Positions 1 to 64,000 of a DNA stretch of 64,000 nucleotides are shown here, one piece after another (position 1 is the stretch's first letter; each line of letters opens with the position of its first letter). This stretch comes from Palleronia pelagia (GTDB lineage: Bacteria; Pseudomonadota; Alphaproteobacteria; Rhodobacterales; Rhodobacteraceae). A model generated the notes under the pieces. That model did no database searches and was not told where the DNA came from. It saw only the letters and a program-made list of their open reading frames with translations. Both the position numbers and the translations under genes were made by a program. The stretch spans positions 1-64,000 of the forward strand of contig NZ_FOCM01000004.1 of assembly GCF_900110115.1 (NCBI RefSeq), in the 5' to 3' direction.

Positions 1-80
1 TCGCGGATCGACCGACCTCCTCCCCGGTCGAATTCGTGTCTGGCGGCGGGACCGACCTCCTCCCCGGTCCCGCCGTCCCA
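1..80 (+). ncRNA. CcsR/cuckoo-type small RNA with two CCUCCUCCC-loop hairpins (5' end may lie outside)
   Basis: Two hairpins in tandem share the same 20-base core (10-29 and 50-69), 40 bases apart. The second has an uninterrupted 11-bp stem, 44-54 with 65-75. The first has a 7-bp stem, 8-14 with 25-31, extendable across a bulge. In both, CCTCCTCCC (16-24 and 56-64) sits in the loop or loop edge. This matches the known alphaproteobacterial cuckoo RNA family, called CcsR in Rhodobacter sphaeroides, where such RNAs are stress-induced, clustered and co-transcribed with a small DUF1127 protein gene. The loop motif is the same sequence as the 16S rRNA anti-Shine-Dalgarno, so it can pair with AGGAGG-like leaders. 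More copies and the DUF1127 gene would be expected left of the window. No T-tract follows the second hairpin, so the 3' end is uncertain. Confidence 0.75.
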
Positions 81-198
81 AATCTCCCCAAAATCCGGAT
101 GACTGCGTGCCACGTTGCGGCGACCGACCTGGCAAGCTCAGGATCGCGCTCGTTTCGAATGTGAAAGCAGGCGGCTAGGGCAGCACACCGAGATGGCG

Positions 199-2595
199 CT
201 AGAACGGCACGTCGTCCGCGCGGTCCGCATCGACGATGAACTTCGCCACGACCTTCTTCTGGCCGGCCTTGTCGAAGCTGATGTCGAGCTTGTCGCCCTC
301 GATCGCCGTTACCGTGCCGTAGCCGAATTTCTTGTGAAACACGCGATCGCCGTCGGTGAAGGACGAGACGGCGTCCAGGTCGATGGTCATGTTTCGCTGT
401 TCGCTGGGCTGGCGCATCGGGCGCTGGCTGCTGCGTTCCTGCAGGCGCCGCCAACCCGGAGAATTGTAGACATCGGCCCGGCCGGCCCGGTCGTGCAGGT
501 CGCTTTGGCTCGCGGCCATGATGGCGGGCGACGCGCTGGACGCCATGCCGGCTGCCCCGTACCCGCCGCCGTAGAGCCCGGGCGGTGTCAGGACCTCGAC
601 ATGGGCTTCGGGCAATTCGTCGATGAAGCGCGACGGCAACGCGGATTGCCACTGGCCATAGACCCGGCGGTTGGCGGCGAAGCTGATGGTGCAGACCCGC
701 TCGGCCCGGGTGATGCCCACATAGGCCAGGCGCCGTTCTTCCTCGAGTCCCTTGAGACCGGATTCGTCCATGCTGCGCTGGGACGGGAACAGTCCGTCCT
801 CCCAGCCCGGCAGGAAGACGGCGGGAAACTCCAGCCCCTTGGCCGCGTGCAGCGTCATGATGCTGACCTTGGCGCCGCCCTCCTCGGTTTCGTTGTCCAT
901 GATCAGCGCGACGTGTTCGAGGAAGCCCTGAAGGTTCTCGAACTGCTCCAGCGCCTTGATCAGTTCTTTCAGGTTCTCCAGCCGGCCGGGCGCCTCGGGC
1001 GTCTTATCGTTCTGCCAATGGGCTGTGTAGCCGGATTCTTCGAGAATGACCTCGGCCAGCTCGATATGACTTTGATCGGGGTCGCGGGTCATCCGGTGCC
1101 AGCGCGCGAGGCCATCGACCAGCACGCGCAGCTCGGCCGCGCCCTTGCCGGTCAGGCCCTTGTCGGCCAGCAGGATTCGCGCGCCGTCGATCAGCGTGGT
1201 GCCGTTGTCGCGGGCCGCGCGCTGGATTTTTTGCTGGGCCTTGTCGCCCAGCCCTCGCTTGGGCGTGTTCACGATCCGCTCGAACGCCAGGTCGTCGTCG
1301 GGGGACACGGCGCAGCGGAAATAGGCCATGGCATCGCGAATCTCGAGACGTTCGTAGAAGCGCGGGCCGCCGATCACGCGATAGGGCAGACCGATGGTCA
1401 GGAATCGGTCCTCGAACGCGCGCATCTGGTGCGACGCGCGCACGAGGATCGCCTGGTCGTCCAGCGACACCGGTTCCATGCCCCGTGTGCCGCGCGACAT
1501 CGATTCGACCTCTTCGCCGATCCAGCGCGCCTCTTCCTCGCCGTCCCAGTGGCCGATCAGGCGCACGCGCTCGCCTTCGGTCAGGTCGGTGAACAGCGTC
1601 TTGCCCAGCCGCCCCTTGTTGGCGTCGATGACGCCGGCGGCCGCGGCCAGGATATGTGGGGTCGAGCGGTAGTTCTGCTCGAGCCGGACGACCTTGGCGC
1701 CCGGGAAGTCCTTCTCGAACCGCAGGATGTTGCCCACCTCGGCGCCGCGCCAGCCATAGATCGACTGGTCGTCGTCGCCCACGCAGCAGATGTTGCGGTG
1801 CCCCTGCGCCAGAAGCCGCAGCCACAGATACTGGGCTACGTTGGTATCCTGATACTCGTCCACCAGGATATAGCGGAACCAGCGCTGGTACTGCGCCAGA
1901 ACGTCGGGATGGTCCTGGAAGATTGTGACCATGTGCAGCAACAGGTCGCCGAAATCGACGGCGTTCAGTGCTTTCAGCCGCTGCTGGTAATAGTCGTAGA
2001 GCTCGGTGCCGCGGTGGTTGAAGGCGCCCGCCTCCGAGGTCGGGACCTTCGCCGGTGTCCAGGCCCGGTTCTTCCAGTGGTCGATGATGCCCGCCAGCTG
2101 CCGTGGCGGCCAGCGCTTCTCGTCGATGCTCTCGGCGACGATCAGCTGCTTGACCAGGCGGATCTGGTCATCGGTGTCGAGGATGGTGAAGTTCGACTTC
2201 AGCCCCACGAGCTCGGCGTGGCGCCGCAGCAGCTTGACGCAGATCGCGTGGAAGGTGCCGAGCCACGGCATCCCTTCGACCGTTTGGCCCAGAAGGCTGC
2301 TCACCCGCTCCTTCATCTCGCGCGCGGCCTTGTTGGTGAAGGTCACGGCCAGGATCTCGTTCGGGCGGGCCTTTCCCTGGGTCATCAGGTGCGCGATGCG
2401 GGACGTCAGCGCGCGGGTCTTGCCGGTGCCCGCCCCCGCCAGCATCAGGACCGGTCCGTCCAGCGTTTCGACCGCTTCGCGCTGCGCCGGGTTCAGACCG
2501 TCGAGATAGGGCGCCGGCCGCGCGGACTGCATGGCGCGCTGCGACAGCGGCACGCTGGCGGCGTCGAACGCGTCGGCTTCGTCGAAACTGCTCAT
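199..2595 (-). CDS. uvrD: ATP-dependent DNA helicase UvrD/PcrA
   Basis: Superfamily 1 3'-5' helicase of 798 residues, acting in nucleotide excision repair, mismatch repair and removal of stalled complexes from DNA. The Walker A motif AGAGTGKT is at residues 53-60. The Walker B/motif II VDEYQD is at 245-250 and motif III GDDDQSIYGWRGA at 273-285. Motif VI, with AYVGITRAE, lies in the C-terminal third. The last 50 residues form the UvrD/PcrA tudor-like domain (VFHKKFGYGTVTAIEGDKLD), which typically contacts RNA polymerase. Length is somewhat above the 720 residues of E. coli UvrD, with a loosely conserved linker before the tudor domain. It is transcribed alone, convergent with the small RNA at the left edge and divergent from the SH3 protein gene. 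Confidence 0.95.
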   Translation of the reverse strand: MSSFDEADAFDAASVPLSQRAMQSARPAPYLDGLNPAQREAVETLDGPVLMLAGAGTGKTRALTSRIAHLMTQGKARPNEILAVTFTNKAAREMKERVSSLLGQTVEGMPWLGTFHAICVKLLRRHAELVGLKSNFTILDTDDQIRLVKQLIVAESIDEKRWPPRQLAGIIDHWKNRAWTPAKVPTSEAGAFNHRGTELYDYYQQRLKALNAVDFGDLLLHMVTIFQDHPDVLAQYQRWFRYILVDEYQDTNVAQYLWLRLLAQGHRNICCVGDDDQSIYGWRGAEVGNILRFEKDFPGAKVVRLEQNYRSTPHILAAAAGVIDANKGRLGKTLFTDLTEGERVRLIGHWDGEEEARWIGEEVESMSRGTRGMEPVSLDDQAILVRASHQMRAFEDRFLTIGLPYRVIGGPRFYERLEIRDAMAYFRCAVSPDDDLAFERIVNTPKRGLGDKAQQKIQRAARDNGTTLIDGARILLADKGLTGKGAAELRVLVDGLARWHRMTRDPDQSHIELAEVILEESGYTAHWQNDKTPEAPGRLENLKELIKALEQFENLQGFLEHVALIMDNETEEGGAKVSIMTLHAAKGLEFPAVFLPGWEDGLFPSQRSMDESGLKGLEEERRLAYVGITRAERVCTISFAANRRVYGQWQSALPSRFIDELPEAHVEVLTPPGLYGGGYGAAGMASSASPAIMAASQSDLHDRAGRADVYNSPGWRRLQERSSQRPMRQPSEQRNMTIDLDAVSSFTDGDRVFHKKFGYGTVTAIEGDKLDISFDKAGQKKVVAKFIVDADRADDVPF

Positions 2596-2844
2596 GCACT
2601 CTTTCTAGCGAAACCGCGGCCCGTTGGAAAGCGTGGCGTTCCACCTTCGTTCTTCCCGGGTCGGCGAAGTTGAATGGACCTGTCGTCACGTCACCCTGCG
2701 GGTCCCGCGGGAACCCGCCGACGGCGTGGCGGGGTTTGGCGCACCCGCCAGAAGCGCCCCGGAACGAATGATCGCGACGGGTCTTCTATGCCGCATACCG
2801 GGCGGCGGAGGACGCTGTGTCCCGGAGATGTAGAGGAGTAAGTC

Positions 2845-3507
2845 ATGATGAAACGGACCCTTATCGCCAGTGTTTCGGCCATCACCCTTGCCGGTGCGGC
2901 CTCGGCCCAGGTGGCCGCGAACGCCACCACCGACCTGAACCTGCGCACGGGCCCCGGCCCCAGCTTCGAGATCGCGGGCGTCATCCCCGCCGACGGCGCG
3001 GTCGAGATCGAGCGCTGCATCGCCGAGGGCGCGTGGTGCGAAGTCAGCTTCGACGGGCAGACCGGCTGGGCCTATTCCCAGTACCTGACGGCCACCGTCG
3101 ATTCGGAGCCCACTGTCGTCTACGAGAATTACGCCCCGCTTGAAGTGACCACGGTCGAGCGCAACAGCCTGGGCGGCGGGCTTGCCGGCGCTGCGGTGGG
3201 TGCCGCTGCCGGTGCGCTGATCGCCGGCCCCGTGGGCGCTGCGGCCGGAACCGCCGCCGCGGCCGGCGGCCTTCTTGGCGGTGCCATCGGCGCGGATGCG
3301 GGCATCGAGGAAACGACGGTGACCTACATCCAGGACAACCCGGTCGAGCCGGTCTACCTGGACGGTGAAGTCGTGGTCGGCGCGGGCGTCCCGCAGGGCG
3401 TCGCCGTCTACGAGGTGCCCGAGGCCCCGGTGCAATACGCCTATATCAACGGCCGCCCCGTGGCGATCGACCCCGAGACACGCCAGATCGTCTATATCGT
3501 GCGCTGA
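2845..3507 (+). CDS. Exported SH3-domain protein with glycine-zipper segment
   Basis: 220 residues. A signal peptide (about residues 1-21, cleavage after ASA) is followed by a bacterial SH3 domain (about 24-82; LNLRTGPGP and GWAYSQYL). Next comes an Ala/Gly-rich segment (about 108-152) with repeated small-xxx-small spacing, typical of a glycine zipper, then a C-terminal region resembling DUF1236. It is probably periplasmic, with the zipper segment associating with a membrane or self-assembling. The substrate or partner is unknown. Two ATG codons stand together; the first is preceded by GAGGAG at good spacing. The gene ends in a strong terminator and is therefore a single-gene unit. Confidence 0.8.
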   Translation: MMKRTLIASVSAITLAGAASAQVAANATTDLNLRTGPGPSFEIAGVIPADGAVEIERCIAEGAWCEVSFDGQTGWAYSQYLTATVDSEPTVVYENYAPLEVTTVERNSLGGGLAGAAVGAAAGALIAGPVGAAAGTAAAAGGLLGGAIGADAGIEETTVTYIQDNPVEPVYLDGEVVVGAGVPQGVAVYEVPEAPVQYAYINGRPVAIDPETRQIVYIVR

Positions 3508-3537
3508 TCGCGGGTCCCGGACCCCGATGGAATCGAG

Positions 3538-3564
3538 AGGGCGGCTTGCGGGCCGCCCTTTTTC
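3538..3564 (+). terminator. Rho-independent terminator after the SH3 protein gene
   Basis: A 7-bp GGGCGGC/GCCGCCC stem with a 6-base loop is followed by TTTTT, 32 bases after the stop codon. Confidence 0.85.
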
Positions 3565-3634
3565 GTGCCGGTTCCGCAAGCGCGGGGAAGGACTTGGCCT
3601 GTTCGGACCCGTCCGCCCGCGCTAGACACGCCCC

Positions 3635-4345
3635 ATGTGGAACGCCCTCGTCTTCGCCGCGCTCGCCGGTCTCGCCATCCCGCTGGGCGGGCTGTGCGCG
3701 CTGGCGCTCGGCCGCTCGGATACCCCGATGGCCGCGTGGGGCCACGGCGTCGTGGCCTTCGGCGGCGGCGCGTTGTTCTCGGCCGTGGCGCTGGTGCTTG
3801 TGCCTGATGGCGTTGCGTCCCTGCCCGCCGTCCCCGCGTTGGTGGCATTCGTCCTGGGCGGCGTCGCCTTCGCGGCCCTCGACGGGTGGATGAAACGGCG
3901 CATGGGCAATCGCGGGCAGCTATTGGCGATGCTGACCGATTTCATCCCCGAATCCGTCGCGCTCGGGGCGCTCTTCGCCACCGGGGGCGCGGGCGGGCCA
4001 TTGCTGGCCATGCTAATCGCGCTGCAGAACCTGCCCGAGGCCTTCAACGCATTCGGCGAGGCGCGCAGCGGCGGGCAAAGCCCGCGCCGGCTGCTCACGG
4101 CCTTCGCGGCCATCGCCTGCCTGGGCCCGGCCTCGGCCGCGTTCGGCATGGTCGTCCTGGCCGATCGCGAGGCGTTATTGGGCGCGCTCATGCTGTTCGC
4201 CGCAGGCGGGATCCTTTACCTGGTGTTCGAAGACGTGGCGCCGGGCGCGCCGGCCGAGGGCTCCGTGCTGCCACCGCTGGGCGCCGTCGGGGGCTTCGCG
4301 CTGGGACTGGCGGGGCACATGGCGCTGGCCGGCAGCGGCGGCTGA
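3635..4345 (+). CDS. Divergent ZIP-family metal transporter-like membrane protein
   Basis: 236-residue polytopic membrane protein with about seven or eight hydrophobic segments in the ZIP (ZupT-like) arrangement. ZIP proteins import divalent metals such as zinc. The two central ZIP helices are recognisable as FIPESVALG (103-111) and QNLPEAFNAF (131-140). The canonical HNxPEG histidines are replaced: Asp102 in the first motif and Gln131 in the second, while Glu106 and Glu135 are kept. Transport may therefore be altered in metal choice or lost. The ATG is preceded by only a weak ribosome-binding site. It lies 49 bases before the hydroxy-acid oxidase gene on the same strand, so the two may be co-transcribed. 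Confidence 0.65.
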   Translation: MWNALVFAALAGLAIPLGGLCALALGRSDTPMAAWGHGVVAFGGGALFSAVALVLVPDGVASLPAVPALVAFVLGGVAFAALDGWMKRRMGNRGQLLAMLTDFIPESVALGALFATGGAGGPLLAMLIALQNLPEAFNAFGEARSGGQSPRRLLTAFAAIACLGPASAAFGMVVLADREALLGALMLFAAGGILYLVFEDVAPGAPAEGSVLPPLGAVGGFALGLAGHMALAGSGG

Positions 4346-4394
4346 TCCTGGCAAGCGGCCTTGCCCGCGCGTGATCACGCGATAGAACCCCCTC

Positions 4395-5525
4395 ATGGAT
4401 CTCGACGATACTCACCCATCCCTTTCGGATCTGGCCCGCCGCGCCAAGTGGCGCGTGCCGCATTTCATCTGGGAATATCTCGACAGCGCCACGGGGGACG
4501 AGGGCGCGTCGCGCCGCGCCGCCGCCGCGCTGGACGCGATCACGCTGGTGCCCGGCGTCCTGCGCAACGTGAAACCGGACCTGTCGACCGAGCTTTTCGG
4601 ACACAGCTTCGACCTGCCGGTCGGCATCGCGCCGGTCGGGATGTCGGGGTCGGTCTGGCCCCGGGCCGAGGTCACGCTGGCCGAGGCCGCCGCACGCGCC
4701 AACGCGCCCTTCGGCCTGTCCACGGTGGCCGCCATGACGCCCGAGGAGGTCGGCCCGCACCTGGGCCATGGCGGGTGGTTCCAGCTTTACGCCCCCGGCG
4801 ACCCCGAGATCCGTCGAGACATGCTGGCCCGCGCCCGCGACGCGGGGTTCACAGGTCTGATCCTCACCGGCGACGTGCCGGCGGCGAGCCGGCGCGAACG
4901 TCAGCGCCGGGCGCGGCTGACCAACCCCATGCGTATCACGCCGCGCATCGCCGTGCAGTCGGCGCTGGCACCGTTCTGGGCGGTCGAGACCCTGCGCAAC
5001 GGCAAGCCGCACCTGAAGACGCTCGAGAAATATGCCGATCCGAACGCGGCCACCGGCGCGACGGCGCATATCGGCTACATGCTGCGCACCGCGCCGGACT
5101 GGGCCTATCTCGACGCCCTGCGCGAGGAATGGGATGGCCCATTGATGGTTAAGGGCGTCTTAAGCCCCGATGATGCATCGAGGGCCGCGGGCGTGGCCGA
5201 TGCCGTCTGGGTTTCGAACCACGGCGGCCGGCAATTCGCGGGCGCACCGGCCCCCGCCGACGTGTTGCCCGCGATCCGGCAGGCCGTGGGCCCGGATTAC
5301 CCGCTCATCGCCGACGGGTCGGTCCGGTCGGGAACGGACGTGCTGCGGCTGATCGCGCTGGGCGCCGATTTCGTGATGCTGGGCCGCGCCTTCCACCACG
5401 GGGTCGCCGCGTTCGGCGCGCGCGGTGCCGACCACGCGTTCCACATCCTGCGCGCGGGGATCGAGGCCGACATGGCCCAGCTGGGCATCACCCGCCCGCC
5501 CGAGGTGCGCGCCCACCTGCGATGA
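4395..5525 (+). CDS. FMN-dependent alpha-hydroxy acid oxidase/dehydrogenase (LldD-like)
   Basis: 376-residue TIM-barrel flavoenzyme of the L-lactate dehydrogenase/glycolate oxidase family, which oxidises a 2-hydroxy acid to the 2-oxo acid. The active-site signature SNHGGRQ is at 274-280, with the catalytic base His276. The FMN-binding segment GLSTVAAMT is near 107-115, and the phosphate-binding strands IADGSVRSGTD and FVMLGRAF follow near the C-terminus. It lacks an obvious membrane anchor. The exact substrate cannot be told from sequence: lactate, glycolate and mandelate enzymes share these motifs. L-lactate is plausible because a D-lactate dehydrogenase is also in the window. Confidence 0.8.
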   Translation: MDLDDTHPSLSDLARRAKWRVPHFIWEYLDSATGDEGASRRAAAALDAITLVPGVLRNVKPDLSTELFGHSFDLPVGIAPVGMSGSVWPRAEVTLAEAAARANAPFGLSTVAAMTPEEVGPHLGHGGWFQLYAPGDPEIRRDMLARARDAGFTGLILTGDVPAASRRERQRRARLTNPMRITPRIAVQSALAPFWAVETLRNGKPHLKTLEKYADPNAATGATAHIGYMLRTAPDWAYLDALREEWDGPLMVKGVLSPDDASRAAGVADAVWVSNHGGRQFAGAPAPADVLPAIRQAVGPDYPLIADGSVRSGTDVLRLIALGADFVMLGRAFHHGVAAFGARGADHAFHILRAGIEADMAQLGITRPPEVRAHLR

Positions 5526-5659
5526 CCCCGGATCCGGGCAAGCGACAAATGCGGAACCCTGAAAAATCGAAATTTCGCGATTTCCTCGGGGGCGATAACG
5601 CTTCGTTCACGCGCGTTACCTAGCCTTTATCTCATCGATAAGTGGTTGAGGGGAAATTC

Positions 5660-6400
5660 ATGTTCACATCCGACAACCCGGAGGTCCTGTCTTCGCTCCT
5701 CGATGCGTTCCAGGTGCCCATGTTCGTTGCCGATTGCGAAGTCGATGACGATGCCGACCCGGTCTATCGACTGATCGCGATCAATGACTGCCATGCCCGG
5801 GCAAGCCAGATGGACAAGGCCCAGGTCGCGGACCGCCGCATCGACGAGTTGCTGTCGCCCGCGGACGCCCGGCACGTCGTCGACAAGTATCATGGCTGCG
5901 TCCGGTCCGGCCAACCGGCGGAATATCAGGAGACGCTCACGCTGAACGGATCGGAAACCCAATGGTACACGACGCTGATCCCCGCGGTCAGCGATGCCGG
6001 GCGCAAGCGGGTTATCGGAAATGCGGTCTTATTGAAGACCGAAGACGGCGCGCGCATCTTCGAGGACATCACCTATTTCTCGATGCAGTCGCAGTTCCAG
6101 CTGTCACGCATGTCCACGTATCTCGACGCTCTGGATCACCGGGCCGGTCCCATCGGGCGGGTCGACCTGGAGATCCTCTCCGCCTTGTGCCGCACGGTGG
6201 ACCGGGCACTGGAAGACATCCGAAGCCTGTCCGAGCCGCAGGTGGCAGCCGTCAGGGACGCCTCGCAGGGCTACCTGATCTCCATCTCCGCAAACGACGT
6301 GGCGAATACGCCGTCGCCCGAGGATGCGGCCAACAGCTCTCAGGACCCTGTGCGAAAATCGCTGGAACAGATCTCGTCCGTGCTCAGACCCGGGGCCTGA
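5660..6400 (+). CDS. PAS-domain protein of unknown function
   Basis: 246 residues, starting at the ATG preceded by GAGGGGAA rather than an in-frame GTG 18 bases upstream. The N-terminal about 125 residues look like a PAS sensor fold (PMFVADCEV, YRLIAINDCHA, QWYTTLIP). No transmitter, GGDEF, HTH or other output domain follows. The C-terminal half is mostly predicted helix, with a polar tail rich in Ser and Asn. It could be a stand-alone sensor acting on a partner kinase or on a regulator elsewhere; no partner is adjacent. The upstream region is AT-rich for this genome and contains the palindrome CGAAATTTCG at 5568-5577. Confidence 0.55.
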   Translation: MFTSDNPEVLSSLLDAFQVPMFVADCEVDDDADPVYRLIAINDCHARASQMDKAQVADRRIDELLSPADARHVVDKYHGCVRSGQPAEYQETLTLNGSETQWYTTLIPAVSDAGRKRVIGNAVLLKTEDGARIFEDITYFSMQSQFQLSRMSTYLDALDHRAGPIGRVDLEILSALCRTVDRALEDIRSLSEPQVAAVRDASQGYLISISANDVANTPSPEDAANSSQDPVRKSLEQISSVLRPGA

Positions 6401-6479
6401 TCGCCAGATCGGATATAAAGACCTCTTTCCCCCGGGTCGGGGCGGGCTATGCTGCACTTGCAAACAGGGGAAGCACAGC

Positions 6480-9400
6480 ATGGCCGATTTCGAAAAGATC
6501 CTGATCGCGAACCGGGGCGAGATTGCAATCCGCGTGATGCGCGCCGCGAACGAGTTGGGCAAGCGCACCGTGGCGGTCTACGCAGACGAGGACAAGCTGA
6601 GCCTTCACCGCTTCAAGGCGGACGAGGCCTATCGTATCGGCGCGGGGATGGGCCCGGTGGCGGCCTACCTGTCCATCGACGAGATCATCCGCGTGGCCCG
6701 CGCCTGCGGCGCCGACGCCATCCACCCCGGCTATGGCCTGCTATCGGAGAACCCCGAGTTCGTCGACGCCTGCGCCCGCAACGGCATCACCTTCATCGGG
6801 CCCAAGGCAGACACCATGCGGGCCCTGGGCGACAAGGCCAGCGCCCGCCGCGTGGCCATCCAGGCCGGGGTCCCCGTCATCCCGGCATCCGAAGTCCTGA
6901 CCGACGACATGGAGGCGACGCGCAAGGCCGCCGAGGACATCGGCTACCCCATGATGCTGAAGGCCAGCTGGGGCGGCGGCGGCCGCGGCATGCGCCCGAT
7001 CCTGTCGCCCAGGGAGCTGGAGGAAAAGGTCCGCGAGGCCCGGCGCGAGGCCGAGGCCGCCTTCGGTAACGGCGAGGGTTACCTCGAAAAGATGATCGAG
7101 CGGGCGCGCCACGTCGAAGTCCAGATCCTCGGCGACCAGCACGGCCAGATCTACCACCTGTGGGAACGCGATTGCTCGGTCCAGCGGCGCAACCAGAAGG
7201 TCGTCGAACGCGCACCGGCCCCGTACCTGTCGGGCGCTCAGCGCGAAAAGCTTTGCAACCTCGGCAAGAAGATCGCCGAGCACGTGGGCTACGAATGCGC
7301 CGGCACCATCGAGTTCCTGATGGACATGGATACCGGCGATTTCTACTTCATCGAGGTGAACCCCCGCGTCCAGGTCGAGCATACCGTGACCGAAGAGGTC
7401 ACGGGCATCGACGTGGTCCGCGCCCAGATCCTGATCGCCGAGGGCAAGAGCCTGGTCGAGGCCACGGGCACCGCGTCGCAATACGACGTGAAACTGGACG
7501 GCCACGCGATCCAGTGCCGCATCACCACCGAGGATCCGACCAACAACTTCATCCCCGATTACGGCCGCATCACCGCCTATCGCGGCGCCACGGGCATGGG
7601 CATCCGCCTGGATGGCGGAACCGCCTATTCCGGTGCGATCATCACCCGCTACTACGACTCGCTTCTGGAAAAGGTCACGGCCTGGGCCCCCACGCCCGAG
7701 GCCGCGATCGCCCGGATGGACCGCGCCCTGCGTGAATTCCGCATCCGCGGGGTGAACACGAATATCGAGTTCGTCATCAATCTGCTGAAGCACCCGACCT
7801 TCCTGAACTACGAATACCACACCAAGTTCATCGACCAGACGCCCGAGCTGTTCTCGTTCAAGCAGCGGCGCGACCGGGCCACCAAGATCCTGCGCTACAT
7901 CGCGGACATCACGGTGAACGGCCACCCCGAGACCGAGGGCCGTACGCGACCCCATGCCGAGGCCAAGACACCGGTGCCCCCCGCCCCGCGCACCGAGGGC
8001 ATCCCCCAGGGCACGCGCAACATCCTGGACGATTTCGGCCCGCAGGCGGTGGCCGACTGGATGCTGGACCAGAAGCAGCTGCTGATCACCGACACCACCA
8101 TGCGCGACGGGCACCAGTCGCTGCTGGCCACGCGGATGCGCTCGATCGACATGACCCGCGTCGCGCCGGCCTATGCCGCCAACATGCCGCAGCTTTTCTC
8201 GATGGAATGCTGGGGCGGCGCGACCTTCGACGTGGCCTACCGCTTCTTGCAGGAATGTCCGTGGCAGCGCCTGCGCGACCTGCGCGCGGCCATGCCGAAC
8301 CTGATGACCCAGATGCTGCTGCGCGCGTCGAACGGCGTGGGCTACACCAACTATCCCGACAACGTGGTGCGCGGGTTCATCCGGCAGGCGGCCAGCAGCG
8401 GCGTCGACGTCTTCCGCGTGTTCGACAGCCTCAACTGGGTCGAGAACATGCGCGTCGCCATGGACGAGGTCATCGCCCAGAACAAGGTCTGCGAGGGCAC
8501 CATCTGCTATACCGGCAACATGATGGACCCGGACCGGTCCAAGTACGACCGCGACTACTACGTGAAGATGGGCAAGGAGCTGAAGGCCGCCGGCGCCCAC
8601 GTGCTTGGTGTGAAGGACATGGCCGGCCTGCTGAAACCCAACGCCGCGCGTGTCCTGATCACCGCCCTGAAGGAAGAGGTCGGCCTGCCCATCCACTTCC
8701 ACACCCACGACACGGCCGGCATCGCCTGCGGCACGATCCTCGCCTGCGCCGAGTCGGGCGTCGACGCGGTCGATTGCGCCATGGACGCGCTGTCGGGCAA
8801 CACCAGCCAGGCCACCATGGGCACCGTGGTCGAAGCGCTCGCCGGGACCGAGCGGGACACCGGTCTCGACATCGCGGCCATCCGCGAGATCAGCAATTAC
8901 TGGGAGGCCGTGCGCGAACACTACGCGGCGTTCGAGTCGGGTCTCCAGGCCCCCGCCTCCGAGGTCTATCTGCACGAGATGCCGGGCGGGCAGTTCACAA
9001 ATCTCAAGGCGCAGGCGCGGTCAATGGGGCTGGAAGAGCGCTGGCACGAGGTCGCCCAGACCTATGCCGACGTGAACCAGATGTTCGGCGACATCGTGAA
9101 GGTGACGCCGTCCTCGAAAGTGGTGGGCGATATGGCCCTGATGATGGTGGCCCAGGGCCTCACCCGCGCCGATGTCGAGGATCCCAAGAAGGACGTATCC
9201 TTCCCAGACTCGGTAGTCGAAATGATGAAGGGCTACCTGGGCAAGCCGCCGGGAGGCTGGCCCGAGGGCATCCAGAAGAAGATCCTGAAGAACGAAAAGC
9301 CGCTGGAGGATCGCCCCGGGAAAACGCTGAAGCCTGTGGACCTTGAAAAGGCACGGGCCGAGGCCGCCGAGGCCTGTGGCGGCGAAATCGACGACGAGGA

Positions 9401-9920
9401 CCTGATGGGATATCTGATGTATCCCAAGGTCTTCACCGAGTATCGCCTGCGCCACGAGGAATACGGCCCCGTGCGCACCCTGCCCACGCCCACCTTCTTC
9501 TACGGCATGGAAACGGGTGACGAGATCACCGCCGAAATCGACCCGGGCAAGACGCTGGAAATCCGGCTTCAGGCCCTTGGGGAGACGAACGACCAGGGCG
9601 AGGTCAAGGTCTTCTTCGAACTCAACGGCCAACCCCGCACGGTTCGCGTGCCCAACCGCAAGATCGCCGGCGCCGCGGGGGTGAAGCAGAAGGCCGAGCC
9701 CGGCAACACCAACCACGTGGGCGCGCCCATGCCGGGTGTCGTCGGCTCGATCGCGGTCGAGGTCGGCAAGGCCGTCAAGCAGGGCGACATGCTGCTGACC
9801 ATCGAGGCCATGAAGATGGAGACGGGCCTTCACGCCGACCGCGACGCCACGATCAAGGCGATCCATGTCGCACCCGGCGCGCAGATCGACGCCAAGGACC
9901 TTTTGATCGAATACGAATGA
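6480..9920 (+). CDS. pyc: Pyruvate carboxylase
   Basis: 1146 residues, the usual length for the single-chain alpha4 enzyme. It makes oxaloacetate from pyruvate, bicarbonate and ATP, the main anaplerotic route to the TCA cycle. Domains in order: biotin carboxylase/ATP-grasp (about 1-460, with the glycine-rich loop KASWGGGGRGM), carboxyltransferase TIM barrel (about 540-810, beginning TDTTMRDGHQSLLATR), PYC-specific domain, and C-terminal biotinyl domain with EAMKM, biotin on about Lys1112. The ATG has AGGGGAAG upstream. An in-frame extension starting 156 bases earlier is rejected because it overlaps the preceding gene and adds non-homologous residues. It stands alone, with the LysR gene convergent to its end. 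Confidence 0.97.
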   Translation: MADFEKILIANRGEIAIRVMRAANELGKRTVAVYADEDKLSLHRFKADEAYRIGAGMGPVAAYLSIDEIIRVARACGADAIHPGYGLLSENPEFVDACARNGITFIGPKADTMRALGDKASARRVAIQAGVPVIPASEVLTDDMEATRKAAEDIGYPMMLKASWGGGGRGMRPILSPRELEEKVREARREAEAAFGNGEGYLEKMIERARHVEVQILGDQHGQIYHLWERDCSVQRRNQKVVERAPAPYLSGAQREKLCNLGKKIAEHVGYECAGTIEFLMDMDTGDFYFIEVNPRVQVEHTVTEEVTGIDVVRAQILIAEGKSLVEATGTASQYDVKLDGHAIQCRITTEDPTNNFIPDYGRITAYRGATGMGIRLDGGTAYSGAIITRYYDSLLEKVTAWAPTPEAAIARMDRALREFRIRGVNTNIEFVINLLKHPTFLNYEYHTKFIDQTPELFSFKQRRDRATKILRYIADITVNGHPETEGRTRPHAEAKTPVPPAPRTEGIPQGTRNILDDFGPQAVADWMLDQKQLLITDTTMRDGHQSLLATRMRSIDMTRVAPAYAANMPQLFSMECWGGATFDVAYRFLQECPWQRLRDLRAAMPNLMTQMLLRASNGVGYTNYPDNVVRGFIRQAASSGVDVFRVFDSLNWVENMRVAMDEVIAQNKVCEGTICYTGNMMDPDRSKYDRDYYVKMGKELKAAGAHVLGVKDMAGLLKPNAARVLITALKEEVGLPIHFHTHDTAGIACGTILACAESGVDAVDCAMDALSGNTSQATMGTVVEALAGTERDTGLDIAAIREISNYWEAVREHYAAFESGLQAPASEVYLHEMPGGQFTNLKAQARSMGLEERWHEVAQTYADVNQMFGDIVKVTPSSKVVGDMALMMVAQGLTRADVEDPKKDVSFPDSVVEMMKGYLGKPPGGWPEGIQKKILKNEKPLEDRPGKTLKPVDLEKARAEAAEACGGEIDDEDLMGYLMYPKVFTEYRLRHEEYGPVRTLPTPTFFYGMETGDEITAEIDPGKTLEIRLQALGETNDQGEVKVFFELNGQPRTVRVPNRKIAGAAGVKQKAEPGNTNHVGAPMPGVVGSIAVEVGKAVKQGDMLLTIEAMKMETGLHADRDATIKAIHVAPGAQIDAKDLLIEYE

Positions 9921-9939
9921 TCGGCCGCGGGCGCCCGTG

Positions 9940-10794
9940 TCAGGGCGCCCCCTCGCCCGCCGAGGCCCTCAACCGGCGATCCGACAGCACCGCCGCCAGC
10001 GCATCCAGCGCCGGGCGAATGCCCGGATCGTTGCGCGCCGCGTGATGGGCCACCAGCCACTCCTCGTGGGCCAGCGCGTCGATCTCGGGGCCAAGACGCT
10101 GCAAGGGTTCCGCATCACCGATGAACGTGGGCAGCACGACCCGCCCGACGCCCGCACGCGCGAGGTCCAGCGCCAGCCGGGGGCTGGTGGCAGTGGTGAC
10201 GATGCGCTTGTCCGGCTCGGAGCGGACCCACCGCGCAGATGGCGGCACGCCATCGCCCTCGGGCAGCGTGACGAAGCCCTCCACGTCCTTGGACAGCGCG
10301 TAGATCGCGTATCGGATCGTCGCCGTGCGCCGTCCGGCCAGCCAGTCCTGCGCGGGGCGACGGTTGCGGATGCCGATATCCGCCGCACGCCGGGCGATAT
10401 CCAGCTCCGCCGTCGACGGAACGAAGGCGGGCACCCACGGCGCGTCGGGCGACCACCAGCGGTCGAGATGGCGGGCGAGGAACCGGCAGGTCCAGTCCCC
10501 GGCGGTGATCCGCACCGACAGCGGCCCCTGGTCCGAGGTCAGCCGCCCCAGCCGTTGCGTCACCTCGCGCAGGCCGCCCACTTCGCGGGCCAGCGCGTGG
10601 CCCTCGGCGGTCAGCGCGTAGCCCCGCGCGCCCCGGTCGAACAGACGGCGCCCCAGCAGGGTTTCCAGAGCGGCCATCCGGCGGCTGAGGGTCGGCACGC
10701 TGGCCCCGCTGTGCCGCGCGGCACCGGCCAGCGAGCCGGCATCGGCCACGGCGAGAAACAGCGCCATGTCGTCAAGCGAGGGTGATCCTTTCAT
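9940..10794 (-). CDS. LysR-family transcriptional regulator
   Basis: 284 residues. The N-terminal winged helix-turn-helix (about 3-62; FLAVADAGSLAGAARHSG, then LSRRMAALETLLGRRLFDR) is typical of LysR regulators. It is followed by a periplasmic-binding-fold effector domain (about 85-280). The start was set at the ATG giving MKGSPSLDDMALF; a longer in-frame extension runs across the divergent promoter region and is not homologous. The gene is divergent from the small basic protein gene starting at 10885, with 90 bases between them, so that gene may be its target. The effector is unknown. Confidence 0.85.
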   Translation of the reverse strand: MKGSPSLDDMALFLAVADAGSLAGAARHSGASVPTLSRRMAALETLLGRRLFDRGARGYALTAEGHALAREVGGLREVTQRLGRLTSDQGPLSVRITAGDWTCRFLARHLDRWWSPDAPWVPAFVPSTAELDIARRAADIGIRNRRPAQDWLAGRRTATIRYAIYALSKDVEGFVTLPEGDGVPPSARWVRSEPDKRIVTTATSPRLALDLARAGVGRVVLPTFIGDAEPLQRLGPEIDALAHEEWLVAHHAARNDPGIRPALDALAAVLSDRRLRASAGEGAP

Positions 10795-10884
10795 TTCTGA
10801 AAGGCTAGTTGCCGAAATCGGGCCTGCATAGCCCCCTATCCATCGACATATGGTGAGATCATTCCCGATACGAAAGGAAACACC

Positions 10885-11115
10885 ATGTTCGTTCAATACC
10901 ACAGCCAGACCCGAACCGACGCCGACCGGCCCGCCACCGCCTACGAGGCCGAGCGCGCCGAGATCCTCGACCGCGTGGACGCGGCGCGCCGCCGCGACCG
11001 CGACGACCGTCGGGCACGACGCCTGAGGACGCTGCGCAGGCTCGTTCGCCTGCCGTTGGGCAACCGCCGAAAGGAGCCGAAATTTCCGCTTGCGACCCGC
11101 ACGCGTCGGCGGTAA
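10885..11115 (+). CDS. Small arginine-rich protein of unknown function
   Basis: 76 residues, very basic, with many Arg-Arg pairs from residue 36 to the end and an acidic patch at about 20-34. The ATG has AAGGA at proper spacing, which supports translation. It is divergent from the LysR gene. I see no known domain. Size and charge resemble the small Arg-rich DUF1127 proteins common in this order, but the conserved DUF1127 core is not visible. RNA or DNA binding is possible but only inferred from charge. The last bases overlap the likely promoter of the tRNA genes downstream. Confidence 0.5.
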   Translation: MFVQYHSQTRTDADRPATAYEAERAEILDRVDAARRRDRDDRRARRLRTLRRLVRLPLGNRRKEPKFPLATRTRRR

Positions 11116-11118
11116 AGC
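11090..11118 (+). promoter_or_regulatory. Candidate promoter of the tRNA-Gly pair
   Basis: TTGCGA (11090-11095) and TAAAGC (11113-11118) with a 17-base spacer, ending 17 bases before the first tRNA. It lies partly in the 3' end of the small basic protein gene. Confidence 0.5.
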
Positions 11119-11135
11119 CTGCCCCACTTGATGAC

Positions 11136-11210
11136 GCGGGCGTAGCTCAGGGGTAGAGCATTACCTTGCCAAGGTAAGGGTCGTGAGTTCGAATCTCATC
11201 GCCCGCTCCA
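11136..11210 (+). tRNA. tRNA-Gly (GCC), first copy
   Basis: 75 bases including an encoded CCA. Acceptor arms GCGGGCG and CGCCCGC pair perfectly. The D-arm is AGCTCAGGGGTAGAGC, the anticodon loop TTGCCAA gives GCC, and the T-loop is TTCGAATC. It is identical in sequence to the second copy 21 bases downstream. Confidence 0.98.
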
Positions 11211-11231
11211 TCAAGCAGACCGATCTGGCGC

Positions 11232-11306
11232 GCGGGCGTAGCTCAGGGGTAGAGCATTACCTTGCCAAGGTAAGGGTCGTGAGTTCGAATCTCATCGCCC
11301 GCTCCA
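11232..11306 (+). tRNA. tRNA-Gly (GCC), second copy
   Basis: A 75-base exact duplicate of the preceding tRNA gene, CCA included, separated by a 21-base spacer. Both copies are probably in one transcript that ends at the terminator at 11319-11340. Confidence 0.98.
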
Positions 11307-11318
11307 GATCAGACCCAG

Positions 11319-11340
11319 GCCGCCCGCGGGGCGGCTTTTT
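11319..11340 (+). terminator. Rho-independent terminator after the tRNA-Gly pair
   Basis: A 7-bp stem GCCGCCC/GGGCGGC with a 3-base loop is followed directly by TTTTT, 12 bases after the second tRNA. Confidence 0.9.
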
Positions 11341-11351
11341 CGTGTCCAGCG

Positions 11352-12018
<667 letters not shown>

Positions 12019-12026
<8 letters not shown>

Positions 12027-13311
12027 AGCGCAGGGCCTCGACTGGGCTCATCCGGGCCGCGCGGCGGGCCGGGAAGATGGTGACGATGAAGGAAAGCCCC
12101 AGCGACAGTGCCACGGCGCTCAGCACGTCGGCAAGCTGCAGCTTGGCAGGCAACGCATAGATCCCCCGGATCGACGGGTCCCATGCCTGCCCGCCCGAGA
12201 AATAGTTGATGGCCGAGAAGATGGGGTCGATCCAGATCGCGAAGGCGCAGCCCAGGATGACGCCCAGGACCGTCCCGATCAGCCCCGTCATGGCCCCGCA
12301 GATGAAGAACACCCGCAGGATGGCGCCCTCGGTCAGGCCGATGGTGCGCAGGATGCCGATGTCGCGGCCCTTGTTCTTCACCAGCATGATCAGCCCCGAG
12401 ATGATGTTCATCGCCGCGATCAGCACCAGCACCGACAGGATGACGAACATCACGTTATCCTCGATATCCAGCGCGCGCAGAAAGGCGCCCGAGGCGTCCC
12501 GCCAGGTCCACGCGAGGATCTGGTCGCCCGCGGCGGACAGCAGCGAGGGCGCCAGCGCGTCGACGCGCTCGGGCGCCTCGACCATGACCTCGATCTCGTC
12601 GGCGACGCCTTCCTGGTTGAAATAGGTCTGCGCCTCGGTGAACGGCATGTAGACCCGCGTGCGGTCGATGTCATAGCGCCCGGCGGTGAAGACATAGACG
12701 ATTTCGTAGTTCGAGACGCGCGGGCTGGTCCCGAAGGCCGTCTTGACGCCGTTGGGCGAGATCAGCTGCACCACGTCGCCCACCGTCGCCTGCAATTCGC
12801 GGCTGACGCCCGACCCGATGGCGATGCCCGGCACGCCCTCGGCCCCGAACCTGTCGATATCGCCCCAGCTTTCCTGCGGGTCGGCGACGCGAGGGATGGT
12901 CATCAGGTCGTCGGGCCGGATGCCGAAGACCTCGACCCCGCTGGTATTGCCCTGGGCCGAGGCCATGACCTGCCCCTTGATCAGCGGCGCCGCGCGGATC
13001 ACGCCCGGCACCTCGGCCACGCGCTCGGTCATCTCTTCGAACTCGACGATGTCGCGCGACATGGCGCCGGACTCGGTCATGTATTGCGCGGAATAAAGCG
13101 AGACATGGGCATTGGCGCCCAGGATCGTGTCGACGAATTCCTCGCGGAAGCCCGTGCGCACAGCCAGCGTCGCGATCAGCGCGAAGACCGCCAGCGTGAT
13201 CCCCACGAGGCTGATCCAGGTCATCACGCTGACGCCGCCCTCGGCGCGCTTGGCCCGCAGGTAGCGCCAGGCGATCATCCATTCGAAACGGGCAAAGGGG
13301 GCTGTGCGCAC
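12019..13311 (-). CDS. lolC: Lipoprotein-releasing ABC transporter permease LolC/LolE
   Basis: 430-residue inner-membrane permease with one N-terminal transmembrane helix, a large periplasmic MacB-like domain (about 50-270) and three C-terminal helices (FtsX domain). Many alphaproteobacteria have a single LolC/E-type permease that presumably forms a homodimer with LolD, and no second permease gene is seen here. The apparent start is a GTG at 13311, giving about 10 residues before the conserved [13 protein letters not shown]. It lies upstream of lolD in a two-gene operon. Confidence 0.93.
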
Positions 13312-13404
13312 GGCGGGGCCTTACATGGGGTCGGGTTGGGCGCGAGCCTTGGGGGCTTTGCCGCGCGGCGTCAAGTCAGCCCCGCGTGAGCACGGGCCGC
13401 GGCC

Positions 13405-14979
13405 TCAACCCTCGGCCTGCTCCTCGACCGGGGCCTGGCGCAGGCGCTTGACCTCCGAGGTCGCCCCCAGCGCGTTCACCAAGGAGGCAAAGCGCGCTTC
13501 GGTCACCTCGCCGAACAGGTCGCGGGCCGTGTCGGTCAGGGCCAGCACCAGGTGCTTCTTCTTCGGGTGCCAGCTGAGACGGCCCAGCGCGCCGGGAGTC
13601 TGGGCCGAGAACATGGCGCCAAAGCGCATGGCCTTGCCCAGGACCTCGGCCTGGGCGATCTGGTCGTCGTCGAGGATCGAGATCAGGTCCTCAAACCGCG
13701 TTCCGGTCCGCGAATTCTTGTAGCGGTGCAGCAGAGCCAGCCCCAGGAACACGCGCTCGCGGTGGGTCAGCCCGCCGAGGTTCGCGCGGGTGGCGTTGTC
13801 GAAACACGCCTCGTGCCGGTAATCGGGGTGTGCGCGCCAGCTGACATCGTGTAGCAGGCAGGCGGCCCGGATGATGCGCAAACGGCTGTCGCGCTCGCCT
13901 TTGAAGAGCGGCAGGATGAAATGATAGAGCGCGCGCCCGAAGCCCGGCAGGCGCGCGTCCTTCTGCTCGGCGAAGCGGCAGGCTTCGATCAGCGGGTCGC
14001 GGTCGCGCAGCCGTTGCGGCATCTGTTCGTAAAGCAGCCCCTCGCGGATGCCGTAGCTGGAAACCGCGATCTCGCGCGGTTTCAGCGCGCGCACCAGCTG
14101 CCGCAGCACCAGCGCGGCGGTGGGGACCAGCGCCATGCGCGCCTCGCCGATGCCGGTCTGCGCGCGAAGTTCGTCGGTCTCGTAGGCCTCGATGTATTTC
14201 AGCGTGGCCTGCACCGACTTGGTGGTCATGCGATACTCGTGCAGCACGTGCAGCGGATAGCCGCGGCGCACCATGTCGATCTTGGCGATGGCCCGCCACG
14301 AACCGCCCACGAGGAACAGGCGCTTGGCGTCGGTGCCGACCTCGTCGACCAGTTCGGCCATCACGCGCTTGATCTCGGCCTTCATGCCCTTCTTGCCGCC
14401 GGGTATGCCCTGCAGGCGCAGCGGCCCGAGGCCCGAGGTCACGCGCTTGCCGACGCGGCCATCCGCGATCTGGGCCAGTTCCATGGACGAGCCGCCGATA
14501 TCGCAGACCAGCCCCTCGGCGCCCGGCCAGCCCAGCAGCACGCCCTGGGCCGCCAGCCGCGCCTCTTCCTGGCCGTCCACCACCCACATTGGCAGGCCGG
14601 TGGCGCGTTCGACCTCGGCGCGGAAGGCGGGACCGTCGTCGGCCTCGCGCATGGCGGCGGTGGCGACGGTGACCACGGGTTTCGCGCCCATGCCGCGGCT
14701 GAGCTCGGCGAACCGTTTCATGGCCGCCAGAGCGCGGTTGCGTCCCTCGGGGTGCAACTGGCCGGTCTGGGCATAGTCGCGGCCCAGGCCACACATGACC
14801 TTTTCGTTGAAGAAATACGCGGGCGAGCGCGCCGCGCCGTCGAACACGACGAGCCGGACCGAGTTCGAGCCAACGTCGATCACGCCCACCCGGCTGAGCG
14901 CCCGGGCCGAGGGATCATCGAAAAGCGGCGCGCCGAACGGGCCGTAATCGTCCCGTGTCTTCGTCGTGGTGTCGGTCAT
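13405..14979 (-). CDS. ppx: Exopolyphosphatase/guanosine pentaphosphatase (Ppx/GppA)
   Basis: 524 residues. The N-terminal ASKHA-type phosphatase fold begins with GVIDVGSNSVRLVVFDG. The later DIGGSSMEL is the second phosphate-binding loop. The C-terminal half is the HD-like helical domain of long Ppx enzymes (VSWRAHPDY). It releases phosphate from polyphosphate ends or removes the 5' phosphate of pppGpp. The start was set at the ATG preceded by GGAGG; a longer form starting at 15027 lacks a ribosome-binding site. It is the last gene of the run permease-hdaA-ppk-ppx, so polyphosphate synthesis and breakdown are encoded together. Confidence 0.93.
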   Translation of the reverse strand: MTDTTTKTRDDYGPFGAPLFDDPSARALSRVGVIDVGSNSVRLVVFDGAARSPAYFFNEKVMCGLGRDYAQTGQLHPEGRNRALAAMKRFAELSRGMGAKPVVTVATAAMREADDGPAFRAEVERATGLPMWVVDGQEEARLAAQGVLLGWPGAEGLVCDIGGSSMELAQIADGRVGKRVTSGLGPLRLQGIPGGKKGMKAEIKRVMAELVDEVGTDAKRLFLVGGSWRAIAKIDMVRRGYPLHVLHEYRMTTKSVQATLKYIEAYETDELRAQTGIGEARMALVPTAALVLRQLVRALKPREIAVSSYGIREGLLYEQMPQRLRDRDPLIEACRFAEQKDARLPGFGRALYHFILPLFKGERDSRLRIIRAACLLHDVSWRAHPDYRHEACFDNATRANLGGLTHRERVFLGLALLHRYKNSRTGTRFEDLISILDDDQIAQAEVLGKAMRFGAMFSAQTPGALGRLSWHPKKKHLVLALTDTARDLFGEVTEARFASLVNALGATSEVKRLRQAPVEEQAEG

Positions 14980-15036
14980 GAAAGGCCTCCCGGGCGCCAC
15001 AGGCTGGGCTGGATGATGGCGCGTCAAGCTGTCGCG

Positions 15037-17214
15037 TCAATCATCCGCGTGGGTCAGTTCGGGCACATCCCCTGCCCCGGCCGAGCCGCGACCCGACAGA
15101 GACGGGTTCTCCATGAAGAAGCGATGGCAGTTGAACAGGCGCTGTCCCTCCTCGGCGGCGGGGCGGCTGTAGCTGCCATCGGGCTGCAGGACCCAGCTCT
15201 GCGCCTCGTCTGCCAGGTTCGCGGCCATGATCTGCGCCATGATCTGGTTGCGCACGGTGGGGGTGGTGCATTCCACCAGCGTCTCGACCCGGCGATTGAG
15301 GTTGCGGCCCATCCAGTCGGCCGACGAGATGTAGACCCGCGCCTTCTTCGACGGGATCTCGGCCCCGTTGCCGAAACAGACGATGCGCGAATGTTCGAGG
15401 AACCGGCCGACGATGGATTTCACGCGGATATTCTCGCTGAGCCCTTTGATCCCCGGCCGCAATCCGCAGATGCCGCGCACCACGAGGCTGATCTGCACCC
15501 CCGCCTGGCTGGCGCGGTAGAGCGCGTCGATCACGTCGGTCTCGATCAGCGCGTTCATCTTGCCCCAGATGATCGCCGGGCGGCCGGCTTGCGCGTGGGC
15601 GATTTCCTCGTCGATGCGGGCGATCAGCGTCGATTTCAGGTCGATGGGCGAGATCGCCAGGTTTTCGAGCGCCTCGGGCTGGGCGTATCCCGACAGGTAG
15701 TTGAAAAGCCGCGTGGCATCGCGCCCCAGCGCCGGATCGCAGGTGAACAGCGACAGGTCGGTATAGATGCGCGCGGTGATGTGGTGATAGTTGCCGGTCC
15801 CGAAATGGGAATAGGTCACCATCCGGTCGCCTTCACGCCGGACGACCGTGCTGATCTTGGCGTGGGTCTTGAGGTTGAGGAACCCGTAGACCACGTGGAC
15901 GCCCGCGCGTTCCAGCTTGCGCGACTGGCGGATATTGGCGGCCTCGTCGAACCGCGCCTTCAGCTCGACCAGCGCGGTGACCGATTTACCCTGCTCGGCC
16001 GCCTCGCACAACGCGTCGACGATGGGGCTGTCGTAGGACGTCCGGTAGAGCGTCTGCTTGATCGCCACCACCTTGGGATCGTTCGCGGCCTGCGCCAGGA
16101 ACCGCACAACCATGTCGAAGGTCTCGTAGGGGTGGTGCAGCAGCATGTCCTTCTGCGCGATGGCGGCGAACATGTTGCCCTCGTGGTCCTGCACGCGCTC
16201 GGGCACGCGCGGGGTGAAGCTGGGCCACAGGAGATCGGGCCTGTCGGGCAGCACCAGTTCCGACAGGGCGGCGACGCCGATGATGCCGTCGACCTCGACC
16301 ACCTCGTCGTCGGTGACGGGCAGTTCGGACATGATGACCTTCTTCAGGCCGGGCGGCGCGCCCGCGCTGATGGTGCAGCGCACGACCTCGCCCCTGCGGC
16401 GCCGTTTCAACGCGACCTCGAATTCGCGCACCAGGTCCTCGGCCTCGTCCTCAACCTCGAGATCGCTGTCGCGCAGCACGCGGAAGGTGCAGTGTCCCTT
16501 GACCTTATAGCCGGGATAGAGCGTGCCAAGATGCAGCAGCAGCAGGTCCTCGAGCGGCAGGAATCGGCGCTGCCCCTCGGGCGCGGGCAGCGCCATGAAG
16601 CGGTCGATCTGATGCGGGATCGGCAGCAGCGCGCGCAACGTCCGCTTGTCCGACTTGCGCTCGAGCTGGATCGCCAGCGAATAGCCGGTGTTCGGGATGA
16701 AGGGGAACGGATGCGCCGGGTCGATGGCCAGCGGCGACAGGACCGGGAACACCTTGTCGAGGAACACCTCCGACAGGAATTCACGGTCGGCCTTCGACAG
16801 GTCGTTGGCCGTGAGGATATGGATACCCTGTTCGGACATCTCGGCGCAAAGTTGGCTGTAGACCACCTGCTGATGGGCCAGCAGCGACCGCGCGTCGATG
16901 TTGATGAGCCTCAGCTGCTCGGCCGGGGTGCGGCCGTCGGATCCGGGCGTGGTGTTGCCCGCATGGGCCAGCTCGCGCAGGCCCGCCACGCGCACGGTGT
17001 AGAACTCATCCAGGTTGGTGGCGCTGATCGACAGGAACCGCAGCCGCTCGAGCAGGGGAACGCGGGGATTCTCGGCCTCTTCCAGCACGCGCCAATTGAA
17101 GGCGACCCATGACATCTCGCGGTTGAAGAACCGCGCCGGCCCGGTCAGGTCCTCGCCCTCGGGCGGATCGACGGGTTCCGGCAAGTCGGATTTCAGGAAA
17201 TCGGCGATGGTCAT
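15037..17214 (-). CDS. ppk: Polyphosphate kinase 1
   Basis: 725 residues, close to the typical 690-730 length. It transfers the terminal phosphate of ATP to growing polyphosphate. The four PPK1 domains are present: N-terminal (FFNREMSWVAFNWRVLEEA), head, C1 and C2. The autophosphorylated histidine of the first HKD-like motif is His470 in TYSHFGTGNYHHIT. The start ATG overlaps the hdaA stop as ATGA, so ppk is translated directly after hdaA. Confidence 0.96.
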   Translation of the reverse strand: MTIADFLKSDLPEPVDPPEGEDLTGPARFFNREMSWVAFNWRVLEEAENPRVPLLERLRFLSISATNLDEFYTVRVAGLRELAHAGNTTPGSDGRTPAEQLRLINIDARSLLAHQQVVYSQLCAEMSEQGIHILTANDLSKADREFLSEVFLDKVFPVLSPLAIDPAHPFPFIPNTGYSLAIQLERKSDKRTLRALLPIPHQIDRFMALPAPEGQRRFLPLEDLLLLHLGTLYPGYKVKGHCTFRVLRDSDLEVEDEAEDLVREFEVALKRRRRGEVVRCTISAGAPPGLKKVIMSELPVTDDEVVEVDGIIGVAALSELVLPDRPDLLWPSFTPRVPERVQDHEGNMFAAIAQKDMLLHHPYETFDMVVRFLAQAANDPKVVAIKQTLYRTSYDSPIVDALCEAAEQGKSVTALVELKARFDEAANIRQSRKLERAGVHVVYGFLNLKTHAKISTVVRREGDRMVTYSHFGTGNYHHITARIYTDLSLFTCDPALGRDATRLFNYLSGYAQPEALENLAISPIDLKSTLIARIDEEIAHAQAGRPAIIWGKMNALIETDVIDALYRASQAGVQISLVVRGICGLRPGIKGLSENIRVKSIVGRFLEHSRIVCFGNGAEIPSKKARVYISSADWMGRNLNRRVETLVECTTPTVRNQIMAQIMAANLADEAQSWVLQPDGSYSRPAAEEGQRLFNCHRFFMENPSLSGRGSAGAGDVPELTHADD

Positions 17215-17933
17215 GTCAGGTCCTCGTCGGATCCGGGGATGTCTGGGTCGTCTTCCAGGACGCGGCGGGCCAGCTCGCGCGTGACGGGCCGCTTTTTCGA
17301 AAGCGACAGGCCGTCGATCCGCGCCACCAGACGCCGCGCCTCGGCGCCGGTGCGGGTCATGCGCGGGACCAGGAACTCGATCACGTTTTCCACCTGCCGC
17401 TTGCCGTCACGCTCGGCGATGTGGCGATCGGCGAACTGCTTGCGCAAAAGCGCCGCCAGGAGCGCGTCGTCCGGCGGCAGCAGCGTGGCGAGGTTGCTGC
17501 CGAGGATGCGCGAGCGCAGGTCGGGCAGCGCGATGGCCCAGCGGCTGGGCGCGGCGCGACCGGTCATCAGAAGCCGCCCCTTCTGCGACAGCAGCAGATT
17601 GTGCAGGTGGAACAGTGCGGCCTCTTCCTTGCGGGACCCGCCGATCAGCGGCACGTCCTCGACCACCACGTGCCGCGCCTCGGCCAGGGTCGGCACGCTC
17701 AGCCGCGACAGCGCGGTGGCGTCCACCACCAGCCCGTCCACCCGCGCCGCCCAGACATGGGCCAGGTGGGTCTTGCCCGACGCCTCGGGCCCCGACAGCA
17801 CCAGCTTGCCCGAGGGCCAGCGGTCCGAGGCGTCGACCTGCGCCACGGCGGCGGCGTTCGCCTCGGACAGGACGAAATCCTCGCGCCCCAGCGCACGGCG
17901 CGCGGGCAGGTCCAGGAACAACTGCTCAGCCAT
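17211..17933 (-). CDS. hdaA: DnaA regulatory inactivator HdaA (DnaA-like AAA+ protein)
   Basis: 240 residues, DnaA AAA+ domain without the DNA-binding domain IV. Walker A GPEASGKT is at 48-55. The N-terminal QLFLDLP (4-10) fits the clamp-binding peptide of Hda proteins, which bind the replication sliding clamp and stimulate ATP hydrolysis by DnaA after initiation. The start was placed at MAEQLF because of this peptide; an in-frame ATG 18 bases earlier is possible. It overlaps the permease gene by 8 bases and ppk by 4. Confidence 0.88.
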   Translation of the reverse strand: MAEQLFLDLPARRALGREDFVLSEANAAAVAQVDASDRWPSGKLVLSGPEASGKTHLAHVWAARVDGLVVDATALSRLSVPTLAEARHVVVEDVPLIGGSRKEEAALFHLHNLLLSQKGRLLMTGRAAPSRWAIALPDLRSRILGSNLATLLPPDDALLAALLRKQFADRHIAERDGKRQVENVIEFLVPRMTRTGAEARRLVARIDGLSLSKKRPVTRELARRVLEDDPDIPGSDEDLT

Positions 17934-19047
17934 CGTGGCCTTCCCCGTCATCCTCGGCGGTGCCGCGATAGAGCGGCGAGTCAGTGTAGCGGTGGACCCC
18001 GAACCGCGCCAGCACGCCCAGCGCGGCGGCCACCGGCACCGCGATCAGCAGGCCGACGAACCCGAAGACGGCGCCGAAAGCCGACAGCGCGAACAGCAGC
18101 CAGACCGGGTGCAGCCCCACGCTGGAGCCCACCAGCTTGGGCGTCAGGATGTTGCCCTCGATGAACTGGCCCGACTGGAAGATGGCCCAGACCGCGAGAA
18201 TCCACAGCCAGTCGCCCCAGAACTGGAACAGCGCCAAGCCGATGGCCAAAACGCCGCCGACCAGCGCGCCCACATAGGGGATGAAGGTCAGGAACCCGGC
18301 GATGGCCCCTACGACGAAGCCGAATTGCAGGCCGACCAGCGCCAAGGCGGCGGCATAGTAGATGCCGAGGATCAGGCAGACCGTGCCCTGCCCCCGGACG
18401 AAGGACGCCAGCGTGCGATCGATCTCGCGCGCCAGCTCGCGGATCGTGGGCGCGTGTTCACGGGGCAGCAGCTCGTCGATGCGGGCGACCATCTTGTCCC
18501 AGTCCAACAGCAGGTAGAACGCCACCACCGGCACGATGACCAGCAGGACCAGCGCGTTGACGATGCCGGAGAAGGAGGCCAGCGCCCCCTCGATCAGGGT
18601 GCCCGCGCGTTCGCGGATGGCGCCCGTCACCGAGGTCAGCGACCGGCTGAGCGTCTGCTCGATATCGCCGATGTCGGGGAACCGCTCGACAAGGCCGGGG
18701 AAGGTGCCGCTCAGCCAGACCTGAAGCCGCGCCACGTTCTCGGGCGCGCTTTCGATGATCGAGGCGATCCGCTCGACCAGCGACGCCGCCTGCGTGACCA
18801 GCGTCGGGATGACCAGCAGGCTGAGGGTGATGAACAGGATCAGGCCCAGCACCGTCATCAGCGCCACCGACACCACGCGGCTGAGGCCCAGCGTCTCGAA
18901 TCGGTCGGCCACGGGATCCAGCAGGTAGGCCACCGCCGCCCCCAGCAGGAACGGCAGGATCACGTCGCCCAGCCACCACAGCAGGACAAGCAGCACGACC
19001 AGCGCCGCGCCCCAATATTTCAACTGTTCGCGAACCGGCAGGGCCAT
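17926..19047 (-). CDS. AI-2E/PerM family membrane protein
   Basis: 373 residues with about seven or eight transmembrane helices in the AI-2E transporter-like/PerM pattern: helices near 12-50 and 60-80, a soluble helical segment at about 85-135, then a cluster at 145-350. The GFLTFIPYVGALVGG and GNILTPKLVGSSVGLHP motifs are typical of the family. The family name reflects proposed autoinducer-2 export in E. coli; many members have other or unknown transport roles. Start at the ATG giving MALPVREQL. It heads the overlapping run permease-hdaA-ppk. Confidence 0.85.
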   Translation of the reverse strand: MALPVREQLKYWGAALVVLLVLLWWLGDVILPFLLGAAVAYLLDPVADRFETLGLSRVVSVALMTVLGLILFITLSLLVIPTLVTQAASLVERIASIIESAPENVARLQVWLSGTFPGLVERFPDIGDIEQTLSRSLTSVTGAIRERAGTLIEGALASFSGIVNALVLLVIVPVVAFYLLLDWDKMVARIDELLPREHAPTIRELAREIDRTLASFVRGQGTVCLILGIYYAAALALVGLQFGFVVGAIAGFLTFIPYVGALVGGVLAIGLALFQFWGDWLWILAVWAIFQSGQFIEGNILTPKLVGSSVGLHPVWLLFALSAFGAVFGFVGLLIAVPVAAALGVLARFGVHRYTDSPLYRGTAEDDGEGHDG

Positions 19048-19232
19048 GGATCTTCTCTGTCTTGGACGCCTTCCTTGTCTTACGTCCCGCCCAACGGCGC
19101 AAGGCCCGCCGCCCCGGCCGCGCAAGATCACCACGGATCATATCGTCGGCCGCTCGCGGCCGCATCCGCTTGGCAAGCCGCGCGCTTTGATCTACCGCTG
19201 GGCCGCATTCAACGTTGGAAAGGCCCGCCCTT

Positions 19233-20570
19233 ATGCGTCTCAGCCGTTATTTCCTGCCGGTCCTGAAGGAAACGCCCGCCGAGGCGCAGATCGCGTCGCA
19301 CCGCTACATGTTGCGGGCGGGCATGATCAAGCAGGCCGCCGCCGGGATCTACTCGTGGCTGCCCCTGGGCTGGCGCGTGCTGAAGCGGATCGAGGACATC
19401 GTCCACCAGGAACAGCAGCGCGCGGGCCATATCCCGATGCTGATGCCCACGATCCAGTCCGCGGACCTGTGGCGCGAGTCCGGCCGCTATGACGCCTACG
19501 GCCCGGAAATGCTGCGCATCACCGATCGCCACGACCGCGACATGCTGTTCGGCCCCACCAACGAGGAGATGATCACCGACATCTTCCGCAGCCACGTGAG
19601 CAGCTACCGCGACCTGCCGCTGACGCTGTATCACATCCAGTGGAAATTCCGCGACGAGGTGCGCCCGCGCTTCGGCGTCATGCGGGGCCGCGAGTTCTAC
19701 ATGAAGGACGGCTACAACTTCGACGTGGACCGCGACGCGGCGCTGCATGCCTACAACCGCCATATGGTCACCTACCTGCGCAGCTACGAACGGATGGGCC
19801 TGAAGGCGATCCCGATGCGGGCCGATTCCGGTCCCATCGGCGGCGACAACACGCACGAGTTCCTGCTGCTGGCCGACACGGGTGAGAGCGAAGTCTTCTA
19901 CGACAGCGCCATCCTGGATCTGGAACTGGGCGACCGGGCCATCGACTTCGACAGCGTCGAGCAGTGCCAGGCCATCTGCGACGAGTGGACGGCCCCCTAC
20001 GCCCGCACCGACGAGACCCACGACCCGGCCCTGTTCGACCAGGTGCCCGAGGACCGGCGCCGCCAGTCGCGCGGCATCGAGGTGGGCCAGATCTTCTACT
20101 TCGGCACCAAGTATTCCGAGGCCATGGGCGCCCGCGTCACCAACAAGGATGGCGAGGTCGTACCGGTGCACATGGGCTCGCACGGGATCGGCGTCAGCCG
20201 CCTGGTGGGCGCGATCATCGAGGCCAACCACGACGACAAGGGCATCATCTGGCCCGAGCAGGTGACGCCGTTCCATTGCGGCATCGTCAACCTGCGCCAG
20301 GGCGACGGCGATTGCGACGCGGCCTGCGAACGGATCGAGGCGGCGCTGATCGAAAAGGGGCTCGACCCGCTCTACGACGACCGAGACACGCGCGCCGGCG
20401 GCAAGTTCGCCACCATGGACCTGATCGGTCTGCCTTGGCGCATCACCGTCGGGCCCCGCGGGTTGCAGAACGGCGTGGTCGAGCTGACCAGCCGCCGCAC
20501 CGGCGAAAGCGAAGAGATGTCCATCGACGCGGCCATCGACCGGATCGGACAGATCTACGCCGCCGCCTGA
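19233..20570 (+). CDS. proS: Prolyl-tRNA synthetase
   Basis: 445 residues, the short class II form without the editing insertion, typical of alphaproteobacteria. It charges tRNA-Pro. The class II core is clear: motif 1 around [20 protein letters not shown], motif 2 [21 protein letters not shown], and motif 3 [13 protein letters not shown]. The anticodon-binding domain covers the last 100 residues. The ATG at 19233 is chosen; an in-frame TTG 18 bases earlier is possible. It is divergent from the permease operon and 104 bases before dld. Confidence 0.96.
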
Positions 20571-20674
20571 GCCCGGTTTTGCCCGGCGCAGCGCCGGACG
20601 AACCGACCGGGCCCAATCGTCGCAATCCGGTCCTGCCGGTTGACGCAGGGTCCCCGGATGCCTTTACAGGTTGC

Positions 20675-22363
20675 ATGTCCGATGCATCCCCCGCCCTGAT
20701 CGACCGCCTGCGCCAGATCGTCGGCCGCAAGCACTGCCTGACCGACCCGGCGCAGACCGAGCGCTATCGCAAGGGCTGGCGGTCGGGCGAAGGCGACGCC
20801 ATCGCGGTGGTGCGCCCGGGATCGCTGGTCGAGCAGTGGCGCGTTCTGCGCGCCTGCGTCGAGGCCGACACCATCGTCATCATGCAGGCCGCGAACACGG
20901 GGCTCACCGAAGGCTCGACCCCCAAGGGCGGCTATGACCGCGACGTGGTGATCGTTTCGACCCTGCGGCTGGACGGGATCCACCTGATCCGGGACGGGCG
21001 CCAGATCGTCGGTCTTCCGGGCAGCACGCTCTACAAGCTCGAGAAACTTCTCGACCCGCTGGGGCGTGAGCCGCACAGCGTCATCGGCTCGTCCTGCGTG
21101 GGCGCGTCGATCATCGGCGGCATCTGCAACAACTCGGGCGGCGCGCTGGTCCGGCGCGGCCCCGCCTATACCGAGCTTTCGGTCCACGCCCGGCTGAACG
21201 CCGATGGCAGGCTGGAGCTGGTCAACAATCTCGGGATCGACCTGGGCAACGACCCCGAGGAGATGCTGGAGACGCTGGAACACGGCGATTTCTGCCCCGA
21301 GCAGATCCACGACGACGCGGGCCGCGCGTCGGATGACGACTATGCCGCCCGCGTGCGCGAGGTCGACGCCGCCACGCCCGGACGGTTCAACGCCGATCCG
21401 CGCGGGCTGCACGAGGCTTCGGGATCGGCCGGGAAGCTCGCGGTCTTCGCCGTGAGGCTGGACACCTTCCCGACGGCCGAAGGGGCCAAGACCTATTACG
21501 TGGGCACCAACGACACGGCGCAACTGACCGCCCTGCGCCGTGCCCTGCTGAGCGAGCTGGAAGACCTGCCGATCAGCGGCGAATACGTCCATCGCGACTG
21601 CTTCGAGATCTCGCGCAAATACGGCAAGGATACGCTGCTGATGATCCACTGGCTGGGCACGTCGCGAATGCCCACGCTTTTCGGCATCAAGGAGTCGCTG
21701 GACGCGCGGTTTCACAAGATCGGACTGCTGCCGGGCAACCTGCTGGACCGGGTCATGCAGGGCCTGAGCCGCCTGTTCCCCGAGGCGCTGCCGAAGCGGC
21801 TTCTGCGGTTCCGCGACCGGTTCGAGCATCACCTGATCCTGAAGGTCGCCGGACCGAGCGCCGAGGCGACCGAGGAGATCCTGACCCGCACGGTGGGCGC
21901 GGACGGCTGGTTCCTGTGCGACCCGCACGAGGCGGCCAAGGCCACGCTCAACCGCTTCGCCGCCGCCGGGGCCGCCGCGCGCTATGACGTGATGCTGGGC
22001 ACGGACAGCGGCGGGCTGCTGCCGCTGGACATCGCGCTGCGCCGCAACGACGACGACTGGTTCGAAGTGCTGCCGCCGGACCTGGACGACCAGATCGCCG
22101 CCAAGATCTATTACGGCCATTTCCTGTGCCACGTGCTGCACCAGGATTACGTCCTCAAGGCCGGTGCGGACCCCGAGGCCGTGAAGGCGCGGATGCTGGA
22201 GATCCTGGACCGGCGCGGGGCGGAGTACCCGGCCGAGCACAACGTGGGCCACCTCTATGCGGCGAAACCGGCGCTGGTCGATCACTACAAGTGCTGCGAT
22301 CCGACGAATTCGTTCAACCCCGGTATCGGGAAGACCTCGCGCAAGAAGCACTGGGCGGCGTGA
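20675..22363 (+). CDS. dld: Quinone-dependent D-lactate dehydrogenase
   Basis: 562 residues, the length of the E. coli Dld type (571). This peripheral membrane flavoprotein oxidises D-lactate to pyruvate and passes electrons to quinone. The FAD-binding type 4 domain is N-terminal (AANTGLTEGSTP; GSSCVGASIIGGICNNSGGA). The C-terminal membrane-binding D-lactate dehydrogenase domain ends in NSFNPGIGKTSRKKHW. The start ATG gives MSDASPAL. It makes pyruvate, a substrate for the carboxylase also encoded in this window. Confidence 0.92.
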   Translation: MSDASPALIDRLRQIVGRKHCLTDPAQTERYRKGWRSGEGDAIAVVRPGSLVEQWRVLRACVEADTIVIMQAANTGLTEGSTPKGGYDRDVVIVSTLRLDGIHLIRDGRQIVGLPGSTLYKLEKLLDPLGREPHSVIGSSCVGASIIGGICNNSGGALVRRGPAYTELSVHARLNADGRLELVNNLGIDLGNDPEEMLETLEHGDFCPEQIHDDAGRASDDDYAARVREVDAATPGRFNADPRGLHEASGSAGKLAVFAVRLDTFPTAEGAKTYYVGTNDTAQLTALRRALLSELEDLPISGEYVHRDCFEISRKYGKDTLLMIHWLGTSRMPTLFGIKESLDARFHKIGLLPGNLLDRVMQGLSRLFPEALPKRLLRFRDRFEHHLILKVAGPSAEATEEILTRTVGADGWFLCDPHEAAKATLNRFAAAGAAARYDVMLGTDSGGLLPLDIALRRNDDDWFEVLPPDLDDQIAAKIYYGHFLCHVLHQDYVLKAGADPEAVKARMLEILDRRGAEYPAEHNVGHLYAAKPALVDHYKCCDPTNSFNPGIGKTSRKKHWAA

Positions 22364-22392
22364 CGGGGCTGCGCCGCGGCTGATCGGCAGGT

Positions 22393-22647
22393 CTAGCGCC
22401 GCCCCGCAAGCTCGAGGATCAATGTCCGCTTGTCCTTGTCCATGGGCGCCTCGATCCCCGCCTCCTTCGCGGCCTCGTAGACCTCGGCGCGGGTCCGGCC
22501 CAGCCATTCGGCGATGTCGTCCTCGACCGGGCCGTCCAGCGCGTCCAGCAACGCGTCCCGCGTCATGTCGGTATGCCCGCCCAGTTCGCGCACCGATCCC
22601 AGGTCGCGCAGCGCGTCCTTCGACAGCTCCGACAGCTCAACCGGCAT
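22393..22647 (-). CDS. Small Rho_N-like protein, coupled to the upstream Rho_N gene
   Basis: 84 residues. Residues 1-40 contain a motif matching the repeats of the upstream protein (SKDALRDLG, then TDMTRDALLDALDG). The rest is a helical acidic segment with AEVYEAAKEAGIEAP. It overlaps the upstream gene by 11 bases, with the ATG inside the AAGGATG that serves as ribosome-binding site, so translation is probably coupled. The function is unknown; the motif suggests a small helix-extended-loop-helix nucleic-acid or protein-binding unit. Confidence 0.6.
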   Translation of the reverse strand: MPVELSELSKDALRDLGSVRELGGHTDMTRDALLDALDGPVEDDIAEWLGRTRAEVYEAAKEAGIEAPMDKDKRTLILELAGRR

Positions 22648-23281
22648 CCTTCAGCGCCTCGACCAGATCGTCCTTGTCCATGTCCGACCGGCCATCGACA
22701 TCGTGGTCCTGCGCCATGTCGTAAAGCTCGTCTTTCGTCTTCGCCTCCAGCGACGCCTTCGAGCCCTTGCCGCGCCCGTTCCCGTCGGTGGCCTCGTCGA
22801 TGGCATCCAGCAGCTCGTCCTTGGCCATGTCCGACCGGCCGTCGATGTTCAGGTCCTGCGCCCGCTCCATCAGCATGTCCTTGGTGGGCCCGTCCTTCTT
22901 GATGCGCGCGACCTTATCCTTCACGTCGTCGGGCTGCTCCACGAACTGCCCCGAGCCGTCCTTCTTCTTCTGGGTCGAGCGGGCGTATTCATCCTCGGTC
23001 AGCAGCATGCGGACCTTGCGCGGCAAATACCGCTCACCCGATTCCAGCGCCGCGTCGCCCGACTTGGTGCCCCAGTCCTCCTCGGTCCATTCGTGCAGGT
23101 CGGTGTCGTCCTGGTCGGGGCCATCATCGGCATAGCCGCCGCCGCGCCGCTGGTATTCCTGCACGGCCATCTGCGCCTTGCGGGCGGACCACTGGCCGGG
23201 CTCGCCCCCCTTGTCGGACTGCGTGATCTCGTCTTTCACCTTCTCCCACAGGTCGGGGTCGGTCTTCTCGGCGCTGGACAT
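22637..23281 (-). CDS. DUF5872-like protein with two Rho_N repeats
   Basis: 214 residues, highly charged, no signal peptide. The N-terminal part (about 10-50) resembles DUF5872 (LWEKVKDEITQSDKGGEPGQ). Two tandem repeats at about 133-163 and 182-212 have the form TKDxLxxxAQDxxxDGRSDMxKDxLxxAI, the Rho termination factor N-terminal (SAP-like) fold. Each repeat contains DGRSDM (147-152 and 197-202). Such proteins are often annotated as stress-related or plasmid-stabilisation-like, but no role is established. Start at the ATG with GGAGAC upstream. Confidence 0.65.
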   Translation of the reverse strand: MSSAEKTDPDLWEKVKDEITQSDKGGEPGQWSARKAQMAVQEYQRRGGGYADDGPDQDDTDLHEWTEEDWGTKSGDAALESGERYLPRKVRMLLTEDEYARSTQKKKDGSGQFVEQPDDVKDKVARIKKDGPTKDMLMERAQDLNIDGRSDMAKDELLDAIDEATDGNGRGKGSKASLEAKTKDELYDMAQDHDVDGRSDMDKDDLVEALKDAG

Positions 23282-23405
23282 GGATGTCTCCTTCTTCGAT
23301 GCGGCCACAACGCCGATCAACACTGCGTGGGTTCCCCCTGCGGCAGAACGCCCGGGCCGGAACGCTCAAGGTGGCGCGACGTTGTCCGGGAAACGGAGGT
23401 TTTCC

Positions 23406-24611
23406 ATGACACGACTGATTTCAACGCTTCTTCTGGGCACCGCGCTGGCCGTGCCCGCCATGGCCGAGCAGCACGGCGAACCCGTCGAACAGGGGGCGAA
23501 GAACGTCCCCGAGTTCGAGCCCGCCTGGCCCAACCAGACCCGCGCGCCCGCGATGGACAGCGGCGTGACGCTGTCCACGCAGGTCGTCGCCGATGGCCTG
23601 ACGCATCCCTGGGGAGTCGAGGTCCTGCCCGACGGCAGCTACCTGGTGACCGAGCGCGCGGGCCAGCTGCGCCACATCACCCGCGAGGGCGAGCTAAATG
23701 ACCCGATCTCGGGCGTGCCCGAGGTGTTCAACCGCGACCAGGGCGGCCTTCTGGACGTGGCGCTGGCGCAGGATTTCGAGGACAGCCGGACGATCTACCT
23801 GACCTATTCCAAGCCCATGGGCGACGGGATGTCGGTGACCGCCGCCGCGCGGGGCACCCTGACCGAGGACATGAGCGCGCTGGAAGACGTGACCGACATC
23901 TTCGTGCAGACGCCGCCGTCGCCCACGGCCAAGCACTATGGCAGCCGCGTCGTCCTGGACGGCGATTATGCCTACATCACCACGGGCGAGCATTCGTCCA
24001 TGAGCGAACGCGGCAACGCGCAGGACCTGGACAAGACCTACGGCAAGGTCATCCGCGTGACGCTGGACGGCGAAACGCCCGACGACAACCCCTTCGCCGA
24101 CGAGGGCGAGACGGCCGCGCTGGTCTGGACGCTGGGTCATCGCAACGTGCAGGGCGCCGACATCCGGCCCGAAACCGGCGAGCTCTGGACTCTGGAACAC
24201 GGGCCCGCGGGCGGTGACGAGCTGAACAAGATCACCGCTGGCGAAAACTACGGCTGGCCGGTGGTCAGCTACGGCCAGCAGTATTCCGGATCGCCCATCG
24301 GCAGCGGCGATCCCCGCGCCGAAGGGTTCGTCGAGCCGCAATATTACTGGGATCCCGTCATCGCGCCGGGCGGCTTCGCCTTCTACGACGGCGAGATGTT
24401 CGCCGAGTGGGAGGGCGACGTGCTGGCCAGTTCGCTTTATCCGGGCGGGCTGGTGCGGCTGAGCCTGGAAGGCGACCGCGTCGCCGGGGAAGAGCGGTTC
24501 CTGCCCGAGATCGGCCGGGTCCGCGATGTCGAGATCGACCAGGACGGGGCGATCCTGCTGCTGACCGACAAGAGCAACGGCGAGCTGGTGCGCGTCACCC
24601 CCGGCGGCTGA
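23406..24611 (+). CDS. PQQ-dependent sugar dehydrogenase (soluble glucose/sorbosone dehydrogenase family)
   Basis: 401 residues with a signal peptide (1-20, cleavage after AMA), so periplasmic. The beta-propeller of the GSDH family is seen in THPWGVEVLPDGSYLVTERA, TLGHRNVQG, LEHGPAGGDELNK and NYGWPVVSYG. E. coli YliI/Asd, a PQQ-dependent aldose dehydrogenase, is the nearest well-known homologue type. Activity would require PQQ, whose biosynthetic genes are not in this window. The start ATG has a GGAGG ribosome-binding site. Confidence 0.88.
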   Translation: MTRLISTLLLGTALAVPAMAEQHGEPVEQGAKNVPEFEPAWPNQTRAPAMDSGVTLSTQVVADGLTHPWGVEVLPDGSYLVTERAGQLRHITREGELNDPISGVPEVFNRDQGGLLDVALAQDFEDSRTIYLTYSKPMGDGMSVTAAARGTLTEDMSALEDVTDIFVQTPPSPTAKHYGSRVVLDGDYAYITTGEHSSMSERGNAQDLDKTYGKVIRVTLDGETPDDNPFADEGETAALVWTLGHRNVQGADIRPETGELWTLEHGPAGGDELNKITAGENYGWPVVSYGQQYSGSPIGSGDPRAEGFVEPQYYWDPVIAPGGFAFYDGEMFAEWEGDVLASSLYPGGLVRLSLEGDRVAGEERFLPEIGRVRDVEIDQDGAILLLTDKSNGELVRVTPGG

Positions 24612-24624
24612 GCCCGCCCCGCCG

Positions 24625-24963
24625 CTACAGCTCGATCTCGCCCTCGGGAGGGTCCGGTGGGACAGGGTCGGACTTGCGGCGGATGATGATATCGCCATTC
24701 GGCAGGACCTCGGGCGGGTGATACCGGCCGAGGTCTTCGATTCCCAACCCCTCGAAATCCCACTCGCGCAGGGTTTCGGCCAGGTCGCGCATGGCCGGCT
24801 CGACCTCGCCCATGAGGCCCCGCAGCAGGCGGCGCGCACCCTCGGACAGCAGGTCGACCCCTTCCGAGATATCGCTGTCGTCCCCGGTATCGGGCGTTTC
24901 CTGTGCAAAGGCGGGACCACCGATGGCGGCCAGGACGGCAAGGATCAAAGCAATGTGTTTCAT
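24625..24963 (-). CDS. Small exported acidic protein of unknown function
   Basis: 112 residues. Signal peptide at 1-20 (cleavage after AFA), then an acidic amphipathic helix (about 35-70; LLSEGARRLLRGLMGEVEPA) and a proline-rich acidic tail with NGDIIIRRK. The small size, secretion signal and helix are all that can be said. It lies 13 bases from the convergent end of the sugar dehydrogenase gene and 83 bases after the divergent-domain DjlA-like gene on the same strand. Similar short proteins are annotated as hypothetical in Rhodobacterales. Confidence 0.65.
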   Translation of the reverse strand: MKHIALILAVLAAIGGPAFAQETPDTGDDSDISEGVDLLSEGARRLLRGLMGEVEPAMRDLAETLREWDFEGLGIEDLGRYHPPEVLPNGDIIIRRKSDPVPPDPPEGEIEL

Positions 24964-25046
24964 GGCGCCGAGCCTACGCCGGTCGTGGCCCCAGCCCAAG
25001 CGTTTCGATGCGGCCCCCGCGACGCCCGCGATCCGGCCCAACCCCG

Positions 25047-25727
25047 TCAGGCCGCGTCGCCCGTGATTTCCTCGTAGGCGCGGTTGATCGCCACCAGCCG
25101 CCGTTCGGCCAGGCGCACCGCCTCGGGCGGGACACCGCGGGCCACCATGCGGTCGGGATGGCTGTCGCGCACGAGCTGGCGCCAGCGCTTCTTCGCCTCG
25201 GCCGCGCTGGCCCCGGGATCGAGCCCCAGCACCTCGTAGGGATCCGGCTCGGCATCCTGGACAAAGCGCGCGCGCAGGGCGCGGTACTGCCGATCGTCGA
25301 GCTCGAAGATATCGCGCACGCGGCCCAGGAACCGGTCCTCGTCCGGGTGGAACGTGCCGTCGGCCATGGCAATGTGGAACAGCCCCTCCATCAGGTCGCA
25401 CAGCACACGGTCGCCCGCCGCGAACATGGACCGTATGGACCTGGCGTAATCCTCGAACCCCGCCACGTCCTGACGGGCCAGGTTGAACACACGGGCCGCC
25501 GAAGCCTCGTCCTCGGGCGCGATATGAAAGACCTCGCGGAAGGCGGCGACCTCGTTGCGGGTCACGGTGCCGTCGGCCTTGGCCATCTTGGCCCCCAGCC
25601 CGATGACGGCGATGGTGAAGGCCACGCCGCGTTCGCGCGGTCCGCGCAGTCGATCGAACACGCGGGCCAGGCTTTCGCCTGCGGCCAGCGCGGCAACGGC
25701 GTCCGAGATGCGTTGCCAGATCGACAT
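25047..25727 (-). CDS. DjlA-like protein: TerB domain plus J domain
   Basis: 226 residues. Residues about 30-140 form a TerB/tellurite-resistance-like helical domain (IAVIGLGAKMAKADGTVTRNE). Residues about 160-226 are a DnaJ domain with the HPD tripeptide (SHPDRM) and closing NRAYEEI, so it should stimulate DnaK. Unlike E. coli DjlA there is no clear N-terminal transmembrane helix, only a weakly hydrophobic start. It lies 10 bases after the VOC-family gene on the same strand, so the two are likely co-transcribed. Confidence 0.85.
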   Translation of the reverse strand: MSIWQRISDAVAALAAGESLARVFDRLRGPRERGVAFTIAVIGLGAKMAKADGTVTRNEVAAFREVFHIAPEDEASAARVFNLARQDVAGFEDYARSIRSMFAAGDRVLCDLMEGLFHIAMADGTFHPDEDRFLGRVRDIFELDDRQYRALRARFVQDAEPDPYEVLGLDPGASAAEAKKRWRQLVRDSHPDRMVARGVPPEAVRLAERRLVAINRAYEEITGDAA

Positions 25728-25737
25728 GTCCGGCAGT

Positions 25738-26367
25738 CTAGGCGGTTTCTGTCAGGCTGGACAGCGCGACCAGCCCCCGCGGCGTGACGATTTCCGCCTC
25801 GAGCGAGGGATGCGCGCTCACCTCGATGGCGACCTTCGGCATCTGGGCCAGCGCGGGCCACTCGGCGCGCAGCCGCTCGGCGTCGGGATGGCGCAGGACC
25901 ACGCGCTTCATCTTGCAGCCCCGTTCGGTCAGGCGGGATTGCGCGCGCGCGCCCTTCCACTGCATCAGAGCGGGCAGGACGTTGTCGAAGGGCAGCATGC
26001 CATCGGCGGGTACGGCCATGGACCATTCCAGCCCGCCCCGTTCGAACTGGGTCAGCTCGCCCATGCCCATGGGCGCCTCGGCCATCTGGCCGCGCAGGTC
26101 CTTGGCGCGCACGACCCAGTTGCCCAGGCGCGGCGGGCCGCTGAAGCCATCCAGGCCGAACCAGCGGGTCCGGCCGGGCTTGGGCGCGTCGGGGTCGACG
26201 GCGATCACCTCGAGGTAGCAGTCCTCGCCTAGCGACAGCAGCCGGTTATGGGTGCCCATGAGCGCGTGGCTGCCGCCCGCCTCCAGCGGGACGCCCAGCA
26301 TCTCCTCGACGGCGCGGCTGCCCTCGTCGAGCGTTTCGGCCAGAACGACCACGTGATCCAGTTGCAT
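25738..26367 (-). CDS. VOC-superfamily (glyoxalase-like domain) protein
   Basis: 209 residues. The start LDHVVVLAETLDEG and the central WFGLDGF and GLEWSMAVP match the glyoxalase-like domain family (PF13468 type), which shares the vicinal oxygen chelate fold. Substrate and metal are unknown. The in-frame sequence upstream of the chosen ATG is not homologous to the family. It is followed closely by the DjlA-like gene. The intergenic 26368-26515 separates it from mcm on the same strand. Confidence 0.75.
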   Translation of the reverse strand: MQLDHVVVLAETLDEGSRAVEEMLGVPLEAGGSHALMGTHNRLLSLGEDCYLEVIAVDPDAPKPGRTRWFGLDGFSGPPRLGNWVVRAKDLRGQMAEAPMGMGELTQFERGGLEWSMAVPADGMLPFDNVLPALMQWKGARAQSRLTERGCKMKRVVLRHPDAERLRAEWPALAQMPKVAIEVSAHPSLEAEIVTPRGLVALSSLTETA

Positions 26368-26515
26368 GAAAGATGCCTTTCCCGCCCGTCCCTTGGCCGA
26401 AACGGGCCATAAATTTCGGGATGCAGGGCAAGGGGCCCGGCCAGTTGTGCGCAACCTGACCGAAGCCGGGGGCGCGTGCAACCGGATGGATCAGCACACC
26501 TTCGCGACCGGCTGT

Positions 26516-28633
26516 CTAAGCGGGCACGCGCGCGGCGCGGACCAGGTCCAGGATCTCGGCGGCGGCCTTGGGGATGTTGGTCCCCGGTCCGAAGATCGCG
26601 GCCACGCCGGCCTCTTTCAGCGTCTTGTAGTCCTGCGCGGGAATCACCCCGCCGCACACGACGAGAATGTCCTCGGCGCCCTGCGCCCGCAACGCGGCGA
26701 TGAGCTTGGGCGCCAAGGTCAGGTGCCCCGCCGCCTGGGACGAGATGCCGATGACATGCACGTCGTTGTCCAGCGCGTCCTGCGCGGCCTCTTCTGGGGT
26801 CTGGAACAGCGGGCCCACATCGACGTCGAAGCCGATATCGGCGAAGGCGGTGGCGATGACCTTGGCGCCTCGGTCGTGACCGTCCTGCCCCATCTTGACG
26901 ACAAGCATGCGCGGCCGGCGGCCTTCCTCCTCGGCGAAGCGCTCCACGTCCTTCTGGATCTGCGCGAAGCCCGCGTCGCCCTCGTAGGCGGCGCCGTAGA
27001 CACCGGCCAGCGTCTTCACCTCGGCGCGGTGCCGGCCGAAGACGCGCTCCATCGCGTCGCTGATCTCGCCCACCGTGGCACGGGCGCGGGCCGCCTCGAC
27101 GGCCAGCTCCAACAGGTTCCCGTCGCCCTTCGCGCCTTCTTCCAGCGCGGCCAGCGCGGCGTCGCAGGCGGCCTGGTCCCGCTCGCCGCGGATCTTGTCC
27201 AGCCGCTTCATCTGGCTGGTGCGCACGCCCGCGTTGTCGACCACGCGGATGTCCAGGTCGTCTTCCTTCTCGAGCCGGAACTTGTTGACCCCGACGATGA
27301 CCTCTTCGCTGCGGTCGATGCGGGCCTGCTTGCGTGCGGCGGCTTCCTCGATCCGCAGCTTGGGCATGCCGGATTCCACCGCGCGGGTCATGCCGCCCAG
27401 CTCGTCCACCTCGGCGATCAGCTTGCGCGCCTCGTCGATCAGGTCGGCGGTCAGTTTCTCGACGTAGTAGCTGCCCGCCAGCGGGTCGACGACGTTGGTC
27501 ACGCCCGTTTCGTTCTGCAGGATCAGCTGCGTGTTGCGCGCGATGCGGGACGAGAAATCCGTAGGCAAGGCAATGGCTTCGTCGAAAGAGTTCGTGTGAA
27601 GCGACTGGGTGCCGCCCAGCACCGCGCTCATCGCCTCGTAGGCGGTGCGCACGATGTTGTTATAGGGGTCCTGCTCGGCCAGCGACACGCCGCTGGTCTG
27701 GCAATGGGTGCGCAGCATCTTCGACCGGTCGTCCTGCGCGCCCATCTCGGTCATGATCTCGTGCCACAGGAAGCGCGCGGCGCGCAGCTTGGCGGCTTCC
27801 ATGAAGAAATTCATGCCGATGGCGAAGAAGAAGCTCAGCCGCCCGGCGAACTTGTCGACGTTCATGCCGCGCTCCTTGGCGACGCGCACGTATTCCTTTC
27901 CGTCGGCGAGGGTGAAGGCCAGTTCCTGCACCAGGTTCGCGCCGGCCTCCTGCATGTGGTAGCCCGAGATGCTAATCGAGTTGAAGCGCGGCATCTCTTT
28001 GCTTGTGTAATCAATGATATCCGCGACGATCCTCATGCTCGGCGCCGGCGGGTAGATATAGGTGTTACGGACCATGAACTCCTTCAGAATGTCGTTCTGG
28101 ATGGTCCCCGAAAGCTGCGCGCGGTCCACGCCCTGCTCTTCGCCCGCGACGATGAAGCTGGCCAGCACCGGGATCACCGCGCCGTTCATGGTCATGGACA
28201 CCGAAATGTCCTGTAGCGGAATACCGTCGAAGAGGATCTTCATGTCTTCGACGCTGTCGATGGCCACGCCCGCCTTGCCCACGTCGCCCTCGACGCGGGG
28301 GTGGTCGCTGTCATAGCCGCGATGGGTCGCCAGGTCGAAAGCCACGCTGACGCCCTGCTGGCCCGCGTCGAGCGCGCGTCGATAGAAGGCGTTGCTTTCC
28401 TCGGCGGTGGAGAAACCCGCGTATTGCCGGATGGTCCAGGGGCGCCCGGCATACATGGTGGCCTTGGGTCCGCGCGTGAACGGCGCCTCGCCCGGCATGG
28501 AGCCCATGTGATCGAAGCTTTCGCCCGGCCCGTGGACCGGCGCGATGTCGATGCCCTCGGCGGTGTGCCAGGTCAGTTCCTCCACCGACTTGCCACGGAG
28601 TTCCTTGGCGGCGCGGCTCTTCCAGTCATCCAT
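26516..28633 (-). CDS. mcm: Methylmalonyl-CoA mutase
   Basis: 705 residues, the single-chain homodimer type. It converts (R)-methylmalonyl-CoA to succinyl-CoA with adenosylcobalamin, the last step of propionyl-CoA assimilation and of the ethylmalonyl-CoA pathway. The N-terminal substrate-binding TIM barrel includes [20 protein letters not shown]. The C-terminal B12-binding domain has the DxHxxG motif GQDGHDRGA, with the cobalt-ligand His586. Start at the ATG giving MDDWKSRA. It lies just downstream of pccA but is separated from it by the oppositely oriented DUF4174 gene, so it needs its own promoter. Confidence 0.96.
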
Positions 28634-28734
28634 GGCGGGTGATCCTTCCTGTCTTCGCGGCGTCGCTCTCAAAAGGCTGTGCGATGGTGCCGCAGGTCTT
28701 CGTATTCGCGCGATTGCTGCCTATATTCAAGATC

Positions 28735-29253
28735 ATGAGATCAAGCCCCCTCCGCGCCGTCGTGTTGTCTGTAATGGCCCTTTTGCCCGCTGTCCCCCTG
28801 TTAGCGCAGGAAGCGGAGACAGCGGCCGCCCAAACAGTCGAGGTGCCCGTGCTGGAAGAACCCGTGGACCGCTGGCGCGAGGACCCGAAGGTGACCTTCG
28901 ACGCGGCCGAGGTGTCGCTGGAGGATTTCCGCTGGATCGCGCGCCCCGTGGTCGTGTTCGCCGACAGTGAATTCGATCCGGCCTTCCAGGAACAGATCGA
29001 CCTTCTGGCAGGCCGTGCCGACCAGCTGGCCGAGCGCGACGTGGTGGTCATCACCGACACCGACCCGGACGCGCGGTCGGACCTTCGTCTGAAGCTGCGC
29101 CCCCGCGGCTTCATGCTGGCCCTGATCGGCAAGGACGGGATGGTGAAGCTGCGCAAGCCCTTCCCGTGGGACGTGCGCGAACTGAGCCGGTCCATCGACA
29201 AGATGCCCATGCGCCGCCAGGAAATCCGCGAACGGCAGAACGCCAACCAGTAG
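28735..29253 (+). CDS. DUF4174 exported protein
   Basis: 172 residues with a signal peptide (about 1-25, ending PLLAQ). The mature part has the DUF4174 pattern (ARPVVVFADSEFDPAFQEQ; DVVVITDTDPDARS; KPFPWDVRELSRSIDKMPMR). DUF4174 has a thioredoxin-like layout, but no CxxC is present here, so redox activity is unlikely. It stands alone on the plus strand between mcm and pccA, divergent from mcm by about 100 bases. The start was set at the ATG directly before the signal peptide; the ribosome-binding site is weak. Confidence 0.7.
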   Translation: MRSSPLRAVVLSVMALLPAVPLLAQEAETAAAQTVEVPVLEEPVDRWREDPKVTFDAAEVSLEDFRWIARPVVVFADSEFDPAFQEQIDLLAGRADQLAERDVVVITDTDPDARSDLRLKLRPRGFMLALIGKDGMVKLRKPFPWDVRELSRSIDKMPMRRQEIRERQNANQ

Positions 29254-29339
29254 GCCGGAGGGGCTGCTACTGCCCGCCCCAGTCATTCGGGCATCCGTGG
29301 CGTAACGCCCCGCCGCTGGACAGGGCGTCACGAAGGCGA

Positions 29340-31340
<2,001 letters not shown>

Positions 31341-31362
31341 CGTCACTGGTCCCCGGGCACGA

Positions 31363-31530
31363 TCAGTAGGCACACATCTGCGGCACGACACCCTTGCACG
31401 GGTCGCCCGGTTCGTACTGCGGGCCGTTGCCGCCACCGGCTGAGCCCAAGGCGCCGCCGTTTACGTCCGAGGGCGTCCCGCATCCCGCAAGCAGAAGCGC
31501 CAGGGCCCCTGCCCCCATAAAATGCCGCAT
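31363..31530 (-). CDS. Very small lipoprotein upstream of pccA
   Basis: 55 residues. Signal peptide with lipobox LLAGC, so the mature protein is about 40 residues and begins CGTPSDVNGG. It is Gly/Pro rich and has two further cysteines (PCKG and MCAY) that could form a disulfide. The ATG has AGAGGAC at good spacing. It ends 22 bases before the pccA start and is therefore probably co-transcribed with it. The function is unknown. Confidence 0.65.
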   Translation of the reverse strand: MRHFMGAGALALLLAGCGTPSDVNGGALGSAGGGNGPQYEPGDPCKGVVPQMCAY

Positions 31531-31634
31531 CACGTCCTCTCCGTTCGCCATTGTTCCGTTCCAAATGCCACGGCAGGCAGCCAAAGAACAATGGGACTTG
31601 TGCCGACGCGCCGACGAAGTGGACCGGGCGTGAC

Positions 31635-31673
31635 AAAAAAAGGCGGCGCCGGTCCCCAAGGACCGACGCCGCC
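31635..31673 (-). terminator. Rho-independent terminator of the glycine-zipper lipoprotein gene
   Basis: On the minus strand, a 14-bp stem with one mismatch (31660-31673 pairing with 31642-31655, loop of 4) is followed by seven T. It separates the lipoprotein gene at 31701-31889 from the small lipoprotein and pccA, so the latter need their own promoter or read-through. Confidence 0.9.
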
Positions 31674-31700
31674 CGTGTGCATGATGCTGGGCCGTCAGGC

Positions 31701-31889
31701 TCAGATGTCGTCCGAAATCGCGCCCGCAGCAGCGCCCAGGGCGGCCCCGGTCACAGGATCTCCGGATACGACCTCGCCCGCGACGGCCCCGCCCACGGCA
31801 CCCGTGCCCGCGCGTTCCAGATCGGTGTTGCCGCAGGCGGCAAGGGCGGCGAAACCGGCGATGGCGGCGATGCGGAGGGTCAGGGTCAT
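31701..31889 (-). CDS. Small glycine-zipper lipoprotein
   Basis: 62 residues. Signal peptide with lipobox LAAC (mature start CGNTDLERAG), then an Ala/Gly-rich glycine-zipper stretch (TGAVGGAVAGEV and GAALGAAAGAI). It resembles the lipoprotein encoded at 46209-46433 in layout (lipobox, D-x-E-R, zipper). The ATG has AAGGA upstream. It forms a unit on its own, closed by the terminator at 31635-31673. Its role is probably envelope-related; nothing more specific can be supported. Confidence 0.7.
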   Translation of the reverse strand: MTLTLRIAAIAGFAALAACGNTDLERAGTGAVGGAVAGEVVSGDPVTGAALGAAAGAISDDI

Positions 31890-31967
31890 GGCTCGTATCC
31901 TTATGAAAAAACTCACGTTGCCGGCTTAACGCGACTGTAGCGCCAGCGTTCCCCGCAATACCGACAG

Positions 31968-32000
31968 AAAAAATGGCCCGACCGGGGACGGGTCGGGCCA
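31968..32000 (-). terminator. Rho-independent terminator after the 124-residue protein gene
   Basis: Perfect 10-bp inverted repeat (31974-31983 with 31991-32000, loop of 7). It is followed on the minus strand by a run of T (plus-strand A at 31968-31973). It lies 176 bases after the stop codon at 32176. No gene is seen in between (31890-32175). Confidence 0.75.
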
Positions 32001-32175
32001 AAAGGAAGGGTAACGGTTTTGACAACTGCCAGGACGGTGTGCTGCAGCGTCCTGACATCCACATTTCTGACCACAGATTCGCGCGCCGCCTATGCCTGAT
32101 CGCGAATACGCGGGATATGCGCCTGAATCTGCCGAAGCGCGAACAGCGCCAAGCAAATTCCCGCCTACCGTTACG

Positions 32176-32550
32176 TCAATCCCTGGGACCGTTCTCGCGC
32201 AGTCCGGGAAAGCTGGCATCCATTCGTGCCGGGTCCAAGCGGAGCAGCGCCTCGTAGCTTTCGGGATCGAACGGATCTTCGGCAACCACGACCTCGCGCT
32301 CGAAAAGCCAGCTCAGCCGCCCCCCGTCGAGATTGCCCCGCTCGAACGGCGCGTCGCCGAAATAATCCCACAGCGCCCACAGAAACCACGTATCGGCGCG
32401 CCGGTCGGCGGGCCGACGGTCTGCATAGCGCTCACGCCGGATCAGCCGGGTCGCGCCTTTGGGATTAGCACGGCGCAGCGTGAACTGGAAATCGGTGCCC
32501 GGGAGGCGGCTGGGAAAGCCGCGATGCTTGGTCATGGGAGGCAGCGCCAT
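32176..32550 (-). CDS. Conserved-looking soluble protein of unknown function
   Basis: 124 residues, no signal peptide, with several tryptophans (TWFLWALWDYFGD; LSWLFEREV) and many charged residues. I do not recognise a domain. Two starts are possible, at 32550 and at an in-frame ATG at 32535; the first has GGACC at a long spacing. It lies in the small-gene run between pccB and pccA on the same strand. Codon use is like its neighbours, which supports it being real. Confidence 0.55.
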   Translation of the reverse strand: MALPPMTKHRGFPSRLPGTDFQFTLRRANPKGATRLIRRERYADRRPADRRADTWFLWALWDYFGDAPFERGNLDGGRLSWLFEREVVVAEDPFDPESYEALLRLDPARMDASFPGLRENGPRD

Positions 32551-32577
32551 GGCGTCTTTCGGTCCTTCGGAAACGCG

Positions 32578-32605
32578 AAACGGGCGGGGTCATCGCCCGC
32601 CCGTT
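32578..32605 (-). terminator. Probable terminator of the 44-residue lipoprotein gene
   Basis: A 10-bp stem (32579-32588 with 32596-32605, loop of 7) begins 23 bases after the lipoprotein stop codon on the minus strand. The T-run after it is short (TTTCGCGTTTCC), so efficiency is uncertain. It overlaps the 5' side of the next small gene. Confidence 0.5.
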
Positions 32606-32627
32606 CGCCGATCGATTGAACGTCGTA

Positions 32628-32762
32628 TCAGTACTTGGAGTAGGTCGGCTCAGCCACGACGGGCGCGGGCTCGACGAAAACGGGCTCGGGCTCGGGCTGG
32701 CTGCACGCACCCAGGAACGCCGCGACCGACAGACCCAGGGTGATTTTCACTGCTTTGGACAT
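32628..32762 (-). CDS. Very small lipoprotein
   Basis: 44 residues. Signal peptide with lipobox GAC (LGACSQPEPEPV), leaving about 25 mature residues rich in Pro, Glu and Val and ending PTYSKY. The ATG has a near-perfect AAGGAG ribosome-binding site, which argues that it is translated. It lies between pccB and pccA with other small envelope protein genes. Function unknown. Confidence 0.65.
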   Translation of the reverse strand: MSKAVKITLGLSVAAFLGACSQPEPEPVFVEPAPVVAEPTYSKY

Positions 32763-32898
32763 CACTGTCTCCTTGGTTGTTCCGTGGGACCTTTTTTGCG
32801 CAATCCACGCCACGCAGGCCCCAAACGCGTTATAGCACGCAACTTACCTTGGTCCCGCGCAATTGCAAACCGACGGCGGATCGTCGCGCGGCTGCGGC

Positions 32899-33297
32899 CT
32901 AAAAGCCATCCCAGACGCAGGCCGTTCCCTCGGGGCGGTAGACCTCAAAGAACTGAACGATGTCCGGCACGGTCTCGCCGAAATCGATCTGCCGCTCGGA
33001 CAGGCTGATCACCACGTGATTCGGCGCAGGGCCCAAGTTGGGCAGTCGCGGCAGCGCGTACGAGGTGCACAGGTGCATCATGTCGGCCTCGGCGACCTCG
33101 AAGGTCACGCCGCGCGCCAGGTCCGGCGCCACGAAGCGGAAGCGATAGGCCAGGCCCAGCCCCGGGGCGTCGCGGATCACCTCGTGGAACTCGACGGGCT
33201 GGCCCGAGGGTACCTGCACCTGTTCGGCCCGGGCGGCGGGCGGAAGCAGGAGCGCGAAACAGGCGGCGGGAATCAGCAGGCGCATGGCAAACGTCAT
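32899..33297 (-). CDS. DUF6497-type exported protein
   Basis: 132 residues with signal peptide (cleavage near ARAEQ). The mature protein contains PSGQPVEFHEVIRDAPG, YRFRFVAPDLARG, SLSERQIDFGETVPDIVQFF and a C-terminal CVWDGF, matching my memory of the DUF6497 family of Rhodobacterales. Two cysteines (CTSY and CVWDGF) may pair. In-frame ATGs at 33312, 33297 and 33285 are all possible; the middle one is used. It lies 66 bases after pccB on the same strand. Its biochemical role is unknown. Confidence 0.65.
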   Translation of the reverse strand: MTFAMRLLIPAACFALLLPPAARAEQVQVPSGQPVEFHEVIRDAPGLGLAYRFRFVAPDLARGVTFEVAEADMMHLCTSYALPRLPNLGPAPNHVVISLSERQIDFGETVPDIVQFFEVYRPEGTACVWDGF

Positions 33298-33363
33298 TTG
33301 AAATTCATCCAACGCTAGGAGGGCGGGAAGCGCTCGATCAAGCCCCCCGCCCTCACGGCTGCG

Positions 33364-34896
<1,533 letters not shown>

Positions 34897-35051
34897 CGGC
34901 CGGTCCCTCGCCCATCGTCTTGGTGTTTTGCCGCACAGTAGGTGTGCGGGGCATGGGTTGGAAGGAAAAACGCGGATCCGAAGGGCAGCGGCGGGATTAG
35001 TCAGATAAGCATAGCATCGACGCCATCGCCGCCAAGGTCTAAATCCCTCGC

Positions 35052-36299
35052 ATGAGTATAGTGTCTCCCGTCCGTTTCCTCGACCGCACCACCCCGCCAC
35101 ACGTCGTCACGATGATCCTGCTGACGTCGCTGGGCGCGCTGTCGATGAACCTGTTCCTGCCGTCGCTGCCGACGATGACGGAGTTCTTCGCGACCGAGTA
35201 CAGCGTGATCCAGATCGCGGTGGCCGGATACCTGGGCGTCTCGGCTGTCCTGCAGCTGGTGATCGGCCCGCTGTCGGACAAGTTCGGGCGCCGGTCGGTG
35301 ATGATGGGGGCGCTGGTGATTTTCATCGCGGCCTCGATCGGCTGCGCCCTGTCGACCACCATCGAGGTCTTCCTGGCCTTCCGGCTGGTACAGGCGGCCA
35401 TCGTGGCGGGCATGATCCTGCCCCGCGCGGCCATCCGCGACATGTTCTCCGAGGCGCGGGCCGCGTCGATGATCGGCTGGGTCACCATGGGCATGGCCGT
35501 GGCGCCGATGATCGCACCCGCCTTCGGTGGCGCGCTCGACGGCCTTTTCGGATGGCAGGCGAATTTCTGGGCGCTGATGATCCTCGGCGTGCTCGCTCTG
35601 GCGCTGGCCTGGGCCGACATGGGCGAAACCGCCGCGCCGTCGACCGAGTCGCTGTTCCAGCAGGTCGGCCATTACCCCGAGTTGCTGCTGAGCCCGCGCT
35701 TCTGGGGCTACGCCCTGACCGCCGCCTTCGCCTCGGGCGCGTTCTTCGCCTATCTCGGCGGCGCACCCTATGTCGGGTCCGAGGTCTACGGTCTCGACCC
35801 CTTCGCGCTGGGGATCTTCTTCGGCGCGCCGGCGGTCGGCTACATGGTCGGCAACGGGATTTCGGGGCAGTACTCGGCCCGGTTCGGCGTCATTCCCATG
35901 ATTACCTTCGGCACGATCATCACGCTGGCGGGCCTTGGAACGGGGCTGATCGTGGACCTGATCGGTATCCGAAACCACGTCACCTTTTTCTCGTTCATGG
36001 TCTTCGTGGGCCTGGGCAACGGGCTGGTGATCCCGAACTCGATGGCCGGGATGCTGTCGGTGCGGCCGCGGCTGGCGGGCACCGCGTCGGGGCTGGGCGG
36101 CGCGATCATGATCGGCGGCGGCGCGGCTCTGTCGACGCTGGCGGGGATCGTGCTTCAGGCGGGCGATGGCGCGGCGCCGCTGCTGTGGCTGATGACGCTG
36201 ACCTCGGCAGGATCCGTCGCCGCGATCTTCTACGTCATCCACCGCGAACGCCTGCGCCGCGCCGACCCCCCCGAGGCGGAGGCCGAACCGGCCGAATGA
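35052..36299 (+). CDS. MFS multidrug efflux transporter (Bcr/CflA family)
   Basis: 415 residues, 12 predicted transmembrane helices. The Bcr/CflA drug:proton antiporter pattern is seen in the N-terminal [15 protein letters not shown], the motif A loop [13 protein letters not shown], and the motif C-like [19 protein letters not shown] in helix 5. It probably exports drugs or metabolites using the proton gradient; the substrate is unknown. It is divergent from pccB (155 bases apart) and converges with the hemerythrin gene 7 bases away. Confidence 0.87.
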
Positions 36300-36306
36300 C
36301 GCGGGG

Positions 36307-36870
36307 TCAGTGAATCTCGGGCGCGTAGGTCAGAATCACGGGCACGACCAGGTCTTCCTCGTCCGTCAGGTGGCGGTCGAGAAAGCCGTTGAAGTCGCCC
36401 AGCTGTCGCTCGAGCGCGCCGGCCCCCGCCTTGGGATCGTCCCCCGACAGCCCCCGCAGCATGGTGTTGGTGCCGCCGGCCAGCGCGTTCAGGTGGCCGT
36501 CCAGGGCGTGGTGATCGGCATCCAGCAGCTTGAACCCCCGTTCCAGCCGCGCGTCGAGCCCTTCGAGCACGGGGAAATAATGGTGATCCTCGATGCTGTG
36601 ATGGCCGTGAAGCTCCTGCAGGAAGAACTGCGCCATGCGCGCCGTCTCGCGCCCGTAGCGTTCGGGCGCCACCTGCCCGTCCAGGAAGGCCCGCGTGCCG
36701 CCCTGCAACCGGTCCAGCACGTCGCGGAACATCACGTGGCGGTCCAGCCAGAACCGGGTCAGCGGGCTGAAGTTGGGGTGCGCCTCCCACGTGCCGCGCG
36801 GCAGTTTCTCAACCAGCACCCGCAGCGCGTCCGGCAAACCGTCGCGACGCCCCAATCCAAGATCATCCAT
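36307..36870 (-). CDS. Hemerythrin-domain protein
   Basis: 187 residues. A four-helix bundle with the hemerythrin HHE pattern: the ligand candidates lie in DRHVMFRD, HGHHSIEDHHYFP, DADHHALDGHLN and DRHLTDEEDLVVP, enough to hold a di-iron site. Such proteins bind oxygen or nitric oxide, or protect iron-sulfur clusters. The start was set at the ATG at 36870, with AGGACAGG upstream. It is divergent from choX, 147 bases away. Confidence 0.85.
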   Translation of the reverse strand: MDDLGLGRRDGLPDALRVLVEKLPRGTWEAHPNFSPLTRFWLDRHVMFRDVLDRLQGGTRAFLDGQVAPERYGRETARMAQFFLQELHGHHSIEDHHYFPVLEGLDARLERGFKLLDADHHALDGHLNALAGGTNTMLRGLSGDDPKAGAGALERQLGDFNGFLDRHLTDEEDLVVPVILTYAPEIH

Positions 36871-37017
36871 CACCGCACCTGTCCTGACCACGGGGCCGCG
36901 TTGACCCCCAACGGGCGACCACTTAGGCTTCGCGCCAATGCACAACAAGGCCGCTTCCACCATTGCGCTGCCCAGACGGGACGCGCCGGGCGGCCGCGAA
37001 CCAAACGGGAGATCAAG

Positions 37018-37938
37018 ATGAAGACCACCCTGTCGATACTGGCACTGGCCGCCTCCAGCACCACCGCCTTCGCCAATTGCGAAAGCGTCACCTTCTCGGA
37101 CGTGGGCTGGACCGACATCACCGCCACGACCGCCGCGACCACCGTGGTGCTGGACGCGCTGGGCTACGACACCGAGATCAAGGTCCTGTCGGTGCCGGTC
37201 ACCTACACCTCGATGGCCGAGGGCGACGTGCAGGTGTTCCTGGGCAACTGGATGCCCACCATGGAAAACGACATCGCCCCCTACCGCGAGGAAGGCACGG
37301 TCGAGACGGTGCGCGCCAACCTGGAAGGCGCCAAGTACACGCTGGCCACCAATGCCGCCGGCGCCGCGCTGGGCATCGACAGCTTCGGCGCCATCGCCGA
37401 GCATGCCGACGCGCTGGACAGCGAGATCTACGGCATCGAGCCGGGCAATGACGGCAACCGCCTGATCCAGACGATGATCGACGAGGACGCGTTCGGTCTC
37501 TCGGAATTCGAGGTCGTCGAATCGTCCGAGCAGGGAATGCTGGCCCAGGTCGAGCGGGCGACCCGCCGCGACCAGCCCGTCGTCTTCCTCGGCTGGGAGC
37601 CGCACCCCATGAACGCGCAGTTCGACATGACCTACCTGACGGGCGGCGACGATTATTTCGGCCCCGACCTGGGCGGCGCGACGGTCTATACCAACGTCAC
37701 CGCCGGCTTCGCCGACGAATGCCCGAACGTGGCCGCGCTTCTGAACAATCTCGAGTTCACGCTCGAGATGGAGAACGAGATCATGGGCGCGATCCTGAAC
37801 GACGGGACCGAGGCGTCCGAGGCCGCGACCGCCTGGCTCACCGAGAATCCCGGCATCCTCGAAGGCTGGCTTGACGGCGTCACCACGCAGGGCGGCGAGC
37901 CGGGCCTGCCCGCCGTTCAGGCCGCTCTGGGGCTTTAA
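37018..37938 (+). CDS. choX: Choline-binding periplasmic protein of the ABC transporter ChoXWV
   Basis: 306 residues, signal peptide at 1-19. OpuAC-type binding protein. All choline ligands known from Sinorhizobium meliloti ChoX can be placed with a constant offset of 12: aromatic box Trp31, Trp78, Tyr107 and Trp193, plus Asp33 and Asn144. This supports choline rather than glycine betaine as the main ligand. Cys21 and another cysteine (DECPN) may form a disulfide. The permease and ATPase genes follow at 40208 and 41507, separated from choX by unrelated genes. Confidence 0.92.
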   Translation: MKTTLSILALAASSTTAFANCESVTFSDVGWTDITATTAATTVVLDALGYDTEIKVLSVPVTYTSMAEGDVQVFLGNWMPTMENDIAPYREEGTVETVRANLEGAKYTLATNAAGAALGIDSFGAIAEHADALDSEIYGIEPGNDGNRLIQTMIDEDAFGLSEFEVVESSEQGMLAQVERATRRDQPVVFLGWEPHPMNAQFDMTYLTGGDDYFGPDLGGATVYTNVTAGFADECPNVAALLNNLEFTLEMENEIMGAILNDGTEASEAATAWLTENPGILEGWLDGVTTQGGEPGLPAVQAALGL

Positions 37939-37961
37939 CCACACCGGCCGGGGGCCGCGAC

Positions 37962-38504
37962 ATGCGCATCTTCGTGGCCCTCGACCTGCCCGACGACCTG
38001 ACGGCCGCCCTGGGCCGGGTGCAGGACAAGCTGATCGTCGGCCGCCCGGTGGACGAGGACGACTTCCACCTGACGCTGGCCTTCGTGCCGAAGGTCAGCA
38101 TCCCCCAGCTCGACGACCTGGCGCTCGATCTCGAAATGCTGGTGCCGCCGCCCGTGGCGTTACGGGTGACGGAGCTCGACATGTTCGGCGCCGCGCATCC
38201 CCGCAGCCTGCATGCCGTCGTTGCGCCCGATCCGGCCTTGCTGGCGCTGCAATCCAAGGTCGCCACGCTGGTCCGCCGGGCCGGCATCGACCTGCCCCAC
38301 CGCAAGTTCGTGCCCCACATCACGCTGGCGCGGTTCCCGAGCACCATGGCCCCCGAGGATCACGCGCGGCTGGGCCGGTTCCTGTCGGCGCATGGCGGGT
38401 TCACCCATCCGCCGGTGCCCGCGGCAGGCCTGACGCTGTATCAATCCACCCTGCGCGACGACGGCCCGGTCTACGACGCGCTGCAAAGCCATGCGCTGGG
38501 CTAG
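37962..38504 (+). CDS. thpR: RNA 2',3'-cyclic phosphodiesterase (LigT/ThpR)
   Basis: 180 residues, 2H phosphoesterase family. Both HxTx motifs are present: HLTL in DDFHLTLAFVP (about 46-49) and HITL in VPHITLARFP. It hydrolyses 2',3'-cyclic phosphates on RNA ends to 2'-phosphomonoesters. It lies 23 bases after choX and overlaps the following DUF2306 gene by 14 bases, so it is probably in the choX transcript, though its activity has no obvious link with choline. Confidence 0.88.
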   Translation: MRIFVALDLPDDLTAALGRVQDKLIVGRPVDEDDFHLTLAFVPKVSIPQLDDLALDLEMLVPPPVALRVTELDMFGAAHPRSLHAVVAPDPALLALQSKVATLVRRAGIDLPHRKFVPHITLARFPSTMAPEDHARLGRFLSAHGGFTHPPVPAAGLTLYQSTLRDDGPVYDALQSHALG

Positions 38505-39135
38505 GGGCGTCGGCGCCGCCCTTCTGTGGTTGGCGCTGCTGCCCTTCGCACTCTACGCGCTGCGGTTCGGCTTCGACGGGCTGCGCGCGCCCCTGCCCGA
38601 TCACTACCTCTTCCAGCCGGAAACCTTCGCCAATGCGCCCATGTCGGCGCACATGACCCTCGGGGCGGCGCTGACCCTGCTGGCCCCGCTTCAGATCTTC
38701 ACCGCGCACCGTGCCAACCGCCTGCACCGCCGGAGCGGTCCCGTCGTGGTCGCGCTGACGGCGATCACGGCGGTGGCGGGGCTGACCTTCATCGCGCTGC
38801 GCGGCACTATCGGCGGCCCGAACATGAGCGCGGGTTTCACGCTCTACGGTGGGCTGATGCTGATTGCCGCCCTCGCCACCGCCCGGTTCGCGGCCCGCGA
38901 CCGGGCGCGGCACCGCCGCTGGGCGCTGCGGCTGGTGGTGCTGGCCGTCGCCTCGTGGATCTTCCGTGTCCACTACGGGATCTGGTACGCGGCCACGGCT
39001 GGCTGGGGGTCGAACGAGGCGCTGACCGGGCCGTTCGACCGGATTCAGGTCTGGGCGTTCTTCCTGCCCTATCTCGCACTTCTGGAATGGAAATTCGCAC
39101 GCGAAAGGCGCGCGACCCCGGCCGCGCGCCCCTAG
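38491..39135 (+). CDS. DUF2306 membrane protein
   Basis: 214 residues with about five or six transmembrane helices. HMTLGAALTLLAPLQIFTAH, the RLHRRSGPVVV loop and HRRWALRLVVLAVASWIFR are the DUF2306 pattern. The conserved histidines and arginines at helix ends hint at a haem or quinone-related role, but none is established. Its start lies within thpR in another frame. It is followed by a Rhodobacterales-type hairpin repeat and then by a gene on the opposite strand. Confidence 0.75.
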   Translation: MRWARGVGAALLWLALLPFALYALRFGFDGLRAPLPDHYLFQPETFANAPMSAHMTLGAALTLLAPLQIFTAHRANRLHRRSGPVVVALTAITAVAGLTFIALRGTIGGPNMSAGFTLYGGLMLIAALATARFAARDRARHRRWALRLVVLAVASWIFRVHYGIWYAATAGWGSNEALTGPFDRIQVWAFFLPYLALLEWKFARERRATPAARP

Positions 39136-39136
39136 C

Positions 39137-39187
39137 TTCATCTTTCCGAAAATACCTCCCGGGGGTGCGGGGGTGGGAAACCCCCGC
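39137..39187. repeat. Rhodobacterales-type intergenic repeat with hairpin
   Basis: The sequence CATCTTTCCGAAAATACCTC followed by CCGGGGGTGCGGGGGT and a GCGGGGG/CCCCCGC stem (39167-39173 with 39181-39187) closely resembles, from memory, an element found many times between genes in Rhodobacteraceae genomes. It sits between two convergent genes (DUF2306 and MBL hydrolase), the usual position, where the hairpin could end transcription from either side. Only one copy was noticed in this window. Confidence 0.6.
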
Positions 39188-39207
39188 CCTGCCCCAGCGG
39201 GGCCGGA

Positions 39208-39996
39208 TCAGCCCAGCCCGCCGGGATACCACTCGCCCATCTTGACCTCGGTCTCGGCCACGGCGTCCGACAGCATCTGCGCGAAAGCCTCGGGGTCCTG
39301 CGTGCCGCCGTCGCGGCCGCGATAGTGGTAGGGATAGACATAGGCGGGCGAGAACTCGGCCACGGCATCCGCCGCCTGCTCGGCGCCCATGGTAAAGGGC
39401 AGGTTCATGCAGACGAAAGCCACGTCGATATCCTCGAGCGCGCGCATCTCGGGCGTGCCCTCGGTGTCGCCCGAGATGTAGACCCGCACGCCGTCGATAT
39501 TCAGGATGTAGCCGTTGTCGCGGCCCTGCGGGTGAAAATTCTCGCGCCCCTCGGTGATATTGTAGGCCGGGACCGCCTCGATATCGATGCCCAGCGCATC
39601 GGTGCTGTCGCCGTTCGCGATGCTCTGGGTCATCGCCTTCATCTCGTCCGGCATCATGTCGTAGACGGCCGGGTTCGCGATCATCTGGGTCTTGCCCGCC
39701 GAGATCTCGGCCAGGAGCTCGGGCGCGTAGTGGTCGCCGTGCTCGTGGGTGATGAGGATCAGGTCGGGATCGGGCGCATCCTCGTAATCCGAGGCGTCGC
39801 CGACCGGGTCGACATAGATCACGCCGGCGGGCGTCTCCATCCACATGGACGCGTGGCTCACGGGGTGGACGACGATCTCGCCACCATCCGTCGGGAACGT
39901 GTTGCCCGAGTGCTCGGCCGCGCCGGCGCGGAACGGCAGCACGGTGATGGCGCCCATGGCGGCGGCGGATTTCAACAGGGTTCTGCGGGTGGTCAT
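39208..39996 (-). CDS. Tat-exported metallo-beta-lactamase-fold hydrolase
   Basis: 262 residues. The N-terminus MTTRRTLLKSAAAMGAITVL is a twin-arginine signal ending near AGA, so the enzyme is folded before export. The metal-binding loop THEHGDHYAPE and the later YISGDTEGTPEM are the HxHxDH and distal Asp motifs of the UlaG/MBL-fold group. The substrate is unknown. A strong GAGGAG ribosome-binding site precedes the ATG. It lies on the minus strand in the middle of the plus-strand choline transporter genes and is divergent from choW (211 bases between starts). Confidence 0.82.
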   Translation of the reverse strand: MTTRRTLLKSAAAMGAITVLPFRAGAAEHSGNTFPTDGGEIVVHPVSHASMWMETPAGVIYVDPVGDASDYEDAPDPDLILITHEHGDHYAPELLAEISAGKTQMIANPAVYDMMPDEMKAMTQSIANGDSTDALGIDIEAVPAYNITEGRENFHPQGRDNGYILNIDGVRVYISGDTEGTPEMRALEDIDVAFVCMNLPFTMGAEQAADAVAEFSPAYVYPYHYRGRDGGTQDPEAFAQMLSDAVAETEVKMGEWYPGGLG

Positions 39997-40207
39997 CGGG
40001 GCATCTCCTCTTGTCTGACGCGGGCAAATAGTCCGCCGGCCCGGAAAGTCCCGAGCCTGAGCCGCGGCGACAGGCCCGAACGGCGAAGAGATGCCGATCC
40101 TGTCGAACGACGCGCCGAACGCCCATGCCGCCTCGAAACGCCGGGCGCCGGGCCCAACGTCCCGCGCCCCGCTTTCCTTTCGCGGCAGCGCGGGTATGGT
40201 GGCGCGC

Positions 40208-41104
40208 ATGATGGACTGGCTGACCGAGCACAAGATCCCCGTGGGGGCCGTCGCGGGCGATGCCTTCGAGTGGTTGCAGACCAACGGCGCCGCGGTGTTC
40301 GACGCCGTGGCGATCTTTCTCGAGGACCTGATCGACCTCGTGCTGGCCGTGTTCCTGATGCCGCCCAACGCGAACTGGTTCACCGGGGGCGACGGCTACG
40401 CGCCGCTTTATCCCGAGGACTACCACCCGCTGCTGATCGTGGCGGGTTTCGTCGCGCTGACCTGGGCGCTTCAGCGCAGCTGGCAGACCTGCCTGCTGGT
40501 GCTGCTGGGGTTCCTGTTCATCCTCAACCAGGGCTACTGGGAGGAGACGGCCGAAAGCCTGACGCTGGTGCTGTCGGCCTGCGTGGTCTGCATGGGGCTG
40601 GGCGTGCCCATCGGGATCGCCGTGGCCCACCGGCCCAAGGTCTATGCCTGGGTGCGCCCGGTGCTGGACCTGATGCAGACGCTGCCCACCTTCGTCTACC
40701 TGATCCCGGCCATCGTGTTCTTCGGCATCGGCATGGTGCCGGGCCTGATGGCGACGGTGATCTTCGTGCTGCCCGCGCCGATCCGCCTGACCCACCTGGG
40801 CATCGCGAACACGCCCAAGCCGCTGATCGAGGCGGCGCAGGCCTTCGGCGCCACGCCGCGACAGCTTCTGTGGAAGGTCGAGCTTCCGTCGGCCCTGCCC
40901 CAGATCATGGCCGGCCTGAACCAGACCATCATGCTGTCGCTGTCCATGGTCGTGATCGCGGCGCTGGTGGGCGCCGACGGGCTGGGCGTGCCGGTGGTGC
41001 GCGCGCTGAACCAGGTGAACACCTCGCTGGGGTTCGAGTCCGGGTTCATCATCGTGGTGGTCGCCATCATGCTGGACCGGATGCTGCGGGTGCGCGAGAA
41101 ATGA
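40208..41104 (+). CDS. choW: Choline ABC transporter permease
   Basis: 298 residues with about six or seven transmembrane helices, BPD (ProW/ChoW) permease family. The EAA loop is seen in EAAQAFGATPRQLLWKVELP, which contacts the ATPase ChoV. The N-terminus LTEHKIPVGAVAGDAFEWL matches ProW/ChoW proteins. Two adjacent ATG codons are possible starts. The stop overlaps the start of the following GFA-family gene as ATGA, so these are co-translated. It works with ChoX and ChoV. Confidence 0.92.
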   Translation: MMDWLTEHKIPVGAVAGDAFEWLQTNGAAVFDAVAIFLEDLIDLVLAVFLMPPNANWFTGGDGYAPLYPEDYHPLLIVAGFVALTWALQRSWQTCLLVLLGFLFILNQGYWEETAESLTLVLSACVVCMGLGVPIGIAVAHRPKVYAWVRPVLDLMQTLPTFVYLIPAIVFFGIGMVPGLMATVIFVLPAPIRLTHLGIANTPKPLIEAAQAFGATPRQLLWKVELPSALPQIMAGLNQTIMLSLSMVVIAALVGADGLGVPVVRALNQVNTSLGFESGFIIVVVAIMLDRMLRVREK

Positions 41105-41514
41105 TCCTGGACGGGCAATGCCATTGCGGGGCCGTCCGCTTCACCGTGCGGCTGACCGACGGACTGAACACCGCGCGGCGGTGCAGCTGTTCGCTCTGCG
41201 CCAAACGCGGGGCGGTGGCCGTGTCGGCCCCGCTGGACGGCATCACGATCCATCAGGGTGCCGACAGGCTGTCGACTTACCGCTTCAACACCGGCGTGGC
41301 CGAGCATCACTTCTGCTCGGTCTGCGGGATCTACACCCATCACAAGCGCCGCTCGGACCCGGACCAGTATGGCGTGAACCTCGCCTGTCTGGAAGGGCAG
41401 ACGCCCTTCCTGCCCGAAGTCGAGGTGCTGGACGGCCAGGCCCATCCCTCGGACGGCAACGCCGCCCGGCTGGCCGGGGTGCTGCGCTTCACGGAAGGCG
41501 CGCGGGATGGCTGA
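41101..41514 (+). CDS. GFA-family zinc protein (CENP-V/glutathione-dependent formaldehyde-activating fold)
   Basis: 137 residues. Zinc-binding cysteines of the GFA fold are in GQCHCGAV, CSCSLCAKRG and HFCSVCGIYTHHKR. The family is named for the glutathione-dependent formaldehyde-activating enzyme, but most members are of unknown substrate. It is sandwiched between choW (4-base overlap) and choV (8-base overlap). A link to choline use is conceivable because demethylation of choline products releases formaldehyde, but this is inference only. Confidence 0.85.
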   Translation: MILDGQCHCGAVRFTVRLTDGLNTARRCSCSLCAKRGAVAVSAPLDGITIHQGADRLSTYRFNTGVAEHHFCSVCGIYTHHKRRSDPDQYGVNLACLEGQTPFLPEVEVLDGQAHPSDGNAARLAGVLRFTEGARDG

Positions 41515-42535
41515 GAACGCGGTGATCTTCGACAGCGTGTCGATCGTCTTCGGCGACCGTCCGGGCGAGGCGCTTCCGCTGATGGACGCGGGCAAGGAGC
41601 GTGGCCCGATTCAGCGCGAGACCGGTCAGGTCCTGGGCGTGCATAACTGCTCGCTCGCGGTGCCCGAGGGCGAGATCCTGGTGCTCATGGGCCTGTCGGG
41701 GTCGGGCAAATCCACGCTGCTGCGCGCGGTGAACGGGCTGAACCCGGTCGCGCGCGGCGAGGTCCGCATCCGCCAGGACGGCCGCGAGGTGAGCGTCACC
41801 AAGGCCAAGCCCAAGGCGCTGCGCAAGCTCAGGCTCAACACCGTGTCCATGGTGTTCCAGCAATTCGGCCTCCTGCCGTGGCGCACGGTCGAGGACAACG
41901 TGGGCCTGGGGCTGGAGCTGGGCGGCCTGTCGGCCAAGAAGCGGCGCGAGCGCGTGCGCCACCAGCTGGACCTGGTCGGGCTGGCGGATTGGGGCAGCCG
42001 CAAGGTGGGCGACCTGTCGGGCGGGATGCAACAGCGCGTGGGCCTGGCGCGCGCCTTCGCCACCGACGCGCCGATCCTGCTGATGGACGAGCCTTTCAGC
42101 GCGCTCGACCCGCTGATCCGCACCCGCCTTCAGGACGAATTGCTGGATCTGCAGGACGATCTGGGCCGCACCATCGTCTTCGTCAGCCACGACCTGGACG
42201 AGGCGTTCAAGCTGGGCGACCGGATCGCGATCATGGAGGGTGGGCGCATCGTCCAGCACGGCACGCCGCGCGACATCTTCCAGAAGCCCGCGAACGAGTA
42301 CGTCGCCAATTTCGTGGCGCAGATGAACCCGCTGATGGTGCTGACGGCCCGCGACGCGATGGAACCGGCCATGCTGGACCTGCCCGAAACCATCGAGGCC
42401 GAGACCGACATCAAGTCGGTGATGGAGTCGCTGGGCGAGACACGGCGCGCGCTGGGCGTCGTCGAGAACGGCAAGGTCATCGGACAGATCACGCGGCAAT
42501 CCGTGCTGGACCGCCTGCTCGGTCCGCGGGGGTGA
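41507..42535 (+). CDS. choV: Choline ABC transporter ATP-binding protein
   Basis: 342 residues. ATPase of the ProV/ChoV group: Walker A GLSGSGKST, Q-loop FQQFGLLPW, signature LSGGMQQRVGLARAF, Walker B ILLMDEPFSALDPL and switch histidine FVSHDLDEA. The C-terminal about 70 residues form a reduced CBS-like regulatory segment ending GQITRQSVLDRLLG. It overlaps the GFA gene by 8 bases. No betaine-aldehyde or choline dehydrogenase genes are nearby. Confidence 0.93.
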   Translation: MAENAVIFDSVSIVFGDRPGEALPLMDAGKERGPIQRETGQVLGVHNCSLAVPEGEILVLMGLSGSGKSTLLRAVNGLNPVARGEVRIRQDGREVSVTKAKPKALRKLRLNTVSMVFQQFGLLPWRTVEDNVGLGLELGGLSAKKRRERVRHQLDLVGLADWGSRKVGDLSGGMQQRVGLARAFATDAPILLMDEPFSALDPLIRTRLQDELLDLQDDLGRTIVFVSHDLDEAFKLGDRIAIMEGGRIVQHGTPRDIFQKPANEYVANFVAQMNPLMVLTARDAMEPAMLDLPETIEAETDIKSVMESLGETRRALGVVENGKVIGQITRQSVLDRLLGPRG

Positions 42536-42592
42536 CGGAACGCCGCACCGGCGGGACGCGTTCGACCCGGTGACAGCGAAAGGCCCTGCCCC

Positions 42593-43165
42593 GTGACCGA
42601 CATCAACGACATCCTGGATGACCTCGAAAACCTGGCCGATGACGAAAGCGATGTCAGCGTGCGGGACGTGCAGAAGAAGATCGGCCATCGCGGCGCCGGG
42701 GTGTTCCTGCTGGTGCCGGGGCTGCTGGGCATGTCGCCGCTGGGCGGGATCCCGACCGTGCCCACGCTGATGGCACTGGTGACGGCCGTGGCCGCCATCC
42801 AGATCGCGATCGGCAAATCCAACCTGTGGCTGCCAAGTGTCCTGGCCGACCGGGCCGTCGATGATGACCGTCTGAAGCGCGCCGTGTCGAAGGGGCGTGG
42901 TCCGGCGCGGTGGCTGGACCGGCATTTCGGTAAACGGCTCGAATCCCTGACCGGGGAGGTCATGGTCCGCGTGGCGGCGGCGATCTGCATCGCGCTGGCC
43001 GCCACCTGCCCACCGCTGGAGGTGGTGCCGTTCGCGGCCCTGATCCCGCTGGCGGGCATCGCCCTGTTCGGGCTGGCGATCACCCTGCGCGATGGCGCGG
43101 CGATGCTGGTCGCGCTGATCTACGCCGCCGGTGCGCTGACGGCGGCGTGGATGCTCATGCCTTGA
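42593..43165 (+). CDS. exoD: ExoD-family membrane protein
   Basis: 190 residues, four or five transmembrane helices. ExoD was described in rhizobia as needed for normal exopolysaccharide production and alkali tolerance; the molecular function is unknown. The family pattern is clear in VRDVQKKIGHRGAGVFLLVP, LLGMSPLGGIPTVPTLMAL and WLDRHFGKRLESLTG. The start is a GTG with AAGG upstream. It lies 57 bases after choV and overlaps the end of gltX (convergent) by 11 bases. Confidence 0.83.
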   Translation: MTDINDILDDLENLADDESDVSVRDVQKKIGHRGAGVFLLVPGLLGMSPLGGIPTVPTLMALVTAVAAIQIAIGKSNLWLPSVLADRAVDDDRLKRAVSKGRGPARWLDRHFGKRLESLTGEVMVRVAAAICIALAATCPPLEVVPFAALIPLAGIALFGLAITLRDGAAMLVALIYAAGALTAAWMLMP

Positions 43166-44477
43166 TCGGCTTCTGAAGAAGCGGCAGCACCTGCGCCATC
43201 TCGGGTCCCCGCGACTGACCGGTGACCGCCAGGCGCAGCGGCATGAAAAGCGCCTTGCCCTTGCGGCCCGTGGCGTCCTTTACCGCTGTGGTCCATTCGC
43301 CCCACGTCTCGGAGGTGTAGGGATGCGGCGGCAGCAGGGCCACGGCCTGGTCGATGAATTCGCGGTCCTCGTCGGCCACGATGGGCATGGGCCCGTCCCG
43401 CAGGATCGCCCACCACCGCACCATGTCGCCGCGGGTCTCGATGTTGTCGTGCACCAGCGACCAGAAGGCCGGCGCCAGCTCGTCCGGCACCCCCAGCGCC
43501 GAGATGTCCGACGCCATGTCCCCGACGCTCTGGGCCGCCAGTACGCGCGCGGTCAGGGGTCGAAGGTCCTCGGCATCGAACTTGGTGGGCGCGGCACCGA
43601 ACCGGGTGACGTCGAAGCCTTCGGCGATCTCGTCCAGCGTCAGGCGCAGTTCGACCGGGTCCGACGAACCGAGCCGCGCCATGAGCGACAGCAGCGCCAT
43701 GGGCTCGATCCCGGCGGCCCGGAAATCGCGCAGCGACAGGGTGCCCAACCGCTTGGACAGCGCCTCGCCCTGCGGGCCGGTCAGCAGCGAATGGTGCGCG
43801 AACTGGGGGTGCCCGTGCCCAAGGGCCTTCATGATCTGGATCTGCGTCGCGGTGTTGGTCACGTGGTCCGACCCGCGCACCACGTGGGTCACGCCCATAT
43901 CGGTGTCATCCACGACCGAGGCGAGCGTATAAAGAACCTGCCCGTCGCCCCGGATCAGCACCGGGTCGCTGACGCTGGCCGCGTCGATCGAGATGTCGCC
44001 GAGGATGCCGTCCTGCCATTCGATCCGCTCGTGGTCGAGCTTGAACCGCCAGTGGCCGTCGCCCCGTTCGGCCCGGAGCTGATCCTTGTCGGCGTCGGAC
44101 AGGTCCAGGGCGGCGCGGTCATAGACCGGCGGGCGGCCCATGTTCAGCTGCTTCTTGCGCTTCAGGTCCAGCTCGGTCGGCGTCTCGAACGCCTCGTAGA
44201 ACCGGCCCTCGTGGCGCAGCTTGTCGGCCGCATCGTGGTAGCGTTCCAGACGGTGGGACTGCCGCTCGACCCGGTCCCATGTCAGGCCCAGCCACTCGAG
44301 GTCCTCCATGATGCCATCGACATATTCCTGGCGCGAGCGCACGGGGTCGGTGTCATCGAGCCGCAGGATGAACGTGCCACCCGCCTTCTTGGCGATCAGC
44401 CAGTTGAACAGGGCAGTGCGCAAATTGCCGATATGGATGTAGCCCGTGGGCGACGGGGCAAAGCGTGTGGTGGTCAT
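43155..44477 (-). CDS. gltX: Glutamyl-tRNA synthetase
   Basis: 440 residues, class I synthetase. The HIGH-type motif is HIGN at 15-18 within APSPTGYIHIGNLRTALFNW, and the KMSKS-type motif is ALSKRLGT. It attaches glutamate to tRNA-Glu. Because gatA and gatC are also encoded in this window, mischarged Glu-tRNA-Gln is probably made by this or a second GltX (alphaproteobacteria often have two) and amidated. Frame arithmetic from the stop codon sets the start at 44477. Confidence 0.94.
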   Translation of the reverse strand: MTTTRFAPSPTGYIHIGNLRTALFNWLIAKKAGGTFILRLDDTDPVRSRQEYVDGIMEDLEWLGLTWDRVERQSHRLERYHDAADKLRHEGRFYEAFETPTELDLKRKKQLNMGRPPVYDRAALDLSDADKDQLRAERGDGHWRFKLDHERIEWQDGILGDISIDAASVSDPVLIRGDGQVLYTLASVVDDTDMGVTHVVRGSDHVTNTATQIQIMKALGHGHPQFAHHSLLTGPQGEALSKRLGTLSLRDFRAAGIEPMALLSLMARLGSSDPVELRLTLDEIAEGFDVTRFGAAPTKFDAEDLRPLTARVLAAQSVGDMASDISALGVPDELAPAFWSLVHDNIETRGDMVRWWAILRDGPMPIVADEDREFIDQAVALLPPHPYTSETWGEWTTAVKDATGRKGKALFMPLRLAVTGQSRGPEMAQVLPLLQKPIKA

Positions 44478-44568
44478 CAAGGGCTCCTCATTCTCGAATC
44501 CCTTCCCACAAGGCCGTGGGGTTGTCCAGAAACGGGCACGTCGCGGGGGTTGCATCCCGACGTCACCT

Positions 44569-44579
44569 TACCAATGGTA
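44569..44579. promoter_or_regulatory. TACCA-N-TGGTA palindrome before pfkB
   Basis: An 11-base interrupted palindrome, TACCAATGGTA, lies 33 bases upstream of the pfkB start in the gltX/pfkB divergent region. Position and symmetry suit an operator, but no regulator is assigned. Confidence 0.3.
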
Positions 44580-44611
44580 GCGCACAAACTCGACAGAGCC
44601 GAGGTTAAAAG

Positions 44612-45562
44612 ATGCGTGCGCATATCCTGACCATCACCCTGAACCCGACGGTGGACTTCTCGACCGCGACGGACGGGATCGTCCCCGAGCTGAAATTGCG
44701 CTGCGACGATCCGCAGATCGACCCGGGCGGCGGGGGCATCAACGTGGCCCGCGCGATCCGACTTCTGGGCGGACAGGCGGTGGCGCTGATCGCCATCGGC
44801 GGCGGGACCGGCGCGCAACTGCTTCAACGTCTCGCGCACGAGGGAGTGGCGACCGTGGCGTTCCAGGGGCCCGGCGAGACGCGGCAATCGGTATCGGTCA
44901 TCGACCGGACCGATGGACAGCAATACCGCTTCGTCATGCCCGGCCCCACCTGGGGCGAGGGCGATATCGGGCGGGCCCTGAACTCGATCGACCAGGCCAC
45001 GGGCGACGACACCCTGGTGGTTCTGTCGGGCAGCCAGCCGCCGGGCGTGGCCAAGGATTTCCCGTCGATCCTGGCCGATCACGTGGGCGACCGGGGCGCG
45101 CGGCTTATCGTCGACACGTCCGGCCCCGCCCTGCACCACCTGGTGGAAAAGCCGCACCCTTCGCTGCACCTGCTGCGCATGGACGATGCCGAGGCCGAGG
45201 AACTGGCGGGCCGCAAGCTGCCATCGGTGACCGACACCGCCGCCTTCTGCCGCGAGCTAATCGACCGCGGCGTCGCGCGCTCGATCATCGTGGCGCGTGG
45301 GGCCGATGGCTCGGTCCTGTCGACCGCCGAAGGTTCCTGGCACTCGGTCGGGCCGAAGGTCGACGTCATCTCGAAGGTCGGCGCGGGCGACAGCTTCGTG
45401 GGTGCCTACACGCTGGGCCTGGCCGAAGGGCGCGAGGCCGGCGAATGCCTGCGCCTGGCGGTGGCCGCCGCGTCGAACGCCGTCATGACCGAGGCCACCC
45501 GCCTGTGCGACCGCGAGACGACGGACCGCCTGATGCAGGACTGCACCCTGACCAGGCTATGA
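44612..45562 (+). CDS. pfkB: PfkB-family 6-phosphofructokinase-like sugar kinase
   Basis: 316 residues. It follows the E. coli PfkB (phosphofructokinase II) sequence closely, including GGGGINVARAI (40-49) and QQYRFVMPG (103-111). It also shares the catalytic loop GAGDS (257-261), with the base Asp260. It probably phosphorylates fructose 6-phosphate or a related ketose phosphate. The NxxE motif of the family (Asn187/Glu190 in E. coli) reads DxxE here (Asp191/Glu194), a notable substitution near the Mg-phosphate site. It is divergent from gltX and overlaps the zincin gene as ATGA. Confidence 0.85.
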   Translation: MRAHILTITLNPTVDFSTATDGIVPELKLRCDDPQIDPGGGGINVARAIRLLGGQAVALIAIGGGTGAQLLQRLAHEGVATVAFQGPGETRQSVSVIDRTDGQQYRFVMPGPTWGEGDIGRALNSIDQATGDDTLVVLSGSQPPGVAKDFPSILADHVGDRGARLIVDTSGPALHHLVEKPHPSLHLLRMDDAEAEELAGRKLPSVTDTAAFCRELIDRGVARSIIVARGADGSVLSTAEGSWHSVGPKVDVISKVGAGDSFVGAYTLGLAEGREAGECLRLAVAAASNAVMTEATRLCDRETTDRLMQDCTLTRL

Positions 45563-45972
45563 GCGGCACGGACTGGGCCGAGGCGACGCCCCCCACGCTG
45601 GAAACGATGGAAGAGATGGCGCGCGGAGCGCTGGCCGCCCTGCCCGACACCTTCGCCAAGGGCGCGGCCGGCATCGCGCTGCGGGTCGTGGACCTGGCGG
45701 ATGACGACATACTCGACTCGCTCGAGATGGACGATCCCTACGCGCTGACCGGGCTTTATGACGGGATCCCGCTGACCGAGAAATCGGTGATGGACCAGCC
45801 CATGGGGCCCGACACGATCTGGCTGTTTCGCCGGGCGATCCTGGACGAATGGATCGCGCGCGGCGACATCGCCCTGGGCGACCTGGTGGCGCACGTGCTG
45901 GTCCACGAGCTGGCGCATCATTTCGGCTGGTCGGACGCGGACATCGCGCGCATCGACCGCTGGTGGGAATAG
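45559..45972 (+). CDS. Zincin-like metallopeptidase-family protein
   Basis: 137 residues of the minimal zincin family (PF06262 type). The zinc-binding HExxH is HELAHH near residue 116, followed by GWSDADIARID. Other features are YALTGLYDGIPLTEKS in the middle and no signal peptide, so it is cytoplasmic. Peptidase activity in this family is not firmly proven. Its ATG overlaps the pfkB stop codon, so it is translated with pfkB, an association without a known functional reason. Confidence 0.85.
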   Translation: MSGTDWAEATPPTLETMEEMARGALAALPDTFAKGAAGIALRVVDLADDDILDSLEMDDPYALTGLYDGIPLTEKSVMDQPMGPDTIWLFRRAILDEWIARGDIALGDLVAHVLVHELAHHFGWSDADIARIDRWWE

Positions 45973-46208
45973 ATCCCGCCCCACACCAATAAAACTGGGC
46001 TTTGTCATCCGATAACGGCCGATGGGCAGGTCATGGCGATCCATCCGGGCGGTCCTGTCATCGCGTGACGCGCGCGGTCCGGGCTATCGCAATGGGGTCG
46101 ATCCCGCCCGCGCGCCGACCGAGTCGTCGTGCGGGCATGGACCGGCCGGCGCGTGTCGCCGGACCCTTTACATCCGCCGGCCCGGCGCCGGCTTGCAGGA
46201 GCAATCCC

Positions 46209-46433
46209 ATGAAAATCGTCGCCCCCCTTCTCGTCTCGGCCGCACTGCTGTCCGCCTGCGGTCCCCAAGGCGTCATCGACACGGACATGGAGCGCGGCCT
46301 TGTTGGCGCGGCCATGGGCTATGGCGCGGCCAAGGCCGTGAACGGCAACGGCGACCGCGGCGCGATCATCGGCGGGCTGGCCGGCGTGTTCTGCGACGAC
46401 GCGGGCGTGTGCCGCCGGTCCTACGGCTACTGA
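46209..46433 (+). CDS. Small glycine-zipper lipoprotein
   Basis: 74 residues. Signal peptide with lipobox LSAC (mature start CGPQGVIDT). Then DMERGLVGAAMGYGAAKAV and GAIIGGLAG form a short glycine-zipper hairpin, and the C-terminal end has CDDAGVCRR, whose two cysteines may pair. The AGGAG ribosome-binding site is strong. It is similar in layout to the lipoprotein at 31701-31889. The 236 bases upstream (45973-46208) show only GC-rich inverted stretches and no gene. Confidence 0.75.
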   Translation: MKIVAPLLVSAALLSACGPQGVIDTDMERGLVGAAMGYGAAKAVNGNGDRGAIIGGLAGVFCDDAGVCRRSYGY

Positions 46434-46483
46434 GCGAATCGGCGCGGCCCCGCGCGGGCCGCGCCAAGCCACTCCCCGAAATG

Positions 46484-46516
46484 CAAAACGCCGCCCCGGA
46501 TCGGGGCGGCGTTTTG
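46484..46516. terminator. Bidirectional terminator between lipoprotein gene and rpmG
   Basis: Perfect 15-bp stem (46484-46498 with 46502-46516, loop of 3) containing AAAA on one side and TTTT on the other, placed between two convergent genes. Confidence 0.92.
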
Positions 46517-46538
46517 GCATTCGGAAAGGCCGAGATCG

Positions 46539-46706
46539 TTACTTGATCTTGCCTTCCTTGTACTCGACGTGCCTGCGCGCGACAGGGTCGTACTTACGGA
46601 TCGACATCTTCTCGGTCATCGTGCGCGCGTTCTTCTTGGTCACGTAGAAGTGGCCGGTATCCGCCGTCGAGTTGAGACGGATCTTGATGGTGGTTGGCTT
46701 CGCCAT
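46539..46706 (-). CDS. rpmG: 50S ribosomal protein L33
   Basis: 55 residues read directly from the sequence: it starts [20 protein letters not shown] and ends EYKEGKIK, with YVTKKNART and [16 protein letters not shown] between. This is the cysteine-free (C-minus) L33 form typical of alphaproteobacteria, which does not bind zinc. The ATG has GAGGAG upstream. It is a single-gene unit with its own promoter (46760-46787) and the terminator at 46484-46516. Confidence 0.96.
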
Positions 46707-46759
46707 GCTGTTCTCTCCTCAACGCGGGGGATCGGCGTCAGATTCTGGGTTGAGAGCGC

Positions 46760-46787
46760 CTTTTACGCCCCGCCGTGCGATAGTCAA
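46760..46787 (-). promoter_or_regulatory. Candidate promoter of rpmG
   Basis: On the minus strand TTGACT (46787-46782) and TAAAAG (46765-46760) are separated by 16 bases. They are placed about 54 bases before the rpmG start and just after the 3' end of rnpB. Confidence 0.55.
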
Positions 46788-46812
46788 CCCGCGACCGGGC
46801 GGCAAGGCAAAT

Positions 46813-47198
46813 GTGCGCGGACGGCCTGTAAGCCGGATCCTGTCCCCCGTGTCGCCACGGGTGGATGATCATTCATCTGGGCCTGCCGTTGCCGACAGGC
46901 TCGAGCTGCCTACCCGGACCGCTGGGCGGAAGAAGCCCTGGCGCGAAGCCGCGCGGTCCCTATTCGGCATTGCTCCCGGTGGGGCTTGCCATGCGGGCCG
47001 TGTTGCCACGCCCCCGGTGGGCTCTTACCCCACCGTTTCACCCTTGCCCCGGGCGGACCCGGGGCGGTCTGTTTTCTGTGGCGCTATCCGTCGGGTTGCC
47101 CCGCCCGGGCGTTACCCGGCACCGTCTCTTCCCGGAGTCCGGACTTTCCTCGCGCACCGGTCGCCCGGCGCACGCGATCATCCAGCCATCCGCGCAGT
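46813..47198 (-). ncRNA. rnpB: RNase P RNA
   Basis: About 386-base type A RNase P RNA, the catalytic part of the enzyme that trims tRNA 5' ends. Conserved blocks on the minus strand: GAGGAAAGTCCGGACTCC near the 5' end, ACAGAAA, AGAGCCCACCG, AGATGAATGATCATCC, and ACAGGATCCGGCTTACAGG near the 3' end. Helix P1 is formed by TGCGCGGA (47196-47189) and TCCGCGCA (46821-46814), which sets the ends to within a few bases. A TTGACG-17-TAGCTG promoter fits the 5' end. No clear T-rich terminator is seen; the 3' end may be made by processing. Confidence 0.97.
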
Positions 47199-47202
47199 CC
47201 GG

Positions 47203-47231
47203 CAGCTATGCGCCCGCTTTCGCCCCGTCAA
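47203..47231 (-). promoter_or_regulatory. Candidate promoter of rnpB
   Basis: TTGACG (47231-47226) and TAGCTG (47208-47203) are 17 bases apart on the minus strand, about 6 bases before the predicted rnpB 5' end. It overlaps the last codons of the AmpD-type amidase gene. Confidence 0.6.
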
Positions 47232-47892
47232 CGCCAAAGCGGCGCGCCAGCGCGCGGGCGAGCCCGGCATCGGTCGCATCGCGCGGGCCCGTCGCCCAGG
47301 GCCGATGGCGCAAGCGCAACGCGCACAGAAGCGTTCCGGGATCTTCGGTCGCGGTGTAGTCGGCTTGCGCCATCGCGGCGGCGAAGGCGCTGTCGTCCAT
47401 GTCGCCCCCCTCGGGCGTGACCGAGATCGCCAGCCCCCGCCGGGCCAGCCGGGCCCAGTCAAAACGGGGCCCGGGGTCCACCTTTCGCCCGGGCGCCATG
47501 TCGGAATGGCCGATCACGCGGGCGGGCGGGATACCGTGACGGGCAAGGATACCCGGCAGAAGCCGTTCCAGCGCGTCCATCTGGGCGGCCGCGAAGGGCG
47601 AGGTGCCGTCGTTGGACAGCTCGATCCCGATAGAGCGCGAGTTGACGTCGCGCACCGGCCCCCACGCCCCCGCACCCGCGTGCCAGGCGCGCTGGTCCTC
47701 CTGCACCATGTGGATCACTCGGCCGTCCGGCCCTACCAGGTAATGCGCGCTGACCTCGGCCGCCGGGTCGCACAGGCGGTCACGCGCGGCTTCGCAGGAG
47801 GCCATCGCGGTGTAATGAAGGACAACCATGTCCGGCCGCGCGCCATCGCGGCGCGGGCCGAAATTGGGGGATGGGTGCCAATCGGGCGTCAG
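47206..47892 (-). CDS. AmpD-type N-acetylmuramoyl-L-alanine amidase (probable CTG start)
   Basis: Amidase_2 zinc enzyme that cleaves the bond between muramic acid and the stem peptide in peptidoglycan recycling. The zinc ligands are the first His in VVLHYT and the His and Asp in GHSDMAPGRKVDPG. The first ATG, at 47829, would give 207 residues starting MVVLHYT. The 21 codons before it encode TPDWHPSPNFGPRRDGARPD, which matches the usual N-terminus of this family, but they contain no ATG, GTG or TTG. A CTG at 47892, overlapping the upstream TGA as CTGA, would give 228 residues. I annotate that longer form with caution. Confidence 0.75.
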   Translation of the reverse strand: MTPDWHPSPNFGPRRDGARPDMVVLHYTAMASCEAARDRLCDPAAEVSAHYLVGPDGRVIHMVQEDQRAWHAGAGAWGPVRDVNSRSIGIELSNDGTSPFAAAQMDALERLLPGILARHGIPPARVIGHSDMAPGRKVDPGPRFDWARLARRGLAISVTPEGGDMDDSAFAAAMAQADYTATEDPGTLLCALRLRHRPWATGPRDATDAGLARALARRFGVDGAKAGA

Positions 47893-48671
47893 CCCCGCGC
47901 CCGCCGGAACGGTGCCGGGTCCCAGGCGCAGGCGAAGCCGTCGCCGTCGGGGTCAAGGTTCAGGCGATCCCGCTCGGGGCCGCCGGCCTCGAGAAACGCT
48001 TCCTGCGCCAGGTCGGGCGAGGCATAGCCCTGGCAGGCGCGGGCCGAGCGCGACTCCAGCGCGATGCCCGACCGTCGGTAGATCGGCTGCCCCCGGGCGT
48101 TGCTGGTGTTCAGCGCGTAGGCGACGATGTTCGGCCCGTCATTGCCGCCGTCGCGCTGCGGCACGGCGGTGGGCTGGATCACGCGGTAAGCGGCACGCTG
48201 GCGGGCCAGACGCTCGGCATCGGACTCGATGGTCTCGCGCGCCGTGACGGCGTCGAAGCTCTGCTCGTCGGAAATGCCGGGGTTGTTCGCGGGCGTCACC
48301 GGCACTGTTCCCGCGGGCTGGCCGGCATTCGCGCTGGAGGCCGCCGCGGTGCGGCTGGCCGACAGCGGCGCGCCGGCGCCGATGGGCTCGGCCGAGGGGA
48401 GCGCACCGCCCTGCCCGCTGGGCAGGCCCGCCGCGCGCAGTTCCTCGGACGAGATCACCGGCTGGGTCGGGGCGACCGACGCCTGCGGCCGGCCCGCGCC
48501 GCTCAGCTCGCGTTCGCGAGCGATGCGGGCGGCCTCGTAGGATTCGTAGCTGCCGAAGCCCACGCCGCGGCCGTAATCCACCGGCCGGCCGTCCAGCGTC
48601 GCACCGCTTTCGGGCAGGGTCGGCCCGCAGGCCGCCAGCGCAAGGACCGATAGGCGCGCGAACTTCCACAT
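47889..48671 (-). CDS. Lipoprotein with Excalibur calcium-binding domain
   Basis: 260 residues. Signal peptide with lipobox LAAC at about 12-15. A long low-complexity middle region (about 45-150) is rich in Ala, Ser, Gly and Pro. The C-terminal Excalibur domain (about 205-255) has CQGYASPDLAQEAF and the calcium loop DPDGDGFACAWDP. The domain fold suggests calcium binding at the envelope; the partner is unknown. Its stop overlaps the putative start of the amidase gene downstream, which places both in one peptidoglycan/envelope-related unit. Confidence 0.83.
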   Translation of the reverse strand: MWKFARLSVLALAACGPTLPESGATLDGRPVDYGRGVGFGSYESYEAARIARERELSGAGRPQASVAPTQPVISSEELRAAGLPSGQGGALPSAEPIGAGAPLSASRTAAASSANAGQPAGTVPVTPANNPGISDEQSFDAVTARETIESDAERLARQRAAYRVIQPTAVPQRDGGNDGPNIVAYALNTSNARGQPIYRRSGIALESRSARACQGYASPDLAQEAFLEAGGPERDRLNLDPDGDGFACAWDPAPFRRARG

Positions 48672-48702
48672 GACGAAGGTCTCCTAGTAACTCGGCCCCG
48701 TT

Positions 48703-50184
48703 TTACCACCAACGCTCGGGCTTGGCCACAAAGCCCGCCCGCGCTTCGAGCTCGGCGGCGGTATTGAGCAGATCGCCTTCCTCGAACGGACGCCCGATCA
48801 GTTGCAGACCCAGCGGCAGCCCCTTGGAGTCGAGCCCGGTGGGCACCGCGATCCCGGGAAGACCGGCGAGGTTGACCGTCACCGTGAAGACGTCGTTCAG
48901 GTACATCGCCACCGGATCGCTGTCGGCCATTTCGCCCAGCCCGAAGGCCGAGGTCGGCGTGGCCGGCGTCAGGATCGCGTCGACGCCCTGCGCGAAGACC
49001 TCGTCGAAGTCGCGCTTGATCAGCGCGCGGACCTTGCGGGCGCGGTTATAGTAGGCGTCGTAGAACCCCGCCGACAGCACGTAGGTGCCGACCATGACGC
49101 GACGCTTGACCTCATCGCCGAAGCCTTCGGCGCGTGTCTTCTCGTACATCTCGGTGATGCCGTCGCCCTGGTCCAGCTTGGCACGGTGGCCGAAGCGCAC
49201 GCCGTCGTAGCGCGCCAGGTTCGACGATGCCTCGGCCGGGGCGATCACGTAATAGGCCGGCAGCGCGTACTTGGTGTGCGGTAGGGACACGTCGACGATC
49301 CTGGCGCCCGCGTCTTCCAGCATCTTGCGCCCTTCCGCCCACAGGCGGTCAATCTCGTCGCTCATCCCCTCCATGCGGTATTCGCGCGGCAGGCCGATGG
49401 TCTTGCCCTTGATGTCGCCGGTCAGCGCGGCCTCGAAATCGGGAACGGGGATGTCGGCGCTGGTGCTGTCCAGCGGGTCATGCCCGGCCATGGCCTGCAG
49501 AAGGATTGCTGCATCGCGCACGGACTTGGTCATCGGGCCGGCCTGGTCCAGAGACGAGGCAAACGCGACGATGCCCCAGCGCGACACGCGGCCATAGGTC
49601 GGCTTCAGCCCCACGGTGCCGGTGAAGGCGGCGGGCTGGCGGATCGAGCCGCCGGTATCGGTCCCGGTGGCGGCAAGGCAGAGGTCGGCCGCCACGGCCG
49701 CCGAAGAGCCGCCGGACGACCCGCCCGGGGTCAGCTTCCGGTCGTCCACCTTCCACGGGTTCACGGCATTGCCATAGGTGCTGGTCTCGTTCGACGAGCC
49801 CATGGCGAATTCGTCCATGTTGAGCTTGCCCAGCATGACCGCGCCGGAGTCCCACAGCTGGCGGGTGACGGTGGATTCGTACTCCGGCCGGAAGCCTTGC
49901 AGGATCCGGCTCCCGGCCTGACTGTCCACGTGCCTGGTGCAGAACAGGTCCTTGATGCCCAGCGGGATACCGCAGAGCGCGGGCGCGTCGCCGGATTTCA
50001 GCCGCGCATCGGCGGCATCGGCCATCTCCAGCGCCTTTTCCGGGGTCTTGTGCACCACGGAATTGAGCGCGTCGGCGCCGTCGATGGCCGTCAGGCAGGC
50101 CTCGGTCAGGGCGCGGGCGGTCACGTCACCGGCGCGCAGGCGGTCGCGCGCCTCGGCGATGGTCAGGGTATTCAGGTCAGCCAT
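48703..50184 (-). CDS. gatA: Aspartyl/glutamyl-tRNA amidotransferase subunit A
   Basis: 493 residues, amidase signature family. It releases ammonia from glutamine for conversion of Glu-tRNA-Gln (and Asp-tRNA-Asn) to the amide forms. The catalytic Ser-cisSer-Lys triad is Lys78 in [10 protein letters not shown], Ser156 in [11 protein letters not shown] and Ser180 in [11 protein letters not shown]. The start overlaps the gatC stop as TAATG. GatB is not in this window; it is commonly encoded elsewhere in Rhodobacterales. Confidence 0.96.
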
Positions 50185-50471
50185 TATTCCACCACCTTCG
50201 GGACGGCAAAGAAGCCCTCGCGCGCGTCGGGCGCGTTGGCCAGCACCTTGTCGGGCTGGTTGCCGTCGGTCACCACGTCCTCGCGCCGCTTCAGCCGCTG
50301 GGGCGTGACGCTGACCATGGGTTCGACGCCGTCGACATCGACCTCGTTCAGCTGCTCGATGAAGCCAAGGATGGTGTTGAACTCACCCGCCAGCGCGTCG
50401 AGCTGGTCGGGCTCGACCCGGATGCGCGCCAGCTTGGCGACGCGCGCGGCGGTGTCTTTGTCGATGGACAT
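50184..50471 (-). CDS. gatC: Aspartyl/glutamyl-tRNA amidotransferase subunit C
   Basis: 95 residues, the usual size. It stabilises the GatA-GatB interface. The family pattern is [43 protein letters not shown], split here across residues 9-50. The start is at MSIDKDT; the longer in-frame extension overlaps the upstream ceramidase-like gene. It is first gene of the gatC-gatA unit and shares one base with the gatA start. Confidence 0.94.
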
Positions 50472-50514
50472 GGGGGCGGCACCCTTCGTGTCGGTGGCGT
50501 TGATCGCGCTGGGC

Positions 50515-51165
50515 TTAGCGCCCCGCGTGCGCCCTTTCAACCCGGTCCCGGCGCAGCACGGTGATCATCCAGCCCAGCATCACCGCGTTCAGCAGGTGCC
50601 AGACGAAATGGGTGCCCAGCGGGACCGCCCCGCAGACCGGCATGTCGAGGCTGCGGAACGTCAGCGACAGCGCCAGGATCCCCGCGCCCAGCGCCAGCCC
50701 CCGCGCCACCTGCGGCAACCGCGTCCGCAGCCACAGCGCGTAACCCGCGATGGCCAGCGGCACGGGCCAGTACATGGCAGATATGGCGAAGCCCGGCAGC
50801 GCCGCGAAGAGGCGACCGCCCAGCGCCAGGTAAGGGATGAAGGCCAGCGTGCCCAGCGCTGCGCCCCACCATGGCCAGCCCAGATAGCGGCGGTTGGCGG
50901 CGAAGACGTAGATCAGGATGAAGATGGCGATGGGCAGCGTGTCGGCCAGCGCCGCCCAGCGCGTGGCAAGGGTGTGGAACAACCCCGACCCCACGCCGAT
51001 CAGGAACAGCACCACGCACAGCAGCCGTTCGATCCCGCGCGCCGCCGGGAACAGCCACATCGCCACGAGGAGGAAGGCAAGGTTCGTCAGTGCGTTCGCG
51101 GGCTCGGCCCAGACACCGGGCCCGAGGCGTTCGCAATAGGCGTCGATCTGGGCCGTCCACTCCAT
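50515..51165 (-). CDS. Ceramidase-like (CREST superfamily) membrane protein
   Basis: 216 residues, seven predicted transmembrane helices. EPANALTNLAFLL, SGLFHTLATRWAALADTLPI and GTHFVWHLLNAVMLGW contain the paired histidines, Asp and Ser positions of the alkaline ceramidase/CREST zinc hydrolases. Bacterial members are of uncertain substrate; membrane lipid hydrolysis is the inference. It lies 43 bases upstream of gatC on the same strand. A short unannotated gap of 55 bases separates it from mch. Confidence 0.8.
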   Translation of the reverse strand: MEWTAQIDAYCERLGPGVWAEPANALTNLAFLLVAMWLFPAARGIERLLCVVLFLIGVGSGLFHTLATRWAALADTLPIAIFILIYVFAANRRYLGWPWWGAALGTLAFIPYLALGGRLFAALPGFAISAMYWPVPLAIAGYALWLRTRLPQVARGLALGAGILALSLTFRSLDMPVCGAVPLGTHFVWHLLNAVMLGWMITVLRRDRVERAHAGR

Positions 51166-51220
51166 GATCAGGAGCCTAGCAGTCGCCCGGACGGGCGGCG
51201 CTGTGACCCGAGGCCGCGCA

Positions 51221-52252
51221 TCACACGGGCATCAGCGCCCAGTAGTCCAGGTCGAGCAGAACGTGCGGCAGGTACTTGCCCGCGTCGTCGCGCAGCCCCT
51301 CGCCGTCGCCTTTCGCCGCCACCAGCCGCAGCCGGATGGCGCCCACGCCGGGCGCCGGGGTCTCGGCCGTCTCAATCACCTCGGACCAGGCGCGCACGGT
51401 ATCGCCCGCGAAACACGGGTTGGCGTGGGCCCCGGCGTTCAGCCCGACGATCATCTGCGCGTTGGCAAGGCCATTGAAGCTGAGCGCGCGGGCCAGCGAG
51501 ATCACGTGCCCGCCGTAGATCAGCCGCTTGCCATCCTCGCGCTGGGTCGCGTCAAAATGCACCTTGGCGGTGTTCTGCCACAGGCGCGTGGCCAGCATGT
51601 GCTCGGCCTCCTCCACGGTGACGCCATCGACATGGTGGATGACTTCGCCGGGCTGGTAGTCGCCCAGGCGGTGCGGCTCGCCCGCGAGGTCGAAATCGTA
51701 GCCGGTGAAGTCCAGACCTTTGGGGATCACCAGGTCCGCCGCGTCGACGACGCCGGCCAGCGTCGGCACGACCGTCTCGGGGGCCGGGGCATCCGCGTCG
51801 CGCTTGCGCACCATCACCCAGCGCACGTAGCTCAGCACATCCTCGCCGCGCTGGTTGCGGCCCGTGGTGCGCACCCAGACCACGCCCGTCCTGCCGTTCG
51901 AGTTCTGCTTGAGCCCGATGACCTCGGATTCGGAGCTGAGCGTATCGCCCGGCCAGACCGGGGCGAGCCAGCGGCCTTCGGCATAGCCAAGGTTCGCCAC
52001 CGCGTTCAGCGACACGTCCGGCACCGTCTTGCCGAAGACCGTGTGGAACGCGACCAGGTCGTCCAGAGGCGACGCCGCCAGCCCGCAGGCCTGCGCGAAG
52101 GCGTCGGAGGAATAGATTGCCCCCCGCGCCGGGTAGAGCGCGTGATACAGCGCCCGTTCACCCTGCCCCACCGTGCGCGGCACCGCATGGCGGATCACCT
52201 GTCCGACGCTGTAATCCTCGAAGAAGCGGCCCGGATTGGTCTTGGTGCTCAT
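51221..52252 (-). CDS. mch: Mesaconyl-CoA hydratase (beta-methylmalyl-CoA dehydratase)
   Basis: 343 residues, same length as the Rhodobacter sphaeroides enzyme. Tandem MaoC-like hot-dog domains: the first about 1-160 (GRFFEDYSVGQVIRHA; ALYPARGAIYSSD), the second about 185-343 (HHVDGVTVEEAEHMLATRLW; IYGGHVISLARALSFNGLAN). It hydrates mesaconyl-C1-CoA to beta-methylmalyl-CoA in the ethylmalonyl-CoA pathway. The start overlaps the DUF1737 stop as ATGA. Neighbouring mcl2 supports the pathway assignment. Confidence 0.9.
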   Translation of the reverse strand: MSTKTNPGRFFEDYSVGQVIRHAVPRTVGQGERALYHALYPARGAIYSSDAFAQACGLAASPLDDLVAFHTVFGKTVPDVSLNAVANLGYAEGRWLAPVWPGDTLSSESEVIGLKQNSNGRTGVVWVRTTGRNQRGEDVLSYVRWVMVRKRDADAPAPETVVPTLAGVVDAADLVIPKGLDFTGYDFDLAGEPHRLGDYQPGEVIHHVDGVTVEEAEHMLATRLWQNTAKVHFDATQREDGKRLIYGGHVISLARALSFNGLANAQMIVGLNAGAHANPCFAGDTVRAWSEVIETAETPAPGVGAIRLRLVAAKGDGEGLRDDAGKYLPHVLLDLDYWALMPV

Positions 52253-52449
52253 TGCGCGCCCAGCTTCATGTCAGGCGAGTACGGCGCGTCGACCTTCTTG
52301 GTCACCGCCTGGGCGCAGCGCATGACGCCGTGTTCGGCATCGAAGGCGTAGGCCGGGTCGCCATAGAGCTCCCAGCCCTTCGACAACGCCTCGGACACCT
52401 TGTGGCAAAAGGCCGACGAGTCGTCGCCGGTCAGCAGACGGTAGATCAT
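52249..52449 (-). CDS. DUF1737 small protein
   Basis: 66 residues. The pattern MIYRLLTGDDSSAFCHKVSE followed by GWELYGDPAYAFD is that of DUF1737, small proteins of unknown function with a short beta-alpha-beta layout. It sits between the NnrU-type gene (2 bases away) and mch (4-base overlap), so it is certainly part of this operon. The same small gene is found beside mch in Rhodobacter relatives, which suggests a role tied to this operon, not yet defined. Confidence 0.82.
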   Translation of the reverse strand: MIYRLLTGDDSSAFCHKVSEALSKGWELYGDPAYAFDAEHGVMRCAQAVTKKVDAPYSPDMKLGAQ

Positions 52450-52451
52450 GA

Positions 52452-53012
52452 TCAGGCTCCGAAAGGATTGACGCCCAGCCAGTAGTGGATGGCGGTGATG
52501 ATGACGTAGAGAACGGCAGTGATGACGGCCAGACGGATCGTACCCTTGGTCGATCCGCCCTCGTAGGGCTGCCAGTCGGGCTCGCGCATGTTGATGAGCC
52601 GCATCTCGGCCAGCGCCCAGACGATGAACGTCCCCCACATGATGACCGAGGCGAGGTCGCCGTTCACCAGCAGGTGCAGCGCCGACCAGAGCGCGAAGCC
52701 CCAGAGCTGCGGGTGCCGCATGTGCCGCCGCAGCGACGACTTGGAGCTGCCCAGCCCGAACAGCGCGATGGCCGGGAACATGAGCAGGTCGACCAGGTGC
52801 ACGCCCCAGGCGGGCGGCGTGTAGACCGGGATGAAGGGTGCCGCGCGGTACCCCATGACGATCAGCACCACCGACAACAGCAGCACGGCGGCGAAGACAC
52901 CTTTCGAGGCGGTCCCCAACCGTTCGGTCAGCGAGGCGCGGGCGTCGGGCGCGACGCGTTTGAAGACGTGGGCGACGACCCACAGGACCAGTCCGCCGAT
53001 CAGCAGCCCCAT
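52452..53012 (-). CDS. NnrU-family membrane protein
   Basis: 186 residues with about five transmembrane helices. The NnrU/isoprenylcysteine-methyltransferase-like pattern is clear in SSLRRHMRHPQLWGFALWSA, LLVNGDLASVIMWGTF and EPDWQPYEGG. NnrU was named from a denitrification cluster, but family function is unknown and no nitrogen-oxide genes are present here. The start codon shares one base with the mcl2 stop (TGATG). It is placed between the two ethylmalonyl-CoA pathway-related genes. Confidence 0.85.
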   Translation of the reverse strand: MGLLIGGLVLWVVAHVFKRVAPDARASLTERLGTASKGVFAAVLLLSVVLIVMGYRAAPFIPVYTPPAWGVHLVDLLMFPAIALFGLGSSKSSLRRHMRHPQLWGFALWSALHLLVNGDLASVIMWGTFIVWALAEMRLINMREPDWQPYEGGSTKGTIRLAVITAVLYVIITAIHYWLGVNPFGA

Positions 53013-53872
53013 CAGGATGCCCCCCCGGCGCGGGCCAGCACCTTGCGGGCGGTGGCGACATGCAGGTTCTCGACGATCTTGCCATCCAGCACGGCGACCC
53101 CCTGCCCCTGAGCCTCGGCCGCTTCGAACGCCTCGATCTGGCGTTTGGCGGTGTCGACCTGGGCCTGCGACGGGCTGAAGACCTCGTTGCAGATGGCGAC
53201 CTGCGCGGGGTGGATCAGCGTCTTGCCGTCCATGCCCAGCGCGCGGCCCTGTTCGCATTCGGCGCGCAGGCCGTCCTCGTCCTTGAAGGCATTGAACACG
53301 CCGTCCACGCAGGGAATGCCACCCATGCGCGCTGCGGCCAGGCAGGTCTGGAGCGCCATCATGAGGGGCATCCGATCGCCCCCCGTCTCGCAGCCCAGTT
53401 CGGCCGCCAGGTCATTGGTGCCGATGACGAAGCCACCCATGCGCGGGGCCTGCGCGATCTCGGCCGCGTTGAACACGCCGCGCGTGGTTTCCATCATCGC
53501 CCAGATGCGCGTCTCGGCGCAGCCGGGATGGGCGTCGAGCCGCGCGGCGATGCTGGCAACGTCCGTCGCGGCACCGACCTTGGGCAGCAGGATCGCCTGG
53601 GGTCCCGCGTCCATGACGGTCTCGAGATCCTCGCCGCCCCAGGGCGTGTCCATGCCGTTCACCCGCACCAGCTGCGCGCGCGAGCCATAGCCGCCCACCC
53701 GCAGGGCCGCGGCCAGCGTCTCGCGGGCGTTGGCCTTTTCGCCCGGCGCCACCGCGTCCTCGAGGTCGAAGATGATGGCATCCACGTCCAGCCCCCGCGC
53801 CTTTTCCAGCGCGCGTTCCTTCGAGCCGGGAATGTAGAGAACCGATCGCCAGGGGCGGTGCGTCGCGGACAT
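53012..53872 (-). CDS. mcl2: (3S)-malyl-CoA thioesterase Mcl2 (CitE-like)
   Basis: 286 residues, HpcH/HpaI-CitE aldolase family. The sequence RSVLYIPGSKERALEKARGL and IFDLEDAVAPGEK is of the short CitE-like type. Its length fits Rhodobacter sphaeroides Mcl2, which hydrolyses malyl-CoA to malate, rather than the 318-residue lyase Mcl1. Metal-binding acidic residues are in DLEDAV and the later MMETTRGV. Start at the ATG with AGGAGG seven bases away. It is first gene of the operon mcl2-nnrU-DUF1737-mch. Confidence 0.87.
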   Translation of the reverse strand: MSATHRPWRSVLYIPGSKERALEKARGLDVDAIIFDLEDAVAPGEKANARETLAAALRVGGYGSRAQLVRVNGMDTPWGGEDLETVMDAGPQAILLPKVGAATDVASIAARLDAHPGCAETRIWAMMETTRGVFNAAEIAQAPRMGGFVIGTNDLAAELGCETGGDRMPLMMALQTCLAAARMGGIPCVDGVFNAFKDEDGLRAECEQGRALGMDGKTLIHPAQVAICNEVFSPSQAQVDTAKRQIEAFEAAEAQGQGVAVLDGKIVENLHVATARKVLARAGGAS

Positions 53873-54047
53873 GGGAAGACCTCCTGCGGGCAATAATGTG
53901 TCGCTTGAGACCACGGATCCGACAGTTTCCGCAACCCCAATCGTGCCGCGACGCAGAAAGCGGCCAGGGAACGCAGGGTTAAGCCGCGTTTACCGGATCG
54001 GAACGCAGGCTGGGCATCATGACCCTGGAAACGGAACGGAGCCTGCC

Positions 54048-54362
54048 ATGACCCGCCCCTTGATGATCCTGACCCTGTCGCTCGGCACCATCGCGCTGGC
54101 CATCGGGGCGGCGCGCGCCCAAGCTGGCCAGAACTGCGCCCCCCGTCCGATCGTCTTGCAGAAGCTGAACGACGTATATGATGAGACGCGCCGCTCCATC
54201 GGTCTGTCCGGCTCCGGCCAGGTGGTCGAGGTCTTTGCCGCGGACTCGGGCAGCTGGACCATCATCGTCACCTCGCCGAACGGGCTGACCTGCGTCGCCG
54301 CGGCGGGCCAGTCCTTCGAAACCACGACCGAAAGCCGGGCACCGGCGGGCGACCCGGCCTAG
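54048..54362 (+). CDS. Small exported protein of unknown function
   Basis: 104 residues. Signal peptide (about 1-24, cleavage after ARA), then a compact domain with two cysteines (QNCAPRP and GLTCVAAAG) that may pair, and a strand-rich stretch VVEVFAADSGSWTIIVTSPN. This resembles short periplasmic proteins annotated as hypothetical in roseobacters. The chosen ATG directly precedes the signal peptide. It is divergent from mcl2 and its end overlaps the convergent TauE-type gene by four bases. Confidence 0.7.
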   Translation: MTRPLMILTLSLGTIALAIGAARAQAGQNCAPRPIVLQKLNDVYDETRRSIGLSGSGQVVEVFAADSGSWTIIVTSPNGLTCVAAAGQSFETTTESRAPAGDPA

Positions 54363-55111
54363 GCAAGCGCGCCCCAGACCAGCCGCGCGCCGCTGGCCAG
54401 CAGCATGAGGTAAGTCACCGCGAAGAACAGGCGCTCGGGGATGCGGCGATGCGCGATGACGCCCAGCCAGATGCCGATCACCGCGAAGGGCGACAGGATC
54501 ACCCCCGCCATCAGGCTGGTGGGGGTGAAGATCCCGAGGCCCGCGTAGGGCACGAACTTCATCAGGTTCACCGCCCAGAACACGATCACCGTGGTCGCCT
54601 GGTAGTCCGTCTTGGCCACCTTGCGCGACAGCAGGTAGACGGCCGCCGGTGGCCCGCCCGCGTGGCTGATGAAACTGGTGAAGCCGGCCGCCAGCCCCCA
54701 GCAGGCCCCCGCGATACGGCCCGCGGGCAGGCCCTCGACCCGCAGCCAGCCCCGGGCGCGCGCCATCTGGAACGCGACGAAGCCGAGCGCGATCAGGCCG
54801 ATCAGCAGGCCGAACACCTCGGGCGCGACGATGGTATAGACCAGCGCGGCCAGCGCCACGCCCGGGGCCGCGCCCAGGATCAGCACCCGCGCTGCCTCGC
54901 CATCCCACTCGCGCCAGTAGGGGCGCAACGCCGTCACGTCCATCAGCATGAGAAGCGGCAGCATCACCGCCAGCGCATCGCCCGGCGGCACCACCAGCGC
55001 CAGCAAGACCGCCGCGCCGAAGGCCGCGCCCGATCCGAAGCCGCCCTTGGAGATCCCGGCATACAGAACGGCCGGGATCGCCACCGCGAAAAACCCAAGT
55101 GTCAGCTCCAT
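54359..55111 (-). CDS. TauE/SafE-type sulfite exporter-like permease
   Basis: 250 residues with about seven or eight transmembrane helices. The TSUP family pattern is seen in ISKGGFGSGAAFGAAVLLALVV, split by helix ends, and FTSFISHAGGPPAAVYLL. Family members export sulfite, sulfoacetate or other small sulfur-containing or organic anions; the substrate is unknown here. The ATG at 55111 with AAAGGGG upstream is preferred to a TTG 18 bases earlier. Confidence 0.83.
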   Translation of the reverse strand: MELTLGFFAVAIPAVLYAGISKGGFGSGAAFGAAVLLALVVPPGDALAVMLPLLMLMDVTALRPYWREWDGEAARVLILGAAPGVALAALVYTIVAPEVFGLLIGLIALGFVAFQMARARGWLRVEGLPAGRIAGACWGLAAGFTSFISHAGGPPAAVYLLSRKVAKTDYQATTVIVFWAVNLMKFVPYAGLGIFTPTSLMAGVILSPFAVIGIWLGVIAHRRIPERLFFAVTYLMLLASGARLVWGALA

Positions 55112-55264
55112 CCGGCCCCTTTCCGCCAAGCGCCTCGCCCAAACAGGCGATGCCTCGCCGGTTCCATACCTTGCAAAAAATATATCCCGGAACCAGTGGC
55201 TTGGCCTTCGCGTCTATTGGCCAGATGCGGCAGCGCGCCGCAGTATACAAATAGGAGAATAGGA

Positions 55265-55960
55265 ATGAATCGCTTCCTGATCACCACCACTACCGCCGCC
55301 CTTGCCCTGTCGACCAGTGCGCTTGTTGCCGTGGGCCAGACCTCCGACAACGCCTTCGTCGACTACCAGGCCGATGCTGCGACCGAACTGTTCGCCTCTG
55401 ACCTGGTGGGCGCGCGGATCTACGCGACCGAGTCCGAGGTCGGCGACACCATGGAAGCCGGCTCCGAGCAGGAGTGGGACAACCTGGGCGAAATCAACGA
55501 CATGATCCTCAGCGAAGACGGGTCGGTCCAGACCGTGATCCTCGGCATCGGTGGCTTCCTTGGCATCGGCGAGCGCGACGTGGCCGTCGATTTCTCGCAG
55601 ATCCAGATCGTGCGCGATGGCGATGATGCCACCGACTACTTCCTGGTCGTGAACGCCACGCAGGAAGAGATGGAGAACGCGCCCGAGTTCGAGCGTTCGG
55701 AAGTCGAAGAGGAAATGGAAGAGACCGCCGCCGAGGCCGAAGCCGCCGCGGGCGAGGCCGCCGAGGAAACCGGCGAAGCCATGGACGAGGCCGCGACTGA
55801 GGTCGACCAGGCCGCCGACGCCGCCGAGGCCGAAGCCGAGGAGACCGCCAACGAGGCGGAAGCCGCCGCGTCCGAAGCCGCCAACGAGGTCGATCAGGCC
55901 GCTGAAGGCGCCGAAGCCGAGATGGAAGAGGAAATGAACGAAACCGAGACCAACCAGTAA
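55265..55960 (+). CDS. Exported PRC-barrel protein with long Glu/Ala-rich tail
   Basis: 231 residues. Signal peptide (about 1-24), PRC-barrel domain (about 40-130; ASDLVGARIYATESEVGD; LGEINDMILSEDG; FLGIGERDVAVDFSQIQ). A tail of about 90 residues (139-231) follows, made almost only of Glu, Ala, Thr, Asp and small residues and predicted as continuous helix. Within it EAANEVDQAAE and EAATEVDQAAD are internal repeats. The tail is strongly acidic and free of aromatics, resembling a coiled-coil or LEA-like stress segment. It has a strong AGGAG ribosome-binding site and its own terminator. Confidence 0.78.
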   Translation: MNRFLITTTTAALALSTSALVAVGQTSDNAFVDYQADAATELFASDLVGARIYATESEVGDTMEAGSEQEWDNLGEINDMILSEDGSVQTVILGIGGFLGIGERDVAVDFSQIQIVRDGDDATDYFLVVNATQEEMENAPEFERSEVEEEMEETAAEAEAAAGEAAEETGEAMDEAATEVDQAADAAEAEAEETANEAEAAASEAANEVDQAAEGAEAEMEEEMNETETNQ

Positions 55961-55990
55961 GCCTGGCCTCGTTTCCAGTAAGTCCCAAAG

Positions 55991-56026
55991 GGGCCGCCCG
56001 GTCGATCCGACCCGGGCGGCCCTTTT
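55991..56026 (+). terminator. Rho-independent terminator after the PRC-barrel gene
   Basis: An 11-bp stem (55991-56001 with 56012-56022) closes a 10-base loop and is followed by TTTT, 30 bases after the stop codon. Confidence 0.9.
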
Positions 56027-56091
56027 CGATCCGGGCGCCGGGCACGGCCGGGCGGCGTCACGCCCTTGCGTCGTGGGCCGTTGCGGCTTAA

Positions 56092-57090
<999 letters not shown>

Positions 57091-57112
57091 CCCACCCGGC
57101 AACTTGATGCGC

Positions 57113-57145
57113 AAGGGCCCCCGGCATCGCCGCGGGGCCCTTTTT
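57113..57145 (+). terminator. Rho-independent terminator between mdh and sucC
   Basis: A 9-bp stem AAGGGCCCC/GGGGCCCTT (57113-57121 with 57134-57142) is followed by T-rich sequence to 57145. It uncouples mdh from the suc operon. Confidence 0.85.
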
Positions 57146-57207
57146 CATTGCGCAACGGGACGAGTCCGCGCAAGATCCACGCATCGCCCCGGCAGCGCCG
57201 CCGATAT

Positions 57208-57239
57208 TGTGATCACAGCAAAACCACGTGTGATCACAG
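57208..57239. promoter_or_regulatory. Paired TGTGATCACA operator-like sites before sucC
   Basis: The 11-base string TGTGATCACAG occurs twice, at 57208-57218 and 57229-57239, exactly 21 bases apart (two helical turns). The first ten bases of each form a perfect palindrome. They lie about 110 bases before the sucC start and after the mdh terminator, a good place for cooperative binding of a repressor or activator. The regulator is not known to me; the spacing of half-sites does not fit CRP/FNR sites. Confidence 0.6.
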
Positions 57240-57347
57240 TTCGCGGTTTTTCAGCGAGTCGTCTGCATTTTCTCACTATTCCGTTTGGCGCGCCCCCCGG
57301 CTCGTGGTCTACACTGCCCGCCAAACGAAGGACGTGAGGACAGTGCG

Positions 57348-58541
57348 ATGAACATCCACGAATACCAGGCCAAGGCGCTGCTGCGCGATTACGGTGCACC
57401 GGTCAGCGACGGCCGCATCGTCACCCGCGCCGAGGACGCCAAGACGGCGGCGGGCGAACTGGACGGCCCGCTCTGGGTGGTCAAGGCGCAGATCCACGCC
57501 GGCGGCCGCGGCAAGGGCAGCTTCAAGGAAGCTGACAGCGGCGACGGCGGCGGTGTCCGCCTTGCCAAGTCGGTGCAGGAAGCCGCCGACCAGGCAAAGA
57601 AGATGCTGGGCCGAACGCTGGTCACGCACCAGACCGGCCCCGGCGGCAAGCAGGTCGGCCGCGTCTACATCGAGGACGGATCGGGGATCGAGACCGAGCT
57701 TTACCTCGCGCTGCTGGTGGACCGGCAGACCAGCCGCGTCAGCTTCGTCTGCTCGACCGAGGGCGGCATGGATATCGAGGAGGTCGCGGCGTCGACCCCC
57801 GAGAAGATCCTGAGCTTCAGCGTCGATCCCGCCACCGGCTACCAGGCGTTCCACGGCCGCCGCATTGCCTTCGCGCTCGGCCTGACCGGCCAGCAGGTCA
57901 AGCAATGCGTCAAGCTGATGGGCCAACTCTATGCCATGTTCGTCGACAAGGACATGGAGATGCTCGAGATCAACCCGCTGATCGTGACCGACAGCGGCGA
58001 TCTGAAATGCCTCGACGCCAAGATGGGCTTCGACAGCAACGCGCTGTATCGCAACGCCGACATCGCCAACCTGCGGGACGAGACCGAGGAGGACCCCAAG
58101 GAGCTCCAGGCCTCGAAATACGACCTGAACTACATCGCGCTGGACGGCGAGATCGGCTGCATGGTCAACGGCGCGGGCCTGGCCATGGCGACCATGGACA
58201 TCATCAAGCTCTACGGCGCCGAGCCGGCCAACTTCCTCGACGTGGGCGGCGGTGCGACCAAGGAAAAGGTGACCGAGGCATTCAAGATCATCACCTCGGA
58301 CCCGCAGGTCAAAGGCATTCTCGTGAATATCTTCGGCGGCATCATGCGCTGCGACGTCATCGCCGAAGGCGTCATCGCCGCGGTGAAGGAAGTCGGGCTG
58401 CAAGTGCCGCTGGTCGTCCGCCTTGAAGGCACCAATGTCGACAAGGGCAAGGAGATCATCTCGAACTCCGGCCTGGACGTCATCGCCGCCGACGACCTGA
58501 AGGACGGCGCCCAGAAGATCGTGAAGGCGGTGAAGGGGTGA
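57348..58541 (+). CDS. sucC: Succinyl-CoA synthetase beta subunit
   Basis: 397 residues. With SucD it converts succinyl-CoA to succinate with formation of ATP or GTP. The ATP-grasp domain is N-terminal ([36 protein letters not shown]). The C-terminal CoA-ligase domain has [17 protein letters not shown] and [15 protein letters not shown]. The start is at MNIHEY, with GTGAGGA upstream. It is first gene of the operon sucC-(100 aa)-sucD-DUF805-DUF805-sucA-sucB. Confidence 0.97.
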
Positions 58542-58650
58542 GACACGGGGCCGGCCCGGACGGGCCGGCGCATGCTCCATTGAACCGGTCGTCCCACGAA
58601 CGGATGGAGCCCGATGGAACCCGCCGGAGTCGTCAGGGAAGGACGCACGC

Positions 58651-58953
58651 ATGACCAGGAACGCCCCAGCAGAACTTTCGCCCATCATCGTCGGCGCCGC
58701 GCTGCTTGGCACCGGGATGTTGCTGCGCCGCTGGCAGCCTTCGGCGCTCAGCCTGCCCGAGCGCCCCGATACGCTGCACCGCGACAGCGGTGCACGGCGG
58801 GCGGCGCGCAAGACCCGGGACGGCATCGCGCGGGTGCTGCCGTCGAACCTCACCGGCTCGCTGGGCCGGACGCTCATCATCGCGGGCGCGGGGCTTGTCC
58901 TCGTGCGTCTGCTGGACTTCGCCGTCGACGACGGCGAGGCGCTTTTCGACTGA
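58651..58953 (+). CDS. Small two-helix membrane protein between sucC and sucD
   Basis: 100 residues. Two hydrophobic segments (about 10-25, [14 protein letters not shown], and 72-90, [20 protein letters not shown]) flank a basic polar middle rich in Arg. No family is recognised. It is placed between the two subunit genes of succinyl-CoA synthetase, 109 bases after sucC and 43 before sucD, on the same strand. Its start codon has AGGGAAGG upstream. It may tether something to the membrane; this is only inferred from location and topology. Confidence 0.55.
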
Positions 58954-58996
58954 CGCCGGGCGACCGGCAAAGACAACAGACCCGAAGGAGGCCCCG

Positions 58997-59881
58997 ATGG
59001 CCGTACTCGTCGACAAAGATACCAAAGTCATCTGCCAGGGCTTCACCGGAAGCCAGGGCACGTTCCACTCCGAACAGGCCATCGCCTATGGCACCAAGAT
59101 GGTCGGCGGCGTCACGCCCGGAAAGGGCGGCCAGACGCACCTGGACCTGCCCGTGTTCAACTCCTGCCACGAGGCGGTGCACCAGACCGGCGCCAACGCC
59201 ACCGTGATCTACGTGCCGCCCCCCTTCGCGGCCGACTCGATCCTCGAGGCGATCGACGCCGAGATCCCGCTGATCGTCTGCATCACCGAGGGCATCCCGG
59301 TTCTGGACATGATGAAGGTCAAGCGCGCGCTGGAAGGCTCGAACTCGAAGCTGATCGGCCCGAACTGCCCGGGCGTCATCACCCCCGACGCCTGCAAGAT
59401 CGGCATCATGCCCGGCCACATCCACAAGCGTGGCAGCGTCGGCGTGGTCAGCCGCTCGGGCACGCTGACCTACGAGGCCGTGAAGCAGACCACCGACGTG
59501 GGCCTTGGCCAGTCGACCTGCGTGGGCATCGGCGGCGACCCGATCAAGGGGACCGAGCATATCGACGTGCTGGAATGGTTCCTGGCCGATGACGAGACCG
59601 AGAGCATCATCATGATCGGCGAGATCGGCGGCCAGGCCGAGGAAGAGGCCGCGCAGTTCCTGGCGGACGAGCGCAAGAAGGGCCGTTGGAAACCCACGGC
59701 CGGCTTCATCGCGGGCCGCACCGCCCCCCCGGGCCGCCGCATGGGCCACGCGGGCGCCATCGTGGCGGGCGGCAAGGGCGACGCCGAATCGAAGATCGCC
59801 GCCATGAAAGAGGCCGGCATCGTGGTCGCCGACAGCCCCGCCACCCTGGGCGAGGCCGTGCTGGAGGCCATCGGGAAGTAG
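58997..59881 (+). CDS. sucD: Succinyl-CoA synthetase alpha subunit
   Basis: 294 residues. The CoA-binding N-terminal domain has [17 protein letters not shown]. The phosphohistidine loop is [17 protein letters not shown], and the motif [11 protein letters not shown] binds the nucleotide-side phosphate. It partners with SucC. It has a strong AAGGAGG ribosome-binding site. The gap from sucC is filled by the small membrane protein gene. Downstream, 98 bases separate it from the first DUF805 gene. Confidence 0.97.
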
Positions 59882-59979
59882 ACCAAGCGGAAAGGACGCG
59901 CGCCGATGCATCGGGGCCGTGACATGACCCACCCAGAACAGGCGACGGCCGCGCCCGCGGCCGCCGCGCGGTGGCGCGC

Positions 59980-60444
59980 ATGACCCTGTCCGAATCGGTC
60001 CGTACCTGCCTGACGCAGAAATACGCCAGCTTCTCGGGCCGCGCGTCGCGGTCGGAATACTGGTGGTTCATGGGGGCCTACCTGTTCTTCGGCATGGGCG
60101 TGGGCCTCCTGGGCAAGGCGGCGCAGCTCGTCTTCGTCCTGGCGGTGATCTGCCCGCTGGTGGCGGTCGGGGCGCGACGGTTGCAGGATACCGGTCGCCC
60201 CGGGGCCCTGATCTTCGTGCCGCTGGCGCTGGCGCTGCTGTTCGCGTGGCTGGCGCCCGGCGCGCCCGCGCAGGGCACGCCCGGGGTTCAGCCGGTCACG
60301 CAGGGCGAGGCGATCGGCGCGCTGGCGATGATGCTGATCCAGATGCTCGTGGCGCTGATCTACCTGTGGCTTCTGACACGTCCCGGCGACGACCGAGCGA
60401 ACGCTTACGGCCCCCCGCCCGAAACCGTGGCGCAAGAGGCCTGA
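59980..60444 (+). CDS. DUF805 membrane protein, copy 1
   Basis: 154 residues. The N-terminal motif FSGRASRSEYWWF is the hallmark of DUF805, followed by three or four transmembrane helices with RRLQDTGRPGAL in the loop. DUF805 function is unknown (E. coli YhaH/YhaI are members). The ATG giving MTLSESVRT is chosen over an in-frame GTG nine bases earlier. It lies one base before copy 2, to which it is clearly related, so the pair arose by tandem duplication. Confidence 0.85.
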   Translation: MTLSESVRTCLTQKYASFSGRASRSEYWWFMGAYLFFGMGVGLLGKAAQLVFVLAVICPLVAVGARRLQDTGRPGALIFVPLALALLFAWLAPGAPAQGTPGVQPVTQGEAIGALAMMLIQMLVALIYLWLLTRPGDDRANAYGPPPETVAQEA

Positions 60445-60445
60445 G

Positions 60446-60985
60446 ATGTCGTTCACCGAAGCCGTCCGTACCTGCCTCGCCAAGTATTTCACCTTCTCGG
60501 GCCGTGCGTCGCGGCCCGAATACTGGTGGTTCATGCTATTCATCTTCGGAATGTCGCTGATCCTCGGCGTGCTCGACGGGATGATCTTCGGTTTCAACCG
60601 CGTGGAATACGCGCCCGACGCCGTCCAGTACGAGGCGAACGGCCCGCTGGCGTCGCTGTTCTCGCTGGCCATGCTGGTCCCGATCCTGTCGGCCGGTTGG
60701 CGGCGGATGCACGACAGCGGACGCACGGGCCTGCACCTTTTGTATCCCTTGATCGTCATTATCGGTGTCACCACCTTCATGGGAGTCGTGGCCGGGTTCG
60801 GCCCGGTCCTGCAGGGCGATTTCGGCACCGTGATCGCCGGCGGCAGCACCCTGATCCTCGCTTTCGCGATGGTCGTCTTTCTGATTTCCCCCCTCGTGGT
60901 GCTGTGGTGGCTGACGCGGCCCAGCCAGCCGCACCCCAACAAATACGGACCGCCGCCCACCCATATCGCGGCCCGCAACGAATGA
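60446..60985 (+). CDS. DUF805 membrane protein, copy 2
   Basis: 179 residues. It starts MSFTEAVRTCLAKYFTFSGR, then ASRPEYWWF, parallel to copy 1, with about four transmembrane helices and the loop WRRMHDSGRTGLH. The two copies share the N-terminal 25 residues and the loop but differ in the helices, and both end in a PNKYGPPP/ANAYGPPP-type tail. It is followed 25 bases later by sucA. Its place in the suc operon is shared by related bacteria as far as I recall, but no function in the 2-oxoglutarate dehydrogenase complex is established. Confidence 0.86.
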   Translation: MSFTEAVRTCLAKYFTFSGRASRPEYWWFMLFIFGMSLILGVLDGMIFGFNRVEYAPDAVQYEANGPLASLFSLAMLVPILSAGWRRMHDSGRTGLHLLYPLIVIIGVTTFMGVVAGFGPVLQGDFGTVIAGGSTLILAFAMVVFLISPLVVLWWLTRPSQPHPNKYGPPPTHIAARNE

Positions 60986-61010
60986 AGCGTTTCCCTTCGG
61001 AGTCCACGCC

Positions 61011-63977
61011 ATGACCGACCAATCCCGCAACGACCAGTTCCGCGCCGAAAGCTTCGCGCAAGGACACAACGCGGCCTACCTGGAACAGCTCTACGCCCGC
61101 TATGCCGACGACCCGCAGGCCGTGGACGAAAGCTGGCGGAGCTATTTCGACAGTCTCGGCGATGCCGAGGCCGCCGCGCACGAGGCGGCCGGTCCCAGCT
61201 GGGCGCGCACCGACTGGCCGCCCCAGCCGAACGACGACCTGACCGCCGCGCTGGACGGCCAATGGCCCGCCGATCCGGCCGCCAAGCCCGACGGCAAGGC
61301 GCTGGCCAAGAAGATCACCGAGAAGGCCGAGTCGAAGGGCGCCGATATCAGCAAGGAGCAGGTGCGCCAGGCCGTTCTGGACAGCCTGCGCGCGCTGATG
61401 CTGATCCGCGCCTACCGGATCCGCGGCCACCTGGCCGCCGACCTGGACCCGCTGGGCCTGCGCGAGGCCAGCAATCACCCCGAGCTCGACCCGGAATCCT
61501 ACGGGTTCAGCGACGCCGACATGGACCGGCCCATCTTCATCGACAAGGTGCTGGGCCTCGAGGTCGCCACGCTGGCCGAGATCCTGGCCATCGTGAAGCG
61601 CACCTACTGCGGCACGTTCGCCCTGCAATACATGCACATCTCGGACCCCGAGCAGGCCGGCTGGCTGAAGGAGCGGATCGAGGGCCTGGGCAAGGAGATC
61701 GCCTTCACCAAGGAAGGCCGCCGCGCCATCCTCAACAAGCTGGTCGAGGCCGAGGGCTTCGAGAAATACCTGCACGTCAAGTACATGGGCACCAAGCGTT
61801 TCGGCCTTGATGGCGGCGAGGCGCTGATCCCGGCAATGGAGCAGATCATCAAGCGCGGCGGCGCGCTGGGTCTGAAAGAGGTCGTCATCGGCATGCCCCA
61901 CCGGGGCCGCCTGTCGGTCCTCGCGAACGTGATGCAGAAGCCCTATCGCGCGATCTTCAACGAATTCCAGGGCGGCAGCTTCAAGCCTGACGACGTGGAC
62001 GGCTCGGGCGACGTGAAATACCATCTGGGCGCCTCCGATGACCGTGAATTCGACGGCAACACAGTGCACCTGTCGTTGACGGCGAACCCCAGCCACCTCG
62101 AGGCGGTGAACCCCGTCGTGCTGGGCAAGGCGCGTGCCAAACAGGACCAGTTGAACGACACCGACCGGGACGAAGTCCTGCCGGTTCTGCTGCACGGCGA
62201 CGCGGCCTTCGCCGGTCAGGGCGTGGTGGCCGAGTGTTTCCAGCTTTCGGGCATCCGCGGCCACCGCACGGGCGGCACCATCCATATCGTGGTGAATAAC
62301 CAGATCGGCTTCACCACCGCGCCCAGCTTCTCGCGGTCGTCCCCCTACCCCACCGACATTGCCCTGATGGTCGAGGCGCCGATCTTCCACGTGAACGGCG
62401 ACGATCCCGAGGCGGTGGTCCACGCCGCCAAGGTCGCGACCGAGTTCCGCCAGAAGTTCCGCAAGGACGTGGTGATCGACATCATCTGCTACCGCCGGTT
62501 CGGCCATAACGAGGGCGACGAGCCCATGTTCACGAACCCGGCGATGTACAAGAAGATCAAGCAGCAGAAGACCACGCTGACCAAGTACACCGAACGGCTG
62601 GTCGCAGAAGGGCTGATCCCCGAAGGCGAGATCGAGGACGCCAAGTCCAAGTTCCAGCAGCACCTGGCCGACGAGTTCGAGGCCGGGCGCGACTTCAAGC
62701 CAAACAAGGCCGACTGGCTGGACGGACGCTGGTCGGGCCTGAACAAGCAGGGCGAGAAGTACCAGCGCGGCAAGACCGCCATCTCGCCCGAAACGCTGCA
62801 GCAGGTCGGTAAGGCACTGACCACCACGCCCGACGGTTTTGCCGCCCACAAGACCGTTGACCGGTTGCTGGACGCAAAGCGGCAGATGTTCGAGTCGGGC
62901 GAAGGCTTCGACTGGGCCACGGCCGAGGCGCTGGCCTTCGGGTCACTGCTGACGGAAGGCTACCCGGTGCGGCTGTCGGGCCAGGATTCGGGCCGGGGCA
63001 CGTTTTCGCAACGTCACTCGGCGCTGGTCGATCAGAAGACCGAGGATCGCTACTACCCGCTCAATCACATCAAGGAAGGGCAGGCCCAGTACGAGGTCAT
63101 CGACTCGATGCTGTCGGAATACGCCGTGCTGGGCTTCGAGTACGGCTATTCGCTGGCCGAGCCCAATGCCCTCACACTGTGGGAGGCGCAGTTCGGCGAC
63201 TTCGCCAACGGCGCGCAGATCATGTTCGACCAGTTCATCAGCTCGGGCGAGTCCAAGTGGCTGCGGATGTCGGGCCTCGTCTGCCTGCTGCCCCACGGCT
63301 ACGAGGGCCAGGGCCCCGAGCACAGCTCGGCCCGGCTGGAGCGGTTCCTGACCATGTCAGGGCAGGACAACTGGATCGTCGCGAACTGCACCACGCCCGC
63401 GAACTATTTCCACATCCTGCGCCGGCAGATGCATCGCAGCTTCCGAAAGCCGCTGATCCTGATGACGCCCAAGTCGCTGCTGCGCCACAAGCTGGCGGTG
63501 TCGAAGGCCGAGGAGATGGCCACCGGGTCGTCCTTCCACCGGATCCTGTGGGACGACGCCCAGCAGGGCAATTCCGAGCTGACGCTGAAGTCCGACGACC
63601 AGATCAAGCGCGTGGTCCTGTGCTCGGGCAAGGTCTATTACGACCTGCTGGAGAAGCGCGACGCCGAGGGTCTGGACGACGTCTATCTCCTGCGGATCGA
63701 GCAGTATTATCCTTTCCCAGCGCACAGCCTGGTGAAGGAGCTGACCCGCTTCAAGGATGCGAAAATGATCTGGTGCCAGGAAGAGCCCAAGAACCAGGGC
63801 GCCTGGAGCTTCGTCGAGCCCAACATCGAATGGGTGCTGAGCCGCATCAAGGCCAAGCACACCCGCCCGGAATATGCCGGTCGCCAGACCGCCGCGTCGC
63901 CCGCCACGGGCCTCGCCAGTCAACACAAGACCCAACAAGCGGCGCTGGTGAATGCCGCGCTGGGAATCGAAGGATAA
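61011..63977 (+). CDS. sucA: 2-oxoglutarate dehydrogenase E1 component
   Basis: 988 residues, thiamine-diphosphate enzyme that decarboxylates 2-oxoglutarate and passes the succinyl group to SucB. Present are the N-terminal helical E1 segment (AYLEQLYARYADDPQAVDES), IGMPHRGRLSVL, the ThDP/Mg motif region near GDAAFAGQGVVAE, and the transketolase pyrimidine domain (GQDSGRGTFSQRH; LLPHGYEGQGPEHSSARLER). It ends at a stop 4 bases before the sucB start codon, with AAGGATAAG between serving as ribosome-binding site. Confidence 0.97.
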   Translation: MTDQSRNDQFRAESFAQGHNAAYLEQLYARYADDPQAVDESWRSYFDSLGDAEAAAHEAAGPSWARTDWPPQPNDDLTAALDGQWPADPAAKPDGKALAKKITEKAESKGADISKEQVRQAVLDSLRALMLIRAYRIRGHLAADLDPLGLREASNHPELDPESYGFSDADMDRPIFIDKVLGLEVATLAEILAIVKRTYCGTFALQYMHISDPEQAGWLKERIEGLGKEIAFTKEGRRAILNKLVEAEGFEKYLHVKYMGTKRFGLDGGEALIPAMEQIIKRGGALGLKEVVIGMPHRGRLSVLANVMQKPYRAIFNEFQGGSFKPDDVDGSGDVKYHLGASDDREFDGNTVHLSLTANPSHLEAVNPVVLGKARAKQDQLNDTDRDEVLPVLLHGDAAFAGQGVVAECFQLSGIRGHRTGGTIHIVVNNQIGFTTAPSFSRSSPYPTDIALMVEAPIFHVNGDDPEAVVHAAKVATEFRQKFRKDVVIDIICYRRFGHNEGDEPMFTNPAMYKKIKQQKTTLTKYTERLVAEGLIPEGEIEDAKSKFQQHLADEFEAGRDFKPNKADWLDGRWSGLNKQGEKYQRGKTAISPETLQQVGKALTTTPDGFAAHKTVDRLLDAKRQMFESGEGFDWATAEALAFGSLLTEGYPVRLSGQDSGRGTFSQRHSALVDQKTEDRYYPLNHIKEGQAQYEVIDSMLSEYAVLGFEYGYSLAEPNALTLWEAQFGDFANGAQIMFDQFISSGESKWLRMSGLVCLLPHGYEGQGPEHSSARLERFLTMSGQDNWIVANCTTPANYFHILRRQMHRSFRKPLILMTPKSLLRHKLAVSKAEEMATGSSFHRILWDDAQQGNSELTLKSDDQIKRVVLCSGKVYYDLLEKRDAEGLDDVYLLRIEQYYPFPAHSLVKELTRFKDAKMIWCQEEPKNQGAWSFVEPNIEWVLSRIKAKHTRPEYAGRQTAASPATGLASQHKTQQAALVNAALGIEG

Positions 63978-63981
63978 GACC

Positions 63982-64000
63982 ATGACCGAAGTGCGCGTGC
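63982..64000 (+). CDS. sucB: Dihydrolipoyl succinyltransferase E2, start only (cut by window edge)
   Basis: Only the first six codons (MTEVRV) are in the window, so identification rests on position directly after sucA and on the usual E2 N-terminus of this type. An AAGGA ribosome-binding site overlaps the end of sucA. Confidence 0.7.

Follow-up and report, generated by a model that had tools for sequence, protein, structure and literature searches.

The probable last unit of a CcsR-type hairpin array in Palleronia pelagia and a PhaR-like element predicted over a DUF1127 promoter

The closest described counterparts of the locus analyzed here are the CcsR1-4 RNAs of Rhodobacter sphaeroides (RF02791; CIN1/cuckoo), which are tandem two-hairpin units with CCUCCUCCC in both loops, located downstream of a DUF1127 gene on the same strand and of an RpoH-like promoter sequence, and ending in a Rho-independent terminator at the 3' end of ccaF1-CcsR1-4. 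In excerpts of four papers (PMC10253847, PMC7866481, PMC8307010, PMC8625941) these RNAs are described as sharing a transcript with the DUF1127 gene ccaF1, driven by an RpoHI/RpoHII promoter, as being processed by RNase E and dependent on Hfq, and as affecting C1 metabolism, glutathione and the pyruvate dehydrogenase complex. The Sinorhizobium RNAs SmelA075 and SmelA099 have several hairpins with the same anti-Shine-Dalgarno loop, three or four per RNA, and an excerpt of the same study proposes that such loops block ribosome binding sites (PMC3927594).

In this study, we analyzed a window of 64,000 nucleotides, by which we mean the whole stretch of P. pelagia DNA, beginning at base 1 of contig C6. 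With a probability of about 0.92, its positions 1–80 are the two-hairpin unit at the 3' end of a CcsR-type (cuckoo/CIN1) array that begins on another contig, C14, behind a ccaF1-like DUF1127 gene. This reading draws on the sequence, the predicted structure and its covariation in relatives, synteny and a promoter-like sequence. The CCUCCUCCC loops, the tandem two-hairpin units and the upstream DUF1127 gene on the same strand are as in R. sphaeroides, with a putative RpoH-like promoter sequence before that gene, whereas the window sequence has diverged from CcsR1-4 and has no T-run after its last hairpin; the two-hairpin unit also differs from the three or four hairpins of the Sinorhizobium RNAs. 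The cuckoo/CcsR class named in the original prediction fits the loop motif, the two-hairpin unit, the siblings, the DUF1127 gene, the covariation and the conserved position. The RNA at positions 1–80 adds a member to a known class and, as an RNA, is ordinary.

The two-hairpin unit at the contig edge

One CCTCCTCCC motif lies in the loop of each of the two predicted hairpins (Table 1), as had been proposed. The minimum free energy of positions 1–82 was −45.4 kcal/mol compared to a shuffle mean of −28.2 (z −5.8; none of 1000 shuffles was as low), and two motif hairpins with stems of at least 9 pairs within 60 nt were not found in any of 200 dinucleotide shuffles of the whole window. The hairpins had been described as near-identical, which is accurate for the loops and innermost stems and inaccurate for the outer stems, which differ, and the perfect stem of the second hairpin, described as 11 bp long, proved to have 13 pairs. 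A search of both strands of the 64 kb located the 9-mer GACCGACCT at 10, 50 and 122. The last of these, at 122–130, is real, as had been noted, and since the 9-mer occurs just three times in 64 kb it is likelier, though unproven, to be a decayed repeat than a chance match. No T-run follows hairpin B, and a scan of positions 1–600 restricted to loops of 3–8 found no terminator-like site, a difference from the R. sphaeroides operon.

Table 1. Positions of the hairpin unit, the promoter elements and neighbouring genes. Plain ranges are positions in the window; ranges with a contig name refer to other contigs of this genome (G000).
Feature	Position	Strand	Details
Hairpin A, last CcsR unit	2..38	+	13 pairs, one bulge; loop 15-24; MFE fold, shuffles, Rfam CcsR1 alignment
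CCUCCUCCC anti-Shine-Dalgarno loop of hairpin A	16..24	+	
Hairpin B, last CcsR unit	42..77	+	13 perfect pairs; loop 55-64; fold, covariation in relatives
CCUCCUCCC anti-Shine-Dalgarno loop of hairpin B	56..64	+	
GCGGCGACCGACCT, possible decayed hairpin copy	117..130	+	Contains the third and final GACCGACCT of the window; shared with contig C23 of sister genome G068
Convergent uvrD/pcrA helicase gene, conserved 3' neighbour of the array	199..2595	-	Pfam UvrD-helicase and PcrA_UvrD_tudor; synteny
FMN-dependent dehydrogenase	4395-5525		Fits C1/pyruvate theme
Pyruvate carboxylase	6324-9920		Fits C1/pyruvate theme
DUF1127 gene	C14:155-367	-	PF06568, E 4e-13
Bipartite PhaR-like element (predicted) over RpoH-like promoter	C14:421-466 (locus L210)	-	In 55/61 named array loci
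Second element copy	C9:15959-16004 (locus L209:1678-1899)	-	Sole other genomic place with both halves, each with at most 1 mismatch

No Rfam family matched positions 1–80 at its gathering threshold. When matches were accepted by E-value, CcsR1 (RF02791) was the best match to the window (42.0 bits, E 4.3e-9), truncated by the contig end, with ar14 (RF02344) second (38.1 bits). Their gathering cut-offs are 65.3 and 58.8, respectively, and the window reached neither; we therefore did not file it under RF02791 as curated. The sibling hairpins on C14 scored weakly with both models (CcsR1, 20.1 bits; ar14, 27.4 bits). In a scan of 61 family genomes, under stricter filter settings at which weak matches are missed, CcsR1 matched 48 at E ≤ 1e-4 and only 4 passed 65.3, so that this cut-off marks close relatives of CcsR1 rather than the class. 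At 40–42 bits, the window lies among the scores of the family genomes, most of which are also under the cut-off, and its covariance score is thus not far below those of the family.

A model built from the units of 40 relatives with the window left out (R1), among which L046 and L048 are named Palleronia and are probably of the same genus, matched the window at 5–82 with 49.8 bits, the next match in the window having 6.9 bits. R1 pairs hairpin B alone, so its match covers hairpin A and leaves it unpaired, and its E-values are rough. Across the genome, its two best matches were C6:5-82 (48.2 bits) and C14:77-149 (23.8 bits), followed by matches of 18.8 and 15.7 bits. In the alignment (A1), double compensatory changes were present at 11 of the 11 pairs of hairpin B and 97.3% of cells were paired, counts that may be slightly favourable because A1 comprises 40 of 54 two-hairpin units, the other 14 having been excluded manually because of unusual spacing or high similarity, with no scored rule. 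None of 500 shuffles or six slides matched this covariation. Hairpin A was inconsistently aligned and a chimera control was used for it instead: at least 8 pairs were present in 48 of 58 real stems and in 21% of chimeras. For hairpin B, the corresponding values for stems of at least 10 pairs were 48 of 58 and 45%, the latter being high because the stems resemble one another between loci. Motif, fold, chance tests and covariation together place CCUCCUCCC-loop hairpins in a two-hairpin unit, a feature of CcsR membership, at the window's edge.

An array over two contigs beside uvrD

Because the left edge of the window is a contig end (C6:1), the array is cut there. Sibling motifs were found on the minus strand at C14:28-36 and 124-132. 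Read in the sense of the array, the start of C14 holds the DUF1127 gene, a hairpin beginning 7 nt past its stop codon, a spacer, a further hairpin and the contig end, which terminates in CTGGCGGCGGGA, the same sequence as window positions 40–51 on the 5' side of hairpin B. There are 16 copies of CCTCCTCCC in the genome, four of them paired at the ends of C6 and C14; the 12 elsewhere were rejected as siblings as each is single, with no partner in the 601–801 bases around it. From relatives, not reads, we infer that the ends of C14 and C6 adjoin as one array whose 5' end is on C14, in which case the four motifs at these ends would belong to tandem homologous units. The sibling copies anticipated elsewhere in the genome were therefore recovered in corrected form, as what would be one tandem locus over two contigs, and the anticipated same-strand DUF1127 gene lies upstream of the window if the two contigs adjoin.

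Contiguous arrays are present in relatives, and in 10 of 14 genus genomes the DUF1127 gene and uvrD/pcrA are convergent on one contig. The array is split at contig ends in G000 and in the sister genome G068, which has an identical DUF1127 protein and five motifs, is split at the same place and has one more complete hairpin on the DUF1127 side. Two further genomes (G062 and G067) have 5 and 6 copies of CCTCCTCC beside uvrD, with their best DUF1127 match on another contig, and a single motif was found in G066. The array of G069 consists of 6.2 copies of a 104-base unit with 93% matches. Most likely, tandem repeats broke the assembly at C14/C6.

The neighbouring helicase gene, for which the best NCBIfam model was pcrA with a score below its cut-off, was compared with named relatives that are the best 80 of 567 confirmed uvrD loci. 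At least two motif hairpins (stems of at least 6 pairs, array strand) were found at 60 of the 80, and at least two motifs, by motif alone, at 61; 20 loci had none or one motif hairpin in the available sequence, which for some ends at contig ends (L108, L117). The array strand beside uvrD is fixed. The largest array has 25 motifs within 1.5 kb (L216), and at 34 of 45 loci the hairpins were closer to others of their own locus than to those of different loci (mean best identity, 0.595 versus 0.502), suggesting a homogenisation within loci that is moderate and not universal.

The location of the hairpins between convergent genes would suit a mere bidirectional terminator between DUF1127 and uvrD with no trans-acting RNA, as would the occurrence of TTTT (within the last 4 stem bases and the next 8) at the last hairpin in 40 of 60 relatives compared to 19 of 268 other hairpins, a difference which indicates that in relatives the last hairpin often doubles as a terminator. 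We consider this explanation of the hairpins very improbable, however, as no T-run follows in the window, up to 25 motifs lie downstream of a single element (L216), and compensatory changes occur in the stems that enclose the loop motif, whose own constancy in the alignment is by construction because the motif served to pick the units. In addition, excerpts of the literature describe the R. sphaeroides homologues as trans-acting sRNAs. It is more improbable still that the hairpins are a DNA-level palindromic repeat (REP-like) spread through the genome: they are GC-rich inverted repeats, in tandem and partly homogenised within loci, but 12 of the 16 genomic CCTCCTCCC are single within the 601–801 bases around each, R1 yields just two weak matches beyond C6 and C14, and the strand beside uvrD does not vary.

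In the array proposed here, transcription, processing and targets would, by homology with R. sphaeroides, proceed from an RpoH-type sigma factor that transcribes the DUF1127 gene and the array as a single RNA, which RNase E would cut into units. The two CCUCCUCCC loops of each unit may then pair with purine-rich Shine-Dalgarno sequences, lowering the translation of target mRNAs.

The window had also been characterized as a region rich in C1 and pyruvate genes. This stands for the pyruvate carboxylase and the FMN-dependent dehydrogenase, but not for the remainder of the 17 distinct window ORFs scanned, which gave no match or had assorted functions (polyphosphate kinase, choline ABC transporter, a carboxylase, tRNA-related enzymes), and nothing in the positions of the metabolic genes connects them with the RNA. 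Two tandem tRNA genes at 11136–11303 of the window have equal Rfam scores and agree in their aligned letters. On its other side, the DUF1127-CcsR operon has mraZ (PF02381, L210:1184-1687) as divergent 5' neighbour. The sRNA UpsM is described, in excerpted literature, as arising from the mraZ 5' UTR in R. sphaeroides, and therefore two sRNA loci may adjoin here. A search of 2.5 kb of L210 with Rfam (E ≤ 0.1) returned ar14 and CcsR1 matches only.

The predicted PhaR-like element

The DUF1127 gene on C14 is preceded by TTG-N17-CCTAT, which is RpoH-like by the RpoHI/RpoHII consensus (-35 TTG, -12 TAT) in an excerpt of PMC10673084. A TGC/GCA dyad lies in its spacer and a second dyad 31 bp upstream of that one. 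The strict promoter pattern TTG-N16-18-CYTAT was found upstream in 14 of 43 loci. We defined the bipartite element as TGCTGCATRGCAGCA followed by ATTGTGCANNNGCAGCA at 29 or 30 nt, start to start, with at most 5 mismatches in all. Of 61 array loci, 55 have it on the array strand, a count that is not fully independent because we derived the consensus by visual inspection of family genomes that overlap in part with these loci. It was absent from all 19 loci without arrays, from the opposite strand of all 80 loci and from all 400 two-base-block shuffles. Its column conservation was measured on loci chosen for matching the element. The six array loci in which it was not found are L045, L063, L065, L083, L097 and L120, and in L063 the array starts too close to the sequence end to show it. 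In 12 of the 55 named loci (L046, L053, L055, L059, L080, L091, L102, L103, L104, L105, L110 and L122), the second half starts 78–118 nt before the first motif, too little to accommodate a DUF1127 gene between them. Start codons picked by script were too far upstream in some loci, where distances to the start are unreliable.

The exact pattern occurred at 61 places in 60 of 198 family genomes, 138 having no exact match, and the reversed pattern at none. The surroundings of 30 of these 61 places were examined. Two or more motifs followed within 1.5 kb at 27 of them, a DUF1127 match was located no more than 600 nt away at 26, and none of the 30 lacked both. The same predicted operator precedes a second DUF1127-like gene in the P. 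pelagia genome, its copy on C9 lying ~60 nt before a gene for a 73-aa protein with 35% identity over 62 residues to the first and a Pfam DUF1127 score of 15.1 bits, under the cut-off of 23.3. No array was seen behind this gene in the sequence read. Shortly past its stop codon is GGACCGACCTGACCCCG, which resembles a degenerate hairpin B.

PhaR, a polyhydroxybutyrate (PHB)-sensing repressor, is predicted to control the DUF1127-CcsR operon. We put forward tentatively, at somewhat less than even odds, that in Rhodobacteraceae PhaR directly targets the DUF1127-CcsR array through the two dyads, which would flank the -35 of an RpoH-type promoter. The PhaR site of R. sphaeroides is given as CTGCNNNGCAG in an excerpt of PMC12542648; this dyad is present exactly in the first half-element (C14:452-466, minus strand) and likewise in 41 of 55 element-bearing relatives. 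The first half also shares its arms with sites before this genome's phaC (TGCTGC-TGT-GCAGCA, ~20 nt before the start) and phasin gene phaP (TTGCTGC-AGT-GCAGAA, upstream). PhaR itself is encoded in the genome (TIGR01848, 153.7 bits), PhaC was confirmed by Pfam and the phasin was just under its Pfam cut-off. A genome search for the first half with one mismatch returned six places (one for the reversed-pattern control), namely two DUF1127-type promoters, one site before phaC and three places in long open stretches (C9:1549, C11:691997 and C17:11492, inside stretches of 424, 565 and 424 codons), which we dismissed as coding. The bare TGC/GCA pattern proves little, as five of the seven TGC-N3-4-GCA sites in the 5.2-kb pha region are inside open frames of that strand.

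A comparable arrangement is described in excerpts of PMC12542648 for S. meliloti, where PhaR (AniA) recognizes CAATTGTGCACCGCAGCATTA in the MmgR sRNA promoter, a site listed as efficiently bound in EMSA, and where the phaP1 and phaP2 promoters have two PhaR sites each, flanking the -35. The MmgR site is similar to the second element half, ATTGTGCACCCGCAGCAT, in which the dyad centre is one base longer and where PhaR binding is predicted. MmgR is a different RNA from CcsR. Our literature search found no bacterial paper that joins PhaR with CcsR or CcaF1; five papers on other subjects contain both PhaR and CcsR as words, and a Rhodovulum paper (PMC9230146) mentions phaR as well as DUF1127 proteins, in passages that are unrelated.

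Several traits of the element count against PhaR. A second dyad with the 3-nt centre of PhaR sites was not found, the second half being TGC-N4-GCA with an extra centre base, the layout is LysR-like, and the first half keeps an AT(A/G) centre that is absent from the pha sites. The dyads of the element, ~31 bp apart with the second overlapping the -35, resemble a LysR-type layout. The element could be the site of a LysR-type regulator instead, comparable to VtlR/LsrB, which in Agrobacterium serves an AbcR RNA and the gene of a small protein; we view this as less likely than not. According to an excerpt of PMC7486931, abcR1 and a gene for a small protein are activated directly by VtlR. The second dyad has a 4-nt centre, and PhaR sites have 3. 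The VtlR box GCAT-N3-TG-N3-T, however, was matched in 6 of 55 element regions and absent in 49, a count made without a shuffle control, LsrB/VtlR is reported in an excerpt of PMC11975290 to be unique to Rhizobiales, and the arms of the first half equal those before this genome's phaC and phaP.

If PhaR is the regulator, the dose of anti-Shine-Dalgarno RNA would, given two dyads that flank the -35 of an RpoH-type promoter, be set jointly by stress sigma factors and the PHB store of the cell. The number of tandem units may represent an evolutionary control of the same dose.

Meaning for the CcsR class

The CcsR class is likely under-annotated, as 44 of the 48 matching family genomes fall under the Rfam cut-off, and G000 and G068 suggest that arrays of this class can break assemblies. 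The predicted PhaR-like element, which marks 55 of the 61 array loci, is the new part, and suggests that the array may also answer to the state of carbon storage. It makes the link between CcsR and carbon metabolism directly testable.
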